Below are positions 1-64,000 of a DNA stretch of 64,000 bases, one piece after another (position 1 is the first letter of the stretch; the number at the start of each line of letters is the position of its first letter). Origin of the DNA: Lachnospiraceae bacterium. GTDB lineage: Bacteria; Bacillota; Clostridia; Lachnospirales; Lachnospiraceae. Under the pieces are notes generated by a model. That model did not search any database and had not been told where the DNA came from. It was given only the letters and a program-made list of their open reading frames with translations. The translations under genes and the position numbers were made by a program. Location of the stretch: the NCBI GenBank assembly GCA_014804655.1, contig JAAUZK010000024.1:214357-278356 (forward strand), written 5' to 3'.

Positions 1-40
1 GATTGTTTGAAAGTAGGAAAAGGAAGCATTTACAGAGCGT

Positions 41-1120
41 ATGTTACATATCATTTTACTTATTTTAAAAATCATAGGGATTGTCCTGTTATGCATTCTG
101 GGATTTCTGCTTCTTGTCAGTCTCTGCGCACTCTTTGTACCGGTGCGGTATCGGATCGAGGTACGCAGGGAAGAGGGGGAAGGGAAACCGCCGTTTACGG
201 CTTTTGTCAAGATCACATGGCTGTTGCATCTGGTGAACATCCTTGTACGTTATCCTGCGGAAGTAATCGTGCGGGTGAGAATCTTTCTGATTACGATATT
301 CAGAATTCCTGAGAAAGATAAGGGGACGAAGCGTGTAAAGGCAGAGAGTGAGCGGCGCAGCAAGACTGGCAGAAAGGAAAAAGATCAACAGGAAGAACAA
401 GAAGAGCAAACGCCTCAAAACCAATCGGAAATCCAGGTAGAACAAAAGATTGAAGATATTCGGGCTAACAGAGAAAATGAAGCCGTCGGAGAAAGCGGAT
501 CAATCGAAGAAAGACAAGAAACAGCAGGAAATGCACAAAACGTATCTTCTACAGAACAGGGAACTGAGGACGAAGAGAATGCGTCCGAATCCGGAAAATA
601 TTCACCGGCGGGCATAATTCGCAAACTCATACAGAAAATAAAGGATTTCATTGATAAGATCAAGCATGCGGTCGATAAAATTAAAGAACTCTTTGAAAAT
701 ATACAGTACACAATCCGCAATTTCTGTGATAAAATAAAATCTACGTTGGATAATATACAGTATTATCGGGAAGTAATGGAGAGTGACTCTTTTAAGCAAT
801 CCATGGAACTGTGTAAGGGTGAGCTTGGTTATGTGTTCCGGAAACTGAAACCGGATAAATTTGAAGCAGACCTTAATGTCGGCATGGAAGACCCGGCGAC
901 TATGGGACAGATACTTGCAGTCTACGGTATGCTTTATCCGCTGATCGGTCAGAATGTGAGACTTGTCGCGGATTTTGAGAGCGAGAGTACGCATATTGAG
1001 GGAACACTGGATACCCGCGGCAGGATCAGGGCATTCACATTTCTGCGGGTATTAATACGAGTTTATATGAACAAAGATATCAGGAAATTAATCAAGCTAT
1101 TGAAGAAGGAGGCTGTGTAA
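41..1120 (+). CDS. DUF2953 domain membrane protein (YtfI-like)
   Basis: 359 residues. An N-terminal membrane helix lies at about residues 4-27. It is followed by a Glu/Gln/Lys-rich, low-complexity segment (about 100-195), a Lys-rich helical stretch (200-260) and a C-terminal part with the DUF2953 signature around DPATMGQILAVYG. Nothing is known of its biochemistry. In Bacillus the DUF2953 gene ytfI sits directly before ytfJ (gerW), and here the next gene starts one base after this stop, so a spore-related membrane role is inferred. The ribosome-binding site is weak, so the start is the least certain part. An upstream gene may end in the first 10 bases but cannot be identified. Confidence 0.8.
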   Translation: MLHIILLILKIIGIVLLCILGFLLLVSLCALFVPVRYRIEVRREEGEGKPPFTAFVKITWLLHLVNILVRYPAEVIVRVRIFLITIFRIPEKDKGTKRVKAESERRSKTGRKEKDQQEEQEEQTPQNQSEIQVEQKIEDIRANRENEAVGESGSIEERQETAGNAQNVSSTEQGTEDEENASESGKYSPAGIIRKLIQKIKDFIDKIKHAVDKIKELFENIQYTIRNFCDKIKSTLDNIQYYREVMESDSFKQSMELCKGELGYVFRKLKPDKFEADLNVGMEDPATMGQILAVYGMLYPLIGQNVRLVADFESESTHIEGTLDTRGRIRAFTFLRVLIRVYMNKDIRKLIKLLKKEAV

Positions 1121-1510
1121 ATGGCAGAGAATAATTTTACCGGGGTTGTTGAAGCGTTGATGAAAGGTATGAATGCCGTGATCGGTACGAAGACGGTGGT
1201 AGGGGATGCCACACAGATCGGGGATACGATCATTTTGCCCCTTGTAGATGTCAGTTTCGGTGTCGGCGCGGGATCAAGCGTTGCCGATAAGAAGAACGGC
1301 GGTGCAGGAGGATTTACCGCGAAAATGTCACCAAGTGCAGTTCTCGTGATTAAGAACGGTTCCACGAAGCTGGTCAATGTCAAGAATCAGGATGCCTTGA
1401 CCAAAGTGCTCGATATGATACCGGATATTGTAGATAAGTTTACGGCACCTAAAGAAGAGATGATTGAAGATGACAAGGCAGTGGATATTGCTTTCCCGGA
1501 AGAAGAGTAA
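1121..1510 (+). CDS. ytfJ: GerW family sporulation protein (YtfJ)
   Basis: 129 residues, the usual size for GerW/YtfJ. The Gly/Ala-rich centre (GVGAGSSVADKKNGGAGGF) and the motif SPSAVLVIKNG are typical of the family. In Bacillus subtilis the protein is made in the forespore and is needed for normal germination; its molecular activity is unknown. It starts immediately after the DUF2953 stop with an AGGAGG-like site inside the upstream gene, so the two are translated from one message. Its presence suggests a spore-forming lineage. Confidence 0.9.
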   Translation: MAENNFTGVVEALMKGMNAVIGTKTVVGDATQIGDTIILPLVDVSFGVGAGSSVADKKNGGAGGFTAKMSPSAVLVIKNGSTKLVNVKNQDALTKVLDMIPDIVDKFTAPKEEMIEDDKAVDIAFPEEE

Positions 1511-1644
1511 TTCTTCACTGTAATATTTTTCTTTCTACGGATGTGAGCGAATCGAAGATCAGCAGACAGCGTTGACATGAAAACGGAACAATTCAGTCTC
1601 TTTTATCATATACTATATTAAAGAAGCATAGGCAGGAGTAGTAT

Positions 1645-1785
1645 ATGAAGAAATTGATCGGTCTTGTGGCTTTTTGCATTGCCGCAGGTATGCTGTTTAT
1701 GCTTTTTTTAGTCAATCGGTTTGTCGGGTTGGTTCTAATAGTCTTATTGTTACTGATTGGTTATAATTTTTTTTGCTGTGACTGA
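1645..1785 (+). CDS. Small hydrophobic protein, 46 aa
   Basis: A short frame preceded by GCAGGAG seven bases before ATG. The product is almost wholly hydrophobic: two Lys after Met, one helix of about 20 residues, Asn-Arg, then a second helix ending in FFCCD. It would make a two-helix membrane peptide. It lies between gerW and the J-domain gene on the same strand. No family is recognised. The good ribosome-binding site and regular hydrophobic pattern support it being real, but there is no homology evidence. Confidence 0.5.
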   Translation: MKKLIGLVAFCIAAGMLFMLFLVNRFVGLVLIVLLLLIGYNFFCCD

Positions 1786-1817
1786 TTTAAGGACGGCACA
1801 GCAGGAGTTGTGATTAG

Positions 1818-2369
1818 ATGAAAAATTCAGAAGAAACATTTGAGGAAACATTAGTACACGGATCGGAAGAAGAGCTGCAGGAACTGAAGGCATGGCTTTT
1901 TCGTGAAAATATACGCTTAGCTACGGCAACCAAGGAACTGGAGCGGATGCAGGAACAGTTTCTTAAGGAGAAGATACAGTTTCAGGAGGAGATGAAGCTG
2001 TTAAATCATAAGATCTCTTCGGAACGGCAGCGGCTCAAGGAGGACAACCAGTTTTTTGAGAAGAAACTGGAGATTCTGCAGAGTGGGTTCAGTCAGCTTG
2101 ATATAGACAGACGTCGTCTGGACAAGGAGTGGGCGAGGTTAGCTGCCGAACGTGAAATCATGGGTGACAGGACTGTCTATGAAAACGGATTAGAGGTATC
2201 GGTTTTCTTTCAGGGTGTCAGCAATCCGCTTTCATTAAAGAAGCGGTATAAAGATCTGATCAAAATATTCCATCCAGATAATCTGTCGGGAGATAAAGAG
2301 ATGATCCAGCGGATCAACAGAGAGTACGAGAGTCTGAAAAGTTCTTATGAAGGATTTAAGCAGGCATAG
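1818..2369 (+). CDS. Coiled-coil protein with C-terminal J domain
   Basis: 183 residues. About residues 10-115 are rich in Glu, Lys, Gln and Arg with heptad spacing and should form a long coiled coil. The C-terminal part (about 135-180) reads as a compact J domain with helix II YKDLIKIF, the diagnostic HPD triad at about 152-154, and helix III (MIQRINREYESLKSSYEGF). J domains stimulate the ATPase of Hsp70/DnaK, so this may direct DnaK to a partner bound by the coiled coil; that is inference. No DnaK gene is nearby. A terminator follows at 2408. Confidence 0.7.
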   Translation: MKNSEETFEETLVHGSEEELQELKAWLFRENIRLATATKELERMQEQFLKEKIQFQEEMKLLNHKISSERQRLKEDNQFFEKKLEILQSGFSQLDIDRRRLDKEWARLAAEREIMGDRTVYENGLEVSVFFQGVSNPLSLKKRYKDLIKIFHPDNLSGDKEMIQRINREYESLKSSYEGFKQA

Positions 2370-2407
2370 GAGCAGCAGGCATATCAGAGAAATGAATCGG
2401 ATCAGAA

Positions 2408-2442
2408 AAAGCCGTCCTTATACAGGTCGGCTTTACTTTTTT
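2408..2442 (+). terminator. Rho-independent terminator after the J-domain gene
   Basis: An 11-bp inverted repeat (AAAGCCGTCCT / AGGTCGGCTTT, one mismatch) with a five-base loop, followed by a T-rich run. It separates the plus-strand J-domain gene from the minus-strand rpmB. Confidence 0.8.
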
Positions 2443-2465
2443 ACTTCATATTCTGTTCTCAGGGA

Positions 2466-2651
2466 TTAAGCTCTCTCTACTTTGCCGGATCTTAAGCAGC
2501 GTGTGCAGACATGCAGCTTCTTGTTTGCGCCGTTCACTTTGCACATAACATTCTTGACATTAGAATTCCAAATTCTGTTAGATCTTCTATGAGAATGGCT
2601 TACGTTATTCCCGAAATGAGCGCCTTTACCACAAATATCACATTTAGCCAT
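2466..2651 (-). CDS. rpmB: 50S ribosomal protein L28
   Basis: 61 residues, full length for the short Gram-positive L28. Two CxxC pairs (CDIC at the N-terminus, CTRC near the C-terminus) make this the zinc-binding form, which in many bacteria is replaced by a zinc-free paralogue under zinc limitation. A strong AGGAGGTGC site precedes the ATG. It is divergent from the Asp23-like gene, a common clostridial arrangement. Confidence 0.95.
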   Translation of the reverse strand: MAKCDICGKGAHFGNNVSHSHRRSNRIWNSNVKNVMCKVNGANKKLHVCTRCLRSGKVERA

Positions 2652-2737
2652 CTTTGCACCTCCTAACGATACAATCGCTTCTTATTTGCTTTATTTCAAA
2701 GCTTCCTGTGTCGGTTATTCACCCACACAACATTTGT

Positions 2738-2766
2738 ATAATAGCAGAAAGTAAATCGGAATGCAA
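2738..2766 (-). promoter_or_regulatory. Probable sigma-A promoter of rpmB
   Basis: On the minus strand TTGCAT (2766-2761) and TATTAT (2743-2738) are separated by 17 bases, pointing into rpmB about 90 bases away. The call is from motif match and position only. Confidence 0.5.
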
Positions 2767-2861
2767 GCAAAAATTACATATTTTGGACATAAAAAAAAGA
2801 TGAAAAATGAACTATCGGTAAATTATGGATATTTTTTGTTTCATTTTTTAGTAGATCGGGT

Positions 2862-2867
2862 TATAAT
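2862..2867 (+). promoter_or_regulatory. Probable -10 element of the asp23-like/yloV/recG transcript
   Basis: TATAAT in a very AT-rich stretch about 35 bases before the Asp23-like start. The corresponding -35 (TTTCAT at 2839, 17-base spacer) is poor, so only the -10 is called. Confidence 0.4.
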
Positions 2868-2902
2868 ATCAATGTATATTCAGAATAATAAGGAGGTAAC
2901 TT

Positions 2903-3262
2903 ATGAAAGTTTCTTCAATGGACACTCATATGGGGAATATTTCGATTGATCAGGAAGTCGTTGCGCAGTATGCCGGTACGGTGGCGATGGAATGCTTCGG
3001 CGTAGTCGGTATGGCGATCATGAACGTCAGGGACGGACTTGTCAGACTGCTCAAGAAGGACAGCATGACAAGAGGAATTCAGGTGCTTTTAAACAATAAC
3101 AAGCTGACGCTTAATTTTCATATTATCGTGGCTTACGGCGTGAGTATTCTTGCAGTATCGGATAATCTGATCAGCAATGTAAAATATAAAGTGGAAGAGT
3201 TTACCGGAATTGAAATAGAAAAAATAAACATCTTCGTTGAAGGTGTCAGAGTGATTGACTAA
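2903..3262 (+). CDS. Asp23/Gls24 family protein (YloU-like)
   Basis: 119 residues matching the Asp23/Gls24 fold. An N-terminal segment leads to QEVVAQYAGTVAMECFGVVGMA, followed by the alternating beta pattern ending in VNIFVEGVRVID-like residues. These proteins have been linked to envelope stress; a biochemical function is not established. The ATG has a perfect AAGGAGGT site. The gene ends 14 bases before yloV, and the yloU-yloV-recG order is the same as in Bacillus. Confidence 0.9.
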   Translation: MKVSSMDTHMGNISIDQEVVAQYAGTVAMECFGVVGMAIMNVRDGLVRLLKKDSMTRGIQVLLNNNKLTLNFHIIVAYGVSILAVSDNLISNVKYKVEEFTGIEIEKINIFVEGVRVID

Positions 3263-3276
3263 GGGAGGACAGTGAG

Positions 3277-4962
3277 GTGGTTTCAAATACGATTAATGCC
3301 GGGACAATGGCGAAGTTGTTTCTGGCAGGAGCAAAGAATCTTGAAAGTAAGAAAGAATGGATCAATGAATTAAATGTTTTCCCGGTTCCTGACGGAGATA
3401 CCGGTACGAATATGACGCTTACGATTATGTCGGCGGCAAGGGAGGTTGCAGCGCTTCATGATATGGGCGATGTGGATATGCAGTCACTGTGTAAAGCCAT
3501 CTCTTCCGGTTCCTTAAGAGGTGCCAGAGGTAATTCCGGCGTTATTTTGTCCCAGTTATTTCGCGGTTTTACGAAGGTTGTCAAGGAATATGATGAAGTT
3601 ACGATCCCGGTTGTCGCTTCAGCTTTTGAAAAGGCGGTAGAGACAGCTTATAAGGCGGTTATGAAGCCCAAGGAAGGCACGATCTTAACTGTGGCTAAAG
3701 GAGCGGCAGTTAAGGCTCGCGAATTGGCGGACAGTGGCATGGAGGACATGGCGGATTTTCTGGCGCAGGTGATTGAGCGTGCGGATGAAGTTTTGGAGCA
3801 GACTCCGGATATGCTTCCGGTTTTGAAACAGGCAGGAGTGGTTGACTCTGGCGGTCAAGGACTGATGCAGGTATTAAAGGGAGTATATGACGCATACACC
3901 GGTAAAGAAATTGATCTGACGCTGAGTTCCGAACAGACATCCCATTCAGACAGCAAATCTGGCGGAGCAGGTCTGGAAGCGCAGGCAAATGCGGATATTA
4001 AATTCGGCTATTGCACAGAATTTATTATTATGTTGAATAAAGTGTTTAATATTAAGACGGAGATGGATTTCAAGGCATATTTAGAGTCGATCGGTGACTC
4101 CATCGTAGTCGTGGCAGATGAGGATGTGGTAAAGGTACATGTACATACCAACGATCCGGGTCTTGCCATTCAGAAAGCACTGAAATACGGCGCATTATCG
4201 AATATGAAGATCGACAATATGCGACTGGAGCATCAGGAGAAGCTGTTCAAACAGTCCAAGAAGGAAGCCGCGGAGAAACCCGCGGAGGAAGAACAGCCTA
4301 AGAAGGATGTAGGATTTATCGCAGTTTCTGTGGGTGACGGTATTAATGAGATCTTTAAGGGGCTCGGTGTGGATCACATCATCGAGGGCGGACAGACCAT
4401 GAATCCGAGCACAGAAGACATGCTCAACGCCATTGATCAGGTCAATGCCGATACGATCTTTATCCTGCCGAATAACAAGAACATTATTCTGGCGGCGAAT
4501 CAGGCACAGTCACTTGTCAAGGATAAGAAGATTGTGGTGATTCCTACGAAAACCGTTCCACAGGGAATTACGGCGGTTATTAACTATGTGCCGGATCTGA
4601 CTGTGGAGGAGAATACGAAGACCATGACGGAAGAGATCGCAAATGTGGCAACCGGTCAGGTTACCTATGCGGTCAGAGACACGAGTATAGACGGCAAAGA
4701 GATCAGGCAGGGAGATTTCATGGGAATCGGCGATTCAGGCATTCTCTCTGTGGGTACGGCCATATCGGATGTAACCATGAACATGATCGACGAGATGATG
4801 TCAGACGAGATGGAGCTGATCAGCATATATTACGGCTCGGAGATTACACAGGAGGATGCCGACAGCCTTCGCGAACGGGTTGAGAGCAAATATTCTTCCT
4901 GCGATATTGAATTACAGTATGGCGGGCAGCCGATTTATTATTATATTGTGTCTGCCGAGTAA
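3277..4962 (+). CDS. yloV: DAK2 domain fatty acid kinase-like protein (FakA/YloV)
   Basis: 561 residues, GTG start preceded by GGGAGGACAGTGAG. The N-terminal DAK2 domain (about 1-200) shows the ATP/Mg signature NVFPVPDGDTGTNM and the loop GARGNSGVILSQ. The central segment (about 235-330) contains HVHTNDPG, and the C-terminal DegV-related region carries the FakA-type DAK1-2 features. In Staphylococcus FakA phosphorylates fatty acids held by a DegV-type FakB. A degV gene lies about 2.3 kb downstream here, which fits that partnership (inferred). Confidence 0.9.
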   Translation: MVSNTINAGTMAKLFLAGAKNLESKKEWINELNVFPVPDGDTGTNMTLTIMSAAREVAALHDMGDVDMQSLCKAISSGSLRGARGNSGVILSQLFRGFTKVVKEYDEVTIPVVASAFEKAVETAYKAVMKPKEGTILTVAKGAAVKARELADSGMEDMADFLAQVIERADEVLEQTPDMLPVLKQAGVVDSGGQGLMQVLKGVYDAYTGKEIDLTLSSEQTSHSDSKSGGAGLEAQANADIKFGYCTEFIIMLNKVFNIKTEMDFKAYLESIGDSIVVVADEDVVKVHVHTNDPGLAIQKALKYGALSNMKIDNMRLEHQEKLFKQSKKEAAEKPAEEEQPKKDVGFIAVSVGDGINEIFKGLGVDHIIEGGQTMNPSTEDMLNAIDQVNADTIFILPNNKNIILAANQAQSLVKDKKIVVIPTKTVPQGITAVINYVPDLTVEENTKTMTEEIANVATGQVTYAVRDTSIDGKEIRQGDFMGIGDSGILSVGTAISDVTMNMIDEMMSDEMELISIYYGSEITQEDADSLRERVESKYSSCDIELQYGGQPIYYYIVSAE

Positions 4963-4965
4963 AAA

Positions 4966-5063
4966 GACATGAAGTGATTCTAAGGCTGTAAAATACACAG
5001 CCTAAGAATCACTATGTCATGTCTGGAAGAATGCGGCTTGAAAAAGCAAGCCAGCATTCTTCC
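4966..5063 (+). repeat. Two consecutive long intergenic palindromes
   Basis: The first is a perfect 16-bp inverted repeat with a seven-base loop (arms 4974-4989 and 4997-5012), extended outward by GACATGA/TCATGTC. The second (5025-5063) has arms GGAAGAATGC and GCATTCTTCC around an inner GCTTG/CAAGC stem. Neither is followed by a T-run, so they are not simple terminators. The second shares its arms with the palindrome at 62517, suggesting a dispersed repeat family. Confidence 0.7.
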
Positions 5064-5112
5064 CTTGAAACGATTAGATTATGTGCTTGCGATTGTGATT
5101 GTGATTAAACAT

Positions 5113-5150
5113 TCCCTGACAATAGTTTTTTATTATTGTCGGGGATTTTT
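5113..5150 (+). terminator. Rho-independent terminator before recG
   Basis: A 12-bp stem (TCCCTGACAATA pairing with TATTGTCGGGGA, one G-T pair) followed by five T. It lies 20 bases before recG, so recG may be read partly by read-through or from its own unseen promoter. Confidence 0.8.
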
Positions 5151-5170
5151 AGGAAGGAAAGCTGTAAAAT

Positions 5171-7219
5171 ATGGAGATTACGGCGCTTAAGGGGATTGGG
5201 GAAAAGACTGCGGAGCTTTTTCATAAACTTCATGTATATACCGCGGAAGATCTGGTGTATTATTATCCGAGAGATTACGAGTATTTCTCTGATCCGGTAG
5301 ATTTGATTCATGCCGGTGTGAATGAGATGACAGCGGTTTCGGGCAAAATCCGCGGGAATATTGCGACCAGACATGTGAGAGGCTTAAGTATCACGTCCTT
5401 TGAGGTGGAATGTGTGGGCGGCGGAACCTTGCACATGACTTACTTTAACATGCCTTATCTGAAAAACAGCCTGAAACGGGACGTATTATATATATTCCGT
5501 GGGATTTTGCAGCAAAGAGGCAGCCTATATGTGATGGAGCAGGCAAGGATGTATAAACCGGAGGAGTATGGGAAGATGGCATCCCATATGCTTCCGCGTT
5601 ATTCGACCACCAAAGGATTAAGCAATAATGCGGTCACCAAAGCCATGCGGCAGGCGATTACGGCAGTGAATCTGTCTGATGATTATCTGCCAGAGCATAT
5701 CCGTGAGGAAGAAGGGCTCTATAGTTTAGAGGAGGCAGTTAGGCAAATGCATTTTCCGGAGAGCAGGGAAACGCTGGTGAAAGCCAGAGAACGGCTTGTA
5801 TTTGATGAATTTTTGCTTTTTATTCTCATGATCCGCAGGATGCGGGACAGCAACGAAGAAATCAGCAATCAATACCCGATGATCGATGTTGCGCAGACAA
5901 AGCGGCTGATCGAGGCGCTTCCTTACAGCCTGACACATGCACAACATAAAGTGTGGGCGGAAATACAGAATGATCTGACTTCGGAGCATACGATGAACCG
6001 GCTGATTCAGGGGGATGTGGGATCAGGTAAGACGATTCTGGCTTTTCTGTCGCTTATCATGTGTGTGGCAAACGGATATCAGGGAGCGATGATGGCGCCC
6101 ACGGAAGTGCTTGCCACGCAACATTATGAGACGCTGATTCAGATGCAGAAGAAGTATAATCTGCCGGTTCGTCCCGTGTTATTGACCGGTTCCACGTCGG
6201 CGAAAGACAGGAAAGCTATCTATGCCCAGATCGAGAGCGGTGAAGCCAATATTATTCTGGGAACTCATGCGCTGATTCAGGATAAGGTGATCTACCGTAA
6301 TCTGGCGCTGGTGATTACCGATGAGCAGCATCGATTTGGGGTAAGACAGCGGGAAAGTCTTGCACAGAAAGGCAATACGGTACATGTACTGGTTATGAGC
6401 GCGACACCGATTCCGCGGACGCTGGCGATCATTCTCTACGGCGATCTGCATATTTCCGTGTTGGATGAACTGCCCGCAAATCGTCTGCCTATCAAGAATT
6501 GTGTGGTAAACACATCTTATCGGGAAACGGCATACCGATTTATCGAGAAAGAAGTGTCTGCCGGACATCAGGTCTATGTGATCTGCCCAATGGTGGATGA
6601 AGGCGAAGCGGAAGAATTGGAAAATGTCGTCTCCTATACAGCCAAATTAAAAGGAACGCTGAACCCGTCCATCCAGATTGCAGCCCTCCACGGCAGAATG
6701 AAGGCGGCGGAAAAGAAGCGGATCATGGAAGCATTCGCCGCACGACGGATTGATGTATTAGTATCTACCACCGTGATCGAGGTAGGGATCAATGTGCCAA
6801 ATGCCACGGTGATGATGGTGGAAAATGCGGAGCGCTTCGGTCTGGCGCAGCTTCATCAGCTTCGCGGACGTGTGGGGAGGGGAGACGAGCAATCTTACTG
6901 TATCTTTGTAAGCGGATCGCAGAAGCCCGAAACCATGGCAAGACTTAAGATACTAAATGAGTCCAATGACGGATTCTATATCGCATCGCAGGACTTGAAG
7001 CTTAGGGGACCCGGAGACCTTTTCGGTATCAGACAGAGCGGAGATATTCACTTTGCTTTAGGTGATATCTACCAGGATGCCGGAATATTGCAACGTGCCA
7101 GTGACAGGGCGGATTTGATCCTGTCCGAAGAAGCATTTTTGACGGATGCACGGTATGCTTTACTGCGGGAACGTCTGCAACATGCCGCAATAAATGAGGT
7201 TGACTTTAGAACTATCTAA
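5171..7219 (+). CDS. recG: ATP-dependent DNA helicase RecG
   Basis: 682 residues, the normal length. The N-terminal wedge/OB domain starts with a HhH-like LKGIGEKTAELFHKL. The helicase core shows Walker A GDVGSGKT (about 281-288), the DEQH box of motif II (about 383-386), SATPIPRT, and the C-terminal motifs VIEVGINVPNATVM and QLRGRVGRG. RecG reverses stalled replication forks and processes branched DNA. Preceded by AGGAAAG. Confidence 0.97.
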   Translation: MEITALKGIGEKTAELFHKLHVYTAEDLVYYYPRDYEYFSDPVDLIHAGVNEMTAVSGKIRGNIATRHVRGLSITSFEVECVGGGTLHMTYFNMPYLKNSLKRDVLYIFRGILQQRGSLYVMEQARMYKPEEYGKMASHMLPRYSTTKGLSNNAVTKAMRQAITAVNLSDDYLPEHIREEEGLYSLEEAVRQMHFPESRETLVKARERLVFDEFLLFILMIRRMRDSNEEISNQYPMIDVAQTKRLIEALPYSLTHAQHKVWAEIQNDLTSEHTMNRLIQGDVGSGKTILAFLSLIMCVANGYQGAMMAPTEVLATQHYETLIQMQKKYNLPVRPVLLTGSTSAKDRKAIYAQIESGEANIILGTHALIQDKVIYRNLALVITDEQHRFGVRQRESLAQKGNTVHVLVMSATPIPRTLAIILYGDLHISVLDELPANRLPIKNCVVNTSYRETAYRFIEKEVSAGHQVYVICPMVDEGEAEELENVVSYTAKLKGTLNPSIQIAALHGRMKAAEKKRIMEAFAARRIDVLVSTTVIEVGINVPNATVMMVENAERFGLAQLHQLRGRVGRGDEQSYCIFVSGSQKPETMARLKILNESNDGFYIASQDLKLRGPGDLFGIRQSGDIHFALGDIYQDAGILQRASDRADLILSEEAFLTDARYALLRERLQHAAINEVDFRTI

Positions 7220-7285
7220 AAGTAATATGGTTAAGGGAGATATGAACTATATCCTGATGAATCGGAAATGGAGAGGATAGCAGCT

Positions 7286-8152
7286 ATGGCACAGAGAATC
7301 GCGATCGTTACGGACAGCAACAGTGGTATTACGCAGGCACAGGCTAAGGAGCTTGACATTTATGTGCTGCCTATGCCATTTATGATCAATAACGAGACAT
7401 ATTATGAAGACATCACATTGACACAGGAGGAATTCTATCGTCGTCTGGCGGAAGGCGCGGAAGTGATCACAAGTCAGCCCACACCGGAGTCTGTCATGGA
7501 TCTGTGGGATGAACTGCTGCAGGATTATGATGAGATTGTTCATATTCCCATGTCAAGCGGCCTAAGCGGTTCCTGTCAGAGTGCGATTATGCTTGCGCAG
7601 GACTATGAGGGGAAGGTGGAAGTGGTTAATAACCAGCGGATATCTGTTACCCAGAGACAATCCGCATTAGATGCGCTACAGTTGTCAAAGCAGGGCATGA
7701 ATGCAACACAGATCAGGGAGTTCCTGGAACAGGACAAATTCAATTCCAGCATCTATATTATGCTGGACACGCTGTATTATCTGAAAAAAGGCGGAAGAAT
7801 CACGCCGGCCGCCGCAGCGCTGGGTACGATTCTGAGATTAAAACCGGTATTGCAGATACAGGGTGATAAACTGGATGCTTTTGCAAAGGCAAGAACAGTC
7901 TCTCAGGGAAAGTCTATCATGATCAACGCGATCCGCAGCGATATGGAGAAGCGGTTCGGCGGTGCCACGCCGGATAATATCTGGTTACAGATCGCTTATT
8001 CTTATGACCGTGAAGCGGCATTGCAGCTCAAAGAGGAAGTGCAGGCACAGTTTCCCAGTTTTGAAATACATGTGGACCCGTTGTCCTTAAGCGTTGCCTG
8101 TCATATCGGTCCGGGTTCACTTGCAGTCGCCTGCTGCAAGAAGATAAAATGA
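7286..8152 (+). CDS. DegV family fatty acid-binding protein (FakB-like)
   Basis: 288 residues. Starts MAQRIAIVTDSNSGI, with the DegV signatures TSQPTPE (about 67) and SSGLSGSCQSA. DegV/FakB proteins bind a fatty acid and present it to the FakA kinase. An in-frame ATG six codons upstream lacks a ribosome-binding site, whereas GGAGAGG sits nine bases before 7286, so this start is preferred. Its partner may be the yloV product upstream. The next gene's ATG overlaps its stop. Confidence 0.9.
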   Translation: MAQRIAIVTDSNSGITQAQAKELDIYVLPMPFMINNETYYEDITLTQEEFYRRLAEGAEVITSQPTPESVMDLWDELLQDYDEIVHIPMSSGLSGSCQSAIMLAQDYEGKVEVVNNQRISVTQRQSALDALQLSKQGMNATQIREFLEQDKFNSSIYIMLDTLYYLKKGGRITPAAAALGTILRLKPVLQIQGDKLDAFAKARTVSQGKSIMINAIRSDMEKRFGGATPDNIWLQIAYSYDREAALQLKEEVQAQFPSFEIHVDPLSLSVACHIGPGSLAVACCKKIK

Positions 8153-9612
8153 CAGAGAGAAGGAACATGGCGGATCATAATATAATGGAGTATACATCTA
8201 CAAATGACGAGCAGGAATCAGCCCTGCAGAATGAATACATGGACAAGGCGTCATCATATGTGGACGCGCTGTCGAAGCAGCTTGGCCGGAAACCTCTGTG
8301 CTGTGTGACGACCTTCGGGTGTCAGATGAATTCCAGAGATTCCGAGAAACTGCTGGGAATCCTGACGCGGATCGGTTATCTGCCTACCGAAAAGGAGGAA
8401 GAAGCCGATTTCGTCATATACAATACCTGTACCGTTCGGGATAATGCCAATCAGCGGGTTTACGGCCGGCTGGGTTTCCTGAACAGTCTGAAGCGTAAGA
8501 AACCGCATCTTAAGATCGCATTGTGCGGCTGTATGATGCAGGAGAAGAGCGTAATTGATAAAATCCGGCAAAGCTACCGGTTCGTGGATCTGATCTTCGG
8601 AACCCATAATATCTTCAAGTTTGCACAGCTTCTGGTTACAATGTTCGAAAATCAGGAGATGATCATCGATATCTGGCAGGAGACAGATCAGATCGTCGAG
8701 GAACTGCCGGTCAGTCGTAAATATCCTTATAAGTCGGGAATCAATATTATGTTCGGGTGTAATAATTTCTGTAGTTACTGTATCGTGCCCTATGTGAGAG
8801 GGCGGGAGCGTAGCAGAGACCCGAAAGAAATTATAAGAGAGATCGAACGTTTGGTTGCAGATGGCGTAGTGGAGGTTATGCTGCTGGGTCAGAACGTCAA
8901 TTCTTATGGAAAGAATCTGAAAGAACCGATTACTTTTGCACAGCTTTTGCAGGAAGTAGAACAGATTGACGGTCTGAAACGAATCCGGTTCATGACATCA
9001 CACCCGAAGGATCTCTCCGATGAACTGATCGATGTGATGAAGCAGTCCACGAAGATATGCAGACATCTGCATCTGCCGGTTCAGGCAGGATCGAACCGGA
9101 TACTGCAGGCGATGAACAGACGCTACACAAAAGAACAGTATCTGTCGCTTGTAGATAAGATTAAAGCGGCCATGCCGGATATTGCCATAACCACAGATAT
9201 TATTGTGGGTTTTCCGGGAGAGACATTAGAGGATGTAGAAGAGACAATCGATGTTGTGCGCAGGGTACAGTATGATAATGCATTTACTTTTATCTATTCC
9301 AAGCGGACGGGCACGCCGGCAGCGGCGATGGAAAACCAGGTTTCGGAAGAGATCGTCAGGGAAGGCTTCGACAAACTCTTAAAAGTCGTGCAGGACACTG
9401 CGAGGGAACGGGCGGCGCTTTTACAAGGGAAAGTTATGGAGGTGCTGGTGGAAGAAGTGAATGAACAGGATGACTCCCTGCTGACCGGGCGGCTTTCCAA
9501 TAATATGCTGGTTCATTTTCCGGCAGGCGATATACAGATCGGGCAGCTTGTTATGGTGTCTCTTGATACCTGCCATGGGTTCTATTATACGGGGCATGTA
9601 GTCGAAGAATAA
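8149..9612 (+). CDS. miaB: tRNA-2-methylthio-N6-dimethylallyladenosine synthase MiaB
   Basis: 487 residues. The N-terminal UPF0004 domain has the three cluster cysteines (TTFGCQMN, NTCTVRDNA, LCGCMMQ). The radical SAM motif C-x3-C-x2-C (CNNFCSYC) is at about 204-211, and a C-terminal TRAM domain follows. MiaB adds the 2-methylthio group to i6A37 of tRNA, acting after MiaA, which is encoded downstream. The first ATG overlaps the degV stop (ATGA). A second ATG at 8167 has a better site (GAGAAGG) and may be the true start. Confidence 0.95.
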   Translation: MTERRNMADHNIMEYTSTNDEQESALQNEYMDKASSYVDALSKQLGRKPLCCVTTFGCQMNSRDSEKLLGILTRIGYLPTEKEEEADFVIYNTCTVRDNANQRVYGRLGFLNSLKRKKPHLKIALCGCMMQEKSVIDKIRQSYRFVDLIFGTHNIFKFAQLLVTMFENQEMIIDIWQETDQIVEELPVSRKYPYKSGINIMFGCNNFCSYCIVPYVRGRERSRDPKEIIREIERLVADGVVEVMLLGQNVNSYGKNLKEPITFAQLLQEVEQIDGLKRIRFMTSHPKDLSDELIDVMKQSTKICRHLHLPVQAGSNRILQAMNRRYTKEQYLSLVDKIKAAMPDIAITTDIIVGFPGETLEDVEETIDVVRRVQYDNAFTFIYSKRTGTPAAAMENQVSEEIVREGFDKLLKVVQDTARERAALLQGKVMEVLVEEVNEQDDSLLTGRLSNNMLVHFPAGDIQIGQLVMVSLDTCHGFYYTGHVVEE

Positions 9613-9636
9613 AAAAAGAAAGACGGTTAAAGATAA

Positions 9637-12282
9637 ATGGCAGAATTAACCCCCATGATGCAACAGTATCTGGAAACAAAAAAAGAATATCAGGATTGCA
9701 TTCTTTTGTATCGTTTGGGAGATTTCTATGAAATGTTTTACGAGGATGCGCTTCTGGCCTCCAAAGAACTGGAAATTACACTGACGGGCAAGAGCTGCGG
9801 ACAGGAGGAGCGTGCGCCTATGTGCGGCGTACCCCATCATGCACTGGAGGGATATCTGAGCAAGCTGGTATCTAAGGGGCATAAAGTTGCGATCTGTGAG
9901 CAGATGGAGGACCCGAAACTTACCAAGGGAATTGTTAAGCGGGAAGTCGTGCGTATCGTGACGCCGGGGACGAATCTGAATCTGCAGGCCATAGAGGATT
10001 CACGCAATAACTATCTTATCTGTGTTGCCTATTTTCCGGGAAAAACAGGTATATCCGTAGCGGATGTCACCACTGGTGATTATTATCTGACAGAAGTGGA
10101 TGATATTCGTAAGCTGCAGGATGAGATCAATAAATATGAACCTTCCGAGATCGTTTGCAATGAGCAGTTTCTTGTCAGCGGCTATGAGATCGATGATCTG
10201 AAGGATCGTCTGGGTGTTACGGTCTATTCTCTGCAATCCCACTATTTTGATGAGGATCATTGTCGTAAGATATTGATGAGACACTTCCACGTAAACACAC
10301 TTTCCGGGCTGGGTATAGAGGACTTTCCGACAGGTCTTATCGCTGCGGGAGCGCTTTTACAATATTTATACGAGACACAGAAGACGTCTCTTGCGCATTT
10401 TACGCACCTGTATCCTTATCTTACGAATAAGTACATGCTGTTAGACAGTTCTACGAGACGTAATTTGGAGTTGACCGAGACCCTTCGGGAGAAGCAGAAG
10501 AAAGGATCGCTGCTGGGGGTTCTCGATCGGACCAAAACCGCCATGGGCGGCCGTCTGCTGCGCAAATATATCGAACAGCCGTTGATCGACAGGGCTAAAA
10601 TGGAGCAGAGACTGGATGCGGTAGAGGCGCTTAGTCAAAAAAGTGTGGACAGAGATGAACTGAGAGAGTATCTGAATACGATATACGACCTTGAACGGCT
10701 TCTTAGCAAAGTGAGCTATAAAACGGCAAATCCTCGTGACCTGATCGCTTTTCGCAATTCACTTGCCATGCTGCCGTCCATTAAGACAGTGCTGGTTGAT
10801 CTTGATGCGGCTCTTTTGCAGGACATTAATGACCATATAGATTCTTTGGAGGATATCTACCATTTGATAGATGATTCGATCATAGAGGAACCGCCTATCT
10901 CGATCAGAGACGGCGGCATGATCAAAGAAGGGTTCAGCGATACCATAGATTCACTTCGCAGCGCCAAGACAGACGGCAAAAACTGGCTTGCGGAGCTGGA
11001 AGAGGCGGACAGGGAGCGCACGGGAATTAAGAATCTGCGTATCAAATATAATAAGGTGTTCGGCTATTATTTCGAGGTGACTAACTCCTATAAAGATCTT
11101 GTTCCGGAGGATTATATCCGTAAGCAGACACTGGCCAATGCGGAGCGTTACACCACGCCCCGTTTAAAGGAGCTGGAAGACTCCATTCTCAATGCGGAGG
11201 ATAAGCTGTCTTCTCTGGAGTATGATCTGTTCTGTGAAATCAGAGAAGCCATTGCGGCCGAGATGGAGCGCATTCAGAGGACTGCAAGAGCGATCGCGAA
11301 GCTGGATGTATTTTCTTCGCTGTCCTATGTAGCCGAGCGTAATCAGTACATACGGCCTTCTCTCAACGAAAAGGGAATTATTGACATCAAAGGCGGCAGG
11401 CATCCCGTAGTGGAACAGATGATTGACCATGATATGTTTATTGAGAATGACACTTATCTGGATAACCGCAAACACTGTATCGCGGTGATTACTGGACCGA
11501 ATATGGCGGGCAAGTCCACCTATATGCGTCAGACTGCCCTGATTGTCCTCTTAGCCCAGATCGGTTCTTTCGTACCGGCCAGAAAAGCGGATATCGGTAT
11601 CGTGGACCGCATCTTTACCCGTGTGGGGGCTTCCGACGATCTTTCCAGCGGTCAGTCTACCTTTATGGTGGAGATGAATGAGGTCGCTAATATCCTTAGA
11701 AACGCCACCGTCAACAGCCTGTTGGTGTTAGACGAGATCGGCAGGGGAACATCCACCTTCGACGGACTGAGTATTGCGTGGGCAGTCATAGAGCATATCA
11801 GCAATCGTAAGATTCTGGGAGCGAAGACGCTGTTCGCGACCCATTATCATGAGCTGACGGAGCTGGAAGACAAGATGGATAATGTGAATAATTACTGCAT
11901 TGCCGTTAAAGAAAAGGGCGATGATATCGTGTTTCTTCGCAAGATTATCAAGGGCGGCGCGGATAAAAGCTACGGTATACAGGTAGCGAAGCTGGCCGGT
12001 GTGCCGGATATGGTAATCGACCGAGCAAAAGAGATCGTGGAACAATTAAGCGACAACGATATTATTGAGAAGGTTCAGAATATTGAAGTCAACATCAAGA
12101 GCGAGAAACGCAAACCTGTAAAGTATGATGAAGTTGATCTGGAGCAGATGTCACTTTTTGACACGGTGAAGGATGAGGATATCATTAAGGAACTGCAGGA
12201 GATCGATGTGGGGCATCTGACGCCTGTTGATGCGCTTAATACATTATATCGTCTGCAAAATAAACTGAAAAACCGATGGTAA
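9637..12282 (+). CDS. mutS: DNA mismatch repair protein MutS
   Basis: 881 residues. The N-terminal mismatch-binding motif GDFYEMF (about 29-35) supplies the Phe and Glu that probe the mispair. The ATPase domain has GPNMAGKST (Walker A, about 620), the signature loop, DEIGRGTSTFDG (Walker B, about 698) and FATHYHEL. A C-terminal dimerisation tail is present. MutS recognises mismatches and loads MutL, encoded next. A palindromic repeat lies between the two genes. Confidence 0.97.
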   Translation: MAELTPMMQQYLETKKEYQDCILLYRLGDFYEMFYEDALLASKELEITLTGKSCGQEERAPMCGVPHHALEGYLSKLVSKGHKVAICEQMEDPKLTKGIVKREVVRIVTPGTNLNLQAIEDSRNNYLICVAYFPGKTGISVADVTTGDYYLTEVDDIRKLQDEINKYEPSEIVCNEQFLVSGYEIDDLKDRLGVTVYSLQSHYFDEDHCRKILMRHFHVNTLSGLGIEDFPTGLIAAGALLQYLYETQKTSLAHFTHLYPYLTNKYMLLDSSTRRNLELTETLREKQKKGSLLGVLDRTKTAMGGRLLRKYIEQPLIDRAKMEQRLDAVEALSQKSVDRDELREYLNTIYDLERLLSKVSYKTANPRDLIAFRNSLAMLPSIKTVLVDLDAALLQDINDHIDSLEDIYHLIDDSIIEEPPISIRDGGMIKEGFSDTIDSLRSAKTDGKNWLAELEEADRERTGIKNLRIKYNKVFGYYFEVTNSYKDLVPEDYIRKQTLANAERYTTPRLKELEDSILNAEDKLSSLEYDLFCEIREAIAAEMERIQRTARAIAKLDVFSSLSYVAERNQYIRPSLNEKGIIDIKGGRHPVVEQMIDHDMFIENDTYLDNRKHCIAVITGPNMAGKSTYMRQTALIVLLAQIGSFVPARKADIGIVDRIFTRVGASDDLSSGQSTFMVEMNEVANILRNATVNSLLVLDEIGRGTSTFDGLSIAWAVIEHISNRKILGAKTLFATHYHELTELEDKMDNVNNYCIAVKEKGDDIVFLRKIIKGGADKSYGIQVAKLAGVPDMVIDRAKEIVEQLSDNDIIEKVQNIEVNIKSEKRKPVKYDEVDLEQMSLFDTVKDEDIIKELQEIDVGHLTPVDALNTLYRLQNKLKNRW

Positions 12283-12287
12283 AAAAA

Positions 12288-12392
12288 GTAAATTCCTTCG
12301 GAATTAACTTTGCGAGATTTGCTTGTTGCGCTTCGCAAACTCGTGCTAGACCAAGGGATTTGCTTGCTTGCGCTTCGCAAACTCGGATTAAA
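12288..12392 (+). repeat. Intergenic palindromic repeat, mutS-mutL copy
   Basis: Contains AAGTAAATTCC-TTC-GGAATTAACTT, then two copies of a motif of the form GATTTGCTTG...GCGCTTCGCAAACTCG. The same building blocks (GTAAATTCC palindrome, ATTTGCTTCGCAAACTCGG) recur between lspA and rluD, where they are expanded into a tandem array. No T-run follows, so this is unlikely to be a plain terminator. Confidence 0.75.
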
Positions 12393-12412
12393 CAAAGGAA
12401 GAGTGAGAATGT

Positions 12413-14398
12413 ATGGCTCTTATTAATATATTAGATCATCAGACAATTGATAAAATAGCAGCCGGCGAGGTGGTGGAGCGTCCGTCCAGTGTGGTCAAGG
12501 AGCTTGTGGAGAATGCTATAGATGCAGGCGCGAGTGCCGTTACCGTAGAGATCAAGGATGGCGGGACTTCGCTGATCCGTGTCACGGATAATGGCAGCGG
12601 CATTGAGAAATCGCAGATGCGCAATGCTTTTCTGCGTCATGCCACAAGTAAAATTACTTCCGCGGATGATTTGACCAAGTTGGTCAGTCTGGGGTTTCGT
12701 GGAGAGGCGCTGGCCAGTATCGCGGCGGTTGCCATGGTAGAACTGATCTCCAAGACGCCTCAGGAGCTGACTGGTATTCGTTATGTGATTGAAGGCGGTG
12801 TGGAGAAAGAGCAGGAGGAGATCGGCGCTCCGGAGGGAACGACCGTTCTTGTTAGGAATCTTTTCTATAATACGCCACCACGCAGGAAATTCCTAAAACA
12901 GCCTCAGACAGAGGGCTCCTATGTAGCGGATTTAATGGAACACCTGGCTATGTCCAACCCCGACATTTCCTTTAAATTCATTATAAACGGGCAAACCAGA
13001 TTCTACACATCCGGCAATCATGATCTGCAGGAGATTATTTATCGTATCTATGGTAAGGAGATCGCGGCGCAGCTTGTTCCGTTTCATTACGAGGATATGG
13101 GAATATTAATCGACGGACTTCTGGGCAAACCGGTGATCAACCGCTCCAATCGCAATTATGAGATTTTCTATGTCAACGGCAGATACATTAAGAGCACACT
13201 GATTAGCAAGGCCATCGAGGAAGGCTATCGGGAATATCTTATGCAGCATAAATTCCCGTTCTGTGTTCTGCATTTTATGATTGATACGGATCGGATCGAT
13301 GTAAATGTACATCCTACCAAGATGGAGATCCGTATTGCTGAAGGTCCTGCTTTCTACGATACGGTGATGCGTGCGATTCACGAAGCACTTCATGAGACGG
13401 AGATGATCCCGCAGGTATCTCTTGCCAACAGCAAAGAAGAGCGAAGGGAAAAATCAAACCAAACAGCAGAAAATACGAAAGTATCTGTGCCGGAGCCCTT
13501 CGAGAAGCGGAGGATCGCAGAGGCTGCTTCTTGTCCGGTGAAATCGGATGCCATCGCAAGGATCTATCAGAGGAATCAGTCAAACCGCAGTCATCTGGAT
13601 GCAGAGGGGAAGAACTCGCAGAAGACAGGAACAAGCCAGATACAGGAAACTACAATCGCCTATCGGCCGACTAATCTCAGAAAAATAACGGAGCAGGACA
13701 GTCTACGTGAAACGACTGATTATCATATAGAAGATCAATCTGCCGCAAAGGATTTACCGGTGCAAAAGCCCGTGCAGATGGAACTTTTCGATGATAAGAT
13801 TCTGTCCGAGCAGGCGAGAGTTCATTTCGAGATTATCGGGCAGTTGTTCGACACCTACTGGCTGATCGCTTATGAGGACAAGCTTCTCATTGTAGATCAG
13901 CATGCGGCTCATGAAAAAGTGAAATACGAGCGGTTCATGAAACGGTTTCGAGAGCATGACATTGCCTCCCAGACGATCAATCCGCCTATCGTGGTGACCA
14001 TGAGCGGCAAAGAACGGGAATGCTATTTAAAACACGCGGAAGATTTCGTGGCATTAGGCTTTATGATTGAGGAATTCGGCGGCAATGACTATGCGATCCG
14101 CGGAATTCCGTTAGACCTGTACGGATATGAAGAGAAAGAATTTTTCCGGGAAATACTGGACGAACTGGCGGACGAGTCCGTGACGGGTACGCCTGAGAGC
14201 ATACGCATTCGTATTGCGACTATGGCGTGCAAAGCGGCTGTTAAGGGCAATATGCGCATGAGCCGCGAAGAAGCTGAGCAGCTTATAGATGAACTGCTGA
14301 CACTGGATAATCCCTATCATTGTCCCCACGGCAGGCCCACCATTGTATCCATGACGAAGTATGAGCTTGAGAAGAAATTTAAGAGGATCGTAACCTGA
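12413..14398 (+). CDS. mutL: DNA mismatch repair endonuclease MutL
   Basis: 661 residues. The GHKL ATPase at the N-terminus shows GEVVERPSSVVKELVENAIDAGA, DNGSGI and GFRGEALASI. A variable linker (about 340-460) precedes the C-terminal dimerisation and nicking domain. That domain has the endonuclease motif DQHAAHEKVKYE (about 495), ACKAAVKGN and CPHGRP (about 637). These mark the nicking MutL used by bacteria without MutH. Overlaps miaA by one base. Confidence 0.97.
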   Translation: MALINILDHQTIDKIAAGEVVERPSSVVKELVENAIDAGASAVTVEIKDGGTSLIRVTDNGSGIEKSQMRNAFLRHATSKITSADDLTKLVSLGFRGEALASIAAVAMVELISKTPQELTGIRYVIEGGVEKEQEEIGAPEGTTVLVRNLFYNTPPRRKFLKQPQTEGSYVADLMEHLAMSNPDISFKFIINGQTRFYTSGNHDLQEIIYRIYGKEIAAQLVPFHYEDMGILIDGLLGKPVINRSNRNYEIFYVNGRYIKSTLISKAIEEGYREYLMQHKFPFCVLHFMIDTDRIDVNVHPTKMEIRIAEGPAFYDTVMRAIHEALHETEMIPQVSLANSKEERREKSNQTAENTKVSVPEPFEKRRIAEAASCPVKSDAIARIYQRNQSNRSHLDAEGKNSQKTGTSQIQETTIAYRPTNLRKITEQDSLRETTDYHIEDQSAAKDLPVQKPVQMELFDDKILSEQARVHFEIIGQLFDTYWLIAYEDKLLIVDQHAAHEKVKYERFMKRFREHDIASQTINPPIVVTMSGKERECYLKHAEDFVALGFMIEEFGGNDYAIRGIPLDLYGYEEKEFFREILDELADESVTGTPESIRIRIATMACKAAVKGNMRMSREEAEQLIDELLTLDNPYHCPHGRPTIVSMTKYELEKKFKRIVT

Positions 14399-15357
14399 TG
14401 AAGAAGCCTTTAATTATACTGACCGGACCGACGGCAGTGGGAAAATCAGCGCTTTCCATTGAATTGGCGAAACGGATCGACGGAGAGATTATTTCCGCAG
14501 ATTCCATGCAGGTGTACCGGCATATGGATATCGGTTCTGCCAAGATCATGCCGGAGCAGATGGGCGGAATTCCGCATCACCTGATCGACATACTGGAGCC
14601 GACAGAAGAGTTTAATGTGGTCACATTTCAAAAAAAGGCCAAAGAAGCGATGCAAGAGATTTACGATAGAGGTCGTATTCCCATAGTTGCGGGTGGTACG
14701 GGCTTCTATATTCAGGCGCTTCTTTATGACATTGATTTTACGGACAATGACGAGGATACAGCTCTGCGGGTCAAGCTGGAAGAGATCGCGAATGTGCAGG
14801 GCAGTGAGGCGTTGTATGAGAGGCTTAGGAAGATCGATCCGGAATCCTGCGAGATCATCCATCCCAATAATGTGAAGCGTGTGATTCGTGCCATTGAATT
14901 TTACGAGAAAACAGGAATGAAAATTTCAGCGCATAATAAAATACAGCGTCAAAACAGTTCTCCTTACAACTTTGCCTATTTTGTACTAAATGAAGACCGG
15001 GCGAAGCTGTATCGGAAGATCGAGCAAAGAGTCGATGCCATGATGGAACAGGGGCTGGTGGAAGAAGTGTCCGGGCTTGCCGCCGCAGGGTGTACGCGGG
15101 ATATGGTTTCCATGCAGGGACTCGGCTATAAGGAGATTTTGGATTATCTGGACGGCCATATTACACTGGAAGAGGCTGTGTATCTGATCAAGCGGGATAC
15201 GAGGCATTTCGCCAAGAGGCAGCTTACATGGTTTCGCAGGGAACGAGACGTGCTGTGGGTAGAGAAACCAGAAGTGGATTATGATAATGAGCTGATTAAG
15301 AATCTGATTACGGAATATATTATGTCCGTATTACGGGAGAAAAAAATCATTCACTAA
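14398..15357 (+). CDS. miaA: tRNA dimethylallyltransferase MiaA
   Basis: 319 residues. Walker A is GPTAVGKSALS, followed by the substrate-binding DSMQVYRHMDIGSAK, AGGTGFY and the C-terminal RQLTWFRR. MiaA transfers dimethylallyl to A37 of tRNAs reading UNN codons; MiaB then methylthiolates it. The start overlaps the mutL stop (TGATG), indicating translational coupling. The gene order mutS-mutL-miaA is common in Clostridia. Confidence 0.97.
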   Translation: MKKPLIILTGPTAVGKSALSIELAKRIDGEIISADSMQVYRHMDIGSAKIMPEQMGGIPHHLIDILEPTEEFNVVTFQKKAKEAMQEIYDRGRIPIVAGGTGFYIQALLYDIDFTDNDEDTALRVKLEEIANVQGSEALYERLRKIDPESCEIIHPNNVKRVIRAIEFYEKTGMKISAHNKIQRQNSSPYNFAYFVLNEDRAKLYRKIEQRVDAMMEQGLVEEVSGLAAAGCTRDMVSMQGLGYKEILDYLDGHITLEEAVYLIKRDTRHFAKRQLTWFRRERDVLWVEKPEVDYDNELIKNLITEYIMSVLREKKIIH

Positions 15358-15373
15358 GGAACAGGAAAAGAAA

Positions 15374-16672
15374 ATGATTGAATTAAACAAGCAATACGAA
15401 CAATTTGGCATATCGGAAAAGGTATATACCTTCGGCGAAGAGATTCTTTCCACGCTGCGGGAACGTTTCAGACAAATTGATGAAGTCGCGGAGTATAACC
15501 AGCTAAAAGTGATTCGCGCCATGCAGGATTGCAATGTCAGCGAAGCATGTCTGCTCGGCACAACAGGTTATGGCTATAACGATTTGGGACGTGATACGCT
15601 GGAAAAGGTATATGCTGCCTTTTTCCACACGGAAGATGCGTTAGTGCGGCCTCAGATCACCTGCGGCACCCATGCGCTTGCATTGGCGCTTATGAGCAAT
15701 CTGCGTCCGGGCGATGAACTTTTATCTCCCGTAGGCAAGCCCTATGATACCTTGGAGGAGGTCATCGGTATAAGGCCGTCCAAGGGCTCCTTGAAAGAAT
15801 ACGGAATTTCCTACAGGCAGGTGGACCTTCTGCCGGACGGCGGATTCGATTACGAGGGAATACGCGCAGCAATAGGAGAACATACAAGACTGGTTACCAT
15901 CCAGCGGTCTAAAGGCTATCAGACCAGACCTACGCTGTCCGTTGCGCGCATCGGAGAACTGATTCACTTCATCAAGGCTATCAGGTCCGATATCATCTGT
16001 ATGGTTGATAACTGCTACGGTGAGTTCGTGGAGACAATAGAGCCTACGGATGTGGGTGCGGATATGGCCGTGGGTTCCCTGATCAAAAATCCCGGCGGCG
16101 GACTGGCACCGATCGGTGGCTATATAGCGGGCAGGAAGGAATGCGTTGAGAATGCGGCCTACCGGCTGACTTCGCCGGGACTTGGCAAGGAGGTAGGAGC
16201 ATCCCTTGGGATTCTTTCTTCCTTCTATGAAGGTTTATTCTTAGCGCCCACCGTTACGGCGAATGCCTTAAAAGGAGCCATTTATGCTGCAAACATTTAC
16301 GAAAAGATCGGTTTTTCGGTAGTGCCGGACGGATCCGAGAGCAGACATGACATTATACAGGCGGTCACATTCGGATCGCCGGACGGAGTGATCGCTTTCT
16401 GTCAGGGAATTCAGGCGGCCGCTTCCGTGGACAGCTTCGTGACACCGGAACCATGGGACATGCCCGGATACGATTCCCAAGTGATCATGGCAGCCGGCGC
16501 TTTTGTGTCGGGTTCCTCCATAGAACTCAGTGCGGACGGCCCTATCGCGCCGCCCTATGCGGTTTATTTTCAGGGCGGTCTGACCTTCCCCCACGCGAAA
16601 CTGGGTATCCTGAAGACCCTGCAAAACCTGATAGACAGAAACATTATCACGACGGATTTCTATAGGGCATAG
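15374..16672 (+). CDS. Aluminium resistance/methionine gamma-lyase family PLP protein (YnbB)
   Basis: 432 residues, fold-type I PLP enzyme. The expected Schiff-base lysine is in GSLIKNPGGG (about residue 237). Cofactor and substrate contacts are suggested by CGTHALALAL, MVDNCYGEFVE and GGYIAGR. The family is annotated as methionine gamma-lyase or aluminium-resistance protein; its true substrate is not established. It is separated by 16 bases from miaA and is the last gene of the recG-to-ynbB run. Confidence 0.88.
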   Translation: MIELNKQYEQFGISEKVYTFGEEILSTLRERFRQIDEVAEYNQLKVIRAMQDCNVSEACLLGTTGYGYNDLGRDTLEKVYAAFFHTEDALVRPQITCGTHALALALMSNLRPGDELLSPVGKPYDTLEEVIGIRPSKGSLKEYGISYRQVDLLPDGGFDYEGIRAAIGEHTRLVTIQRSKGYQTRPTLSVARIGELIHFIKAIRSDIICMVDNCYGEFVETIEPTDVGADMAVGSLIKNPGGGLAPIGGYIAGRKECVENAAYRLTSPGLGKEVGASLGILSSFYEGLFLAPTVTANALKGAIYAANIYEKIGFSVVPDGSESRHDIIQAVTFGSPDGVIAFCQGIQAAASVDSFVTPEPWDMPGYDSQVIMAAGAFVSGSSIELSADGPIAPPYAVYFQGGLTFPHAKLGILKTLQNLIDRNIITTDFYRA

Positions 16673-16727
16673 TTATGTTGAAGTAGTGTGTTATTTTATT
16701 TACTTATCACACTCATATCAATAACCA

Positions 16728-16887
16728 GCCTGAATAGATAGAGAATTCTCAAGGAGGCCCTAGAACATGTTTAAATCCTTCGGATTAAAACGGCCAGCAC
16801 TTAGCGAGGTTTCTCACGAGCTTAGTGTCTGCTGCGCTGCGAAAGGAGCGAGAGCGCGCCGACGGAGAATTTTCTATCTGTTCAGGC
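16728..16887. ncRNA. Candidate structured RNA element (raiA-like?)
   Basis: The ends form a 23-bp inverted repeat with two mismatches (16728-16750 with 16865-16887). Inside, GGCC (16756-16759) pairs with GGCC (16792-16795) around an AATCC-TTC-GGATT hairpin. Then comes an imperfect stem over 16796-16832 and a GCGCT/AGCGC stem (16834-16838 with 16853-16857). Such a closed multi-branch fold with an AAGGAGG strand and CTAGAACATG is typical of a conserved non-coding RNA. From memory the raiA motif RNA of Bacillota is the closest candidate, but this is uncertain. Strand is most likely plus. A MITE-like element is the alternative. Confidence 0.5.
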
Positions 16888-17010
16888 GTCACTGTTGAGA
16901 GTATGAATAGCCGTTTATTTTATGATTCTTTTATTAAATTTTGCCAATTTTTGTATACATCAAAAACCTCTTGTGATAAAATGAGCGTTGGGAAAGGAGT
17001 TCTCAATCGT

Positions 17011-17247
17011 ATGCATAAGAATAATTGGGCGTGTTTTTTGCTGATTCTGGCAGGTATTGTTATTGGCGGTTTCATCGGAAGCCTTTTTCCTAATACATGG
17101 CTGAATTACGGACAGTCTTTTGGCTTGTCCACGCCGTTGATACTGGATCTGGGGATTCTCAGCATTACGTTTGGTCTATCCATCAAGATCACGATCGCAA
17201 GCATTATCGGTATTGCGGCGGCGATCATTATATATCGCTTTATTTAA
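17011..17247 (+). CDS. DUF4321 domain membrane protein
   Basis: 78 residues with two or three hydrophobic helices: LLILAGIVIGGFIGSLF, then LILDLGILSITFGLSI and ITIASIIGIAAAIIIY. The family is a small clostridial membrane protein of unknown function, usually next to radC and mreB as here. ATG at 17011 follows GGGAAAGGAG; longer upstream frames run through the structured RNA element and are not believed. Confidence 0.75.
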   Translation: MHKNNWACFLLILAGIVIGGFIGSLFPNTWLNYGQSFGLSTPLILDLGILSITFGLSIKITIASIIGIAAAIIIYRFI

Positions 17248-17300
17248 CGGATCTTTTACCCGTCGTTTAAGGAGAGAGAAGCTGTCGGGAAAGAGGTTGA

Positions 17301-18047
17301 ATGAAATCAGGCAAGTATGAGAACAATGAATATTACAGGATGCAAAATCTTCCATATGAGAAATTTATTTCCTATGGAAGCAGATCGCTTACCGACTCAG
17401 AGCTTCTGGCGATCATGCTGCGAACCGGAACGCGGGGGATGAACGCGCGTATGCTGGGAGAGAAGGTGCTCGCCGAGACGGCGCGTTACGGAAACGGACT
17501 GCTGGGATTATACCACATTCCGCTGAAGGAACTGTGTAAAATTGACGGTATCGGCGAGGTTAAGGCAATCCAGCTTAAGACGGTTGCGGAGCTTTCTACC
17601 AGAATGGCACAGGCGAAAGCGAAGAGCAATCTTTCTTTTCACAGTCCTGCCTCGATAGCTGATTACTACATGGAGCGTTTCCGTCATGAGAGCGTGGAAT
17701 ATATTATGCTCTTAATGCTGGATTCCGGTCTGCATCTGATTAGTGAGCGAATTCTTTCCAAGGGAACTGTCAATGCGTCTTTGGCGTCTCCGAGAGAGGT
17801 ATTCATTCACGCTTTGCAGGCGCAGGCGGCGGGGATCATGCTCCTGCACAATCATCCGGGCGGCAATCCGGTGCCCAGCGAGAATGATATACGGGTCACG
17901 AGACGGATCGGACAGATCGGCATGCTGACGGATATACCGCTTTATGATCACATCATTATAGGGGATAATAAATATTTCAGCTTTAGTGAAAGCAAATTAT
18001 TGACAGATATATGTTCTGAAAGTGTATTACAGGAAAGAGAGGAATAG
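17301..18047 (+). CDS. radC: RadC family (UPF0758) JAB-domain protein
   Basis: 248 residues. An N-terminal helix-hairpin-helix region (IDGIGEVKAIQLK) precedes a JAB/MPN domain with the metalloprotease signature HNHPGG...PSENDI (HxH at about 183-185 and a downstream Asp). The name comes from an old DNA-repair assignment; the activity remains unproven. It is six bases upstream of mreB, as in many Bacillota. Confidence 0.93.
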   Translation: MKSGKYENNEYYRMQNLPYEKFISYGSRSLTDSELLAIMLRTGTRGMNARMLGEKVLAETARYGNGLLGLYHIPLKELCKIDGIGEVKAIQLKTVAELSTRMAQAKAKSNLSFHSPASIADYYMERFRHESVEYIMLLMLDSGLHLISERILSKGTVNASLASPREVFIHALQAQAAGIMLLHNHPGGNPVPSENDIRVTRRIGQIGMLTDIPLYDHIIIGDNKYFSFSESKLLTDICSESVLQEREE

Positions 18048-18052
18048 CTGCC

Positions 18053-19063
18053 TTGGCTTACAATGCATTTGGAATTGATTTAGGAACGAGTAATATCAAA
18101 ATATATAATCGTTCGGATGACGAAGTTTTTGTAGAGAAAAACATGATCGCCATTGAAAATAAGAGAAACCTGTTTGCATACGGGGATTCTGCTTTTGAGA
18201 TGTATGAGAAGGCCCCCAGCAATATTAACATTTCGTATCCGCTTAGTAATGGTGTTATCGCCGATATTCAGAATATGGAGATGCTTGTCAGATATTTCAT
18301 GAGTGATTTGATGAAGAACAACTTAAGACCGGCGGATTACTATATTGCGGTTCCTTGGGACGTAACCGAAGTGGAGAAACGTGCGTTTAAAGACCTGATT
18401 AAAGAGTCAAATGTCAAGGCAAAGAAAGTTATGGTTGTGGATAAAGCCGTTGCTGACGGTCTGGGTCTGGGGATCGATGTCAAGAATTCACAGGGTGTTC
18501 TGGTAGTCAACGTTGGATTTGACACGACGGAAATCTCTATCCTGTCTTTGGGAGGTATCGTGCTTAGCAGACTTATTAAGGTCGGTGGTCGCAAATTTGA
18601 CGATGCGATCAAGGCGGCGATTCGTCGGGAATACAGTCTTATTATCGGTGGCAAAACTGCGGAAGTTGTGAAAACATCTCTTCTTGATTTGGAAGAACAG
18701 CGTCTGGGTGCTCTTGTGTACGGCAGAGATATTGTCACGGGACTTCCTGTGGAACGTGAGATTCCTACCGCACTTGTGGATGAATGCCTCACCGAGCATT
18801 TTGATACGATTATAGATAATATCAAGGTAATCTTAGAGCGCACGCCGCCGGAACTTGCGGCGGATATATATCGCCATGGCATCTATCTGACAGGCGGCGC
18901 TTCACAGGTGAGTAACCTTGCCAGACTCATGAGCAAGGGAACAGGACTTAAAGTCAATGTGTCTGAGAATCCTATGACCAGTGTTGCGCTGGGGCTCGCT
19001 AAGATCATTAATGATGACAATTATAAATCCGTAGCATATGCAATAGAAGGAATGAGTAAATGA
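18053..19063 (+). CDS. mreB: Rod shape-determining protein MreB
   Basis: 336 residues of the actin fold: phosphate-1 loop GIDLGTSNIKIY, phosphate-2 region VVNVGFDTTEIS, and adenosine-binding GIYLTGGASQVSNL. The start is TTG, placed by a GAGAGGA site ten bases upstream and by the usual MreB N-terminus. MreB filaments steer the elongasome together with MreC, MreD, RodA and PBP2, all encoded downstream in order. Its stop overlaps the mreC start. Confidence 0.93.
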   Translation: MAYNAFGIDLGTSNIKIYNRSDDEVFVEKNMIAIENKRNLFAYGDSAFEMYEKAPSNINISYPLSNGVIADIQNMEMLVRYFMSDLMKNNLRPADYYIAVPWDVTEVEKRAFKDLIKESNVKAKKVMVVDKAVADGLGLGIDVKNSQGVLVVNVGFDTTEISILSLGGIVLSRLIKVGGRKFDDAIKAAIRREYSLIIGGKTAEVVKTSLLDLEEQRLGALVYGRDIVTGLPVEREIPTALVDECLTEHFDTIIDNIKVILERTPPELAADIYRHGIYLTGGASQVSNLARLMSKGTGLKVNVSENPMTSVALGLAKIINDDNYKSVAYAIEGMSK

Positions 19064-19929
19064 GTCCAATCGTAAAGAGAAAAGGAGAGAAATTTACGTT
19101 ACCAGGTAAATATCTCCTTTTTATTTTAACAATCCTCTGCACCGGCATGGTGCTGCTTACTTTTAATACCACTGTGTTCAGCGGTCCGTTAAGTGCGGTG
19201 GCCGGGTACACGGTAGTTCCCTTCGAGGAAGGAATCAGCAGTGTGGGAAGCTGGCTTGCGAACCGCTCCGAGGAATTGGTGCAGATCAGGGATCTGATCG
19301 CGGAGAATGAGAAACTCAAACAACAGGTAGACGATTTGACGATCGAAAATACCAGACTGCAACAGGACCGCTATGAGCTGACTAACCTGCGGGAATTGTA
19401 CAGTCTGGACGCGCAGTATGACGAGTACGAAAAGACCGGCGCGCGTATCATTGCCCGGGACAGCGGCAACTGGTTTTATTCTTTTGTGATCAATAAAGGC
19501 GAGGTGGACGGCATTGCCGTTGATATGAATGTGATGGCGGGCAGCGGTCTGGTAGGACGCATTGTAGATGTGGGTCCGAACTGGTCGAAGGTGAAGGCAA
19601 TTATTGCGGATGATTCCAATGTAAGCGCTATGGTGCTGTCCAGTTCCGACAATATGATCGTATCGGGCAATCTGAAACTGTATGCTTCGGGCGTGATTGA
19701 ATTTGAGCAGCTGGTAGACAGCGATAATGTGGTCGTGGAGGGGGATAAGATCGTCACCTCCAATATCAGCGATAAATATTTGCCCGGAATTCTGGTAGGT
19801 TATATCAGCACCATCAATCAGGATGCCAATAACCTGACGAAATCAGGATATATTACACCGGCAGTGGATTTTGAACATTTGGAAGAAGTACTTGTAATCA
19901 TGCAGTTGAAGCAGTCCATAGAAGATTAG
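19060..19929 (+). CDS. mreC: Rod shape-determining protein MreC
   Basis: 289 residues. Short cytoplasmic Lys/Arg-rich tail, membrane helix at about 16-34, coiled coil at about 70-115 (IAENEKLKQQVDDLTIENTRLQ region), then the two-lobed beta domain with VMAGSGLVGRIVDVG. MreC is the extracytoplasmic scaffold that activates PBP2. The start ATG overlaps the mreB stop by four bases. Confidence 0.95.
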   Translation: MSPIVKRKGEKFTLPGKYLLFILTILCTGMVLLTFNTTVFSGPLSAVAGYTVVPFEEGISSVGSWLANRSEELVQIRDLIAENEKLKQQVDDLTIENTRLQQDRYELTNLRELYSLDAQYDEYEKTGARIIARDSGNWFYSFVINKGEVDGIAVDMNVMAGSGLVGRIVDVGPNWSKVKAIIADDSNVSAMVLSSSDNMIVSGNLKLYASGVIEFEQLVDSDNVVVEGDKIVTSNISDKYLPGILVGYISTINQDANNLTKSGYITPAVDFEHLEEVLVIMQLKQSIED

Positions 19930-19937
19930 GGAGAGTT

Positions 19938-20456
19938 ATGAAACGTTTTCTTATCACCACGGTTTTGATTTTCATATGTTTCCTGCTACAGTGCACCGTA
20001 TTTCACGCACTGGCGTTCGGCGGCATTGTACCGAATCTGCTGATTGTTCTGACAGCCTCCTTCGGATTTATGCGCGGTGAAAAGACAGGACTTTTGATTG
20101 GCTTTTTCTGCGGACTGCTGGTAGATATTTTTTTCGGTAATACGATAGGATTCTATGCCCTTTTATACATGTATATCGGATATATGAACGGTAAGTTCTG
20201 TACGATCTTTTATCCGCAGGATATCAAACTTCCGATTGCACTGATACTCGGGAGTGACTGCTTCTACGGATTGATCTGTTATGTGATTATGTTCCTTCTG
20301 CGCAGCAGATTTGATTTCAGCTATTATTTCGTGCATATTATCCTGCCGGAGATCGTATATACGATCGTTGTAACAATATTTCTGTATCCGCTCATCCTCT
20401 GGATCAACACCGGACTGGAGCGCAGTGAACTAAGGAGTGGTAAAAAGTTTGTTTGA
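19938..20456 (+). CDS. mreD: Rod shape-determining protein MreD
   Basis: 172 residues with five or six membrane helices (for example FLITTVLIFICFLLQCTVF and LLIGFFCGLLVDIFFG). Matches MreD in length, hydrophobicity and position. An integral membrane partner of MreC in the elongation complex. Its stop overlaps the start region of the next gene. Confidence 0.92.
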   Translation: MKRFLITTVLIFICFLLQCTVFHALAFGGIVPNLLIVLTASFGFMRGEKTGLLIGFFCGLLVDIFFGNTIGFYALLYMYIGYMNGKFCTIFYPQDIKLPIALILGSDCFYGLICYVIMFLLRSRFDFSYYFVHIILPEIVYTIVVTIFLYPLILWINTGLERSELRSGKKFV

Positions 20457-23343
20457 CCATATAATGGAACAATTCAAAGAAAATTTCATGAATATGATCA
20501 CCTCCAGACTGCTTGTTCTTATATTTGTACTGTTCGGTATGGGTGGTTATCTGATCTACACGATCTTTCAACTGCAGATCGTCCATGGGGAAGAGTATTA
20601 TAACAACTTTCAGCTCAGTATTACGAAAGAGCGGACAATCTTACCGACCAGGGGCAATATTCTGGATCGTAACGGTAATCTGCTGGCATATAATGAACTG
20701 GCTTATTCGGTCACAATAGAGGATGTGTATGAGTCGGGTAGAACCAAGAATGCCAATCTCAATAATACGATCTACAAACTGATTAAAATGATCGAACGTA
20801 ACGGCGATCAGATCATCAGCGATTTCCACATCATACTGGATAAGAGCGGAAATTATCAGTTTAACGTGGAAGGAACACAACTTCTGAGGTTTTTAGCGGA
20901 TATCTACGGATATCCAACCATTGATGAGCTTAAGCCGGATGAGCGGGCGGCCACGGCAGAAGAGGTGATTGAGTATCTGTGCGGTACTTCGCCTTCCTCT
21001 CGTTACGGCATCGGTGCATGTACGGTGGAAGATGATTCTTCTACTTTTGAAGCGGGGTACGGCTATACCAAGGAAGAGGTTCTCAAGATCGTCACCATTC
21101 GTTATGCCATGAGTGCCAACAGCTTTCAGAAATATATTGCAACTACGGTGGCGAACAATGTTTCAGAGAAGACGGTGGCTGTAGTAATGGAGAACGCGGA
21201 TGAGCTTCTGGGTGTCTCGATTGCCGAGGGCACGATCCGCAAATACAATGACAGCATCTATTTTTCCCAGATATTGGGATATACCGGTAAAGTTGACACG
21301 GAAGAGTTAAAAGAGCTGCAGGAGACAGATGAGACCTACGATCTGAACGATACCGTAGGTAAATCAGGCATTGAAGCCTCCATGGAGAGAGAACTTCAGG
21401 GGAAGAAAGGATCTGAGACGGTCTATGTGGACAACCTCGGTAAAGTAATCGAAACCCATGACAGAGTGGAATCGATTGCCGGTAATGATGTCTATTTGAC
21501 GATAGATCCGGATTTGCAAAGAACGTGTTATCATATTTTGGAATCTAAACTTGCCAGTATTCTTCTCGCCAAAATCGAGAATATCAAGGAATATCATCCA
21601 CCGGAAACCGGAAGCGGCGGTAATATTCCGATCCCGATCTATGATGTCTATTTTGCATGCATCAACAATAATGTCATCGACACCTCTCATTTTGAGTCTG
21701 TTCATGCCGGTGAAACGGAGAAGCTTGTTCAGGAGACATACCTGGATAAAAAGTCACGGGTGTTTGCCACGCTTCGGGAAGAAATGGAAGAGACCTGTAC
21801 TCCCTATGAAAACTTGACGGAAGAATATCAGAATTACGAGAGCTATATCGTATCCATGCTATACAGAAAAGAAATTATCATGCGCTCCTTGATAGACCGT
21901 AAAGATGCCACGTATATTGCGTGGACAACGGACGAGGTAATCAGTCTGAACGAGTATCTGAACTATGCGATCGCTCAGAACTGGATCAATGTATCCGCAC
22001 TTGCCATTGACTCACGGTATTCTGATTCTGTTGAAATATATAACAAAGTCATGGATTATATCTTTGCACAGCTTAATTCTGACAGTGACTTTGATAAGAG
22101 AATGTACCGCTATATGATCAACAGTGACGAACTGACGGGCAGGCAGATCTGCCAGCTTTTGATAGAGCAGAATGTAGTCGAACCGCCGGAGGAAGAGCTG
22201 CAGCAGTTTGAAGCGGGGAGTATAACGCCGTATGCTTTTATGCGAAACCGCATTGAGAATCTGGATATTACGCCTGCGCAGCTTGCGCTGGACCCCTATT
22301 CCGGTTCTATTGTCATTACAGATGTGAACACGGGAGAAGTACTGGCGCTCGTGTCCTATCCGAGTTATGATAATAACAAAATGGCAAATGGAGTAAACGC
22401 GGCATACTTTGCAAGCCTGAACAACGATCTGTCCTATCCGCTCTTAAACTATGCAACACAGCAGAGGACGGCACCGGGTTCTACCTTTAAGCTGGTATCT
22501 TCTACAGCAGGTTTGACAGAAGGGGTGATCACGACGACAGATACGATCACCTGTACAGGTATTTTTGATAAAATTGATTCCGGCACCCAGAGCCCGAGAT
22601 GTCATATTTATCCGGGTGCGCATGGCTCCTTGAACGTATCTGGCGGTATACAGCGTTCCTGTAACTATTTCTTCTATGAAGTCGGCTACCGGCTAGGGAT
22701 CGTAGGGGACTCCTACAATAGTGATGTTGCGCTTAACAAATTGGCAAGGGCGGCGGATCTGTACGGTCTGTCCGAAACTTCCGGTGTGGAGATCGAGGAG
22801 TATGCTCCGGAGATATCCGATACGGATGCCGTCCGTTCGGCGATCGGTCATGGCAGCAACAACTTTACAACGGTAGGTCTTGCGCGATATGTTACAACTG
22901 TTGCCAACAGCGGAACATGTTATAATTTAACATTAGTAGACAAAATAGAAGACCATAACAGTAATCTGATTGCGGATAATGAGGCGCAGGTCCGCAACAC
23001 GATCGATTTATCTTCAGAGTATTGGGATGCCATGCATATGGGCATGCGCAGAGTTGTGGAGGGCAAGGCATATTTCTCTGATCTGGACGTGGAAGTTGCG
23101 GGCAAGACCGGTACGGCGCAGGAAGACCGTAACCGCCCGAACCATGCGCTTTTTATCAGCTATGCACCCTACGATGACCCTGAAATATCCGTTACGGTTC
23201 GTGTGGCGCATGGCTATACATCGGATTACAGTGCGCAGATTGCCAAAGATGTCTATGCGTACTATTATGGACTGAAAGACGAGAGCGAGATCATTACCGG
23301 AACCGCCACGACCTTAGAAGGCGGTGCGATCAATGCAGATTAA
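20449..23343 (+). CDS. mrdA: Penicillin-binding protein 2, peptidoglycan transpeptidase
   Basis: About 964 residues. One membrane helix (about 20-40), a dimerisation domain with TRGNILDRNGN, and the transpeptidase domain with SxxK in GSTFKL (about 677), SxN in SCNYFF (about 736) and KTG in AGKTGTA (about 885). Class B PBP of the elongasome, partner of RodA. A long insertion of some 250 residues (about 365-620) separates the pedestal from the catalytic domain; most PBP2 proteins are near 650-700 residues. Start uncertain: TTG at 20449 after AAGGAG, with GTG 20437 and ATG 20464 as alternatives. Confidence 0.93.
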   Translation: MFDHIMEQFKENFMNMITSRLLVLIFVLFGMGGYLIYTIFQLQIVHGEEYYNNFQLSITKERTILPTRGNILDRNGNLLAYNELAYSVTIEDVYESGRTKNANLNNTIYKLIKMIERNGDQIISDFHIILDKSGNYQFNVEGTQLLRFLADIYGYPTIDELKPDERAATAEEVIEYLCGTSPSSRYGIGACTVEDDSSTFEAGYGYTKEEVLKIVTIRYAMSANSFQKYIATTVANNVSEKTVAVVMENADELLGVSIAEGTIRKYNDSIYFSQILGYTGKVDTEELKELQETDETYDLNDTVGKSGIEASMERELQGKKGSETVYVDNLGKVIETHDRVESIAGNDVYLTIDPDLQRTCYHILESKLASILLAKIENIKEYHPPETGSGGNIPIPIYDVYFACINNNVIDTSHFESVHAGETEKLVQETYLDKKSRVFATLREEMEETCTPYENLTEEYQNYESYIVSMLYRKEIIMRSLIDRKDATYIAWTTDEVISLNEYLNYAIAQNWINVSALAIDSRYSDSVEIYNKVMDYIFAQLNSDSDFDKRMYRYMINSDELTGRQICQLLIEQNVVEPPEEELQQFEAGSITPYAFMRNRIENLDITPAQLALDPYSGSIVITDVNTGEVLALVSYPSYDNNKMANGVNAAYFASLNNDLSYPLLNYATQQRTAPGSTFKLVSSTAGLTEGVITTTDTITCTGIFDKIDSGTQSPRCHIYPGAHGSLNVSGGIQRSCNYFFYEVGYRLGIVGDSYNSDVALNKLARAADLYGLSETSGVEIEEYAPEISDTDAVRSAIGHGSNNFTTVGLARYVTTVANSGTCYNLTLVDKIEDHNSNLIADNEAQVRNTIDLSSEYWDAMHMGMRRVVEGKAYFSDLDVEVAGKTGTAQEDRNRPNHALFISYAPYDDPEISVTVRVAHGYTSDYSAQIAKDVYAYYYGLKDESEIITGTATTLEGGAINAD

Positions 23344-23373
23344 GTGACGAATTATCGTCAGATGGAGGATATC

Positions 23374-24054
23374 ATGAAGAATCCGGTTATTATTAAAAGT
23401 TTTCAAAACGGGTTGTCTATCTACCTGGATGAAGAGATGCCGTTTGTAGAACTCCTTAATGAGATTGCGTTTAAATTCAAAGAGTCGGCGCATTTCTTTA
23501 AGGATGCCAGCATGGTGATTTCCTTTGAGGGAAGAAGTCTGTCCGATCAGGAGGAACGGCAGCTTGTTAACACAATTACGGCTAATTCCTCGCTTAATGT
23601 GATGTGTATCATGGGTAAGAACGAGGAAACCAACAAGAACTTTGTGAAGGCTCTTCAGAAGGTATCTTATCACCAGCAGGCGCTTGAGAATGCCGGACAG
23701 TTCTATAAGGGAACCTTGAAGGACGGACAGGTTCTGGAAACGGAAAACAGCCTGATCGTGTTGGGCGATGTATACCCCGGTGCAAGTGTAATATCCAATA
23801 AAGATATCGTGGTACTCGGCGGTCTGTACGGACATGCCTATGCCGGCGGGAACGGAGAAGAGGGACATTTTGTCGTTGCGCTTGAAATGTCACCGGAAAA
23901 GCTTAAGATCGGTGATTTCAAATATAAGACATCGGAAAAACAGAGCAAATGGTCGATCAAACCCAAGATTCAGCCGAAGATTGCTTATGTGAAAGACGGA
24001 AGAGTCATTATAGAGCCTATTACCAAAGAATTACTGAACGACCTGCCGATCTAG
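23374..24054 (+). CDS. minC: Septum site-determining protein MinC
   Basis: 226 residues. The N-terminal domain (to about 105) is the FtsZ-inhibiting part. The C-terminal right-handed beta-helix has VLGDVYPGASVISNKDIVV and GGLYGHAYAGG, the MinD-binding surface. ATG at 23374 follows GGAGG by five bases; a GTG at 23344 would add ten residues without support. It opens a contiguous minC-minD-minE set downstream of the PBP2 gene. Confidence 0.93.
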   Translation: MKNPVIIKSFQNGLSIYLDEEMPFVELLNEIAFKFKESAHFFKDASMVISFEGRSLSDQEERQLVNTITANSSLNVMCIMGKNEETNKNFVKALQKVSYHQQALENAGQFYKGTLKDGQVLETENSLIVLGDVYPGASVISNKDIVVLGGLYGHAYAGGNGEEGHFVVALEMSPEKLKIGDFKYKTSEKQSKWSIKPKIQPKIAYVKDGRVIIEPITKELLNDLPI

Positions 24055-24108
24055 CGGCAGCGGTCAGGGGACGATAATACATCATATTCAGGAGGTCAAC
24101 GAGAAGAT

Positions 24109-24900
24109 ATGAGTGAAGTAATTGTCGTCACATCAGGTAAAGGCGGAGTAGGCAAGACCACTACTACCGCAAACGTTGGTACAGGTCTGGCAGCTATGGG
24201 GAAGAAAGTGATCCTGATCGATACCGATATCGGATTGAGGAATCTGGATGTCGTTATGGGATTGGAAAACAGGATCGTATACAATCTGGTAGATGTGGTA
24301 GAAGGTAACTGTCGCATCAAACAGGCAATCATACGGGATAAGAGGTATCCCACTTTATTTCTGCTTCCTTCCGCACAAACCAGAGATAAAAGCGCTGTAA
24401 ATCCATCACAGATGGTCAGAATGATCAGCCATCTTAAGGATCAGTTTGATTATATCATATTGGACTGTCCTGCCGGTATAGAGCAGGGGTTTCAGAATGC
24501 CATAGCCGGTGCGGATCGGGCGCTTGTCGTCACGACGCCGGAGGTATCAGCCATCCGGGATGCGGACCGGATCATCGGTCTTTTGGAAGCCAATGAGATA
24601 CATAAGATAGATTTGGTAATTAACCGCATTCGCTACGATATGATAAAGCGCGGAGATATGATGTCTTCGGAAGATGTAGTAGACATCCTTTCCTTACCCC
24701 TTATTGGGATGGTCCCCGATGATGAGAACGTGGTGATCGCCACCAATCAGGGTGAACCGTTAGTCGGAAATAACACGCTGGCGGGTAGAGCCTATCAGAA
24801 TATTTGTCACAGAGTGCTCGGAAGAGAGGTACCTTTTCTTGATTTTGAGAAAGGCGTTTCTTTCTGGGCGAGAGTGTCAGGTATCTTTCATAAGGGTTAG
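24109..24900 (+). CDS. minD: Septum site-determining ATPase MinD
   Basis: 263 residues. Deviant Walker A SGKGGVGKTTT near the N-terminus, DTDIGLRNLD, and the C-terminal amphipathic membrane-targeting helix (VSFWARVSGIF). MinD recruits MinC to the membrane; MinE stimulates its ATPase to set up pole-to-pole movement. SD AGGAGG upstream. Confidence 0.96.
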   Translation: MSEVIVVTSGKGGVGKTTTTANVGTGLAAMGKKVILIDTDIGLRNLDVVMGLENRIVYNLVDVVEGNCRIKQAIIRDKRYPTLFLLPSAQTRDKSAVNPSQMVRMISHLKDQFDYIILDCPAGIEQGFQNAIAGADRALVVTTPEVSAIRDADRIIGLLEANEIHKIDLVINRIRYDMIKRGDMMSSEDVVDILSLPLIGMVPDDENVVIATNQGEPLVGNNTLAGRAYQNICHRVLGREVPFLDFEKGVSFWARVSGIFHKG

Positions 24901-24911
24901 GGGGGATTGCA

Positions 24912-25178
24912 GTGTTTAAAAATATATTAAAACGGAAAAGCTCCAGAGAGATTGCAAAAGACAGATTGAAGATTCTGTTGATTTCAGACCGTGTCAATTG
25001 TTCTCCGGAGATGATGGAGATGATCAAGAACGATATTGCGAAGGTGATCTCCAAATACATGAAGATAGACACTAAGAGCATGGAAATACAGATCACCAAG
25101 ACCGGAAGCAAGGGACGCAGTTTGAAAAATCCGACTCTTTATGCCAATATACCGATCCTGGATCTGAATCACGATTAG
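24912..25178 (+). CDS. minE: Cell division topological specificity factor MinE
   Basis: 88 residues, GTG start after GGGGG-rich leader. N-terminal anti-MinCD segment (AKDRLKILLISDR) and C-terminal topological domain with VISKYMKID are characteristic. Presence of MinE means this organism uses the oscillating MinCDE system, not the DivIVA/MinJ system of Bacillus. Confidence 0.94.
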   Translation: MFKNILKRKSSREIAKDRLKILLISDRVNCSPEMMEMIKNDIAKVISKYMKIDTKSMEIQITKTGSKGRSLKNPTLYANIPILDLNHD

Positions 25179-25241
25179 GCTATACGCATTTATACAGATG
25201 ACGGATGATACGACAGAATTGCCCGGAAAGGAGCCGCTTGA

Positions 25242-26345
25242 ATGGCACGACAATACCATATACGGGATTATGACTTCAAATTGATTATTCTTGTGGTGGC
25301 GCTGACATGGATCGGCATCTTTGCCATCGGCAGCGCGCAGGAATCCCTGCAGTCCAGACAGATTACGGGGTTTGTTCTGGGATTTTTTCTGATGATCGTT
25401 CTGTCTTTGTTTGACTATTCAATCATCCTTCGATTTTACTGGGTGATGTATGCGGCAAACATTGTGCTTCTGGAATTGGTCAGACAGAAAGGTGTAGAGC
25501 GTGGCGGTGCCCAGAGATGGCTGAATATTTTCGGTATTCAGTTTCAGCCGTCGGAAACGGCAAAAATCTTACTTCTTCTTTTTTTTGCACAGTTTATACT
25601 GAGGCATAAGGACGAAATGGGGTCGCTTAAGGTGATCGGTATGTGTGTGCTTTTCTTTATCCCGCCGATCGCCCTCATCTATAAGCAGCCGGATCTGTCC
25701 ACGAGTATCATGATCGTATTGTTATTCTGCATCATTCTTTTCGTGGGCGGTATTAGTTGGAAATATATCATCATGGCAATCGCAGTGGCGGTTCCGGCCT
25801 TTATCATCCTGCTTACGCTTGTACTGCAGCCGGATCAGGAGATCATTGAACCTTTCCAGCAGAAACGTATTCTTGCATTTCTTTATCCTGATGAATATGC
25901 CAATGCGGAGGCATACCAGCAGAAAAACTCCGTCACGGCCATTGGCTCCGGAATGCTGTACGGCAAAGGATATAATAACAACGAATTCAGCTCTGTGAAG
26001 AGCGGAAATTTTATTTCGGAACCGGAAACTGACTTTATATACGCGGTTATCGGGGAAGAATTTGGTTTTGTAGGGGGATGTACCGTAATTGTCTTATTGA
26101 TTTTAATCGCATTTGAATGTATTATGGTAGCTAGGAGGGCAAAAGATCTGGCGGGAACGATAATCGCCGCGGGAGTGGCGGCGTTGGTCGGATTTCAGGG
26201 AATGATCAATATATCGGTTGCCACCTTTGTCATTCCAAACACGGGAATACCGTTGCCGTTTGTCAGTTATGGATTGACTTCATTGGTCAGTCTTTATATT
26301 GGGGTAGGATTCGTACTGAACGTACGATTACAGTGCAAAAAATAA
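25242..26345 (+). CDS. rodA: Peptidoglycan glycosyltransferase RodA (FtsW/RodA/SpoVE)
   Basis: 367 residues with about ten membrane helices. SEDS-family marks include RGGAQRWLNIFGIQFQPSE, the catalytic-loop EPETDFIYAVIGEEFG and NTGIPLPFVSYGLTS. Polymerises glycan strands from lipid II with PBP2. Follows minE by 63 bases with AAAGGAG before ATG. Assignment to RodA rather than FtsW rests on position in the mre/PBP2 cluster. Confidence 0.92.
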   Translation: MARQYHIRDYDFKLIILVVALTWIGIFAIGSAQESLQSRQITGFVLGFFLMIVLSLFDYSIILRFYWVMYAANIVLLELVRQKGVERGGAQRWLNIFGIQFQPSETAKILLLLFFAQFILRHKDEMGSLKVIGMCVLFFIPPIALIYKQPDLSTSIMIVLLFCIILFVGGISWKYIIMAIAVAVPAFIILLTLVLQPDQEIIEPFQQKRILAFLYPDEYANAEAYQQKNSVTAIGSGMLYGKGYNNNEFSSVKSGNFISEPETDFIYAVIGEEFGFVGGCTVIVLLILIAFECIMVARRAKDLAGTIIAAGVAALVGFQGMINISVATFVIPNTGIPLPFVSYGLTSLVSLYIGVGFVLNVRLQCKK

Positions 26346-26372
26346 TATAGTCAAAGAAGGGTGTTATCAATT

Positions 26373-26768
26373 ATGAACATTGCATTAATTGCACATGATG
26401 CAAAGAAGAAACTGATGCAGAACTTTTGTATCGCATATCGGGGAATTTTAAGCAAAAACGAATTGTTTGCAACGGGAACAACGGGCAGGTTGATTGAAGA
26501 AGTGACGAATCTGACAATCCATAAATATCTGGCAGGTCACTTAGGCGGTGCGCAGCAGATCGGCGCACAGATCGAACATAATCAGATAGACCTTGTTATT
26601 TTCCTGCGTGATCCTTTATATCCGAAATCGCATGAACCGGATGTCAACAATGTGGTGATGCTGTGCGATCGGCATAACATACCGCTTGCTACCAATCTGG
26701 CTTCGGCGGAATTGTTGATCAAATCACTCGACAGAGGAGACCTTGAGTGGCGTGAAATGTATAAATAG
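26373..26768 (+). CDS. mgsA: Methylglyoxal synthase
   Basis: 131 residues. The start MNIALIAHDAKK is the family's standard N-terminus, so the GTG at 26361 is not used. Phosphate-binding GTTGRLIEE, GHLGGAQQIGAQ, catalytic Asp region FLRDPL and His in DRHNIP are all present. Converts dihydroxyacetone phosphate to methylglyoxal, an overflow route when sugar phosphates build up. Its 3' end overlaps the next gene by 26 bases. Confidence 0.95.
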   Translation: MNIALIAHDAKKKLMQNFCIAYRGILSKNELFATGTTGRLIEEVTNLTIHKYLAGHLGGAQQIGAQIEHNQIDLVIFLRDPLYPKSHEPDVNNVVMLCDRHNIPLATNLASAELLIKSLDRGDLEWREMYK

Positions 26769-27735
26769 TAATTCCAAACGTAAAGCAGCGGCCATTCTTC
26801 TTATGCTTGCCATGACTGTAACAGGTTGCGGCGGCAGCAAGTATGATATGGCATATAAACTAAATAATGATGTGAGCAGTTTTCAGCTCTTAAATACGAC
26901 AAATCAGGAAACACTGGAGCCTTTTGCCGCGGATCTGTGCGTTGTGAGCGATGATGTGAAAGCGGCAGGGATCGATCTGTCTGAAGTAGGAGCGGCAGCG
27001 CTGTTTGACACCAAGAATTTGAAGACACTCTATGCGAAGAACGCAAATACGCAGGTCAATCCTGCCAGTCTGACAAAGATCATGACGGCGCTCGTAGCCA
27101 TGAAACATGCATCTACAGATCAAATGCTGACAGCCTCAGAAAACGTCTTGGTCACGGAATCGGGAGCGGTATTGTGCGGTTTGAATCCGGGAGATCAAAT
27201 GACGCTTGATCAGGCATTACACATCCTGCTCATCCAGTCGGCTAATGATGTGGCGATTTTGATCGCAGAAGGCGTTGCCGGATCCGTGGACGAGTTTGTG
27301 TCTCTTATGAATCAGGAGGCCTCTGAACTGGGTGCAACGAACTGCAATTTTGCCAATCCGAACGGTTTGACTCAGGAAGGGCATTATGTGACGGCGTATG
27401 ATTTATATCTGATTTTTCAGGAAGCGCTGCAGTATGATCTTTTTAACCAGATTATTCAAATGACTTCATACTCTACCGTATATACGGACAGAAACGGCAA
27501 TGAGAAATCGCTGGAAGTGAATAGCTCTAACCGATATCTGAAGGGTACGTGGGAGATGCCGCCGAATGTTACCGTGATCGGCGGAAAAACAGGAACGACC
27601 AATGCTGCCGGGCATTGTCTGATTCTGCTGTCAAGGAGCAGTGACGGGACCCCTTACATATCCGTTATCATGAAGGATACTTCCGGGGATGATCTGTATA
27701 CTGATATGACCAAATTATTAGGGCTGGTGAAATGA
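26743..27735 (+). CDS. D-alanyl-D-alanine carboxypeptidase, lipoprotein
   Basis: 330 residues, S11 family (DacF/DacA-like). N-terminal signal with lipobox VTGC suggests a lipid-anchored exported enzyme, unlike typical DacA with a C-terminal membrane helix. Catalytic SxxK in ASLTKIM (about 108), SAN (about 166) and KTG in GGKTGTT (about 281). Trims the terminal D-Ala of peptidoglycan stem peptides. TTG at 26743 follows AGAGGAGA; GTG at 26752 is an alternative. Confidence 0.9.
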   Translation: MSGVKCINSNSKRKAAAILLMLAMTVTGCGGSKYDMAYKLNNDVSSFQLLNTTNQETLEPFAADLCVVSDDVKAAGIDLSEVGAAALFDTKNLKTLYAKNANTQVNPASLTKIMTALVAMKHASTDQMLTASENVLVTESGAVLCGLNPGDQMTLDQALHILLIQSANDVAILIAEGVAGSVDEFVSLMNQEASELGATNCNFANPNGLTQEGHYVTAYDLYLIFQEALQYDLFNQIIQMTSYSTVYTDRNGNEKSLEVNSSNRYLKGTWEMPPNVTVIGGKTGTTNAAGHCLILLSRSSDGTPYISVIMKDTSGDDLYTDMTKLLGLVK

Positions 27736-27745
27736 TTTTTTTTAG

Positions 27746-27774
27746 TTGTTTTTTTGATGTCTTTCCCTTATAAT
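27746..27774 (+). promoter_or_regulatory. Probable sigma-A promoter
   Basis: TTGTTT (27746-27751), 17-base spacer, TATAAT (27769-27774), about 60 bases before the P-loop gene at 27834. Confidence 0.55.
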
Positions 27775-27833
27775 ATGGATAGACAAAGTAATATCATAGA
27801 TGTCATAATAATTTACTTTAGGAGGGTTTCGCC

Positions 27834-28253
27834 ATGGTGCAATTAATCGTAGGCAATAAAGGTAAAGGAAAAACCAAGCATTTATTGGATAAAGTAAATA
27901 CGGAGATCAAAAACGTGCAGGGAAATGTCGTTTATCTTGACAAGAGCACTAAGCACATGTTCGAGCTTAATAACAAGATCAGACTGATTGATGTTTCCGA
28001 TTACCTGGTGACAAACAGTGACGAATTTATCGGATTTATCTGCGGTATTATCTCGCAGGATCATGATCTGCAGCATATGTATTTTGACAGTTTCTTAAAA
28101 ATTGCCTGCCTGAGCGAAAATGAGATCGGCGCTACGATTGCCAAGTTAGAAACCATCAGTACAAAATTCAATGTTGAATTTGTACTCAGCATCTCCGTTG
28201 ATGAGAGTGCATTACCCGAAGATCTGAAATCCAAGGTTATTATCTCTTTATAA
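27834..28253 (+). CDS. Small P-loop protein of unknown function
   Basis: 139 residues. An N-terminal Walker A-type loop GNKGKGKT starts at residue 7. No clear Walker B acidic pair was found; the best candidate is the hydrophobic strand MYFDSF. Alpha/beta pattern throughout, no membrane segment or signal. AGGAGG precedes ATG, with its own promoter and terminator, so it forms a single-gene unit between the carboxypeptidase and the HlyD-like gene. Function not recognised; a small nucleotide-binding protein is the most that can be said. Confidence 0.7.
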   Translation: MVQLIVGNKGKGKTKHLLDKVNTEIKNVQGNVVYLDKSTKHMFELNNKIRLIDVSDYLVTNSDEFIGFICGIISQDHDLQHMYFDSFLKIACLSENEIGATIAKLETISTKFNVEFVLSISVDESALPEDLKSKVIISL

Positions 28254-28286
28254 ACGATACATAATCTTATAAATATGTAATTCCAT

Positions 28287-28315
28287 AAAACCTCGGGGAA
28301 TCCGGGGTTTTTGCT
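28287..28315 (+). terminator. Rho-independent terminator
   Basis: AAAACCTCGG and CCGGGGTTTT arms with a short GGAAT loop and a T-rich tail, 35 bases after the P-loop gene. Confidence 0.75.
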
Positions 28316-28333
28316 TTTCGGAGGAAATTGTTC

Positions 28334-29731
28334 GTGGCAGATAACGGAAGGAAGATAACTAAATACAGACGTCCGTTGAATTTAAACATCGGTATGCTGA
28401 TCTTCGTCGCTATTTTTATCTATGTAATCATCGGCGTAGCAACATACTTTAGGACAGATCATATTGTCGGCTACAATGTTCAGGAAGGTTCCCTGACCTC
28501 CAACAGCATCTATACTGGCATCGCACTGCGCACAGAGGAGATCGTAACAAGTAACGATGCAGGTTATATCAATTATTTTGCCAGAGAAGGAGCGCGTGCC
28601 GCTGTCGGTAATTTGATTTATACCGTTGATGAAACTGGGCGGCTGTCCGATTATATTCATGCAAGCGAGAGTGGGGAAAACTCCCTGTCAGACGCAGACC
28701 TGTCAGAGCTAAAGACCGAGATCATCGCTTTTACGAGTCGATTTGACCGGACAGAATTTATGGATGTATATAATTTCAAGTATAGTGTGGAAGGAACGGC
28801 ACTGAAACTCTCCAATTACAATATTCTGGAGAACGCGGGCGCATTAAACGATGCCTCCGGCACAGCATTCATCAATTACCGCTACGCGGCCAAAAGTGGC
28901 ATCGTTACATACTATATTGATGGTTATGAGAATCTGAAGCCGGAAGATATGACGAAGGAGCTTTTCGACCAGAAGCAGTATGAAAAACAACATCTTGTCA
29001 ATAACGAACTGATTGCCAAGGGAGATCCGGTATATAAACTGTCCACCAACGAGGATTGGTCTATCGTGATTCAGGTAGATGATGAAAATATTCTGGAACA
29101 GCTCGTGGAGAAGGAGGTCGTTGAGGTCAGGTTTTTAAAGAATCAGTATACGTCATGGGGCACGGTTGAGACCCATACTAATGAGGCGGGAGACAACTTG
29201 GTTTCATTGACATTTACGAATTCCATGATTACTTTCTGTAATGACCGCTTTATCGATATTGAGCTGTTATTGGAAGATGAAAAAGGTCTAAAGATACCAA
29301 ATTCCGCCATTGTAGAGAAAGAGTTTTTCATTGTTCCCAAAGAATATCTTACGAAGGGCGGTAACAGCGGCCGCGACGGCGTACTTCTGGAGACATATGA
29401 CGATGAGGGCAATGCCACCACAGAATTTGTACCGACTACAATCTATGATGCCACGGAGACGGAGTATTATCTGGATGATACGGTCCTGCGTGCTGACAAC
29501 TATATTGTCAAGCCGGAATCCACAGAGAAATACAAGATTAGTAAAACAGGCTCTCTTACCGGCGTATATAATATTAACAAAGGATATGCGGACTTTAAGC
29601 AGGTAAATGTTCTCTATGAGAACGAAGAATATTCTGTCGTGAGATCCAATACTGTATACGGTTTGAATGTCTATGATCACATTGTATTGGATGCCTCGAT
29701 GGTGAACGATAACCAGTTTATTTATGAATAG
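28334..29731 (+). CDS. HlyD-like membrane adaptor protein
   Basis: About 465 residues. One membrane helix (about 18-38), then a large extracytoplasmic part with lipoyl/barrel-sandwich-like stretches (GDPVYKLSTNEDWSIVIQVDDENILEQL; GLKIPNSAIVEKEFFIV). This layout matches HlyD/membrane-fusion adaptors as annotated in Lachnospiraceae. No ABC exporter or outer-membrane partner is adjacent; the downstream genes are yggS and sepF. GTG at 28334 is eight bases from CGGAGGAA, better than the TTG at 28328. Confidence 0.7.
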   Translation: MADNGRKITKYRRPLNLNIGMLIFVAIFIYVIIGVATYFRTDHIVGYNVQEGSLTSNSIYTGIALRTEEIVTSNDAGYINYFAREGARAAVGNLIYTVDETGRLSDYIHASESGENSLSDADLSELKTEIIAFTSRFDRTEFMDVYNFKYSVEGTALKLSNYNILENAGALNDASGTAFINYRYAAKSGIVTYYIDGYENLKPEDMTKELFDQKQYEKQHLVNNELIAKGDPVYKLSTNEDWSIVIQVDDENILEQLVEKEVVEVRFLKNQYTSWGTVETHTNEAGDNLVSLTFTNSMITFCNDRFIDIELLLEDEKGLKIPNSAIVEKEFFIVPKEYLTKGGNSGRDGVLLETYDDEGNATTEFVPTTIYDATETEYYLDDTVLRADNYIVKPESTEKYKISKTGSLTGVYNINKGYADFKQVNVLYENEEYSVVRSNTVYGLNVYDHIVLDASMVNDNQFIYE

Positions 29732-29754
29732 CAAGAAAGGTTTACATAACAACT

Positions 29755-30450
29755 ATGATCCGAGATAATCTGCAGCACGTAGAAGAAAATATCAAATCCG
29801 CTTGTGATAGGAGCGGACGCAGACGTGAAAACGTGAAGTTAATCGCGGTCAGTAAGACCAAACCGGTAGAAATGCTGCGGGAAGCATATGACTTAGGATG
29901 TCGCGACTTCGGCGAAAATAAAGTGCAGGAGCTGATGGATAAATACGACAAACTGCCCGGAGATATCAGATGGCATATGATCGGACACTTACAGCGCAAT
30001 AAAGTAAAATATATCGTAGATAAGGTGTTTATGATTCACAGCGTGGATTCTTTGCGGCTCGCCGAGGAAATCAGCCGTGAAGCGGTTAAGAAAAGCGTGA
30101 CTGTTTCCATTCTTGTGGAAGTCAATGTGGCAGGTGAAGAAACAAAATTCGGAACCACTGCGCAAGAAGCAATTTCTCTAGTAGAGGAAATAGCAAAGCT
30201 TCCTAACATCATGATTAAAGGATTAATGACAATAGCACCATATGTTGAGAATTCGGAAGAGAACAGACTATATTTTGCAAAATTAAAGCAAATATATGTT
30301 GACATAATACATAAAAACATTGATAATGTTTTTATGGAAGAACTTTCTATGGGTATGACCGGAGATTATGAGGTCGCGATAGAAGAGGGTGCGACATATA
30401 TCCGCGTCGGAACCGGTATTTTCGGAGAAAGACAATATCAGAATGTTTAG
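29755..30450 (+). CDS. YggS family PLP homeostasis protein
   Basis: 231 residues, TIM-barrel PLP-binding protein. The PLP lysine is in AVSKTKPVEM (about residue 36); FGENKVQEL and IGHLQRNK are conserved. Binds and buffers pyridoxal phosphate without known catalysis. Found upstream of sepF in most Gram-positive division clusters. Confidence 0.94.
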   Translation: MIRDNLQHVEENIKSACDRSGRRRENVKLIAVSKTKPVEMLREAYDLGCRDFGENKVQELMDKYDKLPGDIRWHMIGHLQRNKVKYIVDKVFMIHSVDSLRLAEEISREAVKKSVTVSILVEVNVAGEETKFGTTAQEAISLVEEIAKLPNIMIKGLMTIAPYVENSEENRLYFAKLKQIYVDIIHKNIDNVFMEELSMGMTGDYEVAIEEGATYIRVGTGIFGERQYQNV

Positions 30451-30504
30451 TATACATAAGTTAATGCGTAATGAAGGAAATCGAAACGACGGAGGCTTTT
30501 GCAT

Positions 30505-30990
30505 ATGAGTGTAATGGACAAGTTTTTAAATGCAATGAAACTTAATGATGAAGAAGACGAATACTACGACGATGATTTCTATGACGATGAACCGGAACCG
30601 ATTAAGAAACCGAGCTCGATGCGGGAAGATCCCGCTATGGATGACGACAGACCGGTCAAAAAATCTACACCGAAAGTAACGCCGATGAGACAGATGAAGA
30701 AAATGCCGGGAACCGGTATGGAGGTCTGTGTGATCAAACCTACCACGGTGGAGGATGCCAGAGAGATTACGGAAACGCTTCTTGCGAACAGAACCGTCGT
30801 CCTGAATCTGGAAGGACTGGATGTTGATATTGCACAGAGGATTATTGATTTTACATCGGGATCATGCTTTGCTATTTCAGGCAATCTGCAGAAGATATCA
30901 CATTATATCTTTATTATCACACCGGCGAGTGTTGATATTTCCGGTGATTTTCAGGAAATCTTATCCGGTTCTTTTGATGTACCAATGTAA
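30505..30990 (+). CDS. sepF: Cell division protein SepF
   Basis: 161 residues. N-terminal amphipathic helix MSVMDKFLNAMKL for membrane binding, a charged acidic linker (about 15-75), and the C-terminal SepF fold (KPTTVEDAREITETLL; LDVDIAQRIIDFTSG). SepF anchors FtsZ to the membrane. GGAGG lies nine bases before this ATG; a TTG two codons upstream is less likely. Confidence 0.95.
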   Translation: MSVMDKFLNAMKLNDEEDEYYDDDFYDDEPEPIKKPSSMREDPAMDDDRPVKKSTPKVTPMRQMKKMPGTGMEVCVIKPTTVEDAREITETLLANRTVVLNLEGLDVDIAQRIIDFTSGSCFAISGNLQKISHYIFIITPASVDISGDFQEILSGSFDVPM

Positions 30991-31002
30991 GTAAGCAAAA
31001 CG

Positions 31003-31033
31003 ACTTCCTGACTGTACGGTCAGGAAGTTTTTT
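31003..31033 (+). terminator. Rho-independent terminator between sepF and aroB
   Basis: Perfect 10-bp stem ACTTCCTGAC / GTCAGGAAGT with a short loop and a T-run. It ends the yggS-sepF unit. Confidence 0.85.
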
Positions 31034-31045
31034 ACGGAGGAAATT

Positions 31046-32155
31046 ATGGCGAACAGAATGACAATCAATTATGAGAAGAAACCCTGCTATGACATCGTTT
31101 TTACTGACAGTTTCGATCTACTTCCCGATGAACTGCAGGCATTTGATTCGGAAAACCGGAAGGTAGCGGTTATTACGGATTCCAACACGGAGCGGTTGTT
31201 CGGAAATGCGGTGTGTGATCTGCTGAAAGGCCACTGCAAAGAAGTGATGCTTCATGCATTTCCGGCAGGGGAATCCAACAAGACTTTAGATACGGTTAAG
31301 GACATCTATAAAGCCCTGATCGAGGCAAAGTTTGACCGTAAGGATCTGCTAATTGCCTTGGGCGGCGGTGTTGTGGGAGATGTTACCGGCTATACGGCGG
31401 CTACATATCTTCGCGGAGTAGATTTTATTCAGATTCCGACTACCCTGATTGCCCAGTCGGACAGCAGTATCGGCGGCAAGACAGGCGTAGACTTCGATGG
31501 ATACAAGAATATGGTGGGTGCCTTCTACATGCCGAAGCTGGTCTATATGAATATCGCAGTCCTCAAAGAACTGGACGACAGGCAGTTTTATGCCGGATTT
31601 GCCGAAGTCATGAAACATGGTCTTATTAAAGATGCCATGTTCTATGAATGGCTGCTTGACAATATGTACGGAATCCATGACCGTGAACTTGAGGTGCTTG
31701 AGGAAATGGTTATGAGAAGTTGCACGATCAAGAAACTGGTGGTGGAGAAAGATCCGAAGGAAAAGGGAGATCGCGCACTTTTGAATTTCGGCCACACGAT
31801 CGGGCATGCTATTGAAAAGGCAATGCATTTTGAGATGGTGCACGGAGAATGCATTGCGCTCGGTATGGTTGCCGCTGCATACATCTCATGGAAACATAAT
31901 TGGCTGTCCATGGAGGAATATTATGAAGTGCGGGATATGTTTGTTCCTTTTAATCTCCCGATCAGCATCGATTCCATTGACCCGGAAGAAATTCTGCGAC
32001 TGACGAAATCCGATAAGAAGATGGATGGCGGACAGATCAAATTTGTGTTGCTTAAGAAAGTCGGCAAAGCTGTAATTGACAAGACCATTACCGATGAGGA
32101 GATCTTGGAAGCGATCCGTGAAATATATTTTAGTGATGAGGATGCAAAAGAATGA
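31046..32155 (+). CDS. aroB: 3-dehydroquinate synthase
   Basis: 369 residues. NAD-binding GGGVVGDVTGYTAATYLRGV, then IPTTLIAQSDSSIGGKTGVD and the metal ligand histidines in NFGHTIGHAIEKA and MVHGECIALGM. Second step of the shikimate pathway (DAHP to 3-dehydroquinate). GGAGG before ATG. Overlaps lspA by four bases. Confidence 0.96.
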   Translation: MANRMTINYEKKPCYDIVFTDSFDLLPDELQAFDSENRKVAVITDSNTERLFGNAVCDLLKGHCKEVMLHAFPAGESNKTLDTVKDIYKALIEAKFDRKDLLIALGGGVVGDVTGYTAATYLRGVDFIQIPTTLIAQSDSSIGGKTGVDFDGYKNMVGAFYMPKLVYMNIAVLKELDDRQFYAGFAEVMKHGLIKDAMFYEWLLDNMYGIHDRELEVLEEMVMRSCTIKKLVVEKDPKEKGDRALLNFGHTIGHAIEKAMHFEMVHGECIALGMVAAAYISWKHNWLSMEEYYEVRDMFVPFNLPISIDSIDPEEILRLTKSDKKMDGGQIKFVLLKKVGKAVIDKTITDEEILEAIREIYFSDEDAKE

Positions 32156-32679
32156 GCCTGAAGAAGAAACTGTTATTGTTCTTAGATCTGCTGGGAATTT
32201 GCGCATTAATTGCTCTGGATCAGTACACGAAATATCTTGCCGTGATCCATTTAAAAGATAAACCGGCATATAATATCATAAACGGCGTTCTGGAGTTGAA
32301 TTATCTCGAGAACAAAGGAGCCGCTTTCGGCATGCTGCAGAATCAGAAAGCTTTTTTTATCTTCGTGGCGGTCGTGACACTCAGCGTTATCGGCTATGTA
32401 CTTTTTAAAGTGCCTGATCGAAAAAAATATCGGATTCTGCATCTTCTGCTCAGTCTGATTGCTGCCGGCGCGATCGGTAATATGATCGATCGGATTCGTT
32501 TTGATTATGTGGTAGACTTTATCTATTTTGTATTGATCAATTTTCCGATCTTTAATGTAGCAGATATATATGTAACGGTTTCCACCGTAGCGCTCGTATT
32601 TCTTTTACTGTTTGTGTATAAAGAAAACGACTTAAGTTTTATCAGTTTTAAACAGAAACGTTATCGAGAGGTGAAGTAA
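32152..32679 (+). CDS. lspA: Lipoprotein signal peptidase
   Basis: 175 residues, four membrane helices. Conserved NKGAAFGML, catalytic aspartates in GNMIDRIRFDYVVDF and FNVADIYV. Cleaves prolipoproteins at the lipobox cysteine, such as the carboxypeptidase at 26743. The stop codon lies inside a 12-bp perfect palindrome that begins the repeat array. Confidence 0.95.
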   Translation: MSLKKKLLLFLDLLGICALIALDQYTKYLAVIHLKDKPAYNIINGVLELNYLENKGAAFGMLQNQKAFFIFVAVVTLSVIGYVLFKVPDRKKYRILHLLLSLIAAGAIGNMIDRIRFDYVVDFIYFVLINFPIFNVADIYVTVSTVALVFLLLFVYKENDLSFISFKQKRYREVK

Positions 32680-32699
32680 ATTCCTTCGGAATTTACTTC
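32673..32699. repeat. Perfect palindrome at the end of lspA
   Basis: GAAGTAAATTCC - TTC - GGAATTTACTTC, 12-bp arms with a three-base loop. It spans the lspA stop codon and is nearly identical to the first palindrome of the mutS-mutL element. Could act as a transcript 3' end or stability structure; there is no T-run. Confidence 0.85.
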
Positions 32700-32705
32700 T
32701 CGAGA

Positions 32706-32905
32706 TTTGCTTCGCAAACTCGGATGCGCGGTACGATTTACTTTACGGAATTTGCTTCGCAAACTCGGATGCGCGGTACGATTTACTTTACGGAATTTGC
32801 TTCGCAAACTCGGATGCGCGGTGCGATTTACTTTACGGAATTTGCTTCGCAAACTCGGATACGCGATACGATTTACTTTACAGAATTTATTTTGCGAACT
32901 CGGAT
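32706..32905. repeat. 45-bp tandem repeat, four copies plus a degenerate fifth
   Basis: Copies start at 32706, 32751, 32796 and 32841, with a partial diverged copy from 32886. Each unit contains the palindrome TTTGC-TTC-GCAAA, then ACTCGGATGCGCGGTACG and ATTTACTTTACGGAA. Copies 1 and 2 are identical; copies 3 and 4 differ by a few bases. Because 45 is a multiple of three, open frames run through the array on both strands, giving spurious repeat-coded ORFs. Lies between lspA and rluD. Confidence 0.9.
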
Positions 32906-32923
32906 TTTGGGAATGAGATTTTT

Positions 32924-33832
32924 ATGGAACAATTTACTTATCAGATTGGATTGGGAGAGGACGATGAGCGGCTGGATAAATGGATTAGCAGTGTGCTGCC
33001 TGACCTTTCCCGTTCTTATATCCAGAAGTGCATCAAGAGCGATGACCTGCTGGTAAACGGAAAACCGCAGAAAGCAAGCTATCGGCTTCGGGTGGATGAT
33101 GAGATTCTTTTTCATATTCCGGAAGCCGTAGAACCGGATATTGCAGCCGAAAATATTCCTTTGGATATTTTATATGAGGATGCGGACATACTGGTCGTCA
33201 ACAAGCCGAAAGGAATGGTAGTACACCCTGCACCCGGACACTACAGCGGCACGCTTGTCAATGCGGTTCTGTATCATTGTAAGGGGAATCTTTCCGGAAT
33301 AAACGGAGTGCTGCGCCCGGGAATCGTGCATCGGATCGACCGGGATACGACAGGGTCTCTGATTATCTGTAAGAATGACCATGCGCACAATGCCATTGCG
33401 GCACAACTAAAAGAGCACAGTATCACGCGCAAATACCGTGCCATCGTATGCGGCGTTATTGCTTCCGACCAGGGCACCGTTCAGGCGCCTATCGGCAGAG
33501 ATCCGAAAGAGCGAAAGAGGATGGCTGTCAATGAAATAAACGGGAAGTCCGCAGTGACACATTACAAGGTGCTGCAAAGATTTAAAGAGTATACTTATAT
33601 AGAATGTCAGTTGGAAACGGGGCGAACACATCAGATCAGAGTTCATATGGCAAGTATCGGGTATCCGCTTCTGGGGGATGAAGTGTATGGCAGCCGCAAA
33701 TCCGCCCATCACACGGAAGGCCAGACCCTTCATGCCATGGTGATCGGCTTTATACATCCGACTACCGGTGAATATGCGGAAGTGACAGCGCCGCTGCCGG
33801 AATATTTTGAACGTTTACTGCATATTTTGTAA
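32924..33832 (+). CDS. rluD: RluA/RluD family 23S rRNA pseudouridine synthase
   Basis: 302 residues. N-terminal S4 RNA-binding domain (ERLDKWISSVLPDLSRSYIQ), then the catalytic HRIDRDTTGSLII with the nucleophilic Asp (about 140) and the conserved ETGRTHQIRVH. Gene partner of lspA in most Bacillota. Exact target position assigned only by family. Confidence 0.92.
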   Translation: MEQFTYQIGLGEDDERLDKWISSVLPDLSRSYIQKCIKSDDLLVNGKPQKASYRLRVDDEILFHIPEAVEPDIAAENIPLDILYEDADILVVNKPKGMVVHPAPGHYSGTLVNAVLYHCKGNLSGINGVLRPGIVHRIDRDTTGSLIICKNDHAHNAIAAQLKEHSITRKYRAIVCGVIASDQGTVQAPIGRDPKERKRMAVNEINGKSAVTHYKVLQRFKEYTYIECQLETGRTHQIRVHMASIGYPLLGDEVYGSRKSAHHTEGQTLHAMVIGFIHPTTGEYAEVTAPLPEYFERLLHIL

Positions 33833-34099
33833 GAAGATTCTGATATCCGATTCTATATTTTATGATTGATAGAAAATGTGCATAAATTTGCAATATAAAC
33901 TGTATATTTTTTGCTTGTACATATATAATTTTTATAAAGAAATTCTAAAGGATTTCTAAACATTCTGTATAAAAAACATTGTTTTTTCTATACATTTGTG
34001 ATAAATTTTTATTAGTGTGTAATAGAAGAATCTTGTAACAAAATATATGTTTTATTACCACTGCATATGATTACGCACATAATACAAAGGGGTATTAGA

Positions 34100-34633
34100 A
34101 TGAGAACTGCTGATTATCTGGATCAACTGTTACGCAAATACTCGGGTACATTTGATATCTATCAGCCATACGTCATTCATGGTAAAGAGTACCCTGCATA
34201 TGGGTATTTTTTTTCACATATAGAGAAATACATTCTTGTGAGGGAAGCAAATATGTGGTCCGCCGACAGCTATGAACATATTCTTTTTATTGAGACGGAA
34301 AGCGTAGATCAGGCTTTGATTGATGAGGCGTATTTCATCGTAAAAGATTACATGGAACCGGTTCTTGTGTGCAAAGGGGAAGATATGCCGGCTGAGGGAC
34401 ATATGTATAGTTATATGACGATCAGTCTGATTTCTGAACAACCTTTATCGAAAGAGATGCAAAAAGTCCTTAAGCGCTTTAAATATGAAAAGAGTTACAA
34501 GTTCAATATCCGCGGATTCTCCCAGGCACATATCATCTGTGCAACTATGGAAGATAAGAAAGTCTACACCAATTATGTGGGGCGTAAATCAGCGAAGTTG
34601 TTTCAGGATAACTTCAAAGATATTTGCTTATAG
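34100..34633 (+). CDS. Uncharacterised conserved protein upstream of cstA
   Basis: 177 residues from the ATG at 34100, placed after AAAGGGGT; an ATG at 34067 would add 11 residues. Soluble, with many aromatic residues (YGYFFSHIEKYILVREANMW; YSYMTISLISEQ) and a mixed alpha/beta pattern; no signal or membrane segment. No family is recognised with confidence. It sits 66 bases upstream of the carbon-starvation transporter gene with no terminator between, so co-expression with CstA is likely. The 234 bases before it are very AT-rich, with no gene found. Confidence 0.6.
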   Translation: MRTADYLDQLLRKYSGTFDIYQPYVIHGKEYPAYGYFFSHIEKYILVREANMWSADSYEHILFIETESVDQALIDEAYFIVKDYMEPVLVCKGEDMPAEGHMYSYMTISLISEQPLSKEMQKVLKRFKYEKSYKFNIRGFSQAHIICATMEDKKVYTNYVGRKSAKLFQDNFKDICL

Positions 34634-34699
34634 AATAGAGCAATCTATTTCATATAAGAACAGGCACTAAAGAAATATATCAAATTAGGAGGGATTAGT

Positions 34700-36352
34700 G
34701 TGAACTCAGTAGTATTAATTTTGCTGGCTATCGTAATCTTCGTAGTAGCTTATCTTACATACGGCAGATACTTAGCCAAGACATGGGGAATCGACCCCGG
34801 TCGCAAAACACCGGCGCATGAGTTAGAAGACGGTGTTGATTATTGCCCTGCCAAGACTCCGGTTCTGATGGGACATCACTTTTCATCTATTGCCGGTGCC
34901 GGCCCGGTCAACGGACCGATTCAGGCAGCATTCTTCGGATGGCTTCCGTGTTTCCTATGGATCGTGATCGGCGGTATCTTCTTCGGAGCCGTTCAGGACT
35001 TCGGTTCTATCTTCGTATCCATCCGTCACGAGGGTAAGTCTCTCGGTGAGGTTATCGAGGAGAACATCGGTCATAAGAGCAGAGTTCTTTTTACCGTATT
35101 TGCATGGCTCGTATTACTTCTTGTAATCGCTGCTTTTGCAGATATTGTTGCGAACTCCTTTACGGGCAGTGACGCAAACGGTTCCGTTGCAACAGCTTCC
35201 ATACTGTTCATTCCGCTTGCGATTGTATTCGGCTTCTTCGTGTATAGAAAGAATGCCCCGATGGCAGTAGCATCCGTGATCGGTGTAATTTTGCTTGCGG
35301 CATGTGTAGCAATCGGTCTTGCATTCCCGATCGTCCTTTCGAAGAACTTCTGGCTTGGATTTGTATTTGTTTACATCATGATCGCATCTGTGACTCCGGT
35401 GTGGATTCTGCTGCAGCCCAGAGATTATTTGAGCTCTTTCCTGCTTTACTTCATGATGATCGCCGCTGTGATCGGTATCTTTGCGGCACATCCTGCAATC
35501 GAGGTTCCGGCATTTATCGGATTCCATGTAGGAGCTAACTACCTGTTCCCGACATTGTTCATTACCATTGCATGCGGTGCTATTTCCGGTTTCCATTCAC
35601 TGATCGGTTCCGGTACCACATCCAAGCAGCTGGACAATGAGAAAGATGCTCTGCTGGTTGGTTACGGCTCTATGTTGATCGAGTGCGTGCTGGCAGTTAT
35701 TTCTTTAATTGCGGTTGCTACACTGACAACAGACGGACAGTTTGCCGCAGCAGGTTATGGTTCACCTACGGTAGTATTTGCAACGGCTATTTCCGGTTTC
35801 TTTGCTACGATTGGTTTTCCGGATGGTGCGGTAAATGCTACTTATACCATTATCTCCCTGGCAGTTTCCTGTTTCTGTCTGACATCTTTGGATACAGGTA
35901 CAAGACTTGGCCGTTTCATGTTCCAGGAATTGTTTGCAGGTACCGAGACCGGCAAGAAGCTGAAACTGGACAATATGTATGTGGCAACAGTTATCACAGC
36001 GATCTGTGGCTTTGCGCTGTGTCTGGCAGGCTATCAGAAAGTATGGCCTCTGTTCGGTGCATGTAACCAGTTAGTTGCGGTTCCTGCATTCCTTGCGGTC
36101 GGCACTTACTTAAAGAAACAGAAGAGAAACAACAAGATGCTGTATATCCCGATTATCTTCATGTCTTGTGCGACACTGGTATCTCTGTTCTTCTCCTTTA
36201 AGAACAATCTTGTTGCACTTATGGGCGGCGGATTGGATGGAACAGCAATCTTCACGAACGTACTTCAGGATGTTATCATTGTTCCGATTGTGATTCTGGC
36301 TATCATTCTTTTGATCGATGGCGGCAAGGTTCTTTGGGGCAAAGAGGCATAA
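34700..36352 (+). CDS. cstA: CstA family carbon starvation transporter
   Basis: 550 residues with about 14-16 membrane helices. Conserved HHFSSIAGAGPVNGPIQAA near residue 55-75, GSGTTSKQL in the middle and SLDTGTRLGRFM near residue 400. CstA-family proteins import peptides or pyruvate during carbon limitation. Starts with GTG at 34700 after AGGAGGG. Shorter than the E. coli protein (about 700), as is usual in Bacillota. Confidence 0.93.
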   Translation: MNSVVLILLAIVIFVVAYLTYGRYLAKTWGIDPGRKTPAHELEDGVDYCPAKTPVLMGHHFSSIAGAGPVNGPIQAAFFGWLPCFLWIVIGGIFFGAVQDFGSIFVSIRHEGKSLGEVIEENIGHKSRVLFTVFAWLVLLLVIAAFADIVANSFTGSDANGSVATASILFIPLAIVFGFFVYRKNAPMAVASVIGVILLAACVAIGLAFPIVLSKNFWLGFVFVYIMIASVTPVWILLQPRDYLSSFLLYFMMIAAVIGIFAAHPAIEVPAFIGFHVGANYLFPTLFITIACGAISGFHSLIGSGTTSKQLDNEKDALLVGYGSMLIECVLAVISLIAVATLTTDGQFAAAGYGSPTVVFATAISGFFATIGFPDGAVNATYTIISLAVSCFCLTSLDTGTRLGRFMFQELFAGTETGKKLKLDNMYVATVITAICGFALCLAGYQKVWPLFGACNQLVAVPAFLAVGTYLKKQKRNNKMLYIPIIFMSCATLVSLFFSFKNNLVALMGGGLDGTAIFTNVLQDVIIVPIVILAIILLIDGGKVLWGKEA

Positions 36353-36390
36353 GAAATTATGTTTTAGAAATAGAATGTAATATGATAAAG

Positions 36391-36426
36391 GCACATCTGA
36401 TCTGTGGAAGATCGGGTGTGCTTTTT
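36391..36426 (+). terminator. Rho-independent terminator after cstA
   Basis: GCACATCTGATC pairs with GATCGGGTGTGC (12 bp, two G-T pairs), followed by a T-run. Confidence 0.85.
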
Positions 36427-36452
36427 CATATAGAAATCGTTGCAGATAAACA

Positions 36453-36500
36453 TTGACAGATGTATTATACCGCTGTGTAATAATTATACAAACGTATAAT
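36453..36500 (+). promoter_or_regulatory. Promoter and operator of the blaI-like gene
   Basis: TTGACA (36453-36458), 17-base spacer, TGTAAT (36476-36481). Immediately downstream lies a dyad, ATTATAC-AAAC-GTATAAT (36483-36500). A repressor on this dyad would block transcription, consistent with autoregulation by the BlaI-like product; the binding itself is inferred. Confidence 0.65.
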
Positions 36501-36515
36501 TAAGGAGATAAAGCT

Positions 36516-36923
36516 ATGTGTAACACACTGAAAAAGCTGGGAGAAGCCGAGCTGGAGATCATGCAGGTCATCTGGGACAATACGGCACCCGTTACATCCA
36601 ATTATATCCTCAGAGAATTACAAGATCGCAGGAAATGGCAGTTATCCACTCTTATGACCTCTTTATCTAGACTGGCTAATAAAGGGTATATTATCTGCGA
36701 CCGTTCCACGGGTACGAATCTGTATACCGCAATCGTTTCCGAAAACGATTACAAGACCACTGCGGGGAAACATTTTCTGGAACAGCTGTACAACAATTCC
36801 ATACAGAATATGGTAGCTTCCCTATACAGCAGTAAAATGCTTAAGGACTCCGATCTGGCAGAACTTCGGGGTTATCTGGATACATTGGAAAATATGGAGC
36901 ATGGGGAGGCGGAGCAATGTTAG
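36516..36923 (+). CDS. BlaI/MecI/CopY family transcriptional repressor
   Basis: 135 residues. Winged-helix N-terminus GEAELEIMQVIWDNTAPVTS and the recognition region WQLSTLMTSLSRLANKGYI, typical of BlaI/MecI. Such repressors are cleaved or released when the linked BlaR1-type M56 protease senses its signal. No beta-lactamase gene is adjacent, so the inducer here need not be an antibiotic. Overlaps the M56 gene by seven bases. Confidence 0.9.
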   Translation: MCNTLKKLGEAELEIMQVIWDNTAPVTSNYILRELQDRRKWQLSTLMTSLSRLANKGYIICDRSTGTNLYTAIVSENDYKTTAGKHFLEQLYNNSIQNMVASLYSSKMLKDSDLAELRGYLDTLENMEHGEAEQC

Positions 36924-38374
36924 AGCGTATATTTCTTACTGTTTTAAGCACTTCATTGGTGACAAGCATCATCATTATACTTCTCATGATTCTGTCACCC
37001 TTTATCAACAGACGCTATGCCGCCAAATGGAAATATTGGGTTTGGATTCTGCTTGCGCTGCGCTTGATGATACCTTTCAATATGTCAGATATGCAAAATA
37101 TGCTCGAAAACTTAAGCCGGAGTCTGACGGACGTAGTAATGCCGTACGAGAGTAATACTTATAAGTCCGACACTGCCGGACCAACGATGCAGACATCACA
37201 GAAGATCCTGTTGGAAATACCATCGCGAATGACAGAACCTCTATCACCGCCAAAAAAGATTGGGGCAACCTCTAACGTCACATTTCTTATGATTGTGGAA
37301 TTTATTTGGCTGACAGGCGGGATACTCTTTAGCGCCGTACATCTGTGCAGCTATCTGTTATATAGACGGAAGATAAATCAGAATGGGCACCGGATCGTGA
37401 ATGACTCCATCTGTGTTCTGTATGATAAACTGTTTGATGAATTACAGCTTGACCGGCGCATCCCTATAGTAGTCTGCGACAGGGCAGACAGTCCGATGGT
37501 TCTGGGATTTATTCATCCTGTTCTGGTTCTGCCGGCAGAAGAATATTCTGACGAAGAATTATACTTTATCTTCAAACATGAGTTAATCCATTACAAGCGG
37601 CATGACGTCTGCTTTAAACTGCTTTTTGTACTGGCTAACGCAGTTCATTGGTTTAATCCTGTCGTCTGGCTTATGCAGAGAGAAGCGGTAGTGGATATGG
37701 AATTGTCCTGCGATGAAAGCGTAATGCTCAATGCGGACTATACTGCCAGAAAAACTTACACCGAGATACTTTTTTCTATACTGCATAAAAAATGTACGAA
37801 TAAAACTCCTTTATCCACACAGTTTTACGGTGGGAAACAGGTGATGAAGAAACGGTTTCGGAACATTCTTGAACGCTCGGGCAAGCGAAGCGGATTATAC
37901 ATACCGTTCTGCACCCTGGGTCTTGTCATGGGGCTTGGTTTCCTAATCGGATGCTCTGTTTCCGAACCTGACCGCTTGGAGAAAACTTCAGCTGAAGAGG
38001 GTGCTTTAGAAGGAATCGTGGCGAATAGCGTAGATGTCCCGGACATTGTACTGAATCACACAAAAGAACTGGTTTCGGAATGGTATGCGGTCGCTCAGGC
38101 GGACTTTCCGGATTACGGTTATGCCAACTGGAGGATTGAGTTATTAACCCATTGCCATACTTATGATGATTTTGAAGGTATGACTGTGCAAATCTATCAG
38201 TTAAACTATGAATTATTATCCGAAAAACCCCAAAATATCATGCTGACAGGAGGTATGAGCATCACTGAGGACGGATGGGTCACGCCGGACTATTCCAACA
38301 GCAGATTTTTGGTTTTTCAGCAGAATGGTGACGATCTTTCTTACCTCACCTATTTGTTTGAAAATGACTGTTAA
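36917..38374 (+). CDS. BlaR1-type M56 metallopeptidase, ended early by TAA
   Basis: 485 residues. Membrane helices near 6-27, 38-57 and 118-140, zinc-protease HELIH at about 221-225, a further helix after it (LLFVLANAVHWFNPVVWLM), the conserved ELSCDE, and a helix at about 325-345. The extracytoplasmic C-terminus is short and lacks a penicillin-binding domain. The frame stays open after the TAA at 38372-38374 for another 179 codons, so this product probably lost its C-terminal Cys/His repeat domain by a nonsense change. If functional, the domain needed for signal sensing would be missing. Confidence 0.85.
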   Translation: MLERIFLTVLSTSLVTSIIIILLMILSPFINRRYAAKWKYWVWILLALRLMIPFNMSDMQNMLENLSRSLTDVVMPYESNTYKSDTAGPTMQTSQKILLEIPSRMTEPLSPPKKIGATSNVTFLMIVEFIWLTGGILFSAVHLCSYLLYRRKINQNGHRIVNDSICVLYDKLFDELQLDRRIPIVVCDRADSPMVLGFIHPVLVLPAEEYSDEELYFIFKHELIHYKRHDVCFKLLFVLANAVHWFNPVVWLMQREAVVDMELSCDESVMLNADYTARKTYTEILFSILHKKCTNKTPLSTQFYGGKQVMKKRFRNILERSGKRSGLYIPFCTLGLVMGLGFLIGCSVSEPDRLEKTSAEEGALEGIVANSVDVPDIVLNHTKELVSEWYAVAQADFPDYGYANWRIELLTHCHTYDDFEGMTVQIYQLNYELLSEKPQNIMLTGGMSITEDGWVTPDYSNSRFLVFQQNGDDLSYLTYLFENDC

Positions 38375-38911
38375 CCGCCGGACGAAATATTTACTGATGA
38401 TTTAAGAAATCAGCTTGAAGCGACAGACATTATAGCAGCTTCCGAAAACAGCGATACCACAACGCCTGCATACATCGTGGGAGGTGCATCACAGGAAGCA
38501 AGTGCAGAAACGGTACAGACAGAGAATGAGCAAATGGAGGAGGCCGAGATTAAGGGTGCGGTTCAGGCAGAAGAAATGACGTTTTCATGCGAAGTGTCAG
38601 GCTGCACAGAGACCGAAGCACACCAGCACGGTCTTTGCGGAATTGACGGCTGCATACAGATTGGCGAGCACAGCCACGGCATATGCGACATAGCAGGATG
38701 TACTGAAACAGAAACACATCTGCACAACGGAGAATACTGTTATCCACATAGTGCAGATGATGGACACGCATACCATAATTGCGGCGTATCAGGCTGTACG
38801 GAGAAAACGGCCCATACACACGGGGCTTGTGGAATTGACGGCTGTACACAAATTGGCGAACACCACCACGGAGGAAATAGTGGGGGACATCATCAGTCCG
38901 GTCATCATTAA
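38375..38911 (+). pseudogene. In-frame Cys/His-repeat tail of the M56 gene
   Basis: Same frame as the M56 gene, directly after its stop. It opens with PPDEIFTDDLRNQLEATDI, then a Glu-rich linker and five copies of a 16-residue unit of pattern C-x3-G-C-x5-H-x-H. They start near codon 72 and end in a His-rich tail (GGHHQSGHH). The four-ligand spacing suggests metal binding, zinc or copper class (inferred). The only in-frame internal starts (GTG 38477, ATG 38534) have no ribosome-binding site, so separate translation is unlikely. Ends three bases into the convergent recombinase gene. Confidence 0.7.
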
Positions 38912-39840
38912 GAGTCAAATATCTTAAAATCCTTTCGCGGATGCTTCGTGGTAAGGATATCCCGCTGTTTCGCCGTTGCCACATGGGTGTAGATTTCCGT
39001 GATATTAATGGAACTGTGACCAAGCATCTCCTGAATATAGCGGATATCTACATCGGCTTCCAACAGGCTTGTGGCAAACGTGTGGCGAAACATATGCGGA
39101 GTGATGTGCAGTTCAATAGACGCGAGCGCGCAGTATTTTTGTATCATCCTGCGGACTGACTGGTCGCTCAGCGGTCTTCCTGACAAGTTGGTAAAGAAGT
39201 ACCCGCAATCTTGTATTTCCGCACGAAACTGCTCCCGATAAGTCTCCAATATGCTGATGACATCGTCATTGCCGATCTGGATTCGTCTCTCCTTAGCGCC
39301 TTTGCCGTAGATCAGGATTGTCCTGTCATACAGGTTCACGTCGCTGCCCGCCAGAGAGCACAGCTCCGAGATCCGCATACCGGTGGAAAAGAGCAGTTCG
39401 ATGACTGCCGCGTCGCGGAGCGCGGTTTTCTTTTGATAATCTGTCTTTGCATTTCTATATTGTGAATAAATGGCAGATAGAAACTGCTCCACCGTATGAA
39501 GAGGAATTGTTTTGGGAAGAATAGAGGGCTCTCGGAATTTTATTTGGAGTTTGCTGAACGGATTTCGTTCAATGACTTCTTTGTATTCCAGATAGTGGAA
39601 GAGTGCTTTGAGAGATGCGATCTTGCGTTTCACAGTCTTCGGTTTATAATTTCCGTGCAGGTATGCAATGTAATTTTCTAATACGATAGGCGTAATATCT
39701 GCGATGTCTGTTAGTGCGATTTGTGCTGCAAATTGCCCTAAGTCAATGCGATATGCTTTTAGAGTCTTTTCATCCAGTCGTTTCTGGTATCGGCAATAGT
39801 CCAGATAGTTTTTTATATACTTGTGTAAATCTTTTTTCAT
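38908..39840 (-). CDS. Tyrosine recombinase/integrase (XerC/XerD-like)
   Basis: 310 residues from the ATG at 39840, which follows GGGAG; an upstream in-frame ATG at 39936 adds 32 residues without a site. N-terminal SAM-like core-binding domain, C-terminal catalytic domain with Arg in TGMRISELC (about 155), Lys in YGKGAKERR, H-x-x-R in PHMFRHTF (about 248), LGHSSI, and the Tyr nucleophile in EIYTHV (about 282). All catalytic residues present. No attachment site or phage genes are seen nearby. Confidence 0.9.
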   Translation of the reverse strand: MKKDLHKYIKNYLDYCRYQKRLDEKTLKAYRIDLGQFAAQIALTDIADITPIVLENYIAYLHGNYKPKTVKRKIASLKALFHYLEYKEVIERNPFSKLQIKFREPSILPKTIPLHTVEQFLSAIYSQYRNAKTDYQKKTALRDAAVIELLFSTGMRISELCSLAGSDVNLYDRTILIYGKGAKERRIQIGNDDVISILETYREQFRAEIQDCGYFFTNLSGRPLSDQSVRRMIQKYCALASIELHITPHMFRHTFATSLLEADVDIRYIQEMLGHSSINITEIYTHVATAKQRDILTTKHPRKDFKIFDS

Positions 39841-40106
39841 ATTTTTCTGTTTTCTCCCTTGTAAACATTTCTTATGCAAAATATATTGCAAACAAAACAG
39901 GCAAATCTGCTTGTATGCTGAATATTGTGCTTTCACGTTCCTTGACGTTTAGAAATTTTCACGGGCGCTGCTTTGTCCCAGACTTATATTGTACATGATA
40001 AAACACACAAACCCAATATAAACAACAAAAAAGAATGTAGAATCTTGTTGAATATTAATACAATTATGTTTTTTTATATGTTTTGTATAATAAACGCTCA
40101 AAATAT
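39841..40106. other. AT-rich intergenic region without a recognised gene
   Basis: Between the minus-strand recombinase and the plus-strand kinase-like gene. Both strands lack coding frames with ribosome-binding sites. The distal end carries the promoter described next. Confidence 0.6.
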
Positions 40107-40163
40107 TTGCTTTTTATGTGGAAAATATATATAATATAAATATAATTATCTTGTTAAGATAAT
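40107..40163 (+). promoter_or_regulatory. Promoter plus dyad before the kinase-like gene
   Basis: TTGCTT (40107-40112), 17-base spacer, TATAAT (40130-40135). A perfect dyad ATTATCTT-GTT-AAGATAAT (40145-40163) lies where transcription should begin, so it may be an operator or a 5' hairpin. Confidence 0.65.
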
Positions 40164-40191
40164 AATCTTATGGCAGAAAGGATGATGCTTT

Positions 40192-40818
40192 ATGAATACA
40201 ATTATTACAATCGGTCGTCAATTTGGTTCCGGAGGTCGCGAGATTGGAAAAAAAGTAGCCGATCACTTCGGAATAAAATTTTATGATAAGGATCTTCTGA
40301 CAAGAGCAGCAAAGGAGAGTGGATTCTGTGAAGAAATGATACAGACCCATGACGAGCGTCCGACTAATTCTTTTCTCTACAATTTGGTGATGGATACTTA
40401 TTCTTTCGGCTATAATTCTTCTTCCTTTGTGGATATGCCGATTAGTCATAAAGTCTTTCTGGCGCAGTTTGATACGATTAAAAAGATAGCAGGAGAGGGT
40501 TCCTGTGTGATTGTAGGCCGTTGCGCGGACTATGCGCTTCACGACTATCAGAATTGTCTCCATCTGTTTATCCATGCAGACCAGAAGAGCAAAGTGAAGC
40601 GAATCATGGAGCGCTATGAAGACGTGACATCGGAACAGAAGGCGATCGATATGATGAACAAGAAAGATAAGTCGCGTCAGAGCTATTATAACTATTATTC
40701 TTCCAAGAAATGGGGACGTTCGGACAGTTATGATTTATCCATCAACAGCGGTGTTCTCGGTATTGATGGTTCTGTGAAGCTGATTACACAGTTTGTTGAG
40801 GATTTTGAGAACAGATAA
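40192..40818 (+). CDS. Cytidylate kinase-like family protein
   Basis: 208 residues. N-terminal ITIGRQFGSGGREIGKKVADH is the modified P-loop of this AAA_26/cytidylate-kinase-like family. Then FYDKDLL, IVGRCADY and an Arg-rich lid (KVKRIMERYE; KKDKSRQSYYNYYS). It differs from canonical CMP kinase Cmk; substrate is not established. Good AGAAAGGATG site; a terminator follows. Confidence 0.88.
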   Translation: MNTIITIGRQFGSGGREIGKKVADHFGIKFYDKDLLTRAAKESGFCEEMIQTHDERPTNSFLYNLVMDTYSFGYNSSSFVDMPISHKVFLAQFDTIKKIAGEGSCVIVGRCADYALHDYQNCLHLFIHADQKSKVKRIMERYEDVTSEQKAIDMMNKKDKSRQSYYNYYSSKKWGRSDSYDLSINSGVLGIDGSVKLITQFVEDFENR

Positions 40819-40830
40819 GATAAATGTAAT

Positions 40831-40860
40831 AAGGACGAAGGTGTTTGCTTTCGTCCTTTT
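40831..40860 (+). terminator. Rho-independent terminator
   Basis: AAGGACGAA / TTCGTCCTT stem with a nine-base loop and a T-rich tail, 12 bases after the kinase-like gene. Confidence 0.8.
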
Positions 40861-40881
40861 CCTTTGACTATGGAGAAACTT

Positions 40882-42471
40882 ATGGACAGGAAAAAGCGGG
40901 CACGACATAATCCGTACGTTGAGAACCATTCATACATAAACAATAGCACATCTAATCCACCACCGCCGAATTATGACGAATATTACATGTTTACGGTACT
41001 TTATGTGCTTTTTGTACCTGTTGCCATAACGATTATAATGGGATTCAATGACATATTTGAATATACGCCTTTATTTGTCGCGTTTATGATGTTTCTATAT
41101 ACATATTTGTGTATTGCCAAATTCAGATTGAATAAACCTGACAGCCTGTTTGAATTATATTTACCAATCCTCGTCTATCTGGGTTGGCAGCTATTTCTCT
41201 CTGTGATATTTACCTTGTTTATCTATGATGGTGCATTTATCTATGCGTTATTATCTTTAAATTTTTACGGAGTCATGTATGACCCTGATTGGCAGCTGGT
41301 ACTGCTTTTTAACTGGATTTATAATTTATCGCTCTCAGGTGGTTTTGCAGCAGGAGAGCGGATTGCCTTTCACAAGACCAAAGTAGTGCGGAAATCCTTT
41401 CGTATCAAATATGTACGGTTGATACTGATTGGCAGTGCCATGATGATTTTAATAAGTGAAGGAGTCTGGTTTTATAAGCGGAGAGATATTATAGAACGAG
41501 ATCCGGAGCAGGGCGGATATGGATTTGCCTATGAGAACGGCTATTCAAGCACTAATTTAGAACCGTACTATGTTGAGAATAAAGAAAACATTCTTGCCCG
41601 ATTAGATGAACCTTCTACATTTATGATTTCCGAACCAACCCATATGCCTGTATTGGATGGAGCAGAAGCGGCATATCCGGTCTATTCTGCTTTTGCTAAC
41701 GCCTGCTATGAGAATATTGGCGAAATACAGGAATATGCCAAACAGACCAAATCCAAAGATTCTGATGTCACAATGCCTGTTAAGTTTAATAACAGCGTGA
41801 TTGCTTTCGAGGATTTGGTAGCAGGAGAGACAGATATCTTTTTTGGCGCAAAACCATCAAAAGAGCAACAGGAACTGGCTACAGAAGCCGGCAAGGAGCT
41901 GATTCTGACACCAATAGGCAAAGAAGCGTTTATCTTTTTTGTCAATAGCGAAAATCCGGTTAACGGACTGACTTCCGACCAAATACGCGATATTTATTCC
42001 GGTGAAATCACAAATTGGAACAAAATCGGCGGAGCAAGAGAACGAATTCTTGCATTCCAACGTCCTGAGAATTCCGGTTCCCAGACAATGATGGAATATT
42101 TTATGGGGGATGTGCCGCTCAAAGAACCTCTGCAAACCGAACATGTCAGTGGTATGGGCGATCTGTTCTTAAGAACGGCAAATTATCAGAATCGGTCTTC
42201 AGCAATCGGATATTCCTTCCGGTATTTTGCAACTATTATGGTAAAAGATATGAATTACTCGGATCATATTAAATATCTGTCAGTAGATGGCATTTATCCT
42301 GATGAGAAAACAATTCGATCCGGAGAATATCCGTTCACTACAGAACTTTATGCGGTTACGCTTGTCGATAATCCAAATGAAAATGTAAAATTATTCTTAG
42401 AATGGATGACAGGTCCTCAAGGTCAGCAAATCGTATCTGATACCGGATATGTCGCGCTGCAAAGTCCGTGA
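40882..42471 (+). CDS. Membrane-anchored phosphate-binding-like (PstS-type) protein
   Basis: About 529 residues. The N-terminal 190 residues contain five or six membrane helices (for example MFTVLYVLFVPVAITIIMG and LILIGSAMMILISEG). From about 230 the rest is a periplasmic binding-protein fold with PstS-like marks: MPVKFNNSVIAFEDLVAGETD, IGKEAFIFFVNSENPV, LTSDQIRDIYSGEITNWN and RPENSGSQTMM. No Pst ABC transporter genes are adjacent. A sensor or capture role is possible (inferred). Start ATG 40882 has GGAG six bases upstream; 40864 (TTG) and 40870 (ATG) are alternatives. Confidence 0.8.
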   Translation: MDRKKRARHNPYVENHSYINNSTSNPPPPNYDEYYMFTVLYVLFVPVAITIIMGFNDIFEYTPLFVAFMMFLYTYLCIAKFRLNKPDSLFELYLPILVYLGWQLFLSVIFTLFIYDGAFIYALLSLNFYGVMYDPDWQLVLLFNWIYNLSLSGGFAAGERIAFHKTKVVRKSFRIKYVRLILIGSAMMILISEGVWFYKRRDIIERDPEQGGYGFAYENGYSSTNLEPYYVENKENILARLDEPSTFMISEPTHMPVLDGAEAAYPVYSAFANACYENIGEIQEYAKQTKSKDSDVTMPVKFNNSVIAFEDLVAGETDIFFGAKPSKEQQELATEAGKELILTPIGKEAFIFFVNSENPVNGLTSDQIRDIYSGEITNWNKIGGARERILAFQRPENSGSQTMMEYFMGDVPLKEPLQTEHVSGMGDLFLRTANYQNRSSAIGYSFRYFATIMVKDMNYSDHIKYLSVDGIYPDEKTIRSGEYPFTTELYAVTLVDNPNENVKLFLEWMTGPQGQQIVSDTGYVALQSP

Positions 42472-42628
42472 AAGATAATTGATTATAGTTTGTATTTTAT
42501 AGAATATGCATAAGCTTGATTTTACTGCATTTTGTGGCAGTTTGGATGATTTGAGAGTGGATTGCTTCAATATATAACTATGCGCAAAACACAAGTTTAA
42601 CGAATAGTTATGCTCGTAAATGTTTACT

Positions 42629-43081
42629 TTAGGTGTAAATTTCCTCAGAATCCAGCCAGACTGTAAAAGGACCATCATTAATAAGCGCTACCTGCATATC
42701 AGCGCCAAACTCGCCATGGGCAACCTTCGGAACAAATTCTCTACATTTTTCTATAATGTACTGATACAGCAACTCCGAAGGCTCGGGTTTGCCGGCATTT
42801 ATAAATGAAGGTCTGTTTCCATGTTTACAATCAGCATATAATGTAAATTGTGAAACAATTAACAATTCACCATCGACAGAAGAAATATTCAAATTTGTCT
42901 TTCCATTCTCATCACTGAAAATACGTAGATTAACCAGCTTATGGATCATTTTATCAGCAATTTCCTTCGTATCGCTGTCAGAAATACCGACAAATACGCA
43001 GAATCCCTGCCCGATCTCTCCAACGATACTGTCTTCTATCGTTACGCTTGCTTTACTTACTCGTTGAATCAGAAGTCTCAT
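42629..43081 (-). CDS. dtd: D-aminoacyl-tRNA deacylase
   Basis: 150 residues. Starts MRLLIQRVSKASVTIE, the family N-terminus, with conserved SQFTLYADCKHGNRPSF and C-terminal NDGPFTVWL. Hydrolyses D-amino acids mischarged on tRNA. The longer frame beginning at 43129 overlaps the AI-2E gene and is not needed. Confidence 0.95.
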   Translation of the reverse strand: MRLLIQRVSKASVTIEDSIVGEIGQGFCVFVGISDSDTKEIADKMIHKLVNLRIFSDENGKTNLNISSVDGELLIVSQFTLYADCKHGNRPSFINAGKPEPSELLYQYIIEKCREFVPKVAHGEFGADMQVALINDGPFTVWLDSEEIYT

Positions 43082-44363
43082 TGTCACTACTCTCTTCTTT
43101 TCTCTTTTTCTTTTTGACCGGCGGGACATATTCTGTGAAGACTTTAGCCTCGTCGATCTGTCCCACTGTCATATAAGGCTGTATATCTGTAGGAAGATCC
43201 TTTTTACGCAGCATTCTGTTTATCATGGCGCTGACTCCCGCATAGAAAACTGCAAAGATCGGCACACCGACTACCATACCGAGTACGCCGAACAGACCGC
43301 CGAATATTGTGATTGCAAATATAACCCAGAAACCTGAAAGACCTGTAGAATCACCCAGGATCTTCGGTCCGAGAATATTGCCATCAAACTGCTGAATAAT
43401 CAGGATAAGGATAATAAAATACAACGCCTGTATCGGATCAACCATCAGAACAAGCAGTGCACTCGGCACTCCGCCGATCCACGGACCGAAGAAAGGGATA
43501 ACATTAGTTACACCGATGATTACGCTCACAAGGATTGCATAAGGAGTTCCAATAATACTGGTACATACGAAGCATATAACACCAATAATAATAGAATCCA
43601 CGATCTTACCGCCGATAAATCCGATAAAAGTGCTGTGGATAAATCGAAAGTTAGTGATGACCTCATTTCCGGCCTTGCGGTCAAACAATGCATATGCTAT
43701 TTTCTTCGCCTGTCCGGCAAATTTCTCTTTGCTGCCGAGAATATAGATGGAGATAATAAAACCGATCACAAAATTCCACAGTGCCTTAAATATACCGATC
43801 ACACTCAAAGACAGTGTCTTTAAAAGATCATTAATATGAGGAAGCAGATTACTGTTGAAATAATCCAGTAATTTGGAGGAATATTGAGCAATCAGTCCAT
43901 TTACGACTTGCTCAAGATCAGGGTTATTCTTCATCAGTCCGAGCGCCCATGTATTTAAATTATTGACATAGATCGGGAACTGGAAAATAATGCTCTGTAT
44001 ACTACGGATCACCTCAGGGATAATGAGTCCGAAAAATTCATATAGGATAATCAGGATCAAAACAATGGTCACTAATATAGAAAGACCTCTCATCCTCCTT
44101 TTATTTTTGGCTGTCATCGGCATGTTAGCCTTCTTATATAGAGGTTTGATAATACATTTCTCAATCTTATTGAGAACAGGCGTCATCAGATATGCCAAAA
44201 CAAAACCGTCTATAATCGGCATAGAGATCCCGATAAACTTTGCAATATTGCTAGATAAGCTGGATCTGTGAAAAAGAACATAATAAAATAAGATACTTGC
44301 AACAATCACAAGAAATGCCGTGAGCCCCCAGCAAAAGTATTTCTTTTCAAACTTAAATTTCAT
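43053..44363 (-). CDS. AI-2E family transporter
   Basis: 436 residues with eight or so membrane helices, a long periplasmic loop in the first half, and the family's GFIGGKIVDSIIIG, PFFGPWIGGVPSALLVL and GPKILGDSTGLSGFWVI. The C-terminus is Lys/Glu/Ser-rich and cytoplasmic. Members export AI-2 or exchange ions; the substrate here cannot be predicted. Its 3' end overlaps the dtd start, so the two are co-transcribed. Confidence 0.9.
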   Translation of the reverse strand: MKFKFEKKYFCWGLTAFLVIVASILFYYVLFHRSSLSSNIAKFIGISMPIIDGFVLAYLMTPVLNKIEKCIIKPLYKKANMPMTAKNKRRMRGLSILVTIVLILIILYEFFGLIIPEVIRSIQSIIFQFPIYVNNLNTWALGLMKNNPDLEQVVNGLIAQYSSKLLDYFNSNLLPHINDLLKTLSLSVIGIFKALWNFVIGFIISIYILGSKEKFAGQAKKIAYALFDRKAGNEVITNFRFIHSTFIGFIGGKIVDSIIIGVICFVCTSIIGTPYAILVSVIIGVTNVIPFFGPWIGGVPSALLVLMVDPIQALYFIILILIIQQFDGNILGPKILGDSTGLSGFWVIFAITIFGGLFGVLGMVVGVPIFAVFYAGVSAMINRMLRKKDLPTDIQPYMTVGQIDEAKVFTEYVPPVKKKKRKEESSDNETSDSTSK

Positions 44364-44549
44364 TTAGATTAACCCCGCTATAGATTATGTACATTCCGTA
44401 TCCGTATACTACCATAAAAGATACGATATATATTAGTATACCATTTTTTTCATAATCTGCATTATAAATTTAAAAATTTAGTGCTAAGGAGTTGATTGTT
44501 TTGTATAATAGATGCGATAACCACAATTATCAGAGGGAAGGAAGATCGC

Positions 44550-45269
44550 ATGAAACTTCAGCAATTATACAGCCTGACGCGTAGGGCCATAGATGATTAT
44601 CACATGATTACGGCGTGTGATAAGATTGCCGTCGGTATTTCCGGCGGTAAAGACAGCCTGACGTTGCTCTATGCCATGCAGGGACTACGCAGATTCTACC
44701 CGCAGCCATTTGAACTGTGCGGCGTTACGGTAGATCTGGGATTCGATAACCTGAATCTGGATAAGATCAAAGAGTTATGTGCTTCTCTTGACGTAGAATA
44801 TCATATTATCAAGACAGATATCGGCAAAATAATTTTCGATGACCGTAAAGAATCAAACCCATGCTCACTGTGTGCAAAAATGCGAAAAGGTGCATTAAAC
44901 GATGCTATGAAGGCTTCCGGATGTAATAAAGTAGCATATGCCCACCATAAGGATGACGTTGTGGAGACCATGATGATGTCTCTGATCTATGAGGGTCGCT
45001 TCCACACTTTCCGTCCGGTCACTTATCTGGACCGCACGGATATTACTGTGATTCGTCCTTTAATCTATATGAATGAAGCAGATGTGATCGGTTTTGTCAA
45101 TAAATATAATGTTCCCGTAGTAAAAAGTCCCTGTCCGGCGGACGGACATACGAAACGGGAATATATTAAGAACCTTGTCCGTGAGATCAATCTGGAAACT
45201 CCCGGAGTCAAAGAAAGAATGTTTACCGCCATTCAGAGCGGAAAACTGGAAGGATGGGAACTGTCATGA
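44550..45269 (+). CDS. TtcA/TilS family PP-loop tRNA thiolation protein
   Basis: 239 residues. PP-loop SGGKDSLTLL, C-x2-C in NPCSLCAKMRKGAL, and the downstream catalytic-loop KSPCPADGHTKRE with a further Cys. TtcA makes 2-thiocytidine-32 in tRNA using an Fe-S cluster; the family assignment is firm but the precise modification is not. GAAGGAAG precedes this ATG; the ORF upstream (44496) has no such site. Ends in an ATGA overlap with the next gene. Confidence 0.85.
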   Translation: MKLQQLYSLTRRAIDDYHMITACDKIAVGISGGKDSLTLLYAMQGLRRFYPQPFELCGVTVDLGFDNLNLDKIKELCASLDVEYHIIKTDIGKIIFDDRKESNPCSLCAKMRKGALNDAMKASGCNKVAYAHHKDDVVETMMMSLIYEGRFHTFRPVTYLDRTDITVIRPLIYMNEADVIGFVNKYNVPVVKSPCPADGHTKREYIKNLVREINLETPGVKERMFTAIQSGKLEGWELS

Positions 45270-46345
45270 ATGCAAAATATCAAAATTACCACGATCAGCA
45301 GAATATAAGTAATGTTCAGAAAATGCGAGAGGTAATCGGCACATTACCGCCCTTCTGCAAACAGTTTTTCCGTGGTATCAGCGAATATACTTCGGCGCGG
45401 ACGAGGCTTGCATATGCATACGACATCAGGGTTTTTTTTGAATATTTGCATGATAATAACAGTTATTGCGGGCAGATGGATATTCAGAAATATCCCTTGA
45501 CGATTCTGGAACAGCTTACGCGGGAAGATATCGAAGAATATATTGAGTATCTATCTTACTATGAGAAAGACGGCAAAGTCTATACAAATGATGAGCGTGG
45601 CAAGAAAAGAAAACTGGCGGCTCTCAGAAGTTTTTATAATTATTATTTTCAAGCGGAATTGATTGAGAAAAACCCTGCGGTTCTCGTTCCGCTTCCTAAA
45701 TTGCATGAAAAAGAAATTATTCGTCTTGATGCGGATGAAGTCGCCATTCTGCTGGATCAAGTAGAGGATGGCACCGGACTGACTAAGGCACAGCAGCGTT
45801 TCCATAAAGTCACAAAGTCAAGAGATGTTGCAATTCTTACATTGCTTCTTGGTACAGGCATACGTGTATCGGAATGTGTCGGACTGGACATCGGTGATGT
45901 GGATTTCAAAAATAATGGCATAAAGATCCGGCGTAAAGGCGGCTACGAGGCAGTTGTCTATTTCGGCGAAGAGGTGGAAAATGCCCTGCAGGACTATCTG
46001 GATGACCGCCATCATATCATTCCGCAGTCCGGACATGAAGCTGCTCTGTTTCTGTCCCTTCAGAATCGGCGGATCTCTGTGCGCGCTGTAGAAAATATGG
46101 TTAAAAAATACTCTTCTACAGTCACTAGCCTTAAGAAAATTACTCCGCATAAGCTTCGAAGCACATACGGCACATCCTTGTATCGTGAAACCGGGGATAT
46201 CTATCTGGTGGCGGATGTTTTAGGGCACAAGGATGTCAATACAACCAGAAAACATTATGCCGCACTGGAAGATGAACGCCGCCGTTATGCTGCCGATAAA
46301 GTGAAACTGCGTGAAAAACATCACTCCGATGAATCGGAAAATTAA
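45266..46345 (+). CDS. Tyrosine recombinase, XerS/XerC-like
   Basis: 359 residues. Long N-terminal domain (to about 165) as in streptococcal XerS. The catalytic domain has GTGIRVSECVG (Arg, about 197), RKGGYEAVVYF (Lys), PHKLRSTYGTSLY (H-x-x-R, about 294), LGHKDVNTTRKHY and Tyr about 331. Likely resolves chromosome dimers at a dif site or serves another resolution role; dif was not identified here. Its ATG overlaps the upstream stop (ATGA), so it is coupled to the PP-loop gene. Confidence 0.82.
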   Translation: MNAKYQNYHDQQNISNVQKMREVIGTLPPFCKQFFRGISEYTSARTRLAYAYDIRVFFEYLHDNNSYCGQMDIQKYPLTILEQLTREDIEEYIEYLSYYEKDGKVYTNDERGKKRKLAALRSFYNYYFQAELIEKNPAVLVPLPKLHEKEIIRLDADEVAILLDQVEDGTGLTKAQQRFHKVTKSRDVAILTLLLGTGIRVSECVGLDIGDVDFKNNGIKIRRKGGYEAVVYFGEEVENALQDYLDDRHHIIPQSGHEAALFLSLQNRRISVRAVENMVKKYSSTVTSLKKITPHKLRSTYGTSLYRETGDIYLVADVLGHKDVNTTRKHYAALEDERRRYAADKVKLREKHHSDESEN

Positions 46346-46347
46346 TA

Positions 46348-46746
46348 TCATCCTGTGAAAGCTGTGTCATAATAGGGAACAACCAGATGTCTCCCATATT
46401 GTATAGAGTCACCCGACAGAGAATTCATGGTTTTAACTTCATTAATATAGTCGTTAATAGAAGTATAATGTTCCCCGTCCATGTACTCTTCTGCAATTGA
46501 CCATAATGTGTCATTGTTAGATACCACAATACTCTTATAATATTTGTAAGAAGGTGCTGCGTCAGCCTTGGCATTGGATCGGAAGCTGCTTAATGCCACG
46601 GAGCAGGTGACGATCAGACATACGGTCATGACTAAAATAAGAAAATTCTTCATCATCTCCCGCTGCCTTCTTGCTCTATTTCTGCGTATTCTTCGTTCAC
46701 TTCTCAAATCTTCTCTTCTCATATATCTCGCATGATTAGTATACAT
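46348..46746 (-). CDS. LysM-domain protein, YneA-like SOS division inhibitor
   Basis: 132 residues. Arg-rich cytoplasmic N-terminus (SERRIRRNRARRQRE), a membrane helix at about 33-53, then a single LysM domain (IVVSNNDTLWSIAEEYM...HLVVPYY). This architecture and its divergence from lexA match YneA, which delays septation during DNA damage. Its promoter region holds LexA-type boxes, supporting the SOS assignment, which remains inferred. AAAGGAG lies 12 bases before the ATG. Confidence 0.75.
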   Translation of the reverse strand: MYTNHARYMRREDLRSERRIRRNRARRQREMMKNFLILVMTVCLIVTCSVALSSFRSNAKADAAPSYKYYKSIVVSNNDTLWSIAEEYMDGEHYTSINDYINEVKTMNSLSGDSIQYGRHLVVPYYDTAFTG

Positions 46747-46773
46747 CTCTCTGATCGTCTCCTTTCCTAAAAC

Positions 46774-46840
46774 AGAACAAATGTTGCGAACAAACGTTCT
46801 TTATGCTCTGTATTATATCGAACATATTTTCTAGTGTCAA
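46774..46840 (-). promoter_or_regulatory. SOS promoter of the LysM gene with three LexA-type boxes
   Basis: On the minus strand TTGACA (46840-46835), 17-base spacer and TATAAT (46817-46812). One LexA-type box (CGAACATATTTTCT, 46819-46832) overlaps the spacer. Two more (CGAACAAACGTTCT, 46787-46800, and AGAACAAATGTTGC, 46774-46787) lie downstream of the start site. The middle box matches the Gram-positive CGAACRNRYGTTYC consensus. Confidence 0.8.
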
Positions 46841-46859
46841 TACTTTTAAACAAAATTTT

Positions 46860-46918
46860 CGAACAAATATTCAGAATATATGTTTGCTTTTTGCTCTTTA
46901 CTGTGTTATGCTTATAAT
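46860..46918 (+). promoter_or_regulatory. lexA promoter with an upstream LexA-type box
   Basis: TTGCTC (46891-46896), 16-base spacer, TATAAT (46913-46918), oriented to lexA about 105 bases on. A fourth box, CGAACAAATATTCA (46860-46873), lies just upstream of the -35. LexA autorepression through this box is inferred. Confidence 0.55.
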
Positions 46919-47023
46919 ATCTTAAGAAATTAGTCTCTTTCTTAAAGTATGCGCTTTCTTTTTTCACAATTAAGCGTAGGAACAATTTCACAATTTATTT
47001 AGGAAAGGATAAGGTTATTATTT

Positions 47024-47644
47024 ATGGGTTATGGTAAGATTACCGCAAAGCAGCAGCAAATACTTGACTATATTAAAGATGAAATCTTAAAGCGGGGATA
47101 TCCGCCGGCAGTTCGGGAGATCTGCGAAGCTGTCAATTTAAAATCAACTTCTTCCGTGCACTCTCACTTAGAAACCCTTGAGAAGAACGGATATATCAGA
47201 CGTGACCCCACCAAACCGCGTGCTATTGAAATTTGCGATGATAATTTTCAGATGGTACGCACAGAGATGGTTTCCATTCCTGTAATCGGACAGGTTGCTG
47301 CCGGGCAGCCCATTCTTGCTGAACAGAATATTGAGAGCTATTTCCCTGTTCCCGCTGATATGGTACCGAGCGGTGAGTCCTTTGCTCTGAAGGTTAAGGG
47401 CGATTCCATGATCAACGTAGGAATCTATAACGGTGACCAGATTTTTGTTAAGAGCTGTCAAACTGCTAATAACGGAGATACAGTGGTTGCCTTGATCGAT
47501 GATTCCGCTACTGTTAAGACATTTTATAAAGAAAACGGCCATATTCGTCTGCAGCCCGAAAACGATTCTATGGAGCCTATTATTGTTGATAACTGTCAGA
47601 TTCTGGGCAAGGTTTTTGGTGTATTCAGACTGTACCGCCAATAA
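47024..47644 (+). CDS. lexA: SOS repressor LexA
   Basis: 206 residues. N-terminal winged helix ([33 protein letters not shown]). The self-cleavage Ala-Gly in VAAGQPI is at about 91-92, with catalytic Ser in GDSMI (about 128) and Lys in TVKTF (about 165). RecA-stimulated cleavage induces repair genes. A GGAAAGG site lies upstream of ATG. Confidence 0.96.
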
Positions 47645-47752
47645 TATTGATATCTGAACTGATATTTTTTGTAAATCATGTATGAATTATTCACGCTGTA
47701 TAGTTATTGGTATATTTTCCAGTATAGTATATTTGGCGTAAGACATAATAAT

Positions 47753-47788
47753 AGTAACTGTCAACGAAAGTCGGCAGTTACTATTTTA
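47753..47788 (+). terminator. Hairpin after lexA with GAAA loop
   Basis: AGTAACTGTCAAC-GAAA-GTCGGCAGTTACT, about 13 pairs with one mismatch and one G-T, then a modest T-rich stretch. Probable terminator of lexA; the T-run is weak. Confidence 0.6.
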
Positions 47789-47880
47789 AGTTTATGACGA
47801 GAATCTTTTAAAGGCACGAAAATTAGCCTATCAAGATTTGAAGTAACGGGATTGTACGTTTTCAAAAAGGGGGAAAAAGC

Positions 47881-48102
47881 ATGAAAAATAAAGGTTTAGA
47901 TTATCTTGCCCTGACGATTGCCATTATCGGTGCTATTAACTGGGGGTTGATCGGTCTTTTCAGTTTTGACCTTGTGGCATTTGTTTTCGGTAATATGTCA
48001 TGGTTCTCAAGAATCATTTATGCGTTAGTCGGTATTTCGGGTCTTTATATCATCACGTTCTATATGTATGCAGGTGGTGAGACACGAAGCGCCGATTCGT
48101 AA
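47881..48102 (+). CDS. DUF378 domain membrane protein
   Basis: 73 residues with two membrane helices: TIAIIGAINWGLIGLFSFDL and IIYALVGISGLYIITF. NWGLIGLF is the DUF378 signature. Function unknown. GGGGGAAAAAGC precedes ATG and a terminator follows. Confidence 0.85.
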   Translation: MKNKGLDYLALTIAIIGAINWGLIGLFSFDLVAFVFGNMSWFSRIIYALVGISGLYIITFYMYAGGETRSADS

Positions 48103-48142
48103 TTATTTATGCAAAACGGATTTTAACAGTCCGAATAAACGT

Positions 48143-48183
48143 AAGCCGGCATTGCCTTTTACAGCATGTCGGCTTCTGTTTTT
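48143..48183 (+). terminator. Rho-independent terminator after the DUF378 gene
   Basis: AAGCCGGCAT pairs with ATGTCGGCTT (one G-T), followed by CTGTTTTT. Separates the plus-strand DUF378 gene from the minus-strand rsfS. Confidence 0.75.
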
Positions 48184-48207
48184 GCTTATAGGAAGTCTCA
48201 TCCATGT

Positions 48208-48549
48208 TTAAAAGTTTTCCACAAGCTTCCCGTCTCTCCAAATGCGCTCAAGATCGTAAAACAAACGGTTTTCTTTATCAAAAATATGGATAATCACATC
48301 ATGGAAATCAAGGAGTATCCAGTTGGCGCTATTATATCCTTCAATCTGTCTTAGGGGAACGCCCGCCTTTCCGAGCTTCTCTTCTACGTTGTCGGAAAGA
48401 GCCTGAATTTGGCTGTTATTTGTGCCGTTTGCGATAATGAAATAATCCGCAATCACGGATACCTCGCTGATATCGATCACCTTGATGTCTTCCGCCTTTT
48501 TATCTTCCAATGCTTCAATGGCAAGTTTTGCAATTTCTTTACTGTCCAT
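48208..48549 (-). CDS. rsfS: Ribosomal silencing factor RsfS
   Basis: 113 residues. MDSKEIAKLAIEALEDKKAEDI, then ADYFIIANGTN and DFHDVIIHIF are RsfS/Iojap signatures. Binds L14 and blocks subunit joining in starvation. ATG at 48549 follows GGAAGC; the longer frame from 48633 runs into yqeK. Last gene of the obgE-nadD-yqeK run. Confidence 0.93.
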   Translation of the reverse strand: MDSKEIAKLAIEALEDKKAEDIKVIDISEVSVIADYFIIANGTNNSQIQALSDNVEEKLGKAGVPLRQIEGYNSANWILLDFHDVIIHIFDKENRLFYDLERIWRDGKLVENF

Positions 48550-49219
48550 AAACTGTTGCTTCCTTTCTTTCTGTTGTATCGTATATAGGAAATTGTTTTG
48601 CAGACCCTGCATGCCGTACTTTATAATATTCATAGGTTTCTCTGGTCATAGGATCTATTTTCCCGCCCTTCCGGGTCAGATGGGCTAACGTATCCTGTAA
48701 GATTCTGCATAACGCTTCATTCAAGTCCTGATAGGCCAGTTTTCTTGCCGCCGCAAGATTCTGCATATATTGCTCCTCAATAGCTGCGGTTCTTTTCATA
48801 TGCTTCCGTCCGGGTTCAATATAGTCCGCGATATAGATTACTTGTTCCAGCGGACTCATCTGCGGTCTGCCCGTAGTGTGATAATATATTGCATTCAAAA
48901 TGTCTTCATCGGTAATGCCATATTCCTGCTTTGCCAGCGCACCGCCTGCTTTGGCATGTAAGAGCGGAGAATCTTCCTGGGCCTCAGTTTCTGAGAGTAC
49001 AATATGATTTTTGACACAAAGAGACATCTGCTTTTTGTAACTTAAGCACTTGGCGCAGTCATGCAGCATACCCGCTACAAGCGCTTTTTCTATATCTACG
49101 CCGTGTACCGCAGCCAGATTAGCCGCCGTATATGCCACACTCAAAGTATGCTCATATCGCTTGGGTTCCAGCGTTTTCTCCATCTCTTTTCTTAATTTTG
49201 CCAGATCTGCTGTTTTCAT
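48539..49219 (-). CDS. yqeK: HD-domain hydrolase YqeK (Ap4A hydrolase)
   Basis: 226 residues. HD-domain metal motif in VAGMLHDCAKCL with upstream His (RYEHTLSV) and downstream His (HAKAGGALA; YHTTGRPQMS). YqeK proteins cleave diadenosine tetraphosphate symmetrically. Overlaps rsfS by 11 bases and follows nadD by seven. Confidence 0.9.
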   Translation of the reverse strand: MKTADLAKLRKEMEKTLEPKRYEHTLSVAYTAANLAAVHGVDIEKALVAGMLHDCAKCLSYKKQMSLCVKNHIVLSETEAQEDSPLLHAKAGGALAKQEYGITDEDILNAIYYHTTGRPQMSPLEQVIYIADYIEPGRKHMKRTAAIEEQYMQNLAAARKLAYQDLNEALCRILQDTLAHLTRKGGKIDPMTRETYEYYKVRHAGSAKQFPIYDTTERKEATVYGQ

Positions 49220-49226
49220 GTGTATA

Positions 49227-49853
49227 TCAATCCTCTCCGGGATGTTCCTCTTCGCGATATAAACCTTGCTGTGCTATATATAATCTGACAGATTCTGGCA
49301 CATCCTTCTCGACGGACTCTCCGGCCGCAATCTTTCTTCGGATATCTGAAGAAGAAATATCCATGCATTCTGTCTGCAGCAGACGAATGTCTGCACGGTA
49401 TTCTTTTTGTAAAACCCGAATCTGATCTTCCATGTCCGCAGTCGTCTTGCCATCCCTCACGGCTGCCAGAATACAGCAGTCAGAGAAAATTTCCTCGGGA
49501 TGAGCCCACTTGGACATGTGAAAAAGACTGTCAGCGCCTACAATGAAATAGTATGCAGTCTGCGGATTTTCCGCCCGCAGTCGTTTTAGAGTCTGATAGG
49601 TGTAAGTATTGCCAGTCTGCGTCAGCTCCAGGTCGGACAATATAAACCGAGGCTGTCCTTCGATCGCAAGTGTCGTCATTTCGGCACGTATTCGTCCGTC
49701 TTCCACCTTCTGGTCAGCTTTCATATACGGTACACCGCATGGCATGAAAAGCACTCCATCCAGTTCAAACTGCTCCAGTGCTTTCTGTGCGAGCATCAGA
49801 TGACCGTTATGGATCGGATTGAATGTACCGCCCATGATACCTACTTTTCTCAA
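49227..49853 (-). CDS. nadD: Nicotinate-nucleotide adenylyltransferase
   Basis: 208 residues, TTG start after AGGAGGT. Nucleotidyl-transferase (T/H)xGH loop in GGTFNPIHNGHL, and the C-terminal ISSSDIRRKIAAGES. Makes deamido-NAD from nicotinate mononucleotide. Confidence 0.95.
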   Translation of the reverse strand: MRKVGIMGGTFNPIHNGHLMLAQKALEQFELDGVLFMPCGVPYMKADQKVEDGRIRAEMTTLAIEGQPRFILSDLELTQTGNTYTYQTLKRLRAENPQTAYYFIVGADSLFHMSKWAHPEEIFSDCCILAAVRDGKTTADMEDQIRVLQKEYRADIRLLQTECMDISSSDIRRKIAAGESVEKDVPESVRLYIAQQGLYREEEHPGED

Positions 49854-49903
49854 ATTCTACCTCCTGAACAGCAATGCCGTGCCGGACCTTATATTTGTAC
49901 TAA

Positions 49904-50221
49904 TCACTCAATTTCCTTGCTTAGAAGGATTTTCCTTCGGCAGCACGATTTTCGGGTCTTTTTGTCCGGCTTGTAAAGTACGATCTTCTTACCGATCACC
50001 TGCACTACTTGAGAATGTGTACGTTCCGCAATTACCTGCGCGATCTCACCGGGATCATCCATGCAGTTTTTTAATACGGCGATCTTAATCAGTTCTTTTG
50101 TATTGAACGCTTCATTAATCGCCGATGTAAATTCCGGTGTCAGGCTGGATTTTCCTACTTGAAAAATAGGATTTAACGTACTTGCCAAACTCTTTAAATA
50201 TGCTCTCTGTTTACTTGTCAT
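49904..50221 (-). CDS. YhbY family ribosome-assembly RNA-binding protein
   Basis: 105 residues. CRM domain fold: MTSKQRAYLKSLASTLNPIFQVGKSSLTPEF and KIAVLKNCMDDPGEIAQ, KIVLYKP. CRM proteins associate with pre-50S ribosomes. Lies between obgE and nadD, both ribosome- or growth-linked. Confidence 0.92.
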   Translation of the reverse strand: MTSKQRAYLKSLASTLNPIFQVGKSSLTPEFTSAINEAFNTKELIKIAVLKNCMDDPGEIAQVIAERTHSQVVQVIGKKIVLYKPDKKTRKSCCRRKILLSKEIE

Positions 50222-50277
50222 AATATACCTCTGTTTTCAACTGTACTAAAATCATATTATCGATCTTATCCAGTGCA

Positions 50278-51585
<1,308 letters not shown>

Positions 51586-51639
51586 TTATTAGAAAAAAGG
51601 CTCCAAACACCTAGATGTTCGAAGCCCGAATCAATCATC

Positions 51640-51924
51640 CTATTTCTCTACAGGATATACGGAAGCCTGTTTCTTGTCTCTTCCTTTTCTCTCGAAACGA
51701 AGCACACCGTCAACCAGAGCATACAATGTGTCGTCGCCGCCGATTCCCACATTTACACCTGGATGGATCTTGGTTCCGCGCTGTCTGTATAAGATATTTC
51801 CTGCCTTAACGAATTGTCCGTCAGCTCTCTTCGCACCTAATCTCTTGGCCTCGGAATCTCTACCGTTCTTAGTAGAACCAACACCTTTCTTATGTGCAAA
51901 AAATTGAAGGTTCATATTTAACAT
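51640..51924 (-). CDS. rpmA: 50S ribosomal protein L27 with cleavable N-terminus
   Basis: 94 residues. Begins [18 protein letters not shown]: the LQFF segment is the N-terminal extension removed by Prp in Firmicutes, exposing AHKKG at the peptidyl-transferase centre. GAGGAGGTGT site upstream. Confidence 0.96.
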
Positions 51925-51928
51925 GGTA

Positions 51929-52261
51929 TTACACCTCCTCAAATGTCAATTTACAATAGTTCTTCCCATATTGTTTCTCAATCTGGGTAAGTCCCAACAC
52001 CAGTGAATCCACGAGTACCCTTGAAGTCTCCTTCAAAGTCCGGTCAACAAACCTACACCGAATGACTCCGCGGTCTTTGTCTGTCTCCACGTTTATCTTC
52101 TCCGCTGTTATCTCTTCCAGAGAATTGATCGTGTTAATGACAAGTACCGAAATGGATGCGCAAATGATATCTTCACCATAATTGGCGTATCCTGCATGTC
52201 CGTCACATGTAAACCCCTGATATTCTCCTGCTGTTGTTTTATAAAATGTGATCTGTGTCAT
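51929..52261 (-). CDS. prp: Ribosomal-processing cysteine protease Prp
   Basis: 110 residues. Catalytic His and Cys in [20 protein letters not shown]; family marks [13 protein letters not shown]. Cleaves the L27 extension, encoded five bases downstream. Formerly ysxB. Confidence 0.93.
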
Positions 52262-52374
52262 CTCACACCTTTGACTACGATCTCCGGCATCTGTTGATTG
52301 GTCTGCGGTGATCGTCTCTGCACACTCTCAAAAAATGATGTGTAAATAAATACCTTGTATCAGTATCAAAAATA

Positions 52375-52680
52375 CTATGCATTTATTTTATCGATCTTAA
52401 CCTGAGTGTATGCTTGCCTATGACCATTTTTCTTGTGATAGCCTGTTTTTCTCTTGTACTTGTATACGATAACTTTGCGGTACTTACCCTGATCCATAAC
52501 GGTTCCGGTAACAGTTGCACTCTCTACATCGCCTGCAACCTTAAGTTCCTTATCGCTAACAGCTATAACCTGGTCAAATGTTACAGAAGCTCCGACTTCA
52601 GCGTCCAGCTTTTCAACCTTAATGACGTCTCCCTCAGAAACTTTGTACTGCTTTCCACCTGTTGCAATAATTGCGTACAT
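52375..52680 (-). CDS. rplU: 50S ribosomal protein L21
   Basis: 101 residues, begins [20 protein letters not shown]. First gene of the rplU-prp-rpmA-obgE set. Strong GGAGGTG site; the ORF start at 52698 adds six doubtful residues. Confidence 0.96.
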
Positions 52681-52700
52681 ATGGCACCTCCTATTCATGA

Positions 52701-52768
52701 ACCGAAGTCCATTTACTCGCTAGCTTCGGTGATGTCTATATGATATAATACTAAAAAACCATTATCAA
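52701..52768 (-). promoter_or_regulatory. rplU promoter and probable L21 leader hairpin
   Basis: On the minus strand TTGATA (52768-52763), 17-base spacer, TATCAT (52745-52740). Downstream the leader folds as ACCGAAG...CTTCGGT (52730-52701). Firmicute L21 genes often have a regulatory leader RNA (Rfam L21 leader); whether this hairpin belongs to it needs a covariance search. Confidence 0.5.
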
Positions 52769-52896
52769 TGGACATACTTCTACCTCACTATGCGGCATAC
52801 TCGATTATAATATCCTTTTTGGAGATATTTGTCAATGTATTTTCTTTTAAAAATCATTAAAAATCATCAAAACCCTGTAATTTATCAAAAAAACCT

Positions 52897-53556
52897 TTAG
52901 TTTGTTCTCATCCTATTACTATAACATCCTATCGCTATCAGATAAGATATGAGCAAAACTGCTATACTCACCGCCACACATATGGCACTCAAAAGGCCTT
53001 GATTAATTTTAATACTGAAATCGACATCCCCTGCCGAAGATACATTTAATGCTGTATATGTGACAAGCGCCACCACTGCCATAAGAACAATCACGCACCA
53101 GAAACGTGCTTTAGCATAGGGTAACCGCAAACAGATCGGAATTTGAATGCAAGTCACTGCCGTGAAGATTAATAGTGATTCGCAGACTGCCGTAAGAAGT
53201 GTCATGAACTGTAATGTATCACCGTATACAAACATAGCGCCGACGCCTATTATGACAGTCACTCCCAATATTATTAAATACTGAATGTAGCAAAAAAGAA
53301 ATCTGCCGGCAACAATATTTTTATTGTCAAGCGACAGTGAGGCATATAAACGCTCAAGACCGTTTTTATCCTGTATCATAAAAATATTAGTTGAAGCTAG
53401 TGCCGCGTACCATGCCGCCGTAAAGCAAAGAGTATACATGGAAGACTCCATGAAACTGAAAATCGCAGTGATTACGAAAGTAGCAACAATATTTTCAAAG
53501 ATCAATGATTTTGCCGTGTAATAATCGAGTTTTGTCATTTTGAATGTTCCTGACAT
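52897..53556 (-). CDS. ABC transporter permease
   Basis: 219 residues with about six membrane helices (for example YIQYLIILGVTVIIGVGAMF). Lacks ABC-2 signature motifs that would fix a subfamily. Its gene overlaps the ATPase gene by 22 bases and with the GntR gene forms a YtrA-like cassette. Substrate unknown. Confidence 0.8.
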   Translation of the reverse strand: MSGTFKMTKLDYYTAKSLIFENIVATFVITAIFSFMESSMYTLCFTAAWYAALASTNIFMIQDKNGLERLYASLSLDNKNIVAGRFLFCYIQYLIILGVTVIIGVGAMFVYGDTLQFMTLLTAVCESLLIFTAVTCIQIPICLRLPYAKARFWCVIVLMAVVALVTYTALNVSSAGDVDFSIKINQGLLSAICVAVSIAVLLISYLIAIGCYSNRMRTN

Positions 53557-54410
53557 CTCTTAGCCTCCTTTCCGATATGAACAATAATTTCATCTACTGT
53601 GGGCGTATCTAGCACAAACCCCTTATATTTCTTCGCCGTATCAGTCTTTATAAGCCCCTCAAATCCAAGAGCTGTCTGGGACAGACCGATTAAATGCTGC
53701 CGCAGGCCTTCTGTCAGTTCACCTGGAGCGCCTTTGATAACACAATACTTTGCAAGCAGTTCTTCCATACTTCCAGTATAAACAATCCTCCCATGTTCCA
53801 GATATGTGATATAATCGGCCACTTTTTCTAAATCTGTTGTAATATGTGTAGAAAAAAGTACGCTTTTCTCCCCATCCTGAATGTAATCCTGAAGAATGTC
53901 CAAAATTTCGCTTCTGGTTGTGGGATCTAACCCGCTTGTAGGTTCATCCAGAAGAAGCAGCTTCGCGTTATGAGAACACGCGCATGCCAGCATAAGTTTC
54001 ATCTGCATCCCGCGCGACATTTTGCCGATTCTTGTCTTATCAGGAAGCTCAAACTGCTCTTTCATTCTGATAAATATGTCGTGGTTCCATTCGTCATAAA
54101 ACATGGACAGCGCCTTTTCCAGCTCCTTAACAGTCCATGTGTCCACGAAAAAGTTACTGTCATATACGATACCGATCTCCTGTTTGATCTGCTTTTCATA
54201 TTCGAGGTGATCTTTACCGAACACTTTAATGCTGCCGTCATCCTTTTTCATCATATTCATGATAAGATTGAGCGTCGTTGTTTTACCGGCGCCGTTAGAG
54301 CCAACCAGCCCCATGATATAACCTTTGGGAAGTTCAAAACTGATATCGTGCAGCGAAAATTCCGAAAAAGTTTTACTTACATTATGCAATTCCAAATTAT
54401 TTTCAGTCAT
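53535..54410 (-). CDS. ABC transporter ATP-binding protein
   Basis: 291 residues. Walker A GSNGAGKTT, signature MSRGMQMKLMLACA, Walker B LLLLDEPTSGLDP, H-loop STHITTDL. The signature is atypical (MSRGM for LSGGQ), as in bacitracin/YtrB-like exporters of the GntR-linked type. Partner permease is downstream. Confidence 0.92.
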   Translation of the reverse strand: MTENNLELHNVSKTFSEFSLHDISFELPKGYIMGLVGSNGAGKTTTLNLIMNMMKKDDGSIKVFGKDHLEYEKQIKQEIGIVYDSNFFVDTWTVKELEKALSMFYDEWNHDIFIRMKEQFELPDKTRIGKMSRGMQMKLMLACACSHNAKLLLLDEPTSGLDPTTRSEILDILQDYIQDGEKSVLFSTHITTDLEKVADYITYLEHGRIVYTGSMEELLAKYCVIKGAPGELTEGLRQHLIGLSQTALGFEGLIKTDTAKKYKGFVLDTPTVDEIIVHIGKEAKRCQEHSK

Positions 54411-54783
54411 CGCTTACCTCCTGTAATAATTTCAATAAGTTGCCTAGTTCATCGGGTGACAGGGATGCCCTGCGCGCTGCCGTGATCGCGTTATTTAAAT
54501 GACTCTCCACTTCCTTAATCAGCTGCTCCCGCATTAAGTCCGAGCCGCTGGGCATTACATAGAATCCTTTTCCTTGTCTGCTTGTGATATATCCCTCCTC
54601 TTCCAGCTCATTGTATGCCCTCGTTGTAGTAAGGACACTGATTTTCAGGTCTTTAGCTAGTTGCCGCAGGGATGGGAGCATTTCATTTTCACACAGTTCA
54701 CCGGTTAAAATCTGTGTCTTGATCTGTTCCTTGATCTGCTCATAGATCGGCAGATCAGAGCTGTTTGACAATACAATATGCAT
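54403..54783 (-). CDS. GntR family regulator (YtrA-like)
   Basis: 126 residues. Winged-helix YEQIKEQIKTQILTGEL and LPSLRQLAKDLKISVLTTTRAYNELE; short YtrA-type C-terminus without an effector domain. Its gene overlaps the ABC ATPase gene by eight bases. The dyad at 54803 just upstream is probably its operator. Start 54783 is preferred; the ORF extends to 54858 across the operator. Confidence 0.88.
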   Translation of the reverse strand: MHIVLSNSSDLPIYEQIKEQIKTQILTGELCENEMLPSLRQLAKDLKISVLTTTRAYNELEEEGYITSRQGKGFYVMPSGSDLMREQLIKEVESHLNNAITAARRASLSPDELGNLLKLLQEVSDD

Positions 54784-54802
54784 ATGTACACCTACTTTCT
54801 TA

Positions 54803-54828
54803 ACTGTACTGTTATTTACAAGTACAGT
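54803..54828 (-). promoter_or_regulatory. Operator-like dyad before the GntR gene
   Basis: ACTGTAC (54803-54809) and GTACAGT (54822-54828), perfect seven-base arms, 12-base spacer, about 20 bases upstream of the GntR start codon. Typical of an autoregulated GntR/YtrA site; binding is inferred. Confidence 0.65.
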
Positions 54829-54855
54829 ATATACAGATATTACAGATATGTCAAG

Positions 54856-54907
54856 CATAAAAAAGAGCCGTTGTCCGACAGATGATTGATCTGACCATAC
54901 AACAGCT
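54856..54907 (-). terminator. Rho-independent terminator of the NUDIX gene
   Basis: Read on the minus strand, AGCTGTTGT pairs with ACAACGGCT around an inner CAGAT/ATCTG stem, followed by six T. Lies between the NUDIX gene and the GntR promoter. Confidence 0.75.
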
Positions 54908-54995
54908 TATGATTCCTCTTCTATTCCTCTCGTGCTGCCGTGCGTCATGTACACGGTACACAAGTGCTTCAAAATACAAAAACAAATGCTTCCTT

Positions 54996-55556
54996 TTACG
55001 CTTCACCCTTCGACATCACAAAGAAATACGCCGCCATCTGCGCTCTGGAACTGAATTCTTCCGTCTCTAACAGTTCCCGCACCTCTTCTTTGCTGTAAAA
55101 ATTGGCCGTGATCTGCTCATTCTCCGATGTATGATCCTCGAAATCCCCTTCCGCATCCACGAATGCGATCTGTGTTTTCACATCGGAAAAGGCAACCGCC
55201 GCAAAAGAAGGCGGCAGAATACTGCGAATTTTTTTCACACTGAGTCCTGTCTCTTCATAAAGTTCCCTTTGAATACATTCTTCCAAAGACTCCCCTTCGT
55301 TGATCATACCCGCACACAGATTGTATACGAAGCGGTTAACACCCATGCGAAATTCCCTCAGTAACAGCAGCTTATCCTCGTGGTACGCCACGATGGAAAC
55401 ACCGCTTACACGCTGTCCAATCGCCTCCGGTCCCGCAATCTCACTCCGGCTGACGATCTCGTATTTTTTCTCCCTGCCTGCCTTATTGATATAGGTCAGC
55501 TCATAATTTTTCAGGTACTTTCCGTCTTTTACCTTCTCGAAACTCAAAAGCTTCAT
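54996..55556 (-). CDS. NUDIX hydrolase
   Basis: 186 residues. Nudix box GMINEGESLEECIQRELYEETG (G-x5-E-x7-REL-x-EETG) at about residues 80-100. The length and preceding beta-strands suggest an ADP-sugar pyrophosphatase; substrate unproven. ATG at 55568 or 55556 both possible; a further upstream frame is unlikely. Confidence 0.9.
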   Translation of the reverse strand: MKLLSFEKVKDGKYLKNYELTYINKAGREKKYEIVSRSEIAGPEAIGQRVSGVSIVAYHEDKLLLLREFRMGVNRFVYNLCAGMINEGESLEECIQRELYEETGLSVKKIRSILPPSFAAVAFSDVKTQIAFVDAEGDFEDHTSENEQITANFYSKEEVRELLETEEFSSRAQMAAYFFVMSKGEA

Positions 55557-55610
55557 ATGAAAAACCATGCCTTTCTCTTTTTCTTTAATCCTATTGTAGT
55601 ATAACATATC

Positions 55611-56882
55611 TTATAATTTATGCGGAGCCGCTACTCCAAATTGCTCCCGGAAACTCGGGTTCACTTTCTTCCTTGTAATTTCCATCAATCCGAGTCCCGT
55701 CATATCCACAACATCTGCTGTGATACTGTCTTTCTTAAGCAAACTTCTCATATATTCCACGAGCTGTCTCTCATGCTCCTTTTTTCTGAAATTAATGAAA
55801 TCCACCAGAATAATGCCCGATAAGTTTCTCGCCCGCAGATGTACGGCAATCATCTCGGCCGCTTCCATGTTGATCTTTACGGCTGTTTCCTCTTTATCTT
55901 TGCCCTGCTCGCATTTTCCGCTGTTTACGTCAATGGAAATAAGGGCCTCTGTCGGCTCAATGACAAGATAACCGCCGGACTTTAACCATACCTTCCTTTC
56001 TAAAAGCTCATGGATTCGCGTTTCTACGGCATACAGTTTATAAAGCGGTAGCATCCGGTCCTCATAGAGACGGAGCGACAGATCCGTTCCCGTAAACTGG
56101 GATTGAAGTACTTCATAGATTTCGGGAAGATCGGTGATTACCTCATCATATTCTGCCGTATAGGTGTTTTCAATAAAATGAACATAATCGGGCTTTCTGC
56201 GGTACAGGCAGCTATAGCAGGTACGTTTATCCGCAATCTGCATAATATGCTCCAACTGCTCTGTCAAACACTGTGCTTCTTCAATCAACGGCTCATCTTC
56301 GGTAAGTTCCCCGGCATTCGTACGGACGATAAGCTGATAATGTTCGGCTATCTGCCGCAGCGCCTCTATACTTCGGAATCTGATCTGCTTCTTCTTACTC
56401 AGTTTGGATGATATCTGAACAATGTTCCGTCCGCAAATGCCGCCAGAGTCCTCTGTCTGTATACCGTAATCCGGTTCTGTATGGTTCCGGTAATATTCCT
56501 GTCGCGGCACCCCTACGACAGCATACTGCCCTGACAGGGAAATTGATGTCGTCACACCTGCCAGTTTCGTTTTCATCGGTTCTTTGATGATCTGAACGGG
56601 AATTTCGTCTCCCGTTTTAATCTTCCCGTCCGCTTTCCGATTCACCACACAGGCGTATTTTGCGTCCGTAAGCGGCAAAAAGGTGAGATATCCCTGCCCC
56701 AGATCCACAAATGCGGCTCCGATATTTTCAGAGATATTCTTCACCTTGCCTACATAGATGTTCCCTACCGCATACTCGTTCTGATTCTGTACCTGTATGG
56801 AAAGAATCTGATTATCCCGTATGAGTATGGAGAGTAATTGTTCATTTAATTTTAAAATCAGAATTTTGCCTTTTGCCGACAT
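55611..56882 (-). CDS. rng: Ribonuclease E/G family protein
   Basis: 423 residues. N-terminal S1-like domain (GNIYVGKVKNISENIGAAFVDLGQG), RNase H-like core and DNase I-like site with SIDVNSGKC and IILVDFINF. Processes rRNA and mRNA. Shorter than E. coli RNase E, as in RNase G. A sigma-A-like promoter is at 56949-56977. Confidence 0.93.
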   Translation of the reverse strand: MSAKGKILILKLNEQLLSILIRDNQILSIQVQNQNEYAVGNIYVGKVKNISENIGAAFVDLGQGYLTFLPLTDAKYACVVNRKADGKIKTGDEIPVQIIKEPMKTKLAGVTTSISLSGQYAVVGVPRQEYYRNHTEPDYGIQTEDSGGICGRNIVQISSKLSKKKQIRFRSIEALRQIAEHYQLIVRTNAGELTEDEPLIEEAQCLTEQLEHIMQIADKRTCYSCLYRRKPDYVHFIENTYTAEYDEVITDLPEIYEVLQSQFTGTDLSLRLYEDRMLPLYKLYAVETRIHELLERKVWLKSGGYLVIEPTEALISIDVNSGKCEQGKDKEETAVKINMEAAEMIAVHLRARNLSGIILVDFINFRKKEHERQLVEYMRSLLKKDSITADVVDMTGLGLMEITRKKVNPSFREQFGVAAPHKL

Positions 56883-56948
56883 CGCAGACTCCTGCTTATA
56901 TCATCCTACGTTTAAAACTACGCCTTATGACTGAAGTTCACTGTGAAT

Positions 56949-56977
56949 AGTATATCACAATATAAGAGAAAAGCCAA
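56949..56977 (-). promoter_or_regulatory. Probable promoter of rng
   Basis: On the minus strand TTGGCT (56977-56972), 17-base spacer, TATACT (56954-56949), about 70 bases from the ATG of rng. Confidence 0.5.
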
Positions 56978-57016
56978 AACAGAATCATTCGGCAAATCAT
57001 ACGATACGAATGCGTT

Positions 57017-57877
57017 TTACAGTTCTTCTTTTTTTATTCTATGCAGAATATAGAATGCGAACAATATAGTCGGCATAAAAGGGATGATTCCTGCATACGC
57101 AGGACCGATCAACATATTATATTGCGTTGTACTGCAGAACAGTATGCCTGTGCTTCCCAAGCCGTTGATGGCGCTGTGACAGATCGCTGCCGGAAGTGCG
57201 CTGTCTGTACGCAGTGTGACGTACCCTTCAATCACTCCGATGAAAGTGCAGAAGACAATCATTATCAAAATGCCCAGATAAGGATATCCAGGGTAATCCG
57301 TGCCATAATTGTGTCCCATGGCAATCATCGGAGCATGCCATATTCCCCAGATTATGCCTGTAAACAAAACAGCTTTCATGCTGCCGCAGGAGTCCTTTAA
57401 TCCGTATAACAGATATCCACGCCAGCCGAGCTCTTCGCCAAGAGTCGGAATCACATTGATAATTGGTGAAATCGCCGTGACCACGATCAAATTGACGATC
57501 TGCGACGTGCGCATATCCGGAGCAAAATCCCACATCACGGATGCGGTCAGGTCAAACTGTTCGCTGTAGATCAGATAATAAACCAATATACCCAGATACA
57601 CTAAGATGATAAAGCTAAAATAAGCAAACAGATAATTTCGTCCGTTTCCTTTGAATTTAGGTGCCAGCTTAAAATCGTGAAACCCCTGCTTCGTGAACAG
57701 TCTGGTCAGTACATTGCCGAGAACCGGCATAAACATACACAGCATAAATATGATAAGGGACTCTATTCCCCCGTAAGCTACCCCCATAACCGGGATCAAT
57801 GCAACAAGCATCCATGTCAGGGTAAATGTTATAACGCAGAATAGAATTGTGCGTTTTTTCGTTATTTTATGTTCCAT
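57017..57877 (-). CDS. CPBP family intramembrane glutamic endopeptidase
   Basis: 286 residues with seven or eight membrane helices. Abi/CPBP motif 1 EELGWRGYLL with the catalytic EE pair at about 147, motif 2 FTGIIWGIWHAPM, and HSAINGLG. These membrane proteases process prenylated or lantibiotic-type substrates in other systems; the substrate here is unknown. Stand-alone, between the UPF0145 and rng genes. Confidence 0.9.
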   Translation of the reverse strand: MEHKITKKRTILFCVITFTLTWMLVALIPVMGVAYGGIESLIIFMLCMFMPVLGNVLTRLFTKQGFHDFKLAPKFKGNGRNYLFAYFSFIILVYLGILVYYLIYSEQFDLTASVMWDFAPDMRTSQIVNLIVVTAISPIINVIPTLGEELGWRGYLLYGLKDSCGSMKAVLFTGIIWGIWHAPMIAMGHNYGTDYPGYPYLGILIMIVFCTFIGVIEGYVTLRTDSALPAAICHSAINGLGSTGILFCSTTQYNMLIGPAYAGIIPFMPTILFAFYILHRIKKEEL

Positions 57878-57916
57878 ATCGGTTCATCCTCCGCTCAAAT
57901 TATAATCCGAAATATA

Positions 57917-57951
57917 GAGGATGTCCTTGATCTTTCTCATAAGACATCCTC
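57917..57951. terminator. Hairpin after the UPF0145 gene
   Basis: GAGGATGTC / GACATCCTC arms (9 bp, perfect). T-rich on the plus-strand side only; on the minus strand the T-run is poor, so it is a weak terminator call. Confidence 0.4.
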
Positions 57952-57959
57952 TTTTGTTG

Positions 57960-58277
57960 CTACAGATTCTTATATTTCACAGCCGTGCCGTAAGCAATCA
58001 CTTCCGCCGCTCCCTGCATAACCGAGGAAGACGCATACCGCACATTGACAATTGCATCTGCGCCTATCGCCTGCGCTTCATCCACCATACGCTTCACGGC
58101 GATCTGTCTTGCCTGATTGAGCATTTCCGTATATTCCGTAACCTCACCGCCGACTAATGTTTTGATTCCCGCCATAAAATCCTTGCCGAAATTTTTCGTC
58201 TGCACGATACTTCCCTTCACGATTCCTAATGTTTCTAATTCTTTTCCTGAAATATAATCAGTATTTACGAGCAGCAT
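57960..58277 (-). CDS. UPF0145 (YbjQ) family protein
   Basis: 105 residues. Signatures NTDYISGKELETLGIVKGS, TLVGGEVTEYTEMLNQAR and ADAIVNVRY. YbjQ-like pentamers are annotated as heavy-metal binding but function is unknown. ATG at 58277 follows GGAGGAG. Overlaps the upstream MerR-type gene by 20 bases, so the two are an operon. Confidence 0.9.
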   Translation of the reverse strand: MLLVNTDYISGKELETLGIVKGSIVQTKNFGKDFMAGIKTLVGGEVTEYTEMLNQARQIAVKRMVDEAQAIGADAIVNVRYASSSVMQGAAEVIAYGTAVKYKNL

Positions 58278-58899
58278 CTTCTTCTCCTCCTTCAATCTCT
58301 CTCATGCGCTGTATCAGTGCGATAATCACTGCCATAATCACCGCTATCGGTATGAAAATGAATACACCCAGCATCCAGATCGGAATCGGGTCTGTTATAT
58401 AGCCCCATATAAAGACACAGATCAAAAACACCATAAAAATAATAAATGTCCCTGCCGCAATGATGGAGCCAAATTTTTTTTGAATGATATCATTCTTATT
58501 CACATTGGTAAATCTCGTTCCTTCCTTCTCCATTTCCACCATCCTTTCCAAGTATTCATCAGGCATAAGAACGGGGTATTTACAATGATCTTCCAAAAGA
58601 CTATGGCAGAGTCCGGAAGTTTCCTGCAAATTAACTTTCTCCCGTTCCAAAACGATCAACTGCCGCTGCAGCGCATCCTCAAGAAGCAGTTCACCATGCT
58701 GAATCTTTCGAATCTCCTCAATCGGAAGGGAAAGCTTTCTGAGAAGTTTGATTTTCTTTAACTCAGACACGTCTTCCTCCGTATAGTCCCGATATCCGTT
58801 TTCAACATTTCTCCTGGGATTCAGAAGTCCTTGTTGTTCATAGAAGCGAATGTTCTTTTTGGTAATGCCCACCTGCTGCTCAACTTCGTTGATCTTCAT
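58258..58899 (-). CDS. MerR family regulator with C-terminal membrane helices
   Basis: 213 residues. N-terminal MerR HTH (MKINEVEQQVGITKKNIRFYEQQGLL), dimerisation helix (residues about 75-115), then two membrane helices near 140-163 and 172-192. MerR proteins are normally soluble, so a membrane anchor is unusual. The region before the start holds a dyad and a 19-bp-spacer promoter, as in activator-type MerR systems. ATG at 58899 follows AAGAAAGGAAATC. Confidence 0.85.
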   Translation of the reverse strand: MKINEVEQQVGITKKNIRFYEQQGLLNPRRNVENGYRDYTEEDVSELKKIKLLRKLSLPIEEIRKIQHGELLLEDALQRQLIVLEREKVNLQETSGLCHSLLEDHCKYPVLMPDEYLERMVEMEKEGTRFTNVNKNDIIQKKFGSIIAAGTFIIFMVFLICVFIWGYITDPIPIWMLGVFIFIPIAVIMAVIIALIQRMREIEGGEEDAARKY

Positions 58900-58935
58900 G
58901 GTATGATTTCCTTTCTTACCCGTCCTGTTGCAATC

Positions 58936-58966
58936 AGAATAAGGCTTCCACAAGGTGGAAGGTCAA
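58936..58966 (-). promoter_or_regulatory. MerR-type promoter with 19-bp spacer and dyad
   Basis: On the minus strand TTGACC (58966-58961), a 19-base spacer, TATTCT (58941-58936). The spacer and -35 edge contain the dyad CTTCCAC-CTT-GTGGAAG (58961-58945). MerR activators twist such long-spaced promoters into activity, so autoregulation of the MerR/UPF0145 pair is likely. Confidence 0.75.
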
Positions 58967-59104
58967 GATTTTTTTGAAATTTTATCAATAATATTATAGG
59001 GAACTTTTGCAAATATATTTTGCAAAAAAGTTCCCTATATTCCAACGACCAAATTATTGCCCTTTGACTGATCCTATAAAAAGCCCGAAACTTTGACATA
59101 TTAT

Positions 59105-59869
59105 CTAAAAGTTTGCTGTTCCGGTTGAATATCCGACACCCCATAATATAATGCGTACCACACCGCATATGAGCAAATGGAGCGGATAATACACATAAAA
59201 TAATTTGCCCATTCCCTTGAAAGTGCCGCGCTCTCCATTATAGAGCCGCAAAAGCGGAATCGTAAGGCAGGTTCCCAACTGGATAAGTGCGTATATTTTA
59301 TCGATAAACAGAAAATATACTATCGCATACATAACTACACAAGTCATCATATGCGTCATCTGCTTCTTAAAATTCCCTCTATTCATGCCGATTGATAAAA
59401 TCGCCATGGTAGCGATACAACTCCAGTCAGAAGGAAAAGTAATGAGGCAGATGATGATAGCCGCCACGCTTTTCTGCCACGCTTTCCACTCAGCCTTGTC
59501 AAATATGTACAGTAATACCAGTCCCCATGCTAACGACCATACAACTCCGGTCTGATTAAATATCGTAGTCTGAAAAGGGATGAAAGGTATTCCAAAGCAA
59601 AAATTATAGGCAAAATGGGATATGACTGCCAATATGAATAACCTTGCAGCGTATTTCTTAATATTATGTGTGTGATAATATCCCTCGGCAATGAAAAACC
59701 ACATAATAGGCGCTGTAATTCTGCCGATAATATGTAAGAGAATCACATACCATTCTGTAGAGTAGCCCGGAAACAATGTCCATGTTAAGTGATCCAGCGT
59801 CATCGCCACGATCGCTATCAGTTTAAGCGTATTTGCGTTTAGTCCTTTGACTTTGTCTGTATATGGCAT
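59105..59869 (-). CDS. TraX family membrane protein
   Basis: 254 residues, about seven membrane helices. LNANTLKLIAIVAMTLDHL near the start and IGRITAPIMWFFIAEGYYHT are TraX-family marks. In F plasmid TraX acetylates pilin; chromosomal members are acyltransferase-like but uncharacterised. ATG at 59869 follows AGAGGAC. Confidence 0.82.
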   Translation of the reverse strand: MPYTDKVKGLNANTLKLIAIVAMTLDHLTWTLFPGYSTEWYVILLHIIGRITAPIMWFFIAEGYYHTHNIKKYAARLFILAVISHFAYNFCFGIPFIPFQTTIFNQTGVVWSLAWGLVLLYIFDKAEWKAWQKSVAAIIICLITFPSDWSCIATMAILSIGMNRGNFKKQMTHMMTCVVMYAIVYFLFIDKIYALIQLGTCLTIPLLRLYNGERGTFKGMGKLFYVYYPLHLLICGVVRIILWGVGYSTGTANF

Positions 59870-59899
59870 GTTCAGTCCTCTTTGCATCATTTTCACCTC

Positions 59900-60598
59900 T
59901 TACCCCACATCTGCAAGCGGAATAAATCTATGGTCGTCTCCATCTTTCGCAATATCAGTGTAAGTCTCCAATCTGATCACCTGATAAGCTGACGGGGAAA
60001 TATCTACACCCGCAAACTGACACAGTTTTTCAAATACCATCGTAGGTTTAATATTTCCGCTGCTGCTTGCATTGACAAGCATGTGAATCGTTCCGTTCTG
60101 TCCCGCTCCGAGTTCATAAATGCCTTGTTTTAAATCCAGTTCAACAACACTTTTCTTTGTTTCTTTCGTGTAAGGGATGGTGGCCTGACTGCAGAAATGC
60201 TGTATTTTACTTTCCAGATCATCAATCGGAAAACTGCCCTCTTTCATCCGCAGGCTGTAAGAAGCCGCTGCAACGCTGGACATGGCATTTTTCACATTCT
60301 CCGGCAAAATAGTTACTGAAAGCACTTCCACGCCTTCCACCATGACCTGATTCAGTGCGTCTTTCATATCCTCCGTAGAAGTCATGGAGAGCACTTCAAT
60401 ATCCATATATTCCCCACGGCTCTCAATTCCTACACCCAGAGGCGCCGCAAAGGACATGATCTGGTGCGGGCTGAACCCTTCCGAGTACTTAATATCGATA
60501 TCTGCACGTCTGATCGCTTTCTGAAAAAAACGCATCATGTCCAGATGACCTATAAATTTCATTGTGCCGTATTTGGCGAATTTGATTCTGATTTTCAT
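59900..60598 (-). CDS. TIGR03936 family radical SAM-associated protein (DUF2344)
   Basis: 232 residues. Starts MKIRIKFAKYGTMKFIGHLDMMR, with YSEGFSPHQIMSFAAPLGVG, typical of TIGR03936. It is found with TIGR03960 proteins, fused or adjacent, and its function is unknown. The longer ORF to 60712 overlaps the radical SAM gene and is rejected. AGAGGTAGG precedes ATG. Confidence 0.9.
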   Translation of the reverse strand: MKIRIKFAKYGTMKFIGHLDMMRFFQKAIRRADIDIKYSEGFSPHQIMSFAAPLGVGIESRGEYMDIEVLSMTSTEDMKDALNQVMVEGVEVLSVTILPENVKNAMSSVAAASYSLRMKEGSFPIDDLESKIQHFCSQATIPYTKETKKSVVELDLKQGIYELGAGQNGTIHMLVNASSSGNIKPTMVFEKLCQFAGVDISPSAYQVIRLETYTDIAKDGDDHRFIPLADVG

Positions 60599-60605
60599 TG
60601 GATTC

Positions 60606-62471
60606 CTACCTCTCATAACAGATTCCGCCGCCGAAACGGTTTGCTCCGCACCCCTGACATTGCACCTTACAGTTGGGAGAAACTGTCTGGGCCTGCGCCT
60701 TCTTCCATTCACGCAGCAAAAACTTCTTCGTTACGCCGCAGTCCAGGAAATCCCACGGGAAAATCTCGTCATCCGCCCGCTCCCTCGTAGTATAGAATCC
60801 GATATCCAGCCCACAGTCCTCAAAGCATTCCATCCATACGTCATTGTGGAAATACTCGCTCCAAGAGTCAAACAGACAGCCATTCTTATAAGCCTCCATA
60901 ATCACCTGCGCGATTTTGCGGTCACCTCTGGCAAAAACACCCTCTAACACACTCACGTCCGCCTCATGCCAGTTGTACTTTATACTCTTCTGATTGAGCT
61001 GCTCCATAATACCCCGCTTCGTCTGATAAGCCTTCTCGATAAATTCCTCCTTCGTGCACATAGGTGCCCACTGAAAGGGCGTAAAAGGCTTCGGAATGAA
61101 AAATGAAGTGCTGGTGACGATCTGCACTTTGCCGTTGACACGCTTGTCCTTCGGAACAGTATCAAAAAAAGTCGCCGCAATCTTATTGGAAAGATCGCCG
61201 ATGCCCAGGATATCTTCCTCTGTCTCTGTGGGAAGTCCCAGCATGAAATAAAGTTTCACCCTGGTCCATCCGCCCTGAAAGGCAAGCGCCGCGCCTTTTA
61301 AGATCACTTCCTCCGTCAATCCCTTATTGATTACGTCCCGCAGTCTCTGACTGCCCGCTTCCGGCGCGAAGGTAAGGCTACTCTTCTTGACATCCTGTAC
61401 CTTGCTCATCACATCCAGAGAAAAGGCATCAATACGCAGAGACGGCAGGGAAATATTCGTATGTCTCTGACCGCAGTCTTCAATCAGAAAATCCAAAAGA
61501 TCATCCAACCGGGAATAATCGCTGGAACTTAAAGAACTTAAGGAAATCTCTTCATATCCTGTGTTTTTAAGCATTTCAATCGCATATTCCTTAAGTTTGT
61601 CCACATTCCGCTCCCGCACGGGACGATATAACTGTCCTGCCTGACAGAACCGGCAGCCGCGGATGCAGCCCCTTTGAATTTCCAATACTACCCGGTCCTG
61701 TGTCACCTTAATAAAAGGAACTACCGGCTTTAGCGGATAATGCGTATTTGTCACATCCATCACGATCTCTTTTAAGATAGTATCGGGTATATCATCATAC
61801 AGCTTACGCCTTCCCCGTATCGTACCGTCCTCGTTATAAAGCTCTTCATAGAACTGCGGCACATATATGCCGGGAATCTTCGCTGCCCCGCGTAAGAAAT
61901 CCTGCCTTGACCCGTCATTATCTCTATTTTCAATATACCAGTCAAACAATCTGCGGTACTGGGTCTCACCTTCACCGATATAGAACAGATCAAAAAATTC
62001 TGCAATCGGCTCCGGATTATAGGTGCACGGACCGCCACCGATCACGATAGGCATATCCTCGCCCCGGTCTTTAGCACATAGTGGAATCTGTGCAAGATCC
62101 AGTATCTGCAGAATATTCGTATAGCACATTTCATACTGAATGGTTATCCCAAGAAAATTCATATTCTTGACCGGTTCCTGCGACTCTAAACCAAAAAGCG
62201 GAATATTCTTATCCCGCATAATCTTATCCAGATCAACCCACGGAGAATAGACGCGCTCACACCACACGTCCTCCCACTCGTTCAGCATACTATAAATAAT
62301 CTGGATACCCAGATGAGACATACCAATCTCATACACATCCGGAAAACACATTGCGAAACGAATCGCCACCTGTGACTTATCCTTTACGACAGAGTTCACC
62401 TCATTGCCGATATAACGCGCAGGCTTCTCCACCTGCATTAAAATGTCGTCGCTTAATGCCAATTCTCTCAT
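60606..62471 (-). CDS. TIGR03960 family B12-binding-like radical SAM protein
   Basis: 621 residues from the ATG at 62471, which follows AAGGAAC; the in-frame ATG at 62501 lacks a site. N-terminal B12-binding-like domain (about 30-180), then radical SAM C-x3-C-x2-C in RGCIRGCRFCQ (about 270) and a C-terminal segment with clustered Cys. Lies beside the TIGR03936 gene, the usual pairing; product unknown. Confidence 0.92.
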   Translation of the reverse strand: MRELALSDDILMQVEKPARYIGNEVNSVVKDKSQVAIRFAMCFPDVYEIGMSHLGIQIIYSMLNEWEDVWCERVYSPWVDLDKIMRDKNIPLFGLESQEPVKNMNFLGITIQYEMCYTNILQILDLAQIPLCAKDRGEDMPIVIGGGPCTYNPEPIAEFFDLFYIGEGETQYRRLFDWYIENRDNDGSRQDFLRGAAKIPGIYVPQFYEELYNEDGTIRGRRKLYDDIPDTILKEIVMDVTNTHYPLKPVVPFIKVTQDRVVLEIQRGCIRGCRFCQAGQLYRPVRERNVDKLKEYAIEMLKNTGYEEISLSSLSSSDYSRLDDLLDFLIEDCGQRHTNISLPSLRIDAFSLDVMSKVQDVKKSSLTFAPEAGSQRLRDVINKGLTEEVILKGAALAFQGGWTRVKLYFMLGLPTETEEDILGIGDLSNKIAATFFDTVPKDKRVNGKVQIVTSTSFFIPKPFTPFQWAPMCTKEEFIEKAYQTKRGIMEQLNQKSIKYNWHEADVSVLEGVFARGDRKIAQVIMEAYKNGCLFDSWSEYFHNDVWMECFEDCGLDIGFYTTRERADDEIFPWDFLDCGVTKKFLLREWKKAQAQTVSPNCKVQCQGCGANRFGGGICYER

Positions 62472-62516
62472 GAAATACTGTTCCTTATTTGTCTTAATCA
62501 TTCTATTATGACACTG

Positions 62517-62581
62517 GGAAGAATGCGCGTTTTTAGCATTCTTCCAGACAAGAAAGGCTTGCAGGCAAGCCTTTCTTGTCT
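62517..62581. repeat. Two adjacent perfect palindromes
   Basis: GGAAGAATGC...GCATTCTTCC (62517-62545) followed at once by AGACAAGAAAGGCTT-GCAGGC-AAGCCTTTCTTGTCT (62546-62581, 15-bp arms). The first arms, and the inner GCTTG/CAAGC, match the palindrome at 5025. It separates the radical SAM gene from the unknown gene; no T-run. Confidence 0.75.
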
Positions 62582-62597
62582 TAGTATATAGGATATA

Positions 62598-63062
62598 TCA
62601 CTCAAAATCAAGCAACGACGCCAGCCCATCCATGGTACTATTGCCCTCCCCGTCATATAAATGAAAGGTATCCGCCATAATCATCTCATGAATATCATTG
62701 GTCGAATAGCGGCCGATTTTGTCATCACCCGTATCACACAACAGAAACCCAACAAACAAGAGAATTGCAAGAATCATACGGTACTTAAATGTTCCCATGG
62801 AAAATACCGGAACAATACCGTCCTCCGTCGGACGATTCGCATAATCATGATCTCCCGACACTAATTTTCCCCTGTCATACAAGGGTGGCTGCGTGTCCGT
62901 ACCGTACAGAATATGTTCTCTCTGTCTTATTTTTATACGATTTCCATGATTTTCTTCCCTTATGTACTGTGCCAGAGCCATTTTCTTTTCCAAAGGAATT
63001 TTATTTACCATATTTTTACTGCCTATTCCATATATCTGTTGCTCTATTTTATGTTTTGTCAT
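62598..63062 (-). CDS. Unknown single-span membrane protein
   Basis: 154 residues, or about 137 from ATG at 63011. A charged N-terminal region (KKMALAQYIREENHGNRIKIRQREHILYG), one membrane helix (YRMILAILLFVGFLLC), then an acidic extracytoplasmic tail (DDKIGRYSTNDIHEMIM). No family recognised. Ribosome-binding sites are weak for both starts. Confidence 0.6.
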   Translation of the reverse strand: MTKHKIEQQIYGIGSKNMVNKIPLEKKMALAQYIREENHGNRIKIRQREHILYGTDTQPPLYDRGKLVSGDHDYANRPTEDGIVPVFSMGTFKYRMILAILLFVGFLLCDTGDDKIGRYSTNDIHEMIMADTFHLYDGEGNSTMDGLASLLDFE

Positions 63063-63574
63063 CCAAAAAAAGAACGAGTCCGGTTGTACAGCGTTTCAGG
63101 TAAGTTATAAAATTCGGAAAATATGCAAAAACAAATGTTATTCATTTTTGCGAATAAAATACATGATGATCCCTTGGAAAATAAGTTGCAATGGCAACCC
63201 AAAACTATATAGCAAAAAATTGCATTTCACATGTTATCGTATTCGCTTCACATTTTAATTTCAAAAAAGTTCAAAATATTTCAAGTAAATAATGCAAGAA
63301 ATCCTGCAAAGCATATTTTTGATCTGAAAAAATATTGATAATATGAAAGATTTATGAAATCCGACTAAAAATATCCGGTTGCGTCACTGTAACAATCCAA
63401 ACGCAATCTCTTTACATCTTGTTTTATTGTCATAGTGCAACTTAATAAAAATTTCTTTTTAAAACATTTTAATATGTTTTTTTGATATTCAGCGACAGAA
63501 TTATATTGTCGTTAAATCATTTACTACAAATCTAATACGATTGGAAATCATAGCAAATTTTTAAGAAAAATAAA
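63063..63574. other. AT-rich intergenic region, no gene recognised
   Basis: About 500 bases between the unknown membrane gene and the hisIE terminator. Rich in A and T runs, no convincing ORF or tRNA. A short dyad CGACA...TGTCG near 63490-63510 and a small GTTGC-AATG-GCAAC hairpin near 63190 are visible. A minus-strand TATAAT near 63500 could serve the gene downstream. Confidence 0.5.
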
Positions 63575-63621
63575 AATAACAACAGTTACCATAAATTGGA
63601 TAATTAATAACTGTTGTTATT
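63575..63621 (-). terminator. Terminator of hisIE
   Basis: AATAACAACAGTTA and TAACTGTTGTTATT form a perfect 14-bp stem. On the minus strand it is followed by a T-rich run, about 40 bases past the hisIE stop. Confidence 0.8.
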
Positions 63622-63663
63622 CCGATTTTTCTGACTTGTTGTCACAGTAATGTATTTATGACT

Positions 63664-64000
63664 CTATCTCTGCGCTAATTCTGTTGTAATCTCTTCCCAA
63701 GTTACATTTTTCTCCGCCATCAGCACCATCATATGGTACAAAAAATCGGAAATTTCATACTTAACTTCGTTTGCATTAGGGTTTTTGGCGGCAATTACAA
63801 TCTCTGTAGCCTCCTCTCCCAGCTTCTTCAGGATCTTATCGATTCCTTTATCAAACAGATAATTCGTATATGATCCCTCTTTCGGGTGCACTTTTCGATC
63901 CTTAATCACATCAAACACCTGCTCGAATACTTTGAGTGGATTCGTCTCTTCATATTCCTTCGTCATAATCTCATTAAAGAAACAGGAATGGGAACCCGTA
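63664..64000 (-). CDS. hisIE: Bifunctional HisIE, C-terminal part, cut by the window edge
   Basis: The readable frame gives the phosphoribosyl-ATP pyrophosphatase (HisE) domain: VFDVIKDRKVHPKEGSYTNYLFDKGIDKILKKLGEEATEIVIAAKN. The frame continues upstream past the ATG at 63966 without a stop, reading TGSHSCFFNEI to the window edge. That is the C-terminus of a HisI (phosphoribosyl-AMP cyclohydrolase) domain, so the gene is a HisI-HisE fusion rather than a lone HisE. Both act in steps two and three of histidine synthesis. Confidence 0.88.
   Translation of the reverse strand, partial: TGSHSCFFNEIMTKEYEETNPLKVFEQVFDVIKDRKVHPKEGSYTNYLFDKGIDKILKKLGEEATEIVIAAKNPNANEVKYEISDFLYHMMVLMAEKNVTWEEITTELAQR

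Follow-up and report, generated by a model that had tools for sequence, protein, structure and literature searches.

A Probably Disabled blaI-M56 Operon in a Lachnospiraceae Bacterium and Its Intact Relatives Joining a BlaR1-Like Protease to Cys/His Repeats

The window analyzed here, a 64,000-nt stretch of Lachnospiraceae bacterium contig JAAUZK010000024.1 (GCA_014804655.1, from a gut bacterium; all coordinates count from the window start), probably carries a recently disabled allele of a two-gene blaI-M56 operon that, when intact, would encode a BlaR1-like sensor-protease with a Cys/His, putatively metal-binding, ectodomain (rough probability 0.72). The M56 gene of the window (36917..38374, plus strand; Peptidase_M56 E 1.9e-53) specifies a truncated protein of 485 aa that ends at an in-frame TAA (38372-38374). 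Beyond this codon, the same frame stays open for 178 further codons, up to a stop at 38909-38911; the initial annotation had described this continuation as coherent protein sequence, which it proved to be, although the 179 codons then claimed include the stop. When the bases of the tail were shuffled 20,000 times, 1 shuffle left the frame as open as it is after the TAA. The five C-x3-G-C-x5-H-x-H units reported earlier (38588..38869, plus strand) were likewise recovered under a strict definition and lie far above the residue-shuffle level (exactly five; at most one in 20,000 residue shuffles). A C-Y-P-H-S-A-D-D-G-H-A-Y-H core sits between units 3 and 4, a His-rich end follows the last unit, and the tail as a whole, with 11 Cys and 18 His in 178 residues, gave no Pfam match. 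None of the four internal ATG or GTG codons of the tail (38477, 38534, 38576, and 38594) is preceded by GGAG within 25 bases, in agreement with the earlier remark that internal starts lack ribosome-binding sites.

Relatives with an uninterrupted gene account for the origin of the stop. A search of the operon DNA against 77 genomes of the genus, the bacterium's own among them, recovered the operon at 99-100% DNA identity over its full 2,541 bases in three genomes besides its own (G042, G101, and G056, the last from an assembly with 7% contamination), and in all three the M56::Cys/His frame is unbroken (688 codons from stop to stop, giving a protein of 664 residues); the idea that one ancestral frame had been broken by a stop thus held up. 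Three more syntenic loci, in G027, G043, and a second contig of G056, contain a diverged M56 gene. Homologues of the whole frame with a sense codon in place of the TAA, which the initial annotation had proposed as a check, were found at all six syntenic loci, representing five genomes, and the TAA differs from the codon of the nearest relatives by a single base. Because the relatives' frames are intact and a sense codon occupies the aligned position in every syntenic locus, the TAA, private to the window, is best regarded as a derived nonsense change; taken alone, it amounts to a commonplace loss of function that arose recently. The records carrying the intact fusion are Lachnospiraceae MAGs with isolate names starting Mgla, presumably denoting the bank vole.

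The surrounding genes do not share this defect. When 15 window genes (30.5-46.3 kb) were compared with five relatives, 14 ended within four residues of at least one relative with an uncut frame, and the M56 gene was the sole short one (485 vs. 664 or 823 residues); in the same comparison, the adjacent recombinase was 32 residues longer at the loci with the diverged M56 gene (type B below) than in the window, and in one relative (L047) the gene at 34067 did not form one continuous open frame. Within the same part of the window, a tandem array of 4.8 copies of a 45-bp unit occupies positions 32691-32905, between genes at 32152 and 32924 that resemble lspA and rluD, respectively, as named by eye. 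No Rfam match was obtained in the window.

Upstream of blaI, a promoter-like site (36453..36481, plus strand) consists of TTGACA (36453-36458), a 17-bp spacer, and a -10-like hexamer (36476-36481) that is one base off the perfect consensus seen in the three relatives with the intact fusion (together with the window, type A). In these relatives, TTGACA-17-TATAAT is overlapped by one palindromic operator-like site, O1, and followed by another, O2. In the window, O1 (36464..36481, neither strand being assigned; 7-4-7 in layout) has one mismatch, as opposed to none in the three type A relatives, and the private difference in the -10 hexamer falls within it, while O2 (36483..36500, likewise unstranded) is a perfect ATTATAC-N4-GTATAAT. 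A promoter scan of one relative (L058) returned a 12/12 match, of which the perfection rather than the count is informative, as shuffles of that stretch give about 1.3 weaker matches on average; the same scan found no site in the window, whose sequence is excluded by construction through the rule for the second hexamer. Loss of promoter activity in the window would be the expected consequence of the changed hexamer.

Over a 3.76-kb block, the window shows five private differences (one of which lies right at the alignment edge), comprising one nonsense change, one in the -10 hexamer, one missense change, and two intergenic changes. The other three type A alleles have 3, 4, and 10 private differences, with no nonsense change in blaI or the fusion gene, none in the promoter, and open recombinase frames. 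The chance that four to five random changes include one or more nonsense changes and one or more promoter-hexamer changes is approximately 0.002-0.003 if mutation bias is ignored; pooling the private changes of the four alleles (22 in total) raises the chance of the same double hit to a rough 0.04, a figure that counts against the favored account. On these comparisons, the window operon looks to have been inactivated twice, by the nonsense and the -10 changes.

These observations also bear on other ways of explaining the stop. An assembly or sequencing error, with the genome really holding an intact chimeric gene, would be in keeping with the single-base difference, with the intact relatives, and with the quality of the assembly (4.55 Mb in 60 contigs, 5.6% contamination); such an error is nonetheless improbable, given the second private, disabling-looking change in the promoter of the same operon and the agreement of 14 of the 15 surrounding genes with their relatives, which indicates that the region is not generally error-ridden. 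It is far harder to believe that the TAA is read through or recoded, the product then being a mix of a short and a long form. In favor of this, the tail is free of decay, its protein being 100% identical in G042; a recent change, however, would leave the same identity, the stop is not conserved (a sense codon standing in its place at each syntenic locus), and the promoter has changed too, so that recoding is unsupported.

The gene upstream encodes a repressor of the BlaI/MecI family (36516..36923, plus strand; 135 aa; Penicillinase_R, PF03965, E 1.5e-27) and overlaps the start of the M56 gene by 7 bases. The BlaI half of an earlier assignment to the "BlaI/CopY type" is upheld by the Pfam family and by alignment with the MecI/BlaI chains 1sd6, 1okr, and 1sd4; the CopY half is not, as the best NCBIfam match, CopY/TcrY TIGR02698, scored 66.8 bits, below the cut-off of 121.95. 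The repressor thus shares a superfamily and a best NCBIfam match with the CopY/TcrY copper repressors but differs from them in its sub-threshold score and in overlapping a gene for an M56 protease.

Exact matches to the operator RTTATAC-N4-GTATAAY were confined to the blaI promoter in six of the seven genomes searched, all of them incomplete and in none of which a diverged operator would be registered. The window genome contains one exact site at that promoter, the other site there having one mismatch; the seventh genome (G013) has the pattern only with one mismatch, three of its seven sites lying near its blaI. One-mismatch sites elsewhere (29) are about as numerous as all matches to a reversed-pattern control (33). 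One candidate for a second target, a one-mismatch site present in five of the seven genomes, was set aside as probably not an operator, since it lies inside a sigma-factor-like CDS (by eye) in the one copy that was read. As exact operators occur only at the blaI promoter and one-mismatch sites are near control level, the sequences suggest that the predicted regulon is the blaI operon itself, under autoregulation. A precedent is available from Clostridium thermocellum, for which one report describes a BlaI_1845 regulon, determined by DAP-seq, of one autoregulated operon and BlaI promoter sites arranged for four protomers (PMC8457756). The blaI-M56 operon resembles those blaI-blaR1 operons in its predicted one-operon regulon and its operator-like promoter sites; it differs in its operator sequence, and beta-lactam sensing is assumed for the C. 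thermocellum operons by the authors (PMC8457756).

The truncated M56 protein comprises an M56 domain at residues 8-317, with HELIH at 221-225, and an ectodomain region, D1, at approximately residues 366-485. Where the fourth membrane segment ends, the protein carries the tetrapeptide LIGC (residues 343-346; window 37943-37954), which recurs at the same point as LIGC in the M56 protein of another locus (L134) and as LTAC in a distant M56 protein (L055); both tetrapeptides are lipobox-like. No lipobox-like sequence occurs at this point in five other M56 proteins of the window genome that were compared, out of a genome with 13 distinct M56 places (neighboring matches joined). The protein of an intact relative aligns with Staphylococcus aureus BlaR1 (8exp) at E 7.3e-14 over residues 10-350, HExxH included, and this alignment, together with the Peptidase_M56 match, bears out its earlier description as BlaR1-like. 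Phe303 is aligned with the autocleavage Phe284 (P1') of BlaR1, and the P1 residue is Gln rather than Ser. In the published account of BlaR1, autocleavage is placed at this Phe with Ser at P1, a putative signal-peptidase site, Gly-Gln, is located at the end of the fourth membrane segment, and the cleavage site of the BlaI repressor is given as Asn101-Phe102 (PMC9834060). The position of LIGC suggests that the ectodomain may undergo lipoprotein-like processing. The residues of the window repressor aligned to Asn101-Phe102 are Ser-Leu instead, a substitution that weighs against the favored account.

Comparison with the BlaR1/BlaI and MecR1/MecI systems of staphylococci and bacilli therefore yields a mixed picture. 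The two share an M56 domain with HExxH that is colinear over residues 10-350, an aligned autocleavage Phe, and an upstream partner repressor of the Penicillinase_R family; the fusion differs in having Cys/His repeats in place of the penicillin-binding sensor domain and in scoring far below BlaR1 equivalog cut-offs (the intact relative scored 153.7 bits, the blaR1_generic cut-off being 400, and matched only over residues 12-318). No penicillin-binding sensor domain was detected by Pfam in the truncated protein, the tail, or a type B relative, NCBIfam likewise revealed none, nor was a beta-lactamase or PBP gene noticed in the blaI-M56 operon.

The portion of the frame beyond the TAA is of composite origin. 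Its first part (38375..38482, plus strand), the end of the D1 region and a linker, is still homologous to type B M56 genes; a junction placed by eye at 38483..38503 (plus strand) separates this M56-like 5' side from a 3' side resembling stand-alone Cys/His genes, and in DNA alignment the window accordingly tracks M56 genes to ~38482 and the stand-alone gene of one locus (L061) from ~38503. An open frame with at least two Cys/His units was found in 27 of the 31 sequences scanned (the window and L046-L075): besides the window, these are the three fusion genomes, each represented twice, and 20 loci without M56 in frame (L052-L056 and L061-L075), of which one (L075) is cut at its start, leaving 19 visibly stand-alone. 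The stand-alone proteins, which are membrane proteins of Lachnospiraceae, begin with an N-terminal hydrophobic segment of their own, and GGAG lies within 25 bases upstream of 12 of the 19 (starts chosen by hand). They resemble the tail in their repeat units, core motif, and His-rich end, with up to 78% identity; they differ in that the tail lacks its own start and hydrophobic segment, M56 sequence taking their place upstream of the junction. The stand-alone proteins scanned reached the cut-off of no Pfam or NCBIfam family. Since 19 loci encode Cys/His proteins as separate units that have a hydrophobic segment of their own, the intact gene is, by these alignments, a chimera of an M56 gene and the tail of a Cys/His-repeat protein that occurs alone elsewhere. 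The initial annotation had named two findings that would speak against a single broken gene: an independent start of the Cys/His protein does occur elsewhere, as just described, whereas none of the six syntenic M56 genes ends at the position of the TAA.

The fusion was found in no further genome among 98 genomes (own included), in a contig pattern scan (18 confirmed loci from 41 pattern matches, made with short patterns that reach only fairly close relatives), or among 397 family genomes drawn from a larger group, in which matches other than the window all lay in frames of at most 286 codons. A profile of the Cys/His protein matched no solved structure up to E 10, and the matches listed in open PMC included no publication that describes Cys/His repeats in an M56 protein, a combination not searched by name. 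Carriage of the Cys/His protein by mobile elements was considered and rejected, there being no match in plasmids (DNA or protein) or phages and none confirmed in viral contigs; the M56 protein likewise gave no pattern match in viral contigs.

At the level of the locus, the order cstA-blaI-M56-recombinase is common to seven loci, with cmk next in six (the contig of L051 ends at the recombinase), and the M56 gene of G013 likewise lies between cstA and the recombinase. Type A (the window, G042, G101, and contig C36 of G056) combines D1 with Cys/His repeats, type B (G027, G043, and contig C91 of G056) combines D1 with ~320 further residues, and G013 represents a third form with a short ectodomain that, by eye, resembles the middle part of type B; the locus is accordingly best described as a mosaic in which three alleles bear different M56 ectodomains. 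The type A block is 98.8-100% identical over 36.5-40.0 kb (500-base bins) and the flanking bins fall to approximately 87-99.8%; because the block is near-identical and the flanks are more diverged, it seems to have moved between lineages recently. Included in the exchanged block is a convergent tyrosine recombinase of 342 aa (38908..39936, minus strand; Phage_integrase E 1.3e-43) whose gene overlaps the stop of the tail by 4 bases and whose family is present in 44 of the 77 genus genomes. Members of this family (window 38908-39936 and L104-L133) often contain in-frame stops and sometimes lie near contig ends, as if they represented a decaying mobile gene.

How the fusion arose, and whether it matters, can be construed differently. 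It is possible, albeit unlikely, that the fusion is an accidental by-product of a stand-alone Cys/His gene recombining into the end of an M56 gene, such that the tail adds nothing to signaling and its loss by nonsense mutation is neutral: stand-alone Cys/His genes occupy mostly unrelated neighborhoods, only four genomes with the fusion were found, and adjacency of blaI-M56 to such genes is near chance level. A functionless tail is harder to reconcile with the spread implied by a fused block that is 98.8-100% identical in four genomes with flanks mostly several percent apart, or with the Cys/His part, which shows 0 differences over 426 bases in all three relatives, as opposed to 3 and 4 differences in the 108-base linker of two of them. 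That the adjacent recombinase switches ectodomains by inversion, as in shufflon-like phase variation, is very improbable, even though it abuts the exchanged 3' end in all three alleles (A, B, and C). The exchanged part is not bordered by strong inverted repeats (the longest pair is 29 nt at 76%), inspection by eye of the window ORFs between 30 and 46 kb revealed neither a further Cys/His tail nor one of type B, and the recombinase family, widespread as it is in the genus, had no match to the window M56, blaI, or tail in the short stretch covered at any of 23 loci (L111-L133). Given the want of notable inverted repeats and the absence of linkage at those loci, we think that exchange by homologous or illegitimate recombination is more likely than a dedicated switch.

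The nature of the signal is approached chiefly through the composition of the tail, whose Cys and His content indicates that the ectodomain probably binds metal. In a search with 11 queries around 31 Cys/His loci (a set that includes one place twice, L074 and L097, and two loci, L096 and L102, without a convincing Cys/His protein), a P1B ATPase was found beside one and a blaI-M56 pair beside two orthologous ones (L054 and L055), where the pair adjoins the Cys/His gene with ~50-85 bases, depending on the start chosen, between the M56 and Cys/His genes. Given ~13 M56 genes per 4.5 Mb, about one neighbor match is expected by chance in 338 kb; these finds are therefore not counted as support for metal, although the adjacency in L054 and L055 is closer than the estimate requires. 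A perfect palindrome, TGTCTAC-N4-GTAGACA, lies upstream of blaI in both of these loci. At L057 (6296-9179; G076), an HMA-like protein (a weak match that stays under the Pfam cut-off), a P1B heavy-metal ATPase, and a 113-aa Cys/His protein, secreted-looking and distantly related to the tail, are encoded side by side, and the window's own genome contains a second, small, secreted-looking Cys/His protein (L094, 6933-7286; contig C18 of G000).

A working scheme for the favored account, in which the window holds a disabled allele of a functional sensor operon, can be outlined. The intact 664-residue protein of the relatives consists, as its sequence shows, of a BlaR1-like membrane zinc protease followed by a short D1 and the Cys/His tail. 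The predicted ligand of the extracytoplasmic repeats is a metal of soft or borderline character (Zn, Cd, or Cu, for example), and metal occupancy would be relayed to, and alter, the protease, which would then cleave BlaI or release it from the two operators on its own promoter. Removal of BlaI would induce the operon and lead to more receptor being made; with no further operator detected, the output may include the receptor itself, acting as a surface metal sink. The window protein retains the protease and most of D1 but lacks the tail, and probably much of its expression has been lost as well. A bolder extension, which we consider doubtful, would hold that a BlaR1-type receptor has had its input swapped via a Cys/His metal-binding repeat taken from a separate surface protein; that, with operators nowhere but at its own promoter, it serves both as sensor and as effector, metal freeing BlaI and thereby raising the amount of metal-binding receptor; that the locus is a natural exchange site for ectodomains; and that switching off by two independent hits was selected in the window lineage.

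To our knowledge, the signal of nearly all BlaR1-like M56 receptors is unknown. The present case provides one in which the ectodomain has recently been replaced and relatives of both parents have been identified, and thereby affords a testable guess at a non-beta-lactam signal; moreover, natural alleles that differ most in the ectodomain are available for comparison. The main interest resides in the intact fusion of the relatives, in which a receptor of known kind carries a novel type of ectodomain.
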